A stretch of DNA of 35,503 nucleotides from Deltaproteobacteria bacterium. GTDB lineage: Bacteria; Myxococcota_A; Polyangia; Haliangiales; J016. Below, one piece after another: positions 1 through 35,503 of this stretch. The notes beneath the pieces were generated by a model. The model ran no database searches. It was given only the letters and a program-made list of their open reading frames with translations, and was not told the origin of the DNA. The number at the start of each line of letters is the position of its first letter. Positions within the stretch are counted from its first letter, which is position 1. The position numbers were made by a program, and so were the translations under genes. The stretch lies in the NCBI GenBank assembly GCA_003696105.1, contig RFGE01000119.1, positions 1 to 35,503 on the forward strand, written 5' to 3'.

Positions 1-1
1 C

Positions 2-859
2 GTGGCGCTCATCTTGGGCGTCGTCGTCGGCCAGGTCGGCACCAAGGCCAAGATCTTCAACGCCACGATCGACGACGCGCAGATCGTGTACGACGCCGTA
101 CGCACGGTCGACCGCGACATCCAGGAGCTGCAGAACGCGCTGCTGATCGCGAAGGAGCGGGGTCCCGGCGGGCAGGCCTTCCTGCTCGGCGACGAGGAGC
201 TCACGAACAAGCTCGAGGCGCTGTCGCTGCAGATGCCGGACCTGCAGAAGGTCTACGCGTCGAACCTGTACAACATGCCCGACAACGTGGTCGCCAACAC
301 GCTCACGTTCTTGACCGAGGCGGATCTGCTGTACAAGCAGGTCAAGGAGCACGTGCGCAAGGCGAAGACCGAAGCCAAGGCGCTCGCCGCCGGACAGCAA
401 CGGCTGCAGAAGTTCGGCCTGCCGACCCGCTATGGCGTCGTCGTCGACATCGCCAAGGGCGACGACGCGAAGGTCGCGCCGGTCAAGGCCCTGTTCGTCG
501 AGTTGGGCGATCCGATCTGCGCCGACGGCAAGCCCCACCCGGAAGGGTGCGGCAGCGAGCCGCCGACCGGCTTTTTGTACCGCCCGGCCGAGTTGGGTCC
601 GTGGGGGCGCAAACAACTCGCGACGCCGGCGGGCAAGGCGATCCCGGCGGGGCGTCTCATCCCGCTCGGGTTCGACCCGTCGCCCGCGCTCGAAGCGCTG
701 TTCAAGGGCGGCGAGGCGACCGTCGCCGAAGTCGCCTACATGAACCGCATCAAGGACATCGACGCGAAGGTCGAGGACCTGCTCACGCGCGGCAAGGATC
801 TCGAGAAGAAACTCGAGAGCGTCGCGGCGACGGGCAAACGGTTCACGTTCTTCCTGTAG
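2..859 (+). CDS. Hypothetical coiled-coil protein, 5' partial
   Basis: An open frame enters from the left window edge and ends at a TAG at 857-859. 285 residues are visible. The first in-frame start-like codon (GTG at 2) would give a short hydrophobic stretch (ALILGVVVGQVG), which looks like the end of a membrane anchor, so the true start probably lies before the window. The rest is charged and mostly helical, with Lys/Glu-rich segments near residues 105-135 and 250-275 that look like coiled coils. A middle segment with two Cys (PICADG, EGCGS) probably forms a compact domain. I do not recognise the family. An anchored envelope protein facing the periplasm is a guess from the N-terminal hydrophobic patch. 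Codon use matches the neighbours. Confidence 0.75.
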   Translation: MALILGVVVGQVGTKAKIFNATIDDAQIVYDAVRTVDRDIQELQNALLIAKERGPGGQAFLLGDEELTNKLEALSLQMPDLQKVYASNLYNMPDNVVANTLTFLTEADLLYKQVKEHVRKAKTEAKALAAGQQRLQKFGLPTRYGVVVDIAKGDDAKVAPVKALFVELGDPICADGKPHPEGCGSEPPTGFLYRPAELGPWGRKQLATPAGKAIPAGRLIPLGFDPSPALEALFKGGEATVAEVAYMNRIKDIDAKVEDLLTRGKDLEKKLESVAATGKRFTFFL

Positions 860-876
860 GCCGCCGCCCGACCGTT

Positions 877-908
877 CCGGCGCGCGCCGCGCGCGTGCGG
901 CGCACCGG
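877..908. other. GC-rich hairpin in convergent gap
   Basis: Within the 218-bp gap between two convergent genes there is a 7-bp perfect stem (884-890 with 897-903, 6-nt loop). It is flanked by a further CCGG/CCGG pairing, and it begins 18 nt after the stop of the plus-strand gene. No T tract follows, so it could be a weak or Rho-assisted 3' end. The rest of 909-1077 holds only generic GC-rich sequence and a 14-bp palindrome (1046-1059); I see no gene in it. Confidence 0.3.
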
Positions 909-1077
909 CGGGGCCCCGGCCGGGCGTGTCGCCGAACGTCGGCCCTGTGCCGCCCCCGACGTCCCCGGGAGTCGCGACACCACGCGACGAGCGCGGTTGC
1001 GGGACGCCAGCACGCGAGGCCTGCCGCAGCACGGCATTGCGGCGGCACGCGATCGCGTGTGCGGAATCCGCGCGGCC

Positions 1078-2544
1078 CTACGGCAGTGGGAACGTCAGGT
1101 TGCGCACCGCGCGTCCGTCGACGCGCTCGACGCGCGCGGCCTGGCTCACGGCGTGGTCGAACAGGAGGTGCACGGTGATGCCGGCCGGGATGGGCGTGCC
1201 GCCGGTCTGCAGTGGCGCGGTGAACTGCCACCGAGTCGTATAGCCCGACGGGCCCGGCAGCCCGGGGGGATCCCACTCGTCGCGCGACAGCGTCACGTTG
1301 CAGTTCGGATTGCCCAGTTCGTTGATCGCGTCGCCCTGCCCGTTGGCTCCGTTGATGTCGAAGCCGAAGAACACGACGCAGTTGCCGCCGGACAGCGACG
1401 TGCCGATGCCGCCGATCGGCTCGTTGAACGTGATCGTCACGACCTGCGTCACGGGATCGCGCTGGGCGCCGATTACCGACACGTCCGCGTCCGTGGACAC
1501 GGTGAAGAACGGCGCCGCGAAGTCGCCGACCGCGAACCGCTCACCGACCGCGGCGACGGCATGGAGCGCCAGGTTGTACTCGTGGCCGAAGTCGAGTGCC
1601 AGCGGCGACAGGTTGATCGTCAAGCTGTCGTCGCGCACCGACAGGGCCGACGTCGGCACGGCGATGCCGACGCCCTGTTCGTCCATTAGCAGTACGTCGA
1701 CGGTCGGCTGGATCGGCAAGTTGAACAGCACGTCGATCTTCCCGGTCGGCTGCACCACCGCGGGGGTGGCGCCCCCCGCACCCGCCAGCTGCGCGATCGT
1801 CGACGCGCGCACGGTCAGCGCGGTCGCGACGTCGCCGTCGAGGACCACATCCGGCGTCGGGTCCAGCGACCGCAGGTTGAACGCGGCGTCGCCTCCGGAA
1901 AACTCGTCGATGCCGTCGCCGTCCGCATCGAGCGGAGGCAAGAACACGAGCAGAGCATCGTTGACGGAGCCGAGCGCGAAGAAGTCCGGCAAGCCGACCA
2001 CGGTCGCATACCCATCGCCATCCGTCTGGACAGCCTGCGCGATCTGGCCCCGCGCGACCGGCGGGCCGCCGGAGAAGTCGACGTACTGCACCTGGAGTTC
2101 CACGCTCATCGGATACCCGCTCACGGGGGCACCGAACTGATCGAGCACGCGGAATCGGAAGTTGCCCGACTTGGGCAGCAGCCCGATCGGCCCGAGCGTG
2201 AGCGTGGCGTTGCCGACCGGATAGTCGCCGGCCGCCGACACGAGCGTGCCGCGAATGAACGCGTCGTTGTAGCCGTCTCCCCCGGTGACGGTGACGATGA
2301 CGTCGCCGGCCGGCACGCCGGTAAACCGGAACGTCCCGGCCGCGTCGGTCGCCTCCGGGTCGAACACACGCCCCCCGGCGAGCAGTGATACGGATACGCC
2401 CTCGAGCGGAGCCCTCGTCTGCGCGTCGACGACGATCCCGCCGACCGATCCCTCCGGGTTGACGTTTCGTACGCTCACGGCGTCCCCGCCGCACGCCGCG
2501 GTACACCATGCTGCCGTTACAACGAGTCGAGTCCTTCGAATCAT
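1078..2544 (-). CDS. Lipoprotein with carboxypeptidase-regulatory-like and Ig-like domains
   Basis: 488 residues, unrecognised specific function. The start at 2544 is chosen because GGAGG lies 6 nt before this ATG and the protein then begins with a lipoprotein signal peptide ending in a lipobox (TAAC, Cys18). Upstream in-frame codons would add about 70 low-quality residues that run into the next gene. After a short linker, the segment GGIVVDAQTRAPLEGVSVSL is typical of a carboxypeptidase regulatory-like / CNA-B type beta-sandwich (about residues 30-110). Residues about 265-370 resemble an SbsA-type bacterial Ig-like domain (LFNLPIQPTVDVLLMDEQG, then a repeat ending TFNEPIGG). It is likely attached to the outer membrane and exposed as a structural or adhesive protein. 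It lies 20 bp downstream of the PEGA/TPR gene and probably shares its transcript. Confidence 0.8.
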   Translation of the reverse strand: MIRRTRLVVTAAWCTAACGGDAVSVRNVNPEGSVGGIVVDAQTRAPLEGVSVSLLAGGRVFDPEATDAAGTFRFTGVPAGDVIVTVTGGDGYNDAFIRGTLVSAAGDYPVGNATLTLGPIGLLPKSGNFRFRVLDQFGAPVSGYPMSVELQVQYVDFSGGPPVARGQIAQAVQTDGDGYATVVGLPDFFALGSVNDALLVFLPPLDADGDGIDEFSGGDAAFNLRSLDPTPDVVLDGDVATALTVRASTIAQLAGAGGATPAVVQPTGKIDVLFNLPIQPTVDVLLMDEQGVGIAVPTSALSVRDDSLTINLSPLALDFGHEYNLALHAVAAVGERFAVGDFAAPFFTVSTDADVSVIGAQRDPVTQVVTITFNEPIGGIGTSLSGGNCVVFFGFDINGANGQGDAINELGNPNCNVTLSRDEWDPPGLPGPSGYTTRWQFTAPLQTGGTPIPAGITVHLLFDHAVSQAARVERVDGRAVRNLTFPLP

Positions 2545-2564
2545 CGCGCCTCCATTGAGTCTGG

Positions 2565-3806
2565 TCACAGCGGTCGCGTTACCCCCAGCACCACGATGCG
2601 CCGCCCCGAGTCGAGCCCGCGCGACCGCGACAGGATGACGGCGACGGTCGTCACCGTCGCCACCCCCGCCGCCGCGCGGACCGCGTACCAGAAGTACTCG
2701 TGGTCCGGGTCCCACACCGCCCACGGCGCGGGTCCCTCGCGCTCCGGCCGGGGTGACCATTGCGCGACCCGGACCACGGCCGCGCCCACGTCCACCGGAT
2801 TCGTCCCGGCGGCGCGGCCAGCCAGCGCTCCGCTGCGCAGGTCGTAGACGTGGGCGGTTACCCGCGTACGGCGTCCGTCCGGCTGCAGCGTCGCGAACAC
2901 GACGGCATCGACGCCGAGCCGCGACCGCAGCGCGCGCATCGCCGCGGGCGCGGTCGATCGGCCGACGCCGTCGCGCACGGCCAACACGGCATCGGGGACC
3001 GCCACCGGCGGCTGCGGTACGGACAGCACGACGTCGGCCGGCGTCGCCGCGTCGACGGTGACCTCCGCCGTCGCGGTCGGTACCCCCGCCGCGACCGCGC
3101 TCACCACGTGCGGACCCGCCGCCAGGTCGTCTACCACGACCGGTGCCCGGCCGCGCTCCTCGCCGTCCACGTAGATGGTCGCGTCCCCGCCGGACACGCG
3201 GACGCGCAGCTGGCCGGGCCCCAGTTCGGCAGCCAGCAGCCCGGCTTCCAGCACGACGTCGGCCATCTGCGGCGGGAACACCTTCGGGTCGTACTCGGTC
3301 TCGGGAGCGAGTGCGAACACGTGCGCGAGGGCCGCCTTGGCACCGGGGTCGTCCCCGTTGAGGAACCGCGCGATGGCGAGCTGGCGGTAGGCGGCGACGA
3401 GCCGGTGCGGGCCGCCGTCGCGCAGCGCGAGGTCCGGCAAGTTGTCGCGGTATGCGGCGATCGCCCGCTCGAGCGACGCGATCGCGGCGTCGAGGTCGAG
3501 GTCGGCGACCTGATCCCGGGCGGCGCGCAATGCGGCGTCGCCCTCGGCGAGGCGCACGTCGGGCGCCGGCGCGCCGGTCGGCCGCTCCGGTGTCAGCACC
3601 GCCGTCGTCCCGTCGCCGCGAATGCCGCGGGCCAGCGCGTCCTCGATCTGGCGGCGGCGGCCCTCGGGCACGCCGGGCGCCGGCAACACCACCACGTACA
3701 TCCGCCGCGGCGCGGTCCCGCGCCGCGCGGCCCGCGCAGGCGGGGCGAGCCCGCCAAGCAGCGCGGTCGCCAACGCAACCGGCACCAGCGATCGCCCGGC
3801 GTTCAC
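2565..3806 (-). CDS. Secreted TPR/PEGA-domain protein with C-terminal membrane segment
   Basis: 413 residues starting with GTG. The N-terminus is a signal peptide ending near APPARA|A. Residues about 75-180 are helical with TPR-like spacing (LDAAIASLERAIAAYRDNLPDL). Residues about 200-255 form a PEGA-type beta domain (ATIYVDGEERGRAPVVVDDL, then GPHVV). A further alpha/beta segment follows at about 285-335. A membrane helix is predicted near residues 365-385, leaving a short basic tail. PEGA proteins are envelope proteins that often sit beside TPR and surface-layer functions; the exact role here is unknown. The start has no Shine-Dalgarno sequence but has TACAAT exactly 6 nt upstream, suggesting a leaderless transcript. 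The Ig-like lipoprotein follows 20 bp downstream. Confidence 0.8.
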   Translation of the reverse strand: MNAGRSLVPVALATALLGGLAPPARAARRGTAPRRMYVVVLPAPGVPEGRRRQIEDALARGIRGDGTTAVLTPERPTGAPAPDVRLAEGDAALRAARDQVADLDLDAAIASLERAIAAYRDNLPDLALRDGGPHRLVAAYRQLAIARFLNGDDPGAKAALAHVFALAPETEYDPKVFPPQMADVVLEAGLLAAELGPGQLRVRVSGGDATIYVDGEERGRAPVVVDDLAAGPHVVSAVAAGVPTATAEVTVDAATPADVVLSVPQPPVAVPDAVLAVRDGVGRSTAPAAMRALRSRLGVDAVVFATLQPDGRRTRVTAHVYDLRSGALAGRAAGTNPVDVGAAVVRVAQWSPRPEREGPAPWAVWDPDHEYFWYAVRAAAGVATVTTVAVILSRSRGLDSGRRIVVLGVTRPL

Positions 3807-3812
3807 GTGCCG

Positions 3813-3818
3813 ATTGTA
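3813..3818 (-). promoter_or_regulatory. -10 box of a leaderless promoter
   Basis: TACAAT (5 of 6 matches to the sigma-70 consensus) ends 6 nt before the GTG start at 3806, so transcription would begin at or next to the start codon. No convincing -35 hexamer is visible at 16-18 bp spacing. Confidence 0.45.
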
Positions 3819-3867
3819 GCCCGGAACCGCGTCAGCCGGGCGCGCACCCGCGAGCGCCTGGCCCTCG

Positions 3868-4785
3868 CTACTTGCCGCCGCGCAGGATGCGGTCGACCGC
3901 GTCTTCGTTGGACTCGGTCAAGGTCGTCGAGCTGTTTTCGTCCTCGACGACGGCGTCAATGATGCGGTTGTCGTCGCGCTTTTCGGGCGCGCGCTCGGCG
4001 CGGCGATCGTGAATCCACCGCTCGACGCGCGCGTCCGACAGCGCCAGGCAAAACGTGCCGTAGAAATCGAGGCGGTTGATCGCGCGCAAGTAGTACTTGT
4101 CGTCGCGCCACTCGACGTGCTTGATGCGCTGATCGCCGTATTTGTCCTCCTCGAATACGACCTTGCCGGGACCGTAGCGTCCCTCCATCGCCTGGTGGAA
4201 GTACGCGAACGTTCGCTTGCCCTCCGGAAACATCCGCGCGTCGAACGCCAGGTACATCTTGTACAGCTCGCCGTCGACGAAGAAGAAAAACCGCCGCTGG
4301 TTGATGTTCTTCTCCGGGTCGGACTCCCAGAACACCAACATGGCCTCGTCGTTTCCGTGTGCAAACTCCGTGTCGATGATCGACACGTCCCACGTCTTCT
4401 TCTTGCCGTCGAACTTGGTGTAGCTGGCGTAGATGCGCTTCTTTTCCTTCTTCGCCTTCTCGCGCAGCTTGTCCTGCTCGTAGACGTCGGTCGTCGCGGC
4501 GATCTGGTCCTTGTACTTTTCGTCGATGCGCTTGTAGAGAACTCCGAGCACCTGCTTGGGCGACATGCCGAACTCGAAGCCGTTCATCAACTCCCCGATC
4601 GCCTTGTGATCGACCGCGGGCGCCGCGTCGGACGCCTGGCTCCGTGCCCCCCTCTTGTGTTTCTTCTTTTTGCCCTTGCGGGCCTTGGCCGCCGCTTCGG
4701 GCATCCCGCCGGTCACCGGTCCGGATGCGATGGACAGCGCGAAGCCGCATGCGAGAGCCCAGAGCAATTTGGTGTTTCCGATCAT
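3868..4785 (-). CDS. Secreted basic protein of unknown function
   Basis: 305 residues, family not recognised. The start at 4785 is set by GGAGG 7 nt upstream and by the hydrophobic signal peptide that follows; a longer frame upstream is arginine- and alanine-rich and has no such signal. After the signal peptide comes a strongly basic stretch (KARKGKKKKHKRGAR, about residues 36-50), then a soluble domain rich in Tyr, Lys and Glu (about 60-260) with FEFGMSPKQVLGVLYKRIDE near its beginning and repeated aromatic strands (RRFFFFVDGELYKMYLAFDA). The phrase GMSPKQV resembles the opening of small periplasmic domains in which a helix precedes a beta sheet. The C-terminus is acidic. A candidate -10 (TACACT) lies at 4836-4841, giving a leader of roughly 45 nt. 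The stop is followed by a 61-bp gap to the PEGA/TPR gene. Confidence 0.75.
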   Translation of the reverse strand: MIGNTKLLWALACGFALSIASGPVTGGMPEAAAKARKGKKKKHKRGARSQASDAAPAVDHKAIGELMNGFEFGMSPKQVLGVLYKRIDEKYKDQIAATTDVYEQDKLREKAKKEKKRIYASYTKFDGKKKTWDVSIIDTEFAHGNDEAMLVFWESDPEKNINQRRFFFFVDGELYKMYLAFDARMFPEGKRTFAYFHQAMEGRYGPGKVVFEEDKYGDQRIKHVEWRDDKYYLRAINRLDFYGTFCLALSDARVERWIHDRRAERAPEKRDDNRIIDAVVEDENSSTTLTESNEDAVDRILRGGK

Positions 4786-4968
4786 GAACAGGCCTCCGAG
4801 TGAACGCGCCGGCAGCCGCCGCGCGGCCTGGGGCAAGTGTACTGGGAGATGCGCGGATCGGCTACCTCGAGCCACCGCACAGCCGAGCCGGGGCCGCGCC
4901 GGCGCCCTCGCGGCGATCCCGACGCGCGCGGCGGCGCGTCTATTCACGCGGGCGTGCGCGGCGGCGCG

Positions 4969-7962
4969 CTACGGCCGCAGATCGACCGCCGGTCGCTCGC
5001 GCGCGAGCGACTCGGATGCCCCGGTGAGCACGTCCGGCGTCACGATGATGTCGGTTTCGCGGCCCGAAATCGAGCCGTGGCAGCCGGCGCACACCGCGTC
5101 GAACAGGTCGGTCGCGACCCCCATGCTGACGGCCTCCCCCGGCCCGAGTTGGTGCGTCTCGGTCATCGACAGCAGCGTCGCGCCCGACGCGTCCTCGAGC
5201 GCGAGCACCACCGGGCGGCGCGCCGGCAACAGCATGCGAACCGAGCCGTCCGGCTCGAGCGGCGCGCGGCCGATGAGCTCTCGCTCCTGGTAGATGCCGT
5301 TGACGTTGCCCGACGTCGTGCCCGGCGGAGGCGCCTTCTCCAGGTAGACCGCCAGGTGAGTCGCGCCGGCGTACGCGTCGCGCGGGCGGCCGCGCCGCAG
5401 GTTGGCGGTAAACAGGGTCATCGTCGTCGGCGCGTCGATCATGTGCAGCAGTGCGGAGTCCTCGCCGCCCGTCTCGCTCGGCTGTGCGCCGCCGCCGAAC
5501 ACGAGCTGGCGCCGGTTGATGTAGCCGGCGTGCGGCGGTCGCTTGATCGCGAGCACCGCCTCGACCTGCTGGCCGGGGCCGGACACGAGCACCTGGCGGT
5601 CGGGCGTACACGTCGCGCCGGGCGCCGGAGGCACGCACGGCCGCGTGTAGACGATGTCGAAGTCGATCGACGTGAGCGCACCGAGGTCGCCAGTGAACGC
5701 GGCGTACGACACGATGATGCCGCCGTCGGGCGCCGTCGTCGGCGACCGGTAGGCGCCGACGGTCGCCGTGCCGACCCGACCCGTCGCCGCCGGATCGACA
5801 ATCGTCATCGACTTGAGGAACCCCTCGTCGTCACGCCCGGCCTCGAACGGCCCGACGCTGCGATTGAAGATTGCGAGCGTTCCGGCGCCGGCGCGCGCGC
5901 CGCGATCGGACAGAATCAACAGGAAGTTCCCGTTGGAACCTTCCCGGATCTCGGTGGCCTGCTGATAGTCCACCGACGGGCAGGTCGCGTCGAGATCGCG
6001 CAGATCGCAGAATTTCGATTGTGCCCGCTGCGCGAGCAGCGGGTGGTAGTCGGTGAGATCCCAATTGATGCGCCGGCCGCTGATCTGGTAGAAGCCGTCG
6101 CTCACCTTCTCGGTGGACATGATCATGCGGCCTTCGCGCATGAACGCCGGCGACAGCTCGCTGTTGAGCAGCACGGTCACCTGTTCGGGGTTCGATCCGT
6201 CCGCGCGCATCCGCCAGATGTCCGATTGCGGCAAGAACAGCGCGCGCGACACGGTGCCCGCACGCGACGTCGCGAACGCGATCCACTCGCCGTCCGGCGA
6301 CCACGCCGGGTCGAAACGATGAACGAGCATCCCGTCGACCCGGTCCGGGAACCCGTCGGGGACGATTTCGGTGCATCCTCCCCCGTCGATGTCGACGGTA
6401 TAGATCCGCCGCGGGTCGTCGGCGGCGACGCGCATCGCGAACGCGATCGTCCGGCCGTCGATGTTCACGTCGGGGCCGCTGATGTCGCGGGTCGCGCGAG
6501 TCCCGGGACACCCCGCCAGCAGGTCGACCGGCGCGCCGACCGCTGCGATCGAACCATCGGGTCCGAGCGTGAGATCCGCGCGCAGCAGCGACGAGCCCGG
6601 CTGGTACGTGTCGAACTCCAGCGGCGTGGCGACGTGGTCCTCGTCGCGGTCGACATAGATCATCGGGATCGTATCGCCGGGTTCCATCGGCGTGACCTGT
6701 CCGGCCGCCAGCAGCTTGTCCCGTTCGATGTCCACCCAGCGCTGGAAGGTGCAAAACGGCGTGGCGGTGGCCGGGTCGTAGTCGGCCGGGCAGGCCGACG
6801 GCAGCGACGGGCCGGAGCCCGCGGCCACGAGCACGGCGCCGCCCCGGTGACGGATACCGCCGTCGGACGCGAAGATGCCCTTGGCCACCGCACGGCTGGC
6901 GCGCGCGTCCGCAAATTCCATCGCCATGAAATCGTTCTTGAGCAGCTCGTAGTTCTTCTCCAGCGCCACGGCGGAGAAGAACCCTCGGCTGCCCGAGCGA
7001 AGCTTCAGATCGTTGAACGCCTGCGGGCTGTGGCACGCCTCGAACGAACAGCCGCGGGAAAGCAGCAGCGGTTGGACGTGGTCGGCAAAGAACTCCTTGC
7101 CCGGATCCCCGTCGCCGAACTCGATCGCGCCGACCTTCTCCGCCCAGCCCCGGATGGTCTGGTAGTCCGCATCGTCCCGGCTGCCGAAGTGGTCGCCGCC
7201 GGTGTGCGCGTAGCCACCCGCCGTAACGGCGAGCGGTCGGTTTAGCAGTTCGGAGTTGTCGACCTGCGCGTCGACGAACGCCTGGGCCTGGCGGAAGTTG
7301 AACGCCAGCTGCCGGTCGTCGTCGCCGCACGTGATGTAGAAGTCGGACTGCCCGGCGCCGTGACAGTTGCCGCTGTTGCACCGCTCGAGCACCGGCATGA
7401 CCTCGTCGCGGAAGCGCGCGAACTCGGGGTGGGCGCGGACCTCCATCTCCGTCGCCGCGTCGAAGTCCGGCGGAACGTCCGGCGAGCACGGCCCCGTGCC
7501 GTCCACGGGGGGCGACGGCGGAGGCAGGCCGTTTTCGGTCGCGCCGCGCTCCATCCACGTCTGCAAGGTCAAGTAGGCGGGGGATCCGACCTGGAACACG
7601 GGGCCGCCGGAGTGCGGGATGTCCAGGCACAGGAACTCGCCCCGGTAAGGAATCTGCACCTCGCAGGTCGCGCCGACCGCCTTGACGAGCAGCAGCGGGA
7701 TCGGATACGCGCCGAACGATCGCAGCACGTCGCGCCGCTTCTGCACGTTGTCGAACGACGTGAGGTCGAGGTTGCCGGCGGTGAACGCGAACGGATCGTC
7801 CGGGTCAGCCGCGTGGCAGCCCGCGACGTTGCGCACGCACGACTGCGCGAAGATCGGCGCGATCGTGTCGTCGTAAAACGTCGTGCCCGGGGCCGGCTCA
7901 TCGGTGCAGGCCCCCAGGGCCACCCACGAGCACACGAGCAGCAGCAGGCGAGTCGAACGCAT
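4969..7962 (-). CDS. Tetraheme PD40 beta-propeller lipoprotein, HzsA-related
   Basis: 997 residues with a lipobox (ALGAC, Cys19). Three cytochrome-c-like repeats lie N-terminally. Each has the form F-x-D/E-x-V/I-x-P-L/F followed by a heme site: CVRNVAGCH (Cys42-His50, a rare C-x6-CH), CNSGNCH (about residue 195, C-x4-CH) and CSFEACH (about residue 307, C-x4-CH). The middle is a PD40/TolB-type propeller (FDPAWSPDGEWIAFATS; MRADGSNPEQVT). The C-terminus has the HzsA-type pattern of DGS, PA-x2-P, a conserved D-x2-G and PGE, followed by a canonical CAGCH (about residue 959). The likely role is periplasmic or outer-membrane electron transfer, possibly with substrate binding by the propeller. It lies downstream of the HEAT and diheme genes but behind a hairpin and its own -10 box, so it is probably a separate transcript. 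Function is inferred; heme attachment at C-x6-CH is uncertain. Confidence 0.85.
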   Translation of the reverse strand: MRSTRLLLLVCSWVALGACTDEPAPGTTFYDDTIAPIFAQSCVRNVAGCHAADPDDPFAFTAGNLDLTSFDNVQKRRDVLRSFGAYPIPLLLVKAVGATCEVQIPYRGEFLCLDIPHSGGPVFQVGSPAYLTLQTWMERGATENGLPPPSPPVDGTGPCSPDVPPDFDAATEMEVRAHPEFARFRDEVMPVLERCNSGNCHGAGQSDFYITCGDDDRQLAFNFRQAQAFVDAQVDNSELLNRPLAVTAGGYAHTGGDHFGSRDDADYQTIRGWAEKVGAIEFGDGDPGKEFFADHVQPLLLSRGCSFEACHSPQAFNDLKLRSGSRGFFSAVALEKNYELLKNDFMAMEFADARASRAVAKGIFASDGGIRHRGGAVLVAAGSGPSLPSACPADYDPATATPFCTFQRWVDIERDKLLAAGQVTPMEPGDTIPMIYVDRDEDHVATPLEFDTYQPGSSLLRADLTLGPDGSIAAVGAPVDLLAGCPGTRATRDISGPDVNIDGRTIAFAMRVAADDPRRIYTVDIDGGGCTEIVPDGFPDRVDGMLVHRFDPAWSPDGEWIAFATSRAGTVSRALFLPQSDIWRMRADGSNPEQVTVLLNSELSPAFMREGRMIMSTEKVSDGFYQISGRRINWDLTDYHPLLAQRAQSKFCDLRDLDATCPSVDYQQATEIREGSNGNFLLILSDRGARAGAGTLAIFNRSVGPFEAGRDDEGFLKSMTIVDPAATGRVGTATVGAYRSPTTAPDGGIIVSYAAFTGDLGALTSIDFDIVYTRPCVPPAPGATCTPDRQVLVSGPGQQVEAVLAIKRPPHAGYINRRQLVFGGGAQPSETGGEDSALLHMIDAPTTMTLFTANLRRGRPRDAYAGATHLAVYLEKAPPPGTTSGNVNGIYQERELIGRAPLEPDGSVRMLLPARRPVVLALEDASGATLLSMTETHQLGPGEAVSMGVATDLFDAVCAGCHGSISGRETDIIVTPDVLTGASESLARERPAVDLRP

Positions 7963-7969
7963 CGGTTGG

Positions 7970-7975
7970 ATCGTA
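7970..7975 (-). promoter_or_regulatory. -10 box of a leaderless promoter
   Basis: TACGAT (4 of 6 consensus matches) ends 7 nt before the ATG at 7962. There is no Shine-Dalgarno sequence in front of that ATG. The -35 region is unconvincing. The box sits just after the terminator-like hairpin at 7996-8030, which fits a new transcription unit starting here. Confidence 0.4.
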
Positions 7976-7995
7976 CTCTAGGTCGAAAAGGACTG

Positions 7996-8030
7996 CGGCG
8001 GGCTCGAACGCAGTGCAATCGAGCCCGCCG
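7996..8030 (-). terminator. Perfect 12-bp hairpin, probable intrinsic terminator
   Basis: 7996-8007 (CGGCGGGCTCGA) pairs perfectly with 8019-8030 across an 11-nt loop. On the minus strand the hairpin is followed within a few bases by CCTTTTCG, a short T tract. It stands about 80 nt after the stop of the HEAT-repeat gene and 34 bp before the tetraheme lipoprotein start. It probably ends the sigma-54 transcript or attenuates read-through. Confidence 0.55.
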
Positions 8031-8108
8031 GCGTAGGAGGATCTAGGTAGGGCGCACGCCCACCTTTTCCCTCACGTCATCGTGAAACGGCTGCTGGCGC
8101 ATCGGGGC

Positions 8109-8960
8109 TCATCGCAGCTGCGACAGCGCCACGCGCGCCACGCCGCGCACGAGCCCCGACGGGTCGGTCAGCGCGGCCTCGAGGACGCCGCGCGACGCCG
8201 GGTCGCCGATGCGGCCGAGCGCCCACGCCGCGTTGCGGCGCACCGCCGCGTCCGCGTCGGACGCCACCAGCCGCTCGAGCTCCGCGCGGGCGTCGGCCTG
8301 CCGGAACCGGCCGACGAGCGACGCCGCGGCCCGACGCACCGTCGCGTCACGGTCGGCCAACAGCGCCACCGCGGGCGCCGCCGACGTCTGGCCGCGAATT
8401 TCTCGCCACGCCGTCACCGCCTCGCGGCGCACGGCGGGATCCGGGTCCTTCATCGCTGCCGCAAGCGCCGGGTTCGCATCCGGGTGACCGATGCGGCCGA
8501 GAGCGCGCGCGATCGCGACGCGCGCCTCGGCGTCGAGATCCGTGCGCACGATCGCGGCCGACAGCGCCGGAATCGCCCGGACCAGTTGGAACGCGCCGAG
8601 CGCGTCGGCCGCATTGCGCGCCTTGATCGAGTCGTTCATCTGCAGGTACGCCAAAGAGCGCTCGGCGATCTCTTCCATCTGCGCCGGCCGAGCGGCGAAC
8701 CACCACGCGGCCGCCTCGCGCACCTCGTATTCGGGGTGATCGAGAAGCTGCATCATGTCGGGAATGCAGCTCGCGCAGAACATGAACTCCCCGTGCTCGA
8801 TCTGCGAGACGATCGCGGACGGCACGCCGCTGGCGATCGCGCGGCGCAGCTCCGCGACGGTGTGTCCGGGGTCGGCTGCGGCCGGCGCCGAGGTGGCGAC
8901 CAGCGCCAGCCCGAGCACCGCACCGACGAGCTTCTGGGTCAGGGTCTCGTGCGTCTTCAT
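8109..8960 (-). CDS. Secreted HEAT-repeat protein
   Basis: 283 residues with an N-terminal signal peptide ending SAPAAA|D (about residue 29). The mature protein is a solenoid of HEAT-like repeats of about 30 residues; examples are AVRRNAAWALGRIGDPASRG, ARVAIARALGRIGHPDANPA and AVRREAVTAWREIRG. Near the mature N-terminus is a CxxC pair (Cys62-A-S-Cys65) without a following His, so it is not a c-heme site; a disulfide or metal site is possible. HEAT solenoids are scaffolds for protein contacts. GGAGG 6 nt before the ATG supports the start. The gene begins 15 bp after the stop of the HzsA-like diheme lipoprotein, so the two are almost certainly cotranscribed, and a role as its periplasmic partner or assembly factor is a reasonable inference. 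Confidence 0.85.
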   Translation of the reverse strand: MKTHETLTQKLVGAVLGLALVATSAPAAADPGHTVAELRRAIASGVPSAIVSQIEHGEFMFCASCIPDMMQLLDHPEYEVREAAAWWFAARPAQMEEIAERSLAYLQMNDSIKARNAADALGAFQLVRAIPALSAAIVRTDLDAEARVAIARALGRIGHPDANPALAAAMKDPDPAVRREAVTAWREIRGQTSAAPAVALLADRDATVRRAAASLVGRFRQADARAELERLVASDADAAVRRNAAWALGRIGDPASRGVLEAALTDPSGLVRGVARVALSQLR

Positions 8961-8975
8961 GGTCTTCCTCCGTGG

Positions 8976-11234
<2,259 letters not shown>

Positions 11235-11267
11235 GGCGTGCCTCCTGGTGTCCACACCGCGATGTAC

Positions 11268-11284
11268 AGCAAGCGCGATGCCAA
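11268..11284 (-). promoter_or_regulatory. Sigma-54 (RpoN) promoter
   Basis: On the minus strand the sequence TTGGCATCGCGCTTGCT matches the -24/-12 consensus YTGGCACGrNNNTTGCW at every defined position except two, with the invariant GG and GC in the correct 10-bp spacing. The predicted start of transcription is near 11257, leaving a leader of about 22 nt that holds AGGAGG at the right distance from the GTG at 11234. This implies an enhancer-binding activator; none is encoded in the window. Confidence 0.7.
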
Positions 11285-11357
11285 CAAAAAACGCCGGAAT
11301 TCCAACGCACTCCCGCCAGGCCGCGGGGGCCACGAGCCGCGCCGCGCGCACAGCCCA

Positions 11358-11373
11358 GGGGGCGATGGCCCCC
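11358..11373 (-). terminator. Hairpin 3' of mutS, possible terminator
   Basis: A 6-bp G/C stem (GGGGGC with GCCCCC) closes a 4-nt loop 22 nt after the mutS stop. There is no T tract, so termination efficiency is uncertain. The rest of the mutS to HzsA-like gap holds the sigma-54 promoter and nothing else recognisable. Confidence 0.3.
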
Positions 11374-11395
11374 AACCCCGAGGCGCTCGGCCGCG

Positions 11396-13996
11396 TCACG
11401 CGCTGCGGGCCAGCGCGACCAACTCCGCCAGCGCCACCAACGCCTCGACCGGCGTCATCGCGTTGGGGTCGAGCGCGGCGAGCCGCTCGCGGAGCGGATC
11501 GACCGGCGGCTCGGCGGGCGGCGGCGGCGCCTGCGCGGCGGCAAACAGGTCGAGCTGCGCGCCTGCGCCGAGAGAGCGCGCGCCTTCGAGTTCGCCGAGG
11601 ATCTGGCGGGCGCGCGACACGACCGGACGCGGCAACCCGGCGAGCCGCGCGACGTCGATGCCGTAGCTGCGATTGGCGCCGCCCTCGACGACGCGGCGCA
11701 GGAACACGATCTCGCCCGCATGCTCGCGCACGGCGACCGATACGTTGCGCACGCGCGGCCGCGCCTGCGCGAGTGCGCACAGCTCGTGGTAGTGGGTGGC
11801 AAACAGCGTGCGCGCGCCGATCGCGTCGTGGAGGTACTCGGTGACCGCCCAGGCAATCGATACCCCATCGAACGTGGACGTGCCTCGGCCCACCTCATCG
11901 AGGACGACGAGCGAGCGGCGCGTGGCGCCGGCGAGGATCGCCGCCGTCTCGCGCATCTCGACCATGAACGTCGACTCGCCGCGAGCGAGATTGTCGGCCG
12001 CGCCGACCCGCGTGAAGATGCGGTCGACGATGCCGATGCGCGCCGACCGGGCCGGGACGAACGAGCCGATCTGCGCCAGCAGTACGATCTGCGCGACTTG
12101 GCGCATGAACGTGGACTTGCCCGCCATGTTCGGACCGGTGACCACGAGGATCTGATCGGTCGCCGTGTCCAGCCGGCAGTCGTTGGGGACGAACTGTCCG
12201 GCCGGCACCGTGCGCTCGACGACCGGATGGCGCCCGTCGACGATGTCGATGACGTCGCCGTCGTCCACCTCGGGGCGCACGTAGCCACCCGTGTGGGCGA
12301 CCTCCGCGAGCGCCGCGCACACGTCGACCGTGGCGACTCGGCGGCCGGCCTCGACGAGGGCCGCCGTGTGCGCGCGGACACGCTCGCACAGCGCCGCGAA
12401 CAGCTCCTGCTCGCGCGCCAGCAGCGTGTCCTGCGCCGCGACGATCTTGGCCTCGAGCCCGGCCAACTCCTCGGTCACGTAGCGCTCGCCGGTCGCGACC
12501 GTCTGCTTGCGCACGTAGTCGCCCGGTACTTTGTCGAGGTGAGCGCGCGTGACTTCGATGTAATAACCGAACACCTTGTTGTATTTGACCTTCAGCGACG
12601 GAATGCCGGTGCGTTCGCGTTCCCGCGCCTCGATCGCGAGAATGGCGTCCTTGCCGCCGGTGGCGAGCCGGCGGTTCTCATCGACGACCGCGCAGTACCC
12701 GTCGCGGATGAAGCCGCCGTCGGATGCGCGCGCCGGCGGCCGGTCGACGAGCGCGCGGCCGAGTTCGGTTGCCAGCTCGGCCAGCGGAGCGAGCAGCGCG
12801 TCGTCGTCGACCGCAGCCAGCAGATCCGGCGCGCCGAGCGCGCGATCGGAGGCGCTGCGGATGCGCGCGACCAGCTGCGGCAGCCGCTCCAGCGAGTCGC
12901 GCAACAAGCCCAGGTCGCGCGGAGTCGCGGCATGTAACGACACGCGGCCGGCGAGGCGCTCGAGGTCCGCGACGTGGCCGAGGTCGCGCCGCAGCGCGTC
13001 GCGCAGGGAGGCGCGCTCGACGAGGAACTCGACCGCGTCGTGGCGGCGGCGGATGTGTGCAATGTCCGTGAGCGGATACAGCAACCAGCGCCGCAGCAGG
13101 CGTCCGCCCGGGGCCGTCCGCGTGCAGTCGAGCACGCCGAGCAGCGAGCCGTCCTTCTTGCCGCCGATCAGGGTGGCGCACAGCTCGAGGTTGGCGACGG
13201 CGGCCTCGTCGAGCACGACGGTGTCGGCCGGCTCGTAGACGTGTAGCCGCGCTAGCGGCAGCGCCCCCGCCGGCTGGGTATCGCGCGCGTAGGCGAGCGC
13301 CGTCGCCGCAGCCTGCGCGGCGAGCGGCCGGTCGGCCAGGCCGAGGCCGCGCAGATCGTCGGACAGCGCTCGCTCGAGTTCGGCGGCGACCGCGTCGTCG
13401 TCGACCGGAGTAAACGGGCTGTAGACGCAGCCCGGGTGGCGCGCGCGCACCTCCGGGTCCTCGCACAAGATCTCGCGCGGATCGACGCGCGCCAGTTCGC
13501 CGGCCAGCGCGTCGAGCCCGACGATCTCGGTGGCGCAAAACTCGCCGGTCGACGCGTCGAGGTACGCGAGGCCGAACCGGTCGCCGGCGCGCGCGATCGC
13601 CGCGACGTACCGGCCGACCTTGGGGTCGAGCACCTCGTCGTCGAGGACGATCCCGGGCGTGATGACCCGCACGACCTCGCGCTTGACCAGGCCTTTGGCC
13701 TTCTTGGGGTCTTCGGTCTGCTCGCACAGTACGACCTTGTGGCCCAGTTCGGTGAGCTTGGCGATGTAACCGCGCGCCGCGTGGTGCGGCACGCCGGCCA
13801 TCGGCACGCCGTCGTCGCGACCCTTGTCCCGACTCGTGAGGGTGAGGTCGAGCTTGTTGGCCGCGAGCACGGCGTCCTCGAAGAACATCTCGTAGAAGTC
13901 TCCGAGCCGGAAAAACAGGATTGCGTCCGGGTATGCCTCCTTGATCTGGAGGTACTGCCGCATCAGCGGCGTCTCCGACGGCTTGCTGCGGGCCAT
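11396..13996 (-). CDS. mutS: DNA mismatch repair ATPase MutS
   Basis: 866 residues, a normal length for MutS. It recognises base mismatches and small loops and recruits MutL. The N-terminal mismatch-reading domain has the [11 protein letters not shown] motif with the Phe-x-Glu wedge, and the next lines ([18 protein letters not shown]) are standard. Connector, lever and clamp domains follow. The ATPase has a Walker A site, [10 protein letters not shown], near residue 620, followed by the ST-rich FMVEMRET segment, Walker B ([13 protein letters not shown]) and the ATHYHEL motif. The C-terminus keeps the short helical dimerisation tail. The gene lies 51 bp after the SPOR-domain gene on the same strand. 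No Shine-Dalgarno sequence precedes the ATG; a weak -10-like TACACC lies 7 nt upstream. No sign of damage. Confidence 0.97.
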
Positions 13997-14047
13997 CGCG
14001 GCGGGTGTACCGCAGCGGTCTGACGCCGCCAGCCGGCGGCCCGCCGG

Positions 14048-14782
14048 TCACAGCCGAGTCACGTACGCGATGATGCGCTGGCGCTTTTCGAACTCGGCCT
14101 TGGCCCGCAGCGCATCCGTGTGCGTCGCGTAACGGCCGAGCCGGACGCGGTACCAGACCCCCTTGCCCGGCACCGTCGCCTCCGTGATGTACGGCTCGTA
14201 GCCGGCGGCCGTGAGCTTGGCGTGAAACGCCTCGGCCTCCGCGCGGTCCTGAAACGAGGACAGCTGTAGCGTGAACCGCGGCCGGCGCGCCGGTGGCGCC
14301 GCGGCCGCCGGCTGGGGCTTCGCCGCCGGCTCCGGCTTCGCCGCCGGCTCGGGTTTCGCCGCCGGCTCGGGCTTCGGCTCCGGCTCCGCCGCCGGCTCGG
14401 GCTTCGGCTCCGGCTTCGCCGCCGGCTCGGGCTTCGGCTCCGGCTTCGCCGCCGGCTCGGGCTTCGCCGCCGGCGCAGCCGCGCGGTCTGCCGCCGCGGC
14501 CGCCACCGGGCGAACATCGGGAGTGACGAGTTCGGTCGGAAACGCCAGGTCGTCGTCCTCCGCGGCGAGCTGGTCGAGCGCGGCGAGCGGATCGCGCTCC
14601 GCCGACGTGTCCGCTCGGTCCGCGACGTGGCTGCGCGCCTCGAGGCGCTTGCCGACCATCACGCCGAGCACGAACACCAAGCTGGCGATCACCGCCCCGC
14701 CGAAGAACAGGTAAAAGATCTGCCGGCCGTCGAGACTGACCTCGATCTTGTCCTTGAACAGGTCCGCGTCGTCTGCCCGCAT
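14048..14782 (-). CDS. SPOR-domain membrane protein
   Basis: 244 residues. A short cytoplasmic N-terminus is followed by one membrane helix ([20 protein letters not shown], about residues 23-43), a periplasmic linker, a long Lys-Pro-Glu/Ala low-complexity stretch (about 100-160) and a C-terminal SPOR domain (about 165-244) that opens with [20 protein letters not shown] and contains [17 protein letters not shown] domains bind peptidoglycan stripped of stem peptides, usually at division sites, so this is likely a cell-envelope or division protein. The Pro-rich stretch would span the periplasm. The start at 14782 is preferred over one 13 codons upstream because a -35/-10 pair (14790-14818) places transcription right at this ATG. 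mutS follows on the same strand. Confidence 0.85.
14311..14475. repeat. Tandem repeat encoding Lys-Pro-Glu/Ala linker
   Basis: In-frame 12- to 30-bp units built on GCCGCCGGCTCGGGCTTC repeat through the SPOR-protein linker. Copy-number variation would only lengthen or shorten the periplasmic spacer. Confidence 0.75.
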
Positions 14783-14789
14783 CGCGCCA

Positions 14790-14818
14790 GATGTACCCCG
14801 CCGGGGCGACGCGGGCAA
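14790..14818 (-). promoter_or_regulatory. Sigma-70-type leaderless promoter of the SPOR gene
   Basis: TTGCCC (14813-14818) and TACATC (14790-14795) are separated by exactly 17 bp, and the -10 ends 7 nt before the ATG at 14782. There is no Shine-Dalgarno sequence. Just upstream lies an 8-bp perfect hairpin (14824-14846), which may be the 3' end of the preceding lipoprotein operon. Confidence 0.5.
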
Positions 14819-14903
14819 CATTTCGGCCGCGCGCCCTTCGCGGCCGCGCCCGGGCCGACGCGCCGCACGAGGTCACGCAGACGACCGGGCGCGGTCGCGC
14901 CGG

Positions 14904-17900
14904 CTACTCGATGACCGCCGTCGGGTCGACGCCGAAGTTTTGGTGGGTAGCCGACGGAATCACGCGAACGATCTTACCGCGAGTGAACGCCGGCGTCGGA
15001 TCGTCGCCCGCATCGAGTATCCACAAGTTGCCGTCGGGTCCCGGCACGATGCGGACGGGAAGCGCCAGGTCGGCCTGCACCGTCATTGGCGCGAAGCCGC
15101 CGCCGATGCGAATGCTCAACCCGTAGCCCGGAAAGACCGGCGAAAACGGCGGCAGCCCGCCCTGCCCGTCGCCGTGACACGCGGCGTCGCCGGTCGTGCT
15201 GACCTGGACGAGGTGCATGGTGAACACCGGGTTGCGGAAGCGAATCGCGTCGACCGTGACCGTCTCGAACGGGTCCTCGCCGTCGGCGAGCTCGCGCGGA
15301 ACGCACTCGCCGCTGTCGTCGAGCACCAGTTGGCTCGTCTTGTCGATGGTGTGATCGATCGTCGTGGCGCACGGGTTCGGCTCCACGTCCGCGAGCCCGT
15401 CGCCGCTGCACGGCGGCACGCGCAGCGGGATGCGGCCGACGTGCAGCGGATTGCCCGCCGGGTCGTCGATGCACTGCCCCGTCGCCGGATCGACGATGCG
15501 ATTGTGCAGATAGCCGGTGATGCGGGTGGAGTCGATCGCCGCACCGATGACGGTGAACGCCTCGCCCGCGTTGACGCGATATCGCTGGAGCGCCGGCGTG
15601 CAGGCCTCCGTCGGCAGCGGCCCGAAGGTGCACAGGCCGTCGCGGTTGCAGTAGGCGCCGTCTGCGCAGCCCGGGTCTTCCGCGTCGGGGTCGCACGTCA
15701 TCACGCACCGCTTCGGACCGGGCGCGCGGCTCGGGTCGCTCACGCACGCCCACGAATACGGCGACGGCTGGAGCACGTCGTCCTTGGGCTGCTGGTCGAG
15801 CGGAAACACCTGCTCGTAGCGGGCGAGATCCGCGCACTGGGCGTCGCTGTCGCAGCCGTCCAGCGGCGTCGTGAGCAGCGTGACGAGCCGCTCGGCGAGC
15901 GTCAGGTGCCCCGCGTAGGTTTCGACCGCGGTGTAGCGGCGCTGCGACACGAGCAGGTCGCGGCATTCGTGCAGCAGCGCGTCGGCGTCCTGCGCGGGGA
16001 AGCACAGGCCGGTGGACACGGTGCTGTCGGGATGGAACACGCACTCCTCGCCGACGCTGCAGTTTGCATCGCTCGAACACCCCATCAGCGTGACGACGTC
16101 GTACTCCTGCACGCCCATGCCGCAAAACGGCGCCGCGCCGTCGACCAGGAGCACGTCGTCCCCGTCCTCGAGAACCACGCCGACGCGCACGGTCGGCCCG
16201 TCCTCTGCGAGCGCCTGATCGTCGAGCGACAGCTGGCCCTCCCACGCGATCACGAACTCCTCGTTGCGCGCCGCCAGAACGTCGGGAAACGCGTACTCGC
16301 GCACGAGCGGCGGCGCCGACATCTCCAACTCCGACACGTCGTCGCGCGACATCGTCGACTCCGTCCCGAGTTCGCACAGCACGCGGCGGCCGACCGGTAG
16401 AAGCGCACGGCTGCGATCGAACGACATCACATCGAGGTCCAGCAGCTGCGCGACGCCGTCGCGCGCGCGCACGCCATACTGGGTGTTGCTCGCGGTCGAG
16501 TTGACGCTGGTCGAACAGGTCGTGGGCACGTACGAGCGTTCCGTCACCGCATCGCGCGGCTGGTGCGGGATCGCCAGCGGCATGTCCACTGCGAGCGGAT
16601 CGTCGCTGCGCTCGGAGTCGAGGTAGTGGTCGTCGTCGACGTTGACGACGTGCACCAATCCGTCGGAGGTCGTCACCATCGCGAACGTGCCGACCATCGT
16701 GAGCGGAGCGCGCGCGGTGTTCGAATCGACCGGTTCCGCGGGCACGTTCGAGTAGATCGCGACGTCCAGCGGCGACGCATCGCGCGGGAATCGGATGCCG
16801 GGGCCGCGCGCCCCGGCGCGACGCGGCGGCGTGCGCGAGTCGCCGACTGGCATGCACGCGAGGAAACCGCGATCCGTCACGTCGTGGAGGTAGCGCGGGT
16901 CGACCTGGGTGTCGCATTCGACGCCGTGGGTGACGTCGACGACGCGGATGCTGCGGTCCGTACCCACGCCGTAGACGAATCGGAACGCGCCGGCCGAGTC
17001 CGCGGGGTTGCCGAACGAGGCGTTGCCGCGCGCGCCGCCAGGGTAGATGACGCCGGTCTCGGCGAGGCGGCGCAGTCCGACCGGACCCTCGAGCGGAATC
17101 GAGGTCGCCGACGTCGGCAGGCCGGCGTCGTCGAGCGATACGACCGCGAGTGCCGCCGCGTTTTCGGCACCGATGAACAACCGCGAGCCGTCCGCCGCCA
17201 CCAGCACCGCCCCGGGCCGCGGCGCACCGCTGTCGGTCCCGCCGTCGGGCCCCGCGTCGGCCGGCCCCGCGTCGGCCGGCCCCGCGTCGGCCGGCCCCGC
17301 GTCGGGCCCGCCCGCGGCCGTCGCGCCGCCCGCGCGCGCATCGCCGCACTCGACCGGACAGTCGAGGTCCCCGCCCGCCACGACGGGCGTGCCGTCCGCG
17401 CCGAACCGGATCGACGCGACCACGCCATACCCGGTGCCGCCCGGTCCGCCCGTCGGATCGATGACCGCCACCGCGTGGCACGCCGGGTACGCGACGTACA
17501 GCAGGCCCGTCGGTTCGGCCGGACACTCCTGCGCGGTCGCCGGCAGCGGAGGCTCGGTGGCCATCATCCTCGGCCGCGCGCGCAGCACGTCGCCGGCTGC
17601 GGTCACGATCGCCGCGCGCCGGACCGACGCCTGCTGCTGGACCGCGGCGACCGGGTCCACGATCGACAGGTCGCAGGTCCCGGCGTTGGCGACGGTCAAA
17701 AAGCAGCCCGTCTCGTCCGTCGCGATCGACACCGGCAAGCTGCCGACCGGGAGGGAGTTCTTCCCCGGGACCAGCGGGTCGGAATCGATCACGACCCCGG
17801 CCTGAATGTTCACGCTCATGTCGACGACGGCGACCGTGCCGGTCTCCGATTGCAGCGCGAATCCGTACATCCCCGGCGTCACCGCCGGACTGGGCCCCGC

Positions 17901-18113
17901 GTCGGCGCCGCCGCCGGCCAGCCCGCCGAAGCAGTTGTCGAGCGGCTGCGCGGTGAAGATCTCGCTGCCGTCGTCGAGCACGAGCCCGCCGACGCACGCG
18001 AACGCAAGGTCGGTCGGCCGGTCGAGGTTGCGCGGCTCGGCCGCCGGAAACTCCTGCGAACACGCGAGCGCCGCCGCCCCGGCGACCGCGCACGCGAACG
18101 CCGCCCGCCGCAT
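14904..18113 (-). CDS. Large beta-propeller lipoprotein with Cys-rich repeats
   Basis: 1069 residues; family not identified. The start at 18113 shares one base with the stop of the preceding lipoprotein gene (TGATG), indicating translational coupling. The signal peptide ends in a lipobox (LALAC, Cys18). Residues about 120-420 contain propeller-like segments (VAVIDPTGGPGG). They are interrupted near residues 265-295 by an Asp-Ala-Gly-Pro repeat. Later come two Cys-rich patches typical of myxobacterial surface proteins (CSSDANCSVGEECVF near residue 680; CADGAYCNRDGLCTF near 810). The C-terminus returns to an NHL/SMP-like blade (IVPGPDGNLWILDAGDD). An isolated AACHGDG is not a CxxCH heme site. 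It is likely displayed on the outer membrane as a ligand-binding or structural protein. It is the last gene of the glyQ operon. Confidence 0.8.
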   Translation of the reverse strand: MRRAAFACAVAGAAALACSQEFPAAEPRNLDRPTDLAFACVGGLVLDDGSEIFTAQPLDNCFGGLAGGGADAGPSPAVTPGMYGFALQSETGTVAVVDMSVNIQAGVVIDSDPLVPGKNSLPVGSLPVSIATDETGCFLTVANAGTCDLSIVDPVAAVQQQASVRRAAIVTAAGDVLRARPRMMATEPPLPATAQECPAEPTGLLYVAYPACHAVAVIDPTGGPGGTGYGVVASIRFGADGTPVVAGGDLDCPVECGDARAGGATAAGGPDAGPADAGPADAGPADAGPDGGTDSGAPRPGAVLVAADGSRLFIGAENAAALAVVSLDDAGLPTSATSIPLEGPVGLRRLAETGVIYPGGARGNASFGNPADSAGAFRFVYGVGTDRSIRVVDVTHGVECDTQVDPRYLHDVTDRGFLACMPVGDSRTPPRRAGARGPGIRFPRDASPLDVAIYSNVPAEPVDSNTARAPLTMVGTFAMVTTSDGLVHVVNVDDDHYLDSERSDDPLAVDMPLAIPHQPRDAVTERSYVPTTCSTSVNSTASNTQYGVRARDGVAQLLDLDVMSFDRSRALLPVGRRVLCELGTESTMSRDDVSELEMSAPPLVREYAFPDVLAARNEEFVIAWEGQLSLDDQALAEDGPTVRVGVVLEDGDDVLLVDGAAPFCGMGVQEYDVVTLMGCSSDANCSVGEECVFHPDSTVSTGLCFPAQDADALLHECRDLLVSQRRYTAVETYAGHLTLAERLVTLLTTPLDGCDSDAQCADLARYEQVFPLDQQPKDDVLQPSPYSWACVSDPSRAPGPKRCVMTCDPDAEDPGCADGAYCNRDGLCTFGPLPTEACTPALQRYRVNAGEAFTVIGAAIDSTRITGYLHNRIVDPATGQCIDDPAGNPLHVGRIPLRVPPCSGDGLADVEPNPCATTIDHTIDKTSQLVLDDSGECVPRELADGEDPFETVTVDAIRFRNPVFTMHLVQVSTTGDAACHGDGQGGLPPFSPVFPGYGLSIRIGGGFAPMTVQADLALPVRIVPGPDGNLWILDAGDDPTPAFTRGKIVRVIPSATHQNFGVDPTAVIE
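17251..17308. repeat. 15-bp tandem repeat encoding PADAG units
   Basis: CCCGCGTCGGCCGGC is repeated three times with a partial fourth copy, in frame, inside the large lipoprotein gene. It encodes a flexible spacer; the same Asp-Ala-Gly-Pro style closes the lipoprotein at 25288. Confidence 0.8.
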
Positions 18114-19515
18114 CAGTCGTCCCCCAGATCCGGCTCGCCGAGCCGGACGACGACGCGGTTCTCGGTCGGCGCACCGGGCGTCAGATCGATGACCGCGATG
18201 GTGTTTTCGAGAAAGTTGGTCACGTACATCTGTTTGCGCGCTTCGGACACGGCAATCGCGTGCGGCCCGCGTCCGGCGTTGACGACCGCTTCGAGCGTCG
18301 CAGCTTCCGGGTCGATCACCCACACCTGGCCGTCCCGAAAGCAGCTCACGTAGGCGCGCTCGCCCGCGCCGACGTCGGCGACGGCGACGATCCCTGCCTG
18401 CGGGCACAGCTCGGTCGCGATCAGCACCTCGTTGCGCGGGCGCCCGTCGGCGTCGTCGGACGTGTCGACGGTGATGAGGGTCGGCGGGTTCCGGTTGATC
18501 ACGTGCGCGCGGTCACCGCCGGCGGAAAATGCGATGCCGCGCGAGTCGTCCGCCGGGAACACCGTGTTGACGAAGAAATAGTCGGTCGGGGCCAACAGCG
18601 GAAATCCGCCGTCGAGTGGCTGCTCGACGTGCAACATCTGAACGCGCGATTCCACGCGGCTGGTGACGTACACGAGGTCGTCGGCGGTGCCGGGGCGGCG
18701 CCCAGCCACGCCGACCGCGCCGCGCAAGCCGTTGACGCGCGTCGTGAAGAAGCCGCCCTTGACGTCGGCGAGCACCGGCGGCTCCGAATCATCCGGCGGG
18801 GTCGCGACCAGCGATACGTTGCCGGTCGTGAGATGCGCGACGACGGCGTAGCCGTTGTCTCCGTCCACGAAGATGCCGAACGGCTCGGAGGTGAGCGTTC
18901 CCTGATCGGGGTCGCCGCGCAACTGGGTGATCTGGTGGCGCACGTCACAGCGCGGGTAGTCGCCGGATCCGCCGCACTCGAACAACTCGCTGGCGGGATC
19001 GAAGTCCACCCAGGTAATTGACGGGTCGCCGCGCACCGGCAAGAACAGGCGCACGCGCCCGTCGGCCAGCGTTTGCGTGCCGATGTCGCCGGCGAAGTTG
19101 CCGAGGCGGACGGTGGCGCCCGGCACCAGGAACGCCGCGCCGTCGCCGTCGGCCTCCTCAGGGCACACGACCGTCTCTCGCACCTCCGGATCCTGCGCGC
19201 AGCCGGCGGGGACCTCGCCGTCGTCCACCCAACGCCGGACCAGCGCATCGACCACGTCCACATCGACGAGCTGGAGGCTGCTGGACCCATACCGCAGGTC
19301 GGAGTTGGCGTTGCTCACGAACAGATAGCGGTCGTCCGGCGACAGCGCCAGGCCGGTCGGAAAGTAGAACGCGTCGGCGGGCGGCCGGACGTCCTCGGCG
19401 CTCGCCGGGCAGCCCGCCAGAGCCAACCCGAGCGGGATCACAGCGATGGCGGCGCGCATCGGCTCCATGCGGGTGATTGGATTCGCGCCGTGCGCGGCGG
19501 GTTGCCCGCGGTGCG

Positions 19516-19519
<4 letters not shown>
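18113..19519 (-). CDS. YVTN-type beta-propeller lipoprotein
   Basis: 468 residues from the ATG at 19519. This start overlaps the ppdK stop (ATGA) and has GGAGG 8 nt upstream, which sets it; later ATGs at 19468 and 19459 would give a shorter signal peptide with no good ribosome site. The lipobox is LALAGC (Cys37 from the chosen start). Propeller blades are visible at both ends: FPTGLALSPDDRYLFVSNAN near the mature N-terminus, and GPHAIAVSEARKQMYVTNFL followed by a further blade at the C-terminus. The middle carries a Cys-containing insertion (FECGGSGDYPRCDVRH). Such surface propellers usually bind other proteins or ligands. Coupled to ppdK upstream and to the large lipoprotein downstream, the pair probably acts together at the outer membrane. 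Confidence 0.8.
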
Positions 19520-22170
<2,651 letters not shown>

Positions 22171-22172
22171 GG

Positions 22173-24216
22173 CTACACCGCCAGGTGTCGAAAGTCGGCG
22201 ATTCGCGCGAACGCCGAGTGGATCGCAGACAGCAGCGCGAGCCGGTTGGCGCGCACCGCGGGATCCTCGTCGAGCACGAGCACCTCGTCGAAGAAGCGGT
22301 CGACCGGGTCCTTGAGCGCCGCGAGTTCGCGCAATGCCGCGCGGTAGTCGCCCGCGGCGACGTGGCGCGCCGCTTCGTCGCGGACGGCGGCGAGCGCGTC
22401 GAACAGCGCGCGTTCGGCCGGCTCGGCGAGCGCCTCGGCGTCCGGCTCGCCGGCCGCCGCCTCTCCCTTGAGGATGTTCGCCACCCGCTTGAACGCGGTC
22501 GCGAGCGGCTCGAAGTCGGGGCGGTTCCGCAGCCCGGCGACCGCCTCGGCGCGGGCGGCGGCGTCGGGCACGTCGAAGAAGCCGGCGGCGAGCGCGGCGT
22601 CGACGCAGTCGGCCGGCAACCCGCGCCCGTCGACCAACAGGCCGCGCAAGCGCACGCGCAGGAACTCGAGCACGTCGTCGACCGGCACGGCGATCTCGTG
22701 CTCCGCCGCCGCCGCGCGCACGAGCGCGTCGAGGCCGACGCGCCAGCCGCGGTCGAGCAGAATCGACAGCACGCCGAGCGCGGCCCGCCGCAATGCGTAC
22801 GGGTCGGCCGATCCGGTCGGCGTCAGACCGACCGCGAAGCAGCCCGCGATCGTGTCGATCCGGTCGGCGATCGCCAGGCACGCGCCGGCGTCGGTCTGCG
22901 GCAGCGCGTCGCCGGCCCCGCGCGGCAGGTAGTGCTCGCGGATCGCCGCACACACGGCGTCCGGCTCGCCGGCCAGCCGCGCGTAGTGGGCGCCCATCAC
23001 GCCCTGCAGGTCGGGAAACTCGCCAACCATGTGCGTCACCAGGTCGGCCTTGCACAGCGCGGCCGCGCGCGCGACCGCCGCTTCGCTGCCGGCCGGCGCG
23101 AACGTCGCCGCGATCCGGGCGATGCGGCGCACCTTGGCGCCCACCGTCCCGAGCTTGGCCTGGAACACGACGCCGTCGAGTCGCTCGGCCCATTCGTCGA
23201 GCGAACGCTTGCGATCCTCCTCGAAGAAGAACCGCGCGTCCGCCAGCCTCGCCGCGAGCACCCGCTCGTTGCCCTGGCGGACGACGTCCACGTCGCGCGT
23301 GATCGTCCCGGCGATCGTCGCGAACCGATTGGTGAGCGCGCCGTCGCGGGTCTCCATCGCGAAATAGCGCTGGTGCGAACGCATCGCCGAGACGATGACC
23401 TCTTCCGGCACGTCGAGGTAGGCGGCGTCGAACTGGCCGCACACGCCGACCGGGTACTCGACGAGGAAACACACTTCGTCGACGAGTGCGTCGTCCCGGC
23501 GCACCCGCGCACCGGTCTCCTCCTCGATCCGGCGCAGTTCGCCGCGGATCGTGTCGCGGCGAACGGCCGGGTCGGCGACGACGAACGCCTTGCGCAGCGC
23601 CCTGAGGTAGCCGTCGCGGTCGCCGTCGAGTTCGATCGGGCCGGGCGCGAGGAAGCGGTGGCCGCGCGTCATCCGACCGGACGCGACCCCGCGGAACGTA
23701 AACGGCACGACCTCGCCGCCGTAGATCGCGACCACCCAGTGGACCGGACGCGCGAACGCCTCGTCGCGCCAATGCCAGCGCATCTGCTTCGGCCACGGAA
23801 TGTCCGACAGCAGCGACGGGATCAGATCGGCCAGCACGGCGAGCGCGGGCTGGCCTGCCTCCCGCCGCGTGCACACCACGTACTCGCCCTTGCGGCCGTC
23901 GACCTCGGCGCGCTCGAGGTCCGCCACGTCGACGCCGTTTTTCGCCGCAAATCCGATCGCCGCCTTGGTCGGGCGGCCGTCCGCGTCGTAGGCGGCGCGC
24001 ACCGGCGGTCCGACGACTCGCTCGGCGAGATCCGGCTGGCGGTCGGCGACGTCGACCACGGATACCGCCAGGCGCCGCGGCGTGCCGTACACCGCGACCG
24101 CTCCGTGCGCGAGCCGAGCGGCGGCAAGGCGCTCGGGCACCCGGCGCGCGAGGTCGGCGAGCGCGGCCGCCGCAAACCCGGCCGGGATCTCCTCGGTGCC
24201 GACCTCGACGAGCAGT

Positions 24217-24227
<11 letters not shown>
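22173..24227 (-). CDS. glyS: Glycine--tRNA ligase beta subunit
   Basis: 684 residues, as expected for the beta chain of the bacterial alpha2-beta2 glycyl-tRNA synthetase. It binds tRNA-Gly and supplies the body and anticodon contacts. The diagnostic opening [14 protein letters not shown] follows directly after the ATG. Also present are [18 protein letters not shown] in the HD-like middle region and a C-terminal DALR-type anticodon-binding domain ending [16 protein letters not shown]. The start overlaps the glyQ 3' end by 11 bp. A longer in-frame start at 24290 would add unrelated residues inside glyQ and is rejected. Normal gene, no anomalies. Confidence 0.97.
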
Positions 24228-25188
<961 letters not shown>

Positions 25189-25199
25189 GAGGACGGCGC

Positions 25200-25228
25200 A
25201 CTATACGGTCGCCCACCGAGGCGGTCAA
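25200..25228 (-). promoter_or_regulatory. Sigma-70 promoter of the glyQ operon
   Basis: TTGACC (25223-25228) and TATAGT (25200-25205) are separated by exactly 17 bp, each with 5 of 6 consensus matches. The -10 ends 11 nt before the glyQ ATG, so the predicted 5' leader is only about 4-5 nt. It is the best sigma-70 match in the window. Confidence 0.75.
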
Positions 25229-25251
25229 CCGGTGCTATACACTTGAAACCC

Positions 25252-25281
25252 TTGACGTTCGCCCGGCCTACCGGCTACCGT
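25252..25281 (+). promoter_or_regulatory. Leaderless promoter of the PPC lipoprotein gene
   Basis: TTGACG (25252-25257) and TACCGT (25276-25281) are 18 bp apart, and the -10 ends 6 nt before the ATG at 25288. The same layout (TTGAC, 15 bp or so, GGCTACCGT) occurs before the TPR lipoprotein gene at 30696. It is divergent from the glyQ promoter. Confidence 0.5.
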
Positions 25282-25287
25282 GGTCCC

Positions 25288-25860
25288 ATGGCGCGGCGGT
25301 GGGTCATGCGCGCGGCGGCCGGCGCGGTCGCGGCACTCGCGGGGTGCTCGCTGATCTTGGATTTCGGCGGCGACCTGCGCGACGCCGGCACGGCCGGCGA
25401 TGCGGCACCCACGATCGACGGCGGCGCGATGTCGTGCACCGCGTACGAGCCCAACGACGCGCAGGACAGCGCGATCGCGATCGAAGCCGGAACGCTGTCG
25501 GCGGCCGTGTGCCCCGAGGGCGACCGCGACTGGTACGCATTCTCGGTCGACGGCGCGCAGGACGTCGTGATTGAGCTTCGGTTCGACAACCGCAACGGCG
25601 CCGGCGACCTCGACATGCTGCTGTTCGACGACCAGGGCGCCGAGCTGCTGCCGAAGGGCAACGGCTTTTCCGACGTCGAGCGCATCGAGCGAACTGCGAC
25701 GTCTCAACATGGCCGCCTGCCGGCCGGAACCTACGCCGTCGAGGTATTCGCGTTCCAGAACAACCGGACCAACGACTACACGCTCGAGCTGACGATCGAT
25801 CCGCCGACCGGCGGCACGCCCGACGCGGGGCCGCCCGACGCGGGGCCGCCCGACGCATAG
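25288..25860 (+). CDS. Small lipoprotein with PPC-like beta-sandwich domain
   Basis: 190 residues with a lipobox (ALAGC, Cys20). After a short Gly/Asp spacer, residues about 50-165 match the bacterial pre-peptidase C-terminal (PPC) style: YEPNDAQDSAIAI, then DRDWYAFSVDGAQDVVIELR, LDMLLFDDQG and GRLPAGTYAVEVFAF. PPC domains are secreted beta-sandwiches usually attached to proteases; here the domain stands alone. The C-terminus ends in an Asp-Ala-Gly-Pro-Pro repeat encoded by a 15-bp tandem repeat (about 25818-25857). There is no Shine-Dalgarno sequence; the start is set by the lipoprotein signal and by the promoter 6 nt upstream. It converges with the PEGA gene at 25870, leaving 9 bp between the stops and no visible terminator. 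Confidence 0.85.
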   Translation: MARRWVMRAAAGAVAALAGCSLILDFGGDLRDAGTAGDAAPTIDGGAMSCTAYEPNDAQDSAIAIEAGTLSAAVCPEGDRDWYAFSVDGAQDVVIELRFDNRNGAGDLDMLLFDDQGAELLPKGNGFSDVERIERTATSQHGRLPAGTYAVEVFAFQNNRTNDYTLELTIDPPTGGTPDAGPPDAGPPDA

Positions 25861-25869
25861 GGGGCAGGT

Positions 25870-26796
25870 CTACAGGTCGAGCAGGCTGTCCGACCGGCGC
25901 TTCTTGACCCGCGGGCGGCTCAGCTCGATGGAGATCGTCGTGTCCCCGCGCACGGTGCGCGTCCGCGACCAGGTGCGAAACCCGCGCGCCCTGGCGACGA
26001 TGCGCACCTTGCGCGGCCCGGACAGCGACACGCGGTAGTCGGCGCCGGTCACCGGCTCGCCGTCCACGGTAATGGTTGCCTCCGCATCGGCTGGCGTCAC
26101 GCGGAAGGTGAGCGTCGCCGTCCGCGCGTGCGGTGCGGGCGGAGCCGCCTCGCGATCCGGCGATCGCTCGCCGCCGGCCTCGCCGCCCACGGCGCCCTCG
26201 CCGCCCCCCGCGCCCTCGCCGCCCGCGGCACCCTCGCCGCCCGCGCCCTCGCCGCCCGCGCCCTCGCCGCCCGCCACGCCCACGCCGGCGCCCGCCGCGC
26301 CCTCGCCGCCGCCCGCCGCGCCCTCGCCGCCCGTCGCGCCCCCGCCGGCGTCTGCGGCGGTCCAGGCCGGCCGACCGGCATCCCGCGCGCCCGGAAGAGC
26401 CGCCGCCGGCGCGCCCGGCGCCGCGGTCCCGCCCGCGGCCGCATCGGCGTGCGACGCAAGTGCGACGGCCGGGCGGCGTCCACGGTCGCCGGTCGCGTCG
26501 CCACCGTCGCGGCCCCCGGCGATGGACAGGCCGACGAGCACGCCCAGCGCGAGCCCCGAACCGATCGCGATCGGCAGGTGGGGAACCGACCGGCGCGCCG
26601 GAAGGCGCGGGATCGCCTCGGTCGGCAACATCGCCGCCGGATCCGGCGCGTTCGCCGGCACCGCACCACCGCCGGCGCGCGCCGCGACCGACACCGGCTC
26701 CGCCGCGGGAGGGCGCGCCGATTGTTGTGGATACACCGGATAGGCCGGCGCCGGCGGCTGGCTGCCGCCTCCCGCCGGCTGTTTCGGATCGGCCAC
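25870..26796 (-). CDS. Membrane protein with Gly-rich spacer and PEGA-like domain
   Basis: 308 residues starting with GTG. A Pro/Ala-rich cytoplasmic N-terminus (about 1-72) is followed by one membrane helix (LPIAIGSGLALGVLVGLSIA, about 73-93), then an Ala/Gly-rich periplasmic stretch with repeated GGEGA units (about 150-205). The C-terminal beta domain (about 220-295: TLTFRVTPADAEATITVDGE, then VRIVARARGFRTW) is PEGA-like. The protein ends with a basic tail (RPRVKKRRSDSLLDL). Function unknown; it is probably an envelope-spanning partner of the PEGA/TPR protein 12 bp upstream, with which it is cotranscribed. No serine/threonine kinase domain is present, although similar Pro-rich/TM/PEGA arrangements follow kinases in myxobacteria. 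Confidence 0.8.
   Translation of the reverse strand: MADPKQPAGGGSQPPAPAYPVYPQQSARPPAAEPVSVAARAGGGAVPANAPDPAAMLPTEAIPRLPARRSVPHLPIAIGSGLALGVLVGLSIAGGRDGGDATGDRGRRPAVALASHADAAAGGTAAPGAPAAALPGARDAGRPAWTAADAGGGATGGEGAAGGGEGAAGAGVGVAGGEGAGGEGAGGEGAAGGEGAGGGEGAVGGEAGGERSPDREAAPPAPHARTATLTFRVTPADAEATITVDGEPVTGADYRVSLSGPRKVRIVARARGFRTWSRTRTVRGDTTISIELSRPRVKKRRSDSLLDL
26170..26345. repeat. Low-complexity repeat encoding GGEGA units
   Basis: Variants of CCCTCGCCGCCCGCG recur through this span in frame with the membrane protein on the minus strand. It is a flexible spacer with no other signal. Confidence 0.7.
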
Positions 26797-26808
26797 GAAA
26801 AAACGCTA

Positions 26809-27840
26809 TCAGAACGCCCCGCCGGCAGCCACTCCGACCTGGCCGGTCCCGGCGTACGGCGCAATCCACATGCGCGCCGCGTGCGTGTCGCGAGCGCGCC
26901 GCGCCGCGCGCTCGCGATTGGCGCGGTAATCGGTGAAGTAGTAGTACGCGGTGTACGCGCCCGCCGAGATCGCCCCGACCCACAGCAGGTCGGTTACGAG
27001 CGCGAGCGTCTTGCCACTGTCGCGCGCACTCTCGCGCTCCGACACGGGCAGCGTGTCGTCTTCGAAGTCGCCGTGCTTGGACGCGGCCAACACGCCCGTG
27101 ACGATCGCCGTCGCGACCAGGCCGCCGGCGACGGACGCACCGACGATCACGCGCGTGCGGCCCGCCGGCGCTGGCGGCTCGGAACGCGGCGGCGGCGCCT
27201 CGACGATCGGCTCCGCCGGCACGGTCTTGATCAACTTGTCCAGGTACACCTCGATCGTCTGCTCGCCGACGTCGACCGTGCGCTTGTCCTCGTACGGCTT
27301 GTAACCGTCCTTCGTGACCTTGATCGAGATCTCGCCGGGAATGAACGCCACCGGTTCGGACAGCGGTGCCGTCCCGACGACGACGCCGTCCACGGCGACG
27401 GTGGCTCCCTCCGGCTCGACGTGAAACGTGACGAGCGCGAGCCGCTCCTTGAGTTTGTCGATGGCCACTTCGATCTCCGCGCGAAGGTCGTCCGGCAAGC
27501 CTTCGGCCTCGGCCAACACCTTGCGGTAGTGATCGAGCGCCTCGAGATCCATCCCGAGGCGCTCCTCGACCTGCGCGATCGGGTAGTACAGAGTCGGATT
27601 CGGCACGCGTTCGTAGGCGGCCTGGTAGTCCGCGAGGGCCGCCTCGTACTCCGCGACGGCCTTTTCCTCGTCGCCGCGCCTGCGGTAGCGATCGCCGCGG
27701 TCGCGGTGGCGGTCGCCGGCCTTCAGGTGTTTTTTCGCCTCACGTTTGTCGTTCGCGGATTGCGCGGCCGCGTGCGGAACGCCCGCGATCAACACGGCCG
27801 CGACGACCGCCGCCGAGCCGATGCGATCAGCCATCCCCAT
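26809..27840 (-). CDS. Secreted TPR/PEGA-domain membrane protein
   Basis: 343 residues. A signal peptide ends near PHAAAQ|S. An Arg/Asp/Lys-rich helix (about 30-58) leads into TPR-like helices (about 60-125: AVAEYEAALADYQAAYERVP, NPTLYYPIAQVEERLG). A PEGA domain spans about 138-205 (VTFHVEPEGATVAVDGVVVG, GEISIKVTKDGYKPYEDKRT). After a Pro-rich linker there are two hydrophobic segments (about 235-255 and 285-303). The start at 27840, or at the second Met at 27834, overlaps the recO 3' end by 14 or 8 bp, so the genes are coupled. Domain content parallels the protein at 2565-3806, making the two likely paralogues in plan if not in detail. Confidence 0.82.
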   Translation of the reverse strand: MGMADRIGSAAVVAAVLIAGVPHAAAQSANDKREAKKHLKAGDRHRDRGDRYRRRGDEEKAVAEYEAALADYQAAYERVPNPTLYYPIAQVEERLGMDLEALDHYRKVLAEAEGLPDDLRAEIEVAIDKLKERLALVTFHVEPEGATVAVDGVVVGTAPLSEPVAFIPGEISIKVTKDGYKPYEDKRTVDVGEQTIEVYLDKLIKTVPAEPIVEAPPPRSEPPAPAGRTRVIVGASVAGGLVATAIVTGVLAASKHGDFEDDTLPVSERESARDSGKTLALVTDLLWVGAISAGAYTAYYYFTDYRANRERAARRARDTHAARMWIAPYAGTGQVGVAAGGAF

Positions 27841-28603
27841 GCCGCGAGGGTACCACCGGTGCGCTCATCTTGGCGATGAACTCCAGCGACCGCAGCGGCT
27901 TGCCGACGTGCGCGAGGACCATTGCGACGAGCGCGTCGCGCGCTGCGGCCGCGCCCGCGCCGCCGTCGGCGGGCGCGTCCACGAGCCGCGTGGTCGCCCG
28001 CGCGGCGCGCAGGGCCGCCAGCGCGTCCGGAGGCAGCGGCTTGGCGCTCGCGCCGGCGTGACACGCGGCGCACACCGCGCCGCCGCGCAGGCCGTCGAGC
28101 ACCGTACCCGCCGCCGCCAGGGCCGCCGCGTCACCGCACGCGATGCATGCGTCCAGTTCGGGCGCGAGCCCGACGAGTTCGAGCAGGCGCAACTCGAACG
28201 CGCGCAACACGCTCGGCGACGCGCCGCGGGCAGCCAGCGCCTCGAACAACTCGACCACCAGGTCGAAGATCGCCGGCTCGGCCTGTTCGAACGCGGTGAG
28301 TTCGCGCACCAGCTCGAGCCCGTAGCTGCCGTGCGCGACCGCGGCGACGTCGCCGCCGAGGCCGGTGAAGTCGCGGACCACGTCGTAGCTCGCCAGCGTC
28401 CACAGCTCGCCGCGCCGGGCGCGCAATTCGGCCCGGCCCACGGTGAACAGGGCCAGCCGCGCGCCGAATCGCCGGGACGACCGCCGCGCGCCGCGCGCGA
28501 GGGCCGACAGCTTGCCGAGGTCGCGCGACAGCAACGTGACGATCAGGTCGGCGTCCCGGTATGGGACGGCACGCAGCAGCAGGGCGTCGGTCGCGTCCGC
28601 CAT
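27827..28603 (-). CDS. recO: DNA repair protein RecO
   Basis: 258 residues, typical length. RecO works with RecF and RecR to load RecA on single-stranded DNA and to anneal strands. The N-terminal OB fold begins LLLRAVPYRDADLIVTLLSR and continues KLSALARGARRSSRRFG, both diagnostic. The helical C-terminal part includes the four-Cys zinc site, Cys153-IA-Cys156 and Cys178-AA-Cys181, in the usual spacing. The start has GGGGGTGA about 6 nt upstream. The 3' end overlaps the PEGA/TPR gene. A 119-bp gap separates it from the small secreted gene upstream; I see no promoter there. Confidence 0.93.
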   Translation of the reverse strand: MADATDALLLRAVPYRDADLIVTLLSRDLGKLSALARGARRSSRRFGARLALFTVGRAELRARRGELWTLASYDVVRDFTGLGGDVAAVAHGSYGLELVRELTAFEQAEPAIFDLVVELFEALAARGASPSVLRAFELRLLELVGLAPELDACIACGDAAALAAAGTVLDGLRGGAVCAACHAGASAKPLPPDALAALRAARATTRLVDAPADGGAGAAAARDALVAMVLAHVGKPLRSLEFIAKMSAPVVPSRHGDG

Positions 28604-28722
28604 GCCGGCTCACCCCCCGCCCGCGCCGCCGGCGGACCCGCGACCCGCCGCGCGGGCGCTCGCGGAGCCGTTCACGGCCGCCGGTGCGCCGACCGATCGC
28701 GTTCGTCCTGGACGCCGGTCGA

Positions 28723-29109
28723 TCACGTCGTCGCGTACGTGGGATCGATCGCGCTCATCAGCGCGATCCGCGCGCCGTGGAGTTCGAGGATCCGCTCGTG
28801 GCCGTCCGCGATGCGGCTGTCGGCGGCGCAGCCGTCGCCCTCGATGAGGGCGCCGCCGCCGTCGACGCAGCCGCTCACGTGGCCGTCGCCGGGCCCCGCG
28901 TCCGCCGCCGGCGAGTCGCCCGCGATCGCGCCGGCCAGTTCCGCGCGCAGCGCCGCGTCGCCGACGGTGCCCGATTCCACGTAGTAGACCGACGTGCCGT
29001 CGGGTGCGGGCGTCATCACGCCCTGAAGGCGCGGCTCGGCGAGGGCGACCGGGATCGGCAACCCCAGCGCGCCGGCGACAACCAGCGCGCACGCGAGCGA
29101 ACGCTTCAT
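28723..29109 (-). CDS. Small secreted protein of unknown function
   Basis: 128 residues. The ATG at 29109 has GGAGG 7 nt upstream, and the protein opens with a clear signal peptide (about residues 1-24, ending PVALA|E). The mature part is acidic and Gly/Ala/Asp-rich with two Cys (VSGCVDGGG, GDGCAADSR) that could form a disulfide, and contains TSVYYVESGTVGD. I recognise no family. It lies 44 bp after the RodZ-like gene on the same strand and is probably cotranscribed. Confidence 0.7.
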   Translation of the reverse strand: MKRSLACALVVAGALGLPIPVALAEPRLQGVMTPAPDGTSVYYVESGTVGDAALRAELAGAIAGDSPAADAGPGDGHVSGCVDGGGALIEGDGCAADSRIADGHERILELHGARIALMSAIDPTYATT

Positions 29110-29153
29110 CGTCCAACCTCCTGCCGCATCGCCGGGCGCGCGCCGCGGTTCCG

Positions 29154-29849
29154 TCACCCCGGGGCGCCCCGCGCGCGGTCCGGCGCGGCGGCGACCGCCG
29201 CCCCCGGCGCGGGCCGCGCGCGCGTGAGGCCATCGGACGCGCTGGTCGGCCCGCGGAGCAGATACGACATCGTGAGCGTCGCGACGATGACGAGGATGAT
29301 CACCGCCAGCGTCACCGCACCGCGCCGCGCCCCGTCGCCCGCCCGGTCGTCGAACAGGTGGCGCGCGACGAATGCGCCAGTCGATTGCAAACGCGACCGC
29401 GAGCCCGCGTCGCGCGCCTCGCCGTCGACCGCGTCGCGCGCGTCGCCGCCGGCCGCGTCGCGCGCGTCGCCGCCGACCGCGTCGCGCGCGTCGCCGCCGA
29501 CCGCGTCGCGCGCGTCGCCGCCGACCGCGTCCGCCGTCCGACCCGACGCCGACTCGGCGGGGGCGCCCCGCCCGCCGGCGTCCGCCGCCGCGCGGCTGTC
29601 CGCGTAGGCCCGCACGATCGCGTCTCCGTCGAGGCCGACGCAGCGAGCGTACGCGCGCAAGAACCCGCGCGCGAACACATCCGCCGGCAGCTCGTCGAAC
29701 GCGCCGCGCTCGAGCGCAGCCAGCGATCGCACCGGCACCTTGGTGACGCGCGCGATGTCGTCGACCGACAGGCCCTTGCCCTCGCGGGCGTCGCGCAGCT
29801 GCTGGCCGACCTGCTCGGGCGTGACGCGGGACCGGCGCGAGCGCGTCAT
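29154..29849 (-). CDS. RodZ-like helix-turn-helix membrane protein
   Basis: 231 residues. Residues about 10-75 form the RodZ-type HTH domain (VGQQLRDAREGKGLSVDDIA, VPVRSLAALERGAFDELPAD, FARGFLRAYARCVGLD), which in RodZ contacts MreB rather than DNA. A low-complexity segment of about 60 residues with five DARDAVGG-like units follows, then a membrane helix (about 176-198, VTLAVIILVIVATLTMSYLL) and a short Ala/Pro tail. The large periplasmic C-terminal domain of standard RodZ is missing. A role in cell-shape control is inferred from the HTH-TM plan; a membrane-bound regulator is the alternative. The start follows the TPR lipoprotein stop by one base (TGACATG). Confidence 0.8.
   Translation of the reverse strand: MTRSRRSRVTPEQVGQQLRDAREGKGLSVDDIARVTKVPVRSLAALERGAFDELPADVFARGFLRAYARCVGLDGDAIVRAYADSRAAADAGGRGAPAESASGRTADAVGGDARDAVGGDARDAVGGDARDAAGGDARDAVDGEARDAGSRSRLQSTGAFVARHLFDDRAGDGARRGAVTLAVIILVIVATLTMSYLLRGPTSASDGLTRARPAPGAAVAAAPDRARGAPG
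29407..29526. repeat. Five 24-bp tandem repeats in the RodZ-like gene
   Basis: Five consecutive 24-bp units (29407, 29431, 29455, 29479, 29503), the last three nearly identical, encode repeated DARDAVGG octapeptides in the linker between HTH and membrane helix. In-frame unit changes would alter linker length, so this is a likely site of strain variation. Confidence 0.85.
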
Positions 29850-29850
29850 G

Positions 29851-30696
29851 TCACGGCACCAGCGCGCGGCACTCGGCCGCGACGCAGCTTTGCGGAGCCA
29901 GCGCGACGCACGCCTGCGCGACGCGCGGCAGGTTGGCTCCGAGCCCGGTCTGGACGTACGTCTTCATGAGGTAAAGGTGTGCTTCCTGAATCGGGCAAAC
30001 CCGCAGTTGGGCCGCCACCTTTTCGAATTCGGCCAGCGCTTTGTCCCACTCTTTGCGGGCGAAGTAAACCCGGCCGAGACGGTAATGCGCCAGGCACATG
30101 TCCGGTTCGAACCGCAGCGCCTGGCGCAGCTCCGCGGCGGCCTCCGGTAGGCGGCCGAGGTGGAAGTACACCCACGCCAGGTTCGTCCGGGTGAGCGACG
30201 GGTTCTGCAGGGTCGCGGCGTTCTCGAGCGCCTTGCGGAACGCCGCCGCCGCCGCCTCGTACTCCTCGAGCTGCAGCAACACCGCGCCCAGGTTGGAGTA
30301 CGCCTCGCCGTAGTCGCGGCGGGCGGCGATCGCGTCCTCGAAGTGGGCCCGGGCGTCGAGCAGGTGGCGATCCTTCTTTTTGGACAGGCCCTCGGCGTCG
30401 ACGCCGGTGAGACAGTCGTCGATCTCGAGAATCTTGTGCATGTCGGCCGCGCGCAGCACGTCGATCAGGCCGAGGTAGTTGTGGGCGCGGTGATCGTGCG
30501 GATCGAACTGGAGGGCCTTTTTGCACTCGGTTTCCGCCGCCTCGTACTCGCGCTTCGTCAGCAGCTCGGCGCACAGGTCGAGGCGCGTCTGCGCCTTGCC
30601 GCGATCGACGTGCTGGCCGCCCCCGCACCCCGCAGCGACCGCCAGGGCCGCGGCGGCAAGAAACACGAGCGATTCAAAACGCTTACAAGACGGCAA
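29851..30696 (-). CDS. TPR-repeat lipoprotein
   Basis: 281 residues from a TTG start at 30696. The signal peptide carries Lys-Arg in its n-region and ends with a lipobox (AVAAGC, Cys24). No ATG or better GTG is in frame, and a strong promoter ends 9 nt upstream. The mature protein is a chain of about five TPRs: LLTKREYEAAETECKKALQF, YGEAYSNLGAVLLQLEEYEA, TRTNLAWVYFHLGRLPEAAA, LAHYRLGRVYFARKEWDKAL and a degenerate last unit. This plan resembles PilF/PilW-type pilotins and other envelope TPR lipoproteins that assemble outer-membrane complexes. It heads the run with the RodZ-like gene. Confidence 0.85.
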   Translation of the reverse strand: MPSCKRFESLVFLAAAALAVAAGCGGGQHVDRGKAQTRLDLCAELLTKREYEAAETECKKALQFDPHDHRAHNYLGLIDVLRAADMHKILEIDDCLTGVDAEGLSKKKDRHLLDARAHFEDAIAARRDYGEAYSNLGAVLLQLEEYEAAAAAFRKALENAATLQNPSLTRTNLAWVYFHLGRLPEAAAELRQALRFEPDMCLAHYRLGRVYFARKEWDKALAEFEKVAAQLRVCPIQEAHLYLMKTYVQTGLGANLPRVAQACVALAPQSCVAAECRALVP

Positions 30697-30705
30697 GACA
30701 CGCGG

Positions 30706-30735
30706 ACGGTAGCCGACGGGTATGACAGTTGTCAA
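30706..30735 (-). promoter_or_regulatory. Promoter of the TPR lipoprotein gene with overlapping inverted repeat
   Basis: A perfect TTGACA (30730-30735) and TACCGT (30706-30711) are 18 bp apart. The -10 ends 9 nt before the TTG start, leaving a leader of about 3 nt. TGACA-GT-TGTCA (30723-30734) forms a short inverted repeat across the -35, a possible operator. Confidence 0.6.
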
Positions 30736-30861
30736 CGCGCCGCGCGGCGGCGCCAGGGCCACGCTCCGCGGGTGTCCGCGCCGCCGGCGCCGCGTGGAAA
30801 CCGGCGGGCGCGCGCGCCCGATGCGGCGGCGACCGCACCGCCGAAATAGTAGCATCGCCCC

Positions 30862-31764
30862 ATGCCCGCCACCGCAGCCCGCTCCACGTCTCCGTCCGTT
30901 GGTCCCGACGACACCGGGTTCATCGCCAGCCGCGACGGTACCGCGCTGTACGTCGAATGGTTTGACGCGGCCACCGACGCCGCGCCCGGTCTCGCCATCG
31001 TGTTGCACGGCTACGCCGAACACTGCGGGCGCTACCACGAGGTCGCGCGGGTGCTCGCCGACCTCGGCATGCCGACGCTCACCTTCGACTTCCGCGGCCA
31101 CGGCAAGTCCGACGGCGCGCGCGGACACGTCGACCACTTCCGCGAATACCTCGACGACGTCGACGCCGCCCTGCGCGAGCTCGATCGGCGCGCCGGCGAC
31201 ACGAGCCTTCCGGTGTTGATGCTCGGCCACAGCAACGGCGGACTCGTCGCGCTCCGCCTGCTGGCCGATCCGACCCGAGAGCCGAACCGGGTGCGCGCCG
31301 TCGTGCTGTCGTCGCCGTTCCTCGGCTTGGCGGCGAAACTGCCGCTGTGGAAGCGCCAGCTCGCGGTGGTGTCGGGCCGGTACGCGCCGCGCCTGTCGAT
31401 GCCCAACGAGATCCAGATCGACGATCTCACCCACGACCCGGACAAACTCGCGGCGCGCCGCGCGGACACGCTGTGCAACGACAACGCGACGGCCGGGTGG
31501 TTCACCGCGGCGTTGCGCGCGCAACGATACGTGTACGACAACGCGGTGCGGATCGAGGTGCCGACGCTGTGGGTCGTCGCCGGCGGCGACCGGCTGGCCG
31601 ATCCGGCGGCGACGCGCGCCGTGCACGCGCGCCTGCGCGCGCCGTCGGTGTACCGCGAATATCCGGGCTGGCACCACGAAGTGCTCAACGAAGTCGACCG
31701 ACAGCGCGTGTTCGACGAGATCCGCGCGTTCGCGAAGCAACACTTTCCCGTGAAAAACCAATGA
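30862..31764 (+). CDS. Alpha/beta hydrolase, monoacylglycerol lipase type
   Basis: 300 residues of the serine-aminopeptidase S33 / lysophospholipase group. The oxyanion HG and neighbouring region read VLHGYAEHCGRYHEVA, typical of monoacylglycerol lipases. The nucleophile elbow is GHSNGG (Ser124), the acid is Asp243 in AGGDRLADP and the base is His272 in WHHEVLNE, so the triad is complete. The FDFRGHGKSDG segment is also standard. No signal peptide is evident, so it is probably cytoplasmic and cleaves monoacylglycerols or lysophospholipids; the exact substrate cannot be read from sequence. There is no Shine-Dalgarno sequence; TAGCAT (30850-30855) ends 6 nt before the ATG and may be a leaderless -10. 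It is divergent from the TPR lipoprotein gene. Confidence 0.9.
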   Translation: MPATAARSTSPSVGPDDTGFIASRDGTALYVEWFDAATDAAPGLAIVLHGYAEHCGRYHEVARVLADLGMPTLTFDFRGHGKSDGARGHVDHFREYLDDVDAALRELDRRAGDTSLPVLMLGHSNGGLVALRLLADPTREPNRVRAVVLSSPFLGLAAKLPLWKRQLAVVSGRYAPRLSMPNEIQIDDLTHDPDKLAARRADTLCNDNATAGWFTAALRAQRYVYDNAVRIEVPTLWVVAGGDRLADPAATRAVHARLRAPSVYREYPGWHHEVLNEVDRQRVFDEIRAFAKQHFPVKNQ

Positions 31765-31781
31765 GTTGACGCGCTGCGCGT

Positions 31782-31810
31782 TTGCGCGTGTCGGCGGCGG
31801 CCCCTATACT
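31782..31810 (+). promoter_or_regulatory. Sigma-70 promoter of the amidotransferase-like gene
   Basis: TATACT (31805-31810, 5 of 6) lies 17 bp after TTGCGC (31782-31787, 3 of 6). The predicted start near 31817 gives an approximately 100-nt leader before the ATG at 31919, unusual in a window where most leaders are absent. I see no known riboswitch in that leader. Confidence 0.5.
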
Positions 31811-31918
31811 TCGATCCATCGGCCGCGCCCCCGGCGGTCCTGTTCTTTTCGACCGGAAGAGCCCTGCCCCGCGCTGCGGACGGATGGTCACGGTCGGCGG
31901 GGATCGGTGGAGACGTCT

Positions 31919-32695
31919 ATGTATCGACTGTACGGAAGCATGTGCAACCAGCCCAAGCGCCTGCGCGAGGTGCTCGCGCCGGTGCGCGATCTGCTCGTGT
32001 CCGAGGGGCCGGTTGCAAGTTGGGGCCTCGGCTACGCCCACGGCGGCGAGGTATTGCTTCGCCGCCACCCGCGCCCGACGGATCGCGTCGACTTCTACGA
32101 CGTCGTCGAGTCGGTCGCGAGCGACTACATCGTGTTGTACGCATCGTCCGACGCCACGTACAAGGGCAACGACAACACGCAGCCGTTCCGCTACAAGAAC
32201 TGGCTGTACGCGCAGGCCGGCGAGGTGGATGCGTTCGACGCGATCAAACCCGCGCTGGTCGACCACATTCCCGGGTTCATCGCCCGCAACATCCACGGCA
32301 AGACGCCGGCCGAGCACGTGTTCCACGTGTTTTTGGCGTTCTTGCACGACGCCGGCGTCCTCGGCGACATCAACCTGCCGCCCGAGCACGCGCGGCGTGC
32401 CCTGCGCGACGCGCTCGCGCTCGTGTACAACCTCATCGTCCAGGCCGGCGGAACCCGGGGCCCCGGCAACGCCATCGTGACGAACACGCGCACCATGCTC
32501 GCCGTCCGCGTCGACGACCCGCTGTACGTTCGACGGTTCCGCAAGTCGGACCGGAAAGAGGCGCACGACCTCAAGGCGGTGCTGATCACCAGCGGTGACA
32601 CCGCGCCAGGCGAGGGATTCGAAGAGGTCCCGCCGCGGTCGGTCATCGCCGTCTCGCGCGACCTGCAGATCGACATCGTCGCCCTCGACGCATAA
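31919..32695 (+). CDS. Catalytically degenerate class-II glutamine amidotransferase homologue
   Basis: 258 residues. GGAG 7 nt before the ATG fixes the start. The order of motifs follows YafJ/EgtC-type class-II amidotransferases (Ntn hydrolases): MYRLYG at the N-terminus, WGLGY (about 35-39), NTQPFRYKNWLYAQAGEV (86-103) and IHGKTPAEHVFHVFLAFL (125-142), which matches the usual G-x-TDSE-x2-F helix. The catalytic N-terminal Cys2 is Tyr; the usual AHxR is replaced by LYAS; NTHPF is NTQPF; and the oxyanion HNG is QAG. The protein therefore should not hydrolyse glutamine. It has no membrane segment and is likely cytoplasmic. It may bind a ligand or partner as a pseudoenzyme. The VWA gene follows 113 bp downstream. 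Confidence 0.75.
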   Translation: MYRLYGSMCNQPKRLREVLAPVRDLLVSEGPVASWGLGYAHGGEVLLRRHPRPTDRVDFYDVVESVASDYIVLYASSDATYKGNDNTQPFRYKNWLYAQAGEVDAFDAIKPALVDHIPGFIARNIHGKTPAEHVFHVFLAFLHDAGVLGDINLPPEHARRALRDALALVYNLIVQAGGTRGPGNAIVTNTRTMLAVRVDDPLYVRRFRKSDRKEAHDLKAVLITSGDTAPGEGFEEVPPRSVIAVSRDLQIDIVALDA

Positions 32696-32751
32696 CGGCG
32701 CGCGCTGCGGGGCGGCCGGCGCCGCGCGGAGCGGGCTGCCCCGGCGCCCTG

Positions 32752-32765
32752 CGCAACCGGTTGCG
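32752..32765. promoter_or_regulatory. 14-bp perfect palindrome, LacI-family-like operator
   Basis: CGCAACCGGTTGCG is a perfect palindrome with a central CG, like the PurR/LacI-family operator plan CGCAAACGTTTGCG. It lies 43 bp before the VWA ATG in otherwise plain intergenic sequence. No LacI-family gene is in the window, so the binding protein is unknown. Confidence 0.35.
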
Positions 32766-32808
32766 GCGCGCGGCAGATCGTCACGGCGTGCGGTGCGTTC
32801 GAACCGCC

Positions 32809-34173
32809 ATGCGCGATGCACGTACTACCGCCGCCCTGCTGTCTGCTGCCGTCGCCGTCGCCATAGCGGCCACCTGGCTCACGCCTGCCGTCCGCGGAGC
32901 CCCGCGAGACGCCAGCGGCCCGCTGGCCGTGCGCGCGGCGCTCGGGTCGACGCGCGTCGCGGTCGGCGACGGCGAGGCGCACATGGTCGTGACCGTGCGC
33001 GCGCCCGAGCGAGCCGAGCGCCGACGGCCGCCGCTGCACCTGGCGATCGTCATCGACCGCAGCGGCTCGATGGCCGGCGACAAACTCGCACAGGCCAAAC
33101 GGGCTGCGCGCCAGCTCGTCGAGCGCCTCGACGAGCGCGACCGCGTGGCGGTGGTCGCGTACGGCTCGCAACCCGCGCTCCTCACTCCGGCCGAGCCGGC
33201 GACGCCGCGCCACGTCGCCGCGGCGCTGGCGGCGATCGACCGGTTGGTCGACGATGGGGGCACGAACCTGTCCGGCGGGCTCGTCACGGGTCGAGACGAG
33301 CTGTTGCCGTGGCGCAGCGCGACCGCGGTATCGCGCGTCGTACTCATCAGCGACGGGCTGGCCAACGAGGGGATCACCGCGCCCGACGAGTTGGCGCAGC
33401 TCGCGCGCTCCACCGCCGAGCGCGGCGTGTCGATCACGACCGTGGGCGTCGGCCTCGACTTCGACGAGCAGACGATGACCGCGATCGCCGTCGCGGGCGC
33501 CGGCCATTACTACTTCGCCGAGCACGCCGACGCACTCGCGGACATCTTCGACGCCGAGCTGGCGCGCGTCGGCGAAACGGTCGCGACCGACGTACGCGTC
33601 GCGATCACCCCCGCGCCCGGCGTCGACGTCGTGGACGCGTATGGCTACGACATCGCCCGCGACGGCCGCACGGCCCGAATCGCGATCGCCGACGTGCACG
33701 CGGGAGAGACCCGCAAGGTCGTGGTGCGCCTTCGCGTACGCGCGGACCGCCCCGGCCACGTCGACGTCGCCGCCGTTCGCGTCGCGTACCGGGCGGTCAG
33801 CGACGGCCACAGCCGCACGGCGGATGCCAGCGCGACCGCGATCGCGACCGCGGACCCGCGCGACATCCTCGACCACGCCGACCGCGACGCGATGCTTCTC
33901 ATCGAGCGCGCGCGCACGGCCGCGGCACTGCGCGACGCGACCGACCGCTACTCGCGCGGCGACCGCGAGGGCGCGCTCGACGTGTTGCGCGCGCGTAAGG
34001 CCGAGGTCAAACAAATCGCCAAATCGCTCGCGTTCAAGGAACTCGACAAAGATGTTGCTGCTGCAACCGATGAGGCGGCCGCGGAGTTTTCGCGCGGGTC
34101 GGACCGGTTTGGCGCCAGCGGTGCGCGCGCCAAGAAGCGGATCCGCAAGCGCGCCTACGACCTCACCTATTGA
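32809..34173 (+). CDS. Von Willebrand factor A-domain protein
   Basis: 454 residues. The N-terminus (about 10-30) is a signal peptide or membrane anchor ending near VRGA. The VWA domain spans about 78-250 with a complete metal-ion site: DRSGSM (Asp83, Ser85, Ser87), a downstream Thr in GGTNLSGG, and Asp in LISDGLANEG. A beta-rich segment (about 260-355) follows, as in the VIT/VWA and YfbK-type proteins, then a helical C-terminus (about 370-450) rich in Lys and Glu. Periplasmic VWA proteins bind partners through the metal site; the partner here is not evident. No clear promoter or Shine-Dalgarno sequence was found. It may be read through from the amidotransferase-like gene. Confidence 0.85.
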   Translation: MRDARTTAALLSAAVAVAIAATWLTPAVRGAPRDASGPLAVRAALGSTRVAVGDGEAHMVVTVRAPERAERRRPPLHLAIVIDRSGSMAGDKLAQAKRAARQLVERLDERDRVAVVAYGSQPALLTPAEPATPRHVAAALAAIDRLVDDGGTNLSGGLVTGRDELLPWRSATAVSRVVLISDGLANEGITAPDELAQLARSTAERGVSITTVGVGLDFDEQTMTAIAVAGAGHYYFAEHADALADIFDAELARVGETVATDVRVAITPAPGVDVVDAYGYDIARDGRTARIAIADVHAGETRKVVVRLRVRADRPGHVDVAAVRVAYRAVSDGHSRTADASATAIATADPRDILDHADRDAMLLIERARTAAALRDATDRYSRGDREGALDVLRARKAEVKQIAKSLAFKELDKDVAAATDEAAAEFSRGSDRFGASGARAKKRIRKRAYDLTY

Positions 34174-34494
34174 GCGGGTTCGTGGCAGCACGACGCGCCC
34201 GACCGCCTTCCCGACGCACCGGCGGATCCGACGCCCGTCCACAGGCGCTGTGCAGATCCACCCGCTCCATCCGTCCGGGTCGGTCGCCGCGGCCGACCCG
34301 GTCCCTCGTGACCGTCCCCGCGCCCCCGCCGGGCGATCGCCGGGCGCGAACCGCACGACGAACCGCCGCTCGCCCGCCGGTCGGCGGACCGGTCGTGCCG
34401 CCTGCCCGGCGACGCCCTGCCGGCGCGCACGCGATCGACAACCGTTCGAGAACACACGACCGACGCATGTTCACCGATAGCACTAACTTTCGAC
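34174..34494. other. Intergenic region with one 9-bp hairpin
   Basis: No gene seen. 34275-34283 (CCGGGTCGG) pairs perfectly with 34293-34301 across a 9-nt loop, about 100 nt after the VWA stop; without a T tract it is only a weak terminator candidate. Near the right end GACGCATGT (34462-34470) resembles an inverted half of the repeats in the tetR promoter. Confidence 0.4.
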
Positions 34495-34523
34495 TTGACA
34501 CATCGCGTCACCTGTTTTACACA
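34495..34523 (+). promoter_or_regulatory. Promoter of the TetR-type gene
   Basis: A perfect TTGACA (34495-34500) and TACACA (34518-34523) are 17 bp apart. The -10 ends 7 nt before the ATG at 34531, so the transcript should be leaderless. Confidence 0.65.
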
Positions 34524-34531
34524 TTGCGTCA
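34498..34531. promoter_or_regulatory. 13-bp direct repeats over the tetR promoter, probable operator
   Basis: ACACATCGCGTCA (34498-34510) and ACACATTGCGTCA (34519-34531) are identical at 12 of 13 positions and start 21 bp apart, two helical turns. They cover the -35, the -10 and the predicted transcription start. Autorepression by the encoded TetR-type protein is the obvious reading. Confidence 0.55.
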
Positions 34532-35157
34532 TGAGCACCCCTCAAGAGCGTAAGCAAGTGGAGCGGCAGGCGCGTCGGCGGCGGATCCAGGAGGCGGCGC
34601 GCGGCGTGTTCGCGGAGCGCGGCTACGCGAAGACGTCCATCGAGCAGATCGCGAAGCAGTCCGGGCTGTCGGTCGGAGCGATCTACCTGTACTTCCGGTC
34701 GAAGGAGGACCTGTACGTGTCGCTGCTCGAGCGCGTGCTCGACGACGTGATCGCCGAGCTGCGGAAGATCCGCGCCGCGGGCGGCCCCGACGCACTGCGC
34801 AATGCGTGGTCCTACCTCGTGCAGTGGGCCGCGGCGGACGTGGAGTCCACCCGCGTGCTGCGACTCGTGTGTCAGCCGGGTGTGCGCCCCCAGCTGTCGG
34901 ACGAGACCGCCCGAGCAGCGGCGACGCGCATCGCCGGAGTGTGTGGCGAGCTGGCGGCGCTCGTTCGCGACGAGCGCGGGCGTGACGGCGTCGCCGAGGC
35001 CGACCTGCTGTGGGCGCTGTTTCTCGGCCTGCTGCAGCAGGCGGACGGCCGCGGGAACCTCGGGATCGACGGCCCGCCGCTGGCCGATGCGGCGCACGCG
35101 GCGTTCTCTGCCATCGAGCCGTCGCTGCGCAGCCCGGCCGCCCCGATGGCGGCATAA
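34531..35157 (+). CDS. TetR/AcrR-family transcriptional regulator
   Basis: 208 residues, normal for the family. The DNA-binding domain (about residues 17-62) is clear: IQEAARGVFAERGYAKTSIE, then QIAKQSGLSVGAIYLYFRSK and EDLYVSLLERV. The C-terminal ligand-binding part is all-helical (WSYLVQWAAADVESTRVL, LLWALFLGLLQQADG) with no recognised ligand motif. ATG 34531 is chosen because the promoter and operator-like repeats end directly before it; an upstream start would place them inside the gene. It is probably an autoregulated one-component sensor. Candidate targets would carry the same repeats; none of the other upstream regions here shows them. Confidence 0.9.
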   Translation: MSTPQERKQVERQARRRRIQEAARGVFAERGYAKTSIEQIAKQSGLSVGAIYLYFRSKEDLYVSLLERVLDDVIAELRKIRAAGGPDALRNAWSYLVQWAAADVESTRVLRLVCQPGVRPQLSDETARAAATRIAGVCGELAALVRDERGRDGVAEADLLWALFLGLLQQADGRGNLGIDGPPLADAAHAAFSAIEPSLRSPAAPMAA

Positions 35158-35503
35158 GCCGGCCTACGCGGCGCGGTCCCGCCACTCGCCCGGCGCCCCT
35201 CCCACCCGCGCCGGTCCCGCGCGCGGCCGCGCCCCCGCTCCGTGCCTCGCCAAGGAGCCGGGGGCGCGGCCGCGGGCCGGCGCCCGCCTCGGGGCGCGCG
35301 CGGCCCGCGGCCCCGCGGCAGCCCGCGCCGGTCCCGCGGGGCAGATCCGCCCCCCGTTCGCCGTCCCCCTGCGACGCCGCGCCCGCACGCCGCGCGCCCC
35401 TCCCAGGAGGCTGTTGCGCATAGCCGCTGGCTGCGGTCGCGATCTGCGGGCGATCTTCGGCGTACGTCCTCGCGCCCTTCGGTACCGTATGTTGATACGC
35501 GCC
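35158..35503. other. GC-rich intergenic end of the window
   Basis: No gene could be supported. It contains a strong inverted repeat (35222-35274, listed separately) and, near the right edge, TACCGT (35483-35488). That hexamer matches the -10 found at two promoters in the window, but it has no -35 at 17-18 bp and no start codon at the expected distance. Confidence 0.4.
35222..35274. other. 16-bp perfect inverted repeat (large hairpin)
   Basis: 35222-35237 pairs perfectly with 35259-35274 (core GCGGCCGCGCCCCCG). A further 4-bp CTCC/GGAG pairing across a one-base bulge leaves a 12-nt loop. It starts 65 nt after the tetR stop. No T tract follows on either strand, so it may be a Rho-independent-like 3' structure, an mRNA end-protecting stem or a protein site. 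Confidence 0.6.

Follow-up and report, generated by a model that had tools for sequence, protein, structure and literature searches.

A predicted tetraheme lipoprotein with a conserved C-x6-CH or C-x8-CH site and a hydrazine synthase alpha-type core, encoded last in a three-gene operon of Myxococcota-type bacteria

The window (the whole stretch of DNA analysed, 35,503 nucleotides) carries a conserved three-gene operon whose last member encodes a lipoprotein in which three tandem cytochrome-like domains, the first with a C-x6-CH motif, precede a core of the type found in the alpha subunit of hydrazine synthase (HzsA; Table 1). On the evidence of an alignment of its relatives, the C-x6-CH motif is a conserved trait of the family and not an accident. 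The original prediction, made from the DNA letters, had described one protein with one C-x6-CH, two C-x4-CH and one C-x2-CH site; all four motifs are present in the open reading frame and are conserved in relatives.

Table 1. Positions of the operon genes and of the features of the tetraheme protein in the window.
Feature	Position	Strand	Remarks
Tetraheme HzsA-like lipoprotein	4969..7962	minus	ATG start, 997 aa; 5C2V_A top PDB match
Lipobox LGAC, with C19	7906..7917	minus	C19 present in 76/80 members
Predicted heme site 1, C-x6-CH, CVRNVAGCH (C42, C49, H50)	7813..7839	minus	Motif and conservation
H117, candidate distal ligand of heme 1 (HSGG)	7612..7614	minus	77/80, that is 77/77 rows with the domain
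Predicted heme site 2, C-x4-CH, CNSGNCH (C195, C200, H201)	7360..7380	minus	Motif and conservation
H253, candidate distal ligand of heme 2 (HTGG)	7204..7206	minus	80/80
Predicted heme site 3, C-x4-CH, CSFEACH (C305, C310, H311)	7030..7050	minus	Motif and conservation
H372, candidate distal ligand of heme 3 (HRGG)	6847..6849	minus	80/80
Propeller loop RRINWDLTDYHPLLAQR, near-invariant	6025..6075	minus	Proposed lining of the heme 4 pocket; placement at heme 4 putative
HZS_alpha domain PF18582, residues 888-946	5125..5301	minus	27.9 bits against a cut-off of 26.6
Predicted heme site 4, C-x2-CH (C958AGC961H962), counterpart of HzsA heme alpha-I	5077..5091	minus	Motif, profile and fold
HEAT-repeat protein, middle gene, signal-like N-terminus, invariant C-x2/3-C pair	8109..8960	minus	
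Diheme HzsA-like lipoprotein	8976..11234	minus	752 aa from likely GTG; hemes 9645-9659, 9429-9443

Of the 289 genomes sampled from the same class, 113, about two of every five, contain a match to the tetraheme gene at E ≤ 1e-20; this count takes in a few divergent paralogues. Matches from genome contigs gave 36 named loci, the titles of which are mostly Myxococcales, Kofleriaceae and Deltaproteobacteria MAGs. From 91 non-redundant matches, 80 rows covering the protein (query included) were aligned, the rest being divergent or incomplete. Pairwise identity has a median of 38%, and identity to the query averages 43% per column. The lipobox cysteine, kept in 76 of these rows, is consistent with export. 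A frameshift or other artefact at 4969-7962 was considered and rejected because the 997-aa frame is open and matches dozens of relatives over its full length.

At site 1, C42 is present in 77, C49 in 76 and H50 in 76 of the 80 rows, and this near-universal occurrence at a mean column identity of 43% argues against a chance motif. Domain 1 is absent from three rows (L003, L107, and L108); among the 77 rows that possess it, the histidine follows the second cysteine in 76, and L092 has CQ in place of CH. The loss of either cysteine in homologues had been named in advance as the sign against a heme site; both are kept in nearly all of them. The spacing, for which the same prediction had proposed an alignment of homologues, proved to be conserved with x8 as the sole alternative seen: of 76 scorable rows, 55 have a spacer of x6 and 21 one of x8, no third length occurring (four rows could not be scored; L063, damaged or ambiguous in domain 1, was left out of the count). 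The spacer is x4 at sites 2 and 3 in all 80 rows and x2 at site 4 in all 79 scorable rows, and C-xn-CH with a conserved proximal histidine is found at each of sites 1 to 3. On a 76-row tree, built by a quick method without bootstrap and with the trait's own columns not removed by hand, the x6/x8 label requires three changes, forced by well supported branches. The length of the loop thus shifts while the cysteines and histidines stay, which is the pattern of a heme site, and site 1 is treated here as a putative heme-binding site.

The first three sites had been proposed to lie in a triplicated cytochrome domain, and profile comparison agrees (hhalign of sub-alignments from which rows L003, L107, L108, L063, and L031 were dropped). 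Domain 2 matched domain 3 at 98.3% (E 2.6e-14), domain 1 matched domain 3 at 95.0% (E 3.8e-8) with the CH and HxGG of both in register, and domain 1 matched domain 2 at 86% over the HxGG and Trp end only; the heme 4 domain matched none of the three. Every copy has [FY]-x3-[VI]-x-P-[ILV]-[LF], C-xn-CH, a conserved HxGG histidine and a Trp. A lead-in shared by the three sites was thus rightly noticed, its proposed form, F-x-D/E...P-L/F, being better written as the first of these elements. The HxGG histidines H117, H253, and H372 are the obvious candidates for the second axial ligands of hemes 1 to 3, for which reason these hemes are read as bis-His.

The N-terminal region has few relatives. The first 500 residues have no Pfam match at E ≤ 1, no Pfam family matched the N-terminal part consistently across 30 members, and RoxC gave a weak NCBIfam match in one of the 30. 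Among the same number of members, whose domains bear HxGG, no class III cytochrome (cytochrome c3) family was found at E ≤ 0.01. The N-terminal 400 residues have no PDB relative by sequence (matches to LRRK2 at E 0.28 look like chance), and Foldseek returned nothing for the region at E ≤ 0.001, which does not in itself establish a new fold; on a second look, PccH (4RLR) was the best fold match to the N-terminal model, a weak one (Z 4.2, 83 residues). A domain 1 profile search over 19 relatives returned family members, a fragment of 209 aa (G045:C7) and a single, weak second-domain match, with no domain of the same kind elsewhere in those relatives. The DNA pattern for C-x4-CH...HxGG had three matches in the genome of the window and two in a reversed control, and was set aside.

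The C-terminal two thirds of the protein is, as judged by profiles and by a predicted structure, an HzsA core. The family profile found hydrazine synthase alpha (5C2V_A) as its best PDB match (E 5e-8), and an AlphaFold2 model from 30 sequences (pLDDT 76.3, pTM 0.80) had the same chain ranked first by Foldseek (E 5.1e-19). VIA superposed model residues 319-997 on chain residues 32-622 with Z 30.8 and rmsd 3.2 over 453 residues, TolB reaching a Z of 24.9, well below. Pfam found HZS_alpha in 25 of 30 members, and also a PD40 propeller repeat in the tetraheme protein. The propeller and HZS_alpha middle domain of HzsA are thus recovered by Pfam, Foldseek and VIA, in agreement with the HzsA type first proposed, and the DGS...P...PGE signature held in common with the diheme gene turns out to be the HZS_alpha domain in both proteins. 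The middle domain is closed by an alpha-I-type C-x2-CH motif, that of site 4, and since 5C2V_A is best by both Foldseek and VIA, heme 4 would occupy the place of HzsA heme alpha-I.

According to passages in two sources (PMC12607021, PMC12758564), HzsA has Tyr591 four residues past the motif histidine, His587, a Zn held by Cys303 together with the motif histidine, and a further heme, alpha-II, with bis-His ligation. The place of the tyrosine is taken by Ser966 in the query, which has no Tyr from there to the C-terminus, and no row of the site 4 alignment has a Tyr past the motif. The alpha-II heme domain is absent, the protein ending 35 residues past heme 4 and the structural match at 5C2V_A residue 622. 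No beta or gamma subunit gene adjoins 4969-7962, where the neighbours are the diheme HzsA-like gene and the HEAT gene. With a serine at the tyrosine position, no later tyrosine and no alpha-II, the protein lacks what a functional HzsA requires and, by its sequence, is not a hydrazine synthase.

A candidate for the surroundings of heme 4 is the propeller loop RRxNWDLTDYHP (residues 630-641), in which N, W, D, L, T, D, Y, H, and P are invariant in 30 members. It falls between profile anchors (chain positions 246 and 331) that bracket HzsA Cys303, the latter placed with a chain offset of 27 worked out from the position of CH against His587. An exact residue alignment of the loop with HzsA was sought and given up; as the profile searches give flanking anchors only, a match of the loop to the Zn site is putative, and the loop may line the heme 4 pocket. 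Stretches of the model with pLDDT below 50 (43-64, 243-258, 309-318, 363-376, 631-638, and 955-983) coincide with heme sites 1, 3, and 4, with the HxGG motifs of domains 2 and 3 and with this loop, as expected of a model from which the cofactor is missing. Heme site 2 and H117 lie outside the lowest-confidence stretches, and low pLDDT may equally reflect plain disorder.

The tetraheme gene closes a conserved operon of three genes, in which the diheme HzsA-like lipoprotein gene comes first and the HEAT gene second, all on one strand. The diheme gene is present in 110 and both cytochromes in 109 of the 289 class genomes, counts for which the cut-offs of the two cytochrome searches differ (1e-20 and 1e-30). 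In 92 of the 109 genomes both lie on one contig, without exception as neighbors on the same strand, diheme first and within 2.6 kb; the remaining 17 have them on separate contigs. The HEAT gene stands between the cytochromes in 32 of 32 loci holding both (several being the same contig twice), and the cysteine pair of its product is kept in 40 of 40 sequences, with x2 in 37 and x3 in three. The claim that the window holds two divergent members of one family is therefore right as to the diheme gene, which shares HZS_alpha, and falls short as to the unit, which has three genes.

Domain 1 is missing from divergent paralogues, of which one lies on contig C88 of the same genome and others occur in further members of the class and phylum. 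These paralogues retain domains 2 and 3 and heme 4; those with a complete frame mostly carry a further C-terminal heme motif, x4 or x2. In a phylum sample, 44 of 282 genomes had a match, and outside the class no match begins before about query residue 180, so that three N-terminal hemes with no alpha-II heme look like a class-level variant. The suggestion that the larger family member had gained N-terminal hemes captures part of the difference: the three N-terminal hemes are there, and the alpha-II heme present in HzsA, the diheme gene and the paralogues is missing. The divergent paralogues combine two N-terminal domains with both C-terminal hemes, and either state may be the older. The C88 paralogue, which has a Pfam PccH match at 5.8e-5, adjoins a DUF1501 gene and a lipoprotein with CCP_MauG domain and propeller matches; this lipoprotein recalls the fused beta-gamma partner of hydrazine synthase homologues described in part of PMC12758564.

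Across the superfamily, the spacers at aligned heme sites are 2, 4, 6, or 8, with 3, 5, and 7 not seen and x1 found once, at the alpha-II position of L164. The second heme motif of the diheme protein has x4 instead of x2 in three of 31 rows (L060, L065, and L071), and the same three genomes have the x8 spacer at site 1 of their tetraheme protein. The even steps and the co-occurrence of x4 with x8 are, in these alignments, an observation and not a rule, few independent events being involved; were the steps of two (2, 4, 6, 8) to hold true, they would point to a structural rule for the growth of apocytochrome loops.

Maturation of such a series would fall to a general system. In the genome of the window, CcmF is represented by one reading frame and Cytochrom_C_asm by two more, and no match to ResB was found in its assembly (98% complete, 381 contigs, so that a second lyase may be missed); System I is thus present. 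System I is said, in a passage of PMC3601427, to read little beyond CXXCH, and the same source states in part that the C-x15-CH of Wolinella requires a lyase of its own. A natural spacer series in one protein (x6/x8, x4, x4, x2), in a genome with a single CcmF frame, therefore makes the permissiveness of System I directly testable. Automatic heme counting is often limited to n = 2 to 4 or 5, according to parts of PMC10734462 and PMC12545173, and would therefore miss the predicted site 1 heme and similar ones.

The reading we favor, and hold to be somewhat better than an even bet, is of an exported, lipid-anchored tetraheme c-type cytochrome, last of the operon trio, with three bis-His relay hemes and a catalytic-type heme 4 on an HzsA core, matured by the general Ccm system. 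We infer heme occupancy, ligation, the direction of electron flow, catalysis and complex formation from the arrangement described above. The lipid anchor would be followed by the three tandem domains, each carrying one heme via C-xn-CH (n = 6 or 8, 4, 4) and ligating it through the proximal motif histidine and the downstream HxGG histidine in a bis-His, low-spin state. At site 1 the lengthened part of the spacer would bulge as a loop, and the general Ccm system would attach the heme. Electrons would pass along hemes 1 to 3 between a partner in the membrane or periplasm and heme 4. The latter would sit in the alpha-I place, where the TolB-like propeller meets HZS_alpha; facing RRxNWDLTDYHP, it would probably serve as the active site of an oxidoreductase with a small-molecule substrate. 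The other half of a complex would be supplied by the diheme protein, with the HEAT protein as scaffold or redox-sensitive linker. The conserved loop and the kinship with HzsA favor, at low confidence, a small nitrogen or oxygen compound as substrate. More tentatively still, and with the balance slightly against it, the trio may represent a complex, widespread in Myxococcota-type bacteria and so far undescribed, that acts as an oxidoreductase and has two HzsA-like halves and six hemes, its wire starting with a C-x6-CH/C-x8-CH class of heme c matured by ordinary Ccm without a dedicated lyase.

Several features could be read otherwise. C42 and C49 might be joined in a structural disulfide or bind a metal, domain 1 then being degenerate and the cytochrome triheme; C-x6-CH as a heme motif was not found in the open-licence PMC literature, where no heme paper was evident among those listed for spacers of x5 to x8 either, and further conserved cysteines (159, 212, 391, 404, 485, and 530; 75-77 of 80 rows) probably form disulfides. 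A disulfide, however, requires neither H50, kept in 76 of 77 domain 1 rows, nor the HxGG histidine, kept in 77 of 77, and the register of CH and HxGG between domains 1 and 3 also speaks for a heme, so that we think this alternative improbable. Somewhat less easily set aside, though unlikely, is a role for the four hemes as an electron wire only, in which heme 4 is not catalytic and outside partners are reached by extracellular electron transfer or through a peroxidase-like partner. The lipid anchor, the multiheme make-up and a heme 4 that lacks the Tyr ligand would all suit a wire, yet RRxNWDLTDYHP, with nine residues invariant in 30 members, is stricter than a wire would seem to need, and the HzsA core has been retained.

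That the protein is a true hydrazine synthase alpha subunit in a host with anammox-like chemistry is scarcely credible, even though HzsA is the best PDB match, the same genome has an HAO-like multiheme gene, and the CCP_MauG and propeller lipoprotein by the C88 paralogue resembles a fused beta-gamma subunit. The absence of the Tyr after the heme 4 motif, of an alpha-II heme and of a beta-gamma gene adjoining the tetraheme locus stands against it, and hydrazine synthase homologues outside anammox bacteria are described in part of PMC12758564 as lacking key residues.

Heme c on widely spaced cysteines is known from OmcZ (C-x14-CH, in a passage of PMC11208441) and MccA (C-x15-CH, in passages of PMC7096707 and PMC12285233). 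These are other proteins, whereas site 1 of the tetraheme protein has a spacer of 6 or 8, is conserved in a family and lies in a tandem cytochrome domain. PccH of Geobacter sulfurreducens, the best fold match, is monoheme, and its homology to domain 1 does not reach a convincing level. The closest comparison is with HzsA of Kuenenia stuttgartiensis (5C2V chain A), in which a TolB-like propeller is likewise followed by HZS_alpha and a C-x2-CH heme. The tetraheme protein differs from it by three extra N-terminal hemes and a lipid anchor, by the absence of the alpha-II heme domain and of the Tyr after the heme 4 motif, and by its partners, an HzsA-like diheme protein and a HEAT protein in place of beta-gamma. 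Homologues of the alpha subunit in Planctomycetota and Desulfobacterota also have the HzsA core without key residues of hydrazine chemistry but, as part of PMC12758564 has it, mostly have two heme sites or fewer and are co-located with beta-gamma homologues. The term Myxococc- is not mentioned in PMC12758564, and no Myxococcota hydrazine-synthase-related lipoprotein cytochrome c was found in the open-licence PMC literature. The tetraheme protein is a so far uncharacterised user of the HzsA core, and the occurrence of that core, beside different partners, in roughly two-fifths of the sampled genomes of one class bears on the origin of hydrazine synthase.

The HEAT-repeat protein encoded between the diheme and tetraheme HzsA-like lipoprotein genes is of periplasmic type and carries a cysteine pair, C62 and C65, that is invariant (40 of 40 rows), as is its W86-W87 dipeptide. 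This pair may constitute a redox switch or a metal site between the two cytochromes. The conserved gene that comes after these three genes (see table) holds that position in many related loci but not in every one; in some it is found elsewhere nearby or on the opposite strand.

Features in the window and on other contigs of the same genome (G000)
Feature	Location	Remarks
HEAT-repeat gene	window 8109-8960
Conserved gene without assigned function	window 3868-4782	no Pfam match
Second tetraheme gene copy	L113 (G000:C50:231-3173)	67% identical
Multiheme protein	L199 742-2382 (G000:C349)	PF13447 (HAO-type multiheme) match
Second HzsA-like gene and neighbors	L112 (G000:C88), 999-9024

The second copy of the tetraheme gene keeps the identical C-x6-CH spacing; no diheme gene is in view beside it on contig C50, which is short. 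Spacer length varies among relatives: in three loci (L060, L065, and L071), the second heme site of the diheme protein is C-x4-CH rather than C-x2-CH and site 1 of the tetraheme protein in the same genomes is x8 rather than x6, each spacer being two residues longer. A divergent paralogue (L164) has, at residue 1303 of its frame, a contracted C-x1-CH at the position of alpha-II, the second C-terminal heme of HzsA.

The second HzsA-like gene, on contig C88, encodes two x4 heme sites, heme 4, and one further x4 site, and adjoins a gene for a CCP_MauG and propeller lipoprotein and a DUF1501 gene, a gene set that recalls the alpha plus beta-gamma clusters of hydrazine synthase (HZS) homologues.

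Follow-up and report, generated by a model that had tools for sequence, protein, structure and literature searches.

The question raised by this locus is whether a gene can keep the fold of a class II glutamine amidotransferase (GATase) after losing the residues that carry out glutamine hydrolysis, and what its product may then do. The gene lies on the plus strand at positions 31919 to 32695 of the window, by which we mean the whole stretch of 35,503 nucleotides that was analyzed. A sequence-only reading had proposed that it encodes a pseudoenzyme. This proposal was supported by the fold, by nucleophile-less homologues in many genomes, by a tree and by purifying selection in relatives. The reading that we favor, with a probability of about two in three, is that the product is a selected, non-hydrolytic protein that would act in binding or as a scaffold.

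An intact gene with normal codon use

The frame runs from an ATG at 31919 to a TAA at 32693 to 32695 without a break and encodes 258 amino acids; its assignment as the coding sequence of a GATase-fold pseudoenzyme draws on the open frame, an AlphaFold2 (AF2) model, fold matches and codon use. A Shine-Dalgarno-like GGAG is located 6 nt 5' of the ATG (31909 to 31912, plus strand). The third-position GC of the gene is 0.90, and its CAI-like score of 0.70 falls within the range of six neighboring genes (0.66 to 0.76), compared with 0.18 to 0.52 for other frames of the same stretch. The intact frame, the ribosome site and the normal codons of the sequence-only reading were thereby confirmed. Its suggestion of an own promoter was not supported, as a scan of positions 31600 to 32900 with a simple sigma-70 consensus, a weak test for a myxobacterial host, returned no promoter match. 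A 754-codon open frame lies antisense to the gene and to the downstream VWA gene (32191 to 34455, minus strand); it is a by-product of high GC and no gene candidate.

The class II GATase fold is retained

The AF2 model, computed from a 73-sequence alignment, was confident over the whole length of the protein (pLDDT 96.3, pTM 0.93). A Foldseek search of the PDB with this model gave 38 matches at an E value of ≤0.001, including EgtC, SPO2029 (3mdn), the YafJ-like Pseudomonas protein 1te5, GlmS and PurF, with moderate TM-scores to the solved structures (about 0.57 to 0.77 for the stand-alone matches). On the evidence of the model and these matches, the window protein has the alpha-beta-beta-alpha glutaminase fold. 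The structure prediction and the comparison with EgtC and YafJ-like proteins thus upheld the claim that the fold is kept, and the counter-finding that had been named in advance, a match to a different fold, did not materialize. A different fold was ruled out, all 38 of the matches being GATase domains.

Searches with a single sequence were nearly blind, and profiles were therefore required. The window protein on its own found no match in the PDB and no Pfam family at an E value of 0.001, with only a sub-threshold hit to GATase_6, and its best NCBIfam match, EgtC TIGR03442 (E value of 1.2e-11), scored 44.4 bits against a cut-off of 218.65. The profile of the 73 sequences, when compared with the PDB, matched SPO2029 3mdn (7.9e-15), 1te5 (3.1e-12) and EgtC (3e-8). 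Family models tend to call the members glutamine amidotransferases, with 56 of the 73 sequences of the clade alignment matching Pfam GATase_4 (PF13230), yet the nucleophile is absent clade-wide.

The active site of the window protein

Ntn catalysis requires the nucleophile to be residue 1 of the mature chain. Where the nucleophile Cys2 of class II GATases is expected, the window protein has Tyr (TAT, 31922 to 31924), and removal of Met1 by Met aminopeptidase would be hindered by Tyr2 or Lys2. The alignment showed that residues 73 to 76, LYAS, replace AHxR with the loss of Arg76 (32135 to 32146); that residues 86 to 90, NTQPF, replace NTHPF with the loss of His88 (32174 to 32188); and that residues 99 to 101, QAG, replace HNG with the loss of Asn100 (32213 to 32221). 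These four motif changes are as the sequence-only reading had written them, the Gly of HNG being retained. A fifth change, absent from that reading, was found in the TDSE motif, where Pro130 (32306 to 32308) replaces the Asp that contacts the alpha-amino group of glutamine in class II GATases. Hence, in place of the N-terminal Cys there is Tyr2, in place of the glutamine-binding Arg and Asp there are Ser76 and Pro130, and the oxyanion-hole Asn-Gly has become Ala100-Gly101, with the Asn gone and the Gly retained. Judged from these residues, the window protein very probably lacks glutaminase activity. A sequencing error converting TGT to TAT at codon 2 need not be invoked, as Cys2 was found in no relative of the clade.

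Distribution of the family

The window's genome (rated 98% complete) contains a single copy, and a profile search of it revealed no canonical paralogue of the subfamily. A match was found in 86 of 95 genomes from the family, order and class to which the window's genome belongs, although part of these matches are canonical Cys2 paralogues, as are most of those in one family (f10); the remaining nine genomes had no match. Across the phylum, 161 of 284 genomes drawn had a match, canonical ones included. The signature N[TA][HQP]P[FY]R[FY][RK]xW, which was built from the Cys-less clade itself and is uninformative about where looser relatives occur, was searched for in 84,980 species genomes and gave 165 stretches, 160 of them encoding relatives. 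Among the 80 signature matches listed, nearly all were titled Myxococcota or the old Deltaproteobacteria, Sorangium cellulosum included, with a few oddly labeled metagenome-assembled genomes.

Several loci stood apart. On a contig labeled Planctomycetaceae (L146, positions 1800 to 3449), a homologue about 90% identical to that of Sorangium was accompanied by about 270 further residues; this contig is probably misbinned or chimeric. Four homologues from other Myxococcota classes (L189, L204, L201 and L206) are very diverged, with starts such as MLRFCGVFAS and nearly all catalytic motifs gone, and possibly represent a separate erosion series. One member of the family of the window's genome (G001) lacks the gene; it is 1.6 Mb in size and rated 98% complete, compared with 5.3 Mb for the other member, which may reflect genome reduction or a mis-estimate.

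Loss of the nucleophile and stepwise erosion

An alignment was assembled from 36 rows with Cys2 and 155 Myxococcota homologues without it. The complete set R76-H88-H99-N100-G101-D130-E132 was present in 34 of the 36 Cys2 rows. In the 155 Cys-less rows, residue 2 was Ser (45 rows), Ala (44), Thr (11) or Gly (8), Met in 23 rows with a shorter N terminus in the alignment, and one of several other residues, including Arg, Pro, Glu, Asn and Tyr, in the remainder. A tree was computed that also contained E. coli YafJ, EgtC-like proteins and paralogues with Cys2; a branch with an SH-aLRT support of 99 separated all of its 91 Cys-less rows from the rest, in a sample that had started with the window protein and is weighted toward this clade. 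Rooting the tree on YafJ, whose branch is long, lowered the support for the clade to 63 to 81, leaving the exact root uncertain. Since, to our knowledge, all class II GATases use Cys as their nucleophile, one ancient loss of Cys2 would be the simplest reading and fits the tree.

The remainder of the active site was lost unevenly. In 7 of the 155 rows only the nucleophile was lost; Arg76 and Asp130 were both kept in 76 rows and both gone in 56. Within the window's order, one family (f2, L031) retains all except Cys2, another (f3, L022 and L027) retains Arg76 and Asp130, and Arg76, His88, Asn100 and Asp130 are missing from all 29 rows of the two families, f1 and f4, that make up the window's lineage. 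Drawn from these residue patterns, the order of events in the window's lineage appears to be that catalysis was lost first and the ligand pocket afterwards. The sequence-only reading had asked whether homologues share the same substitutions; this was true clade-wide for the loss of Cys2, whereas the remaining losses are characteristic of the window's lineage and of certain other lineages. A single family offers a graded series from loss of the nucleophile alone to loss of the whole active site, so that the sequence of steps by which a pseudoenzyme arises can be put to the test, as can the question of whether ligand binding persists once catalysis is lost.

Newly conserved residues and purifying selection

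The Cys-less clade has conserved residues that are absent from the canonical group, namely, Leu46 (95%), Pro51 (97%), Pro118 (97%) and His136 (78%), as well as the signature PFRxRxW, in which Arg91 is conserved at 97% and Arg93 at 85%. The window protein carries the features of the clade, with Tyr2, Pro51, P89-F90-R91-Y92-K93-N94-W95 (residues 90 to 95 at 32186 to 32203), Pro118 and the corresponding position in the tree; the second Arg of the signature is Lys93 in this protein. Its lineage additionally has an invariant Cys9-Asn10 (31943 to 31948; 29 of 29 rows), Cys9 being found in only 45 of the 155 rows of the wider clade. The clade-specific residues and the invariant Cys9-Asn10 are signs of new constraint, not drift.

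Selection was measured in relatives of the window protein, whose own nearest homologue (53% identity, dN of 0.38, dS of 0.85) is too distant for a sharp dN/dS. In 55 of 56 close pairs of relatives, dN/dS was about 0.04 to 0.36; the exceptional pair, at 0.61, is doubtful, as the frames run past the gene. No internal stops were seen among the homologues listed from the related-genome and phylum searches.

Genomic context

The gene order around the locus is RecO, a small gene, an HTH gene and a TPR gene, all on the minus strand, followed on the plus strand by an alpha/beta hydrolase, the pseudoenzyme, a VWA-domain protein and a TetR gene. The hydrolase (Hydrolase_4, E value of 4.5e-61) occupies 30862 to 31764, 154 nt upstream of the pseudoenzyme gene, and in 16 other loci a relative of it precedes the homologue in the same orientation, at gaps of 42 to 371 nt. 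The VWA gene (32761 to 34173, plus strand) has counterparts directly downstream in two further loci (L092 and L097). In 24 Polyangiaceae loci (L154, L148, L133 and others), a conserved lipoprotein gene follows or overlaps that of the homologue (−53 to +106 nt). A Pfam scan of the L148 copy of this lipoprotein gave no match; an AF2 model (pLDDT 84) showed likeness to the NTF2-like/ketosteroid-isomerase fold, with a best E value of 6.8e-05 and low TM-scores. Neighbors vary between orders and, because the hydrolase and lipoprotein contexts differ, the context does not name a function. Gene fusions were considered as a clue to function and left unused, as two loci (L151 and L167) appear to read into the lipoprotein region and L146 looks chimeric or misbinned. 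Elsewhere in the window, an open frame at 25870 to 26796 (minus strand) has a long Gly-Glu-Ala-rich tract (GGEGAGGEGA...) before a PEGA-like C terminus.

Alternative explanations

The family may still be catalytic with its nucleophile replaced: the substitute would be Ser2 or Thr2 for part of the members and, for the window's lineage, the invariant Cys9 or a different residue in a new site. Ser and Thr can serve as nucleophiles in other Ntn hydrolases, and the presence of one or the other at position 2 in several members means that inactivity is not certain for the whole family. Six of the Ser2 rows keep Arg76, His88, Asn100, Gly101 and Asp130. However, position 2 is not maintained as a nucleophile, given the 44 Ala2 and 8 Gly2 rows, one of which (L210) has its other catalytic residues intact. 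Furthermore, the window protein has Tyr2 in a lineage that also lacks Arg76, His88, Asn100 and Asp130, and Cys9 is not N-terminal; in the AF2 model, strand 1 spans residues 2 to 9 and Cys9 lies at its distal end. We consider continued catalysis improbable. A misplaced start codon, with the mature protein beginning at a processed Cys, would be a different route to an active enzyme, and the frame upstream of the ATG is indeed open for 55 codons. This upstream frame contains no MCR-like motif, though, and residue 2 opens the first strand of the fold in the AF2 model. In 70 family members an in-frame stop precedes the same start by no more than 15 codons, in several of them directly, and a hidden upstream Cys is therefore not a family feature. 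The upstream start that the sequence-only reading had named as evidence against itself failed on these stops, and its probability is close to nil.

A role as subunit or regulator of a neighbor, either the hydrolase (in the window's order and some others) or the lipoprotein (in Polyangiaceae), would account for the recurrence of each beside the gene in 16 and 24 loci, respectively. Against this, the two contexts differ, the spacing of the hydrolase gene shows neither overlap nor tight coupling, and the lipoprotein would be exported, while the pseudoenzyme starts with its first strand and has no visible signal peptide. A neighbor as partner is thus unlikely, if slightly less so than a replaced nucleophile. 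The progressive erosion of catalytic residues, the strong divergence of distant members and the nine related genomes without a match are what might be expected of a decaying gene heading for loss and open by chance. Yet the matches listed have no internal stop, related genomes mostly contain a match, which is canonical in some cases, dN/dS is low, invariant and clade-specific residues are present, codon use is normal and the AF2 model is confident along the whole length. Decay is very improbable, and the claim that this is not a decaying pseudogene held up on the open frames and dN/dS of relatives and on codon use.

Proposed role

Returning to the non-hydrolytic binding or scaffold protein, we suggest that the gene product is cytosolic and stands alone, belongs to the EgtC/YafJ branch of the class II GATases and has lost glutamine hydrolysis. 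For members with Arg76 and Asp130, the probable ligand would be glutamine or a gamma-glutamyl compound, bound but not cleaved. In the window's lineage the glutamine pocket is gone, and for this reason the most likely role there is that of a scaffold or regulator, with another protein or a different ligand as its binding partner; such binding may involve the newly conserved Pro51, PFRxRxW, Pro118, His136 and Cys9-Asn10. A more far-reaching and tentative proposal, to which we give clearly less than even odds, is that a phylum-level family passed from glutaminase to binding protein by one ancient loss of Cys2, that glutamine or a gamma-glutamyl metabolite is sensed but not cleaved by those members whose pocket is intact, and that the window's lineage rebuilt the site around Cys9-Asn10 and PFRxRxW.

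Comparison with known systems

Pseudoenzymes with a class II fold have precedent. The N-terminal domain of beta-lactam synthetase is a class II GATase domain without nucleophile or glutaminase activity, and it sits in a larger asparagine-synthetase-like enzyme; in contrast, members of the window family are stand-alone, single-domain proteins. A literature search that covered few subscription papers found no description of the family or of stand-alone class II pseudoenzymes, such that a stand-alone, lineage-wide family is without a counterpart in the literature searched.

The best fold match of the window protein (4zfl, E value of 1.2e-11) is EgtC, the ergothioneine-biosynthesis amidohydrolase (PDB 4zfj/4zfk/4zfl; TIGR03442). 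Both are stand-alone class II GATase folds of about 230 to 260 amino acids, but EgtC has Cys2 where the window protein, at 16 to 18% identity, has Tyr2. EgtC is an Ntn hydrolase that takes the glutamyl residue off its substrate (PMC9103826). Neither egtB nor egtD was found among the immediate neighbors of the window gene, which are hydrolase, VWA, TetR, TPR, HTH, RecO and PEGA proteins.

The YafJ-type and SPO2029-type GATases (1te5, 3mdn; PF13230 GATase_4) share the fold and are the best PDB profile matches, but their canonical members retain the Cys, Arg, His, Asn and Asp of which the window protein retains none. The Myxococcota paralogues that begin with MCRLFGFRS (L073 to L086) belong to the same subfamily and occur beside the Cys-less protein in several genomes. 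These canonical paralogues form a separate group in the tree, and the full R, H, H, N, G, D and E set stands in nearly all of the Cys2 rows (34/36).
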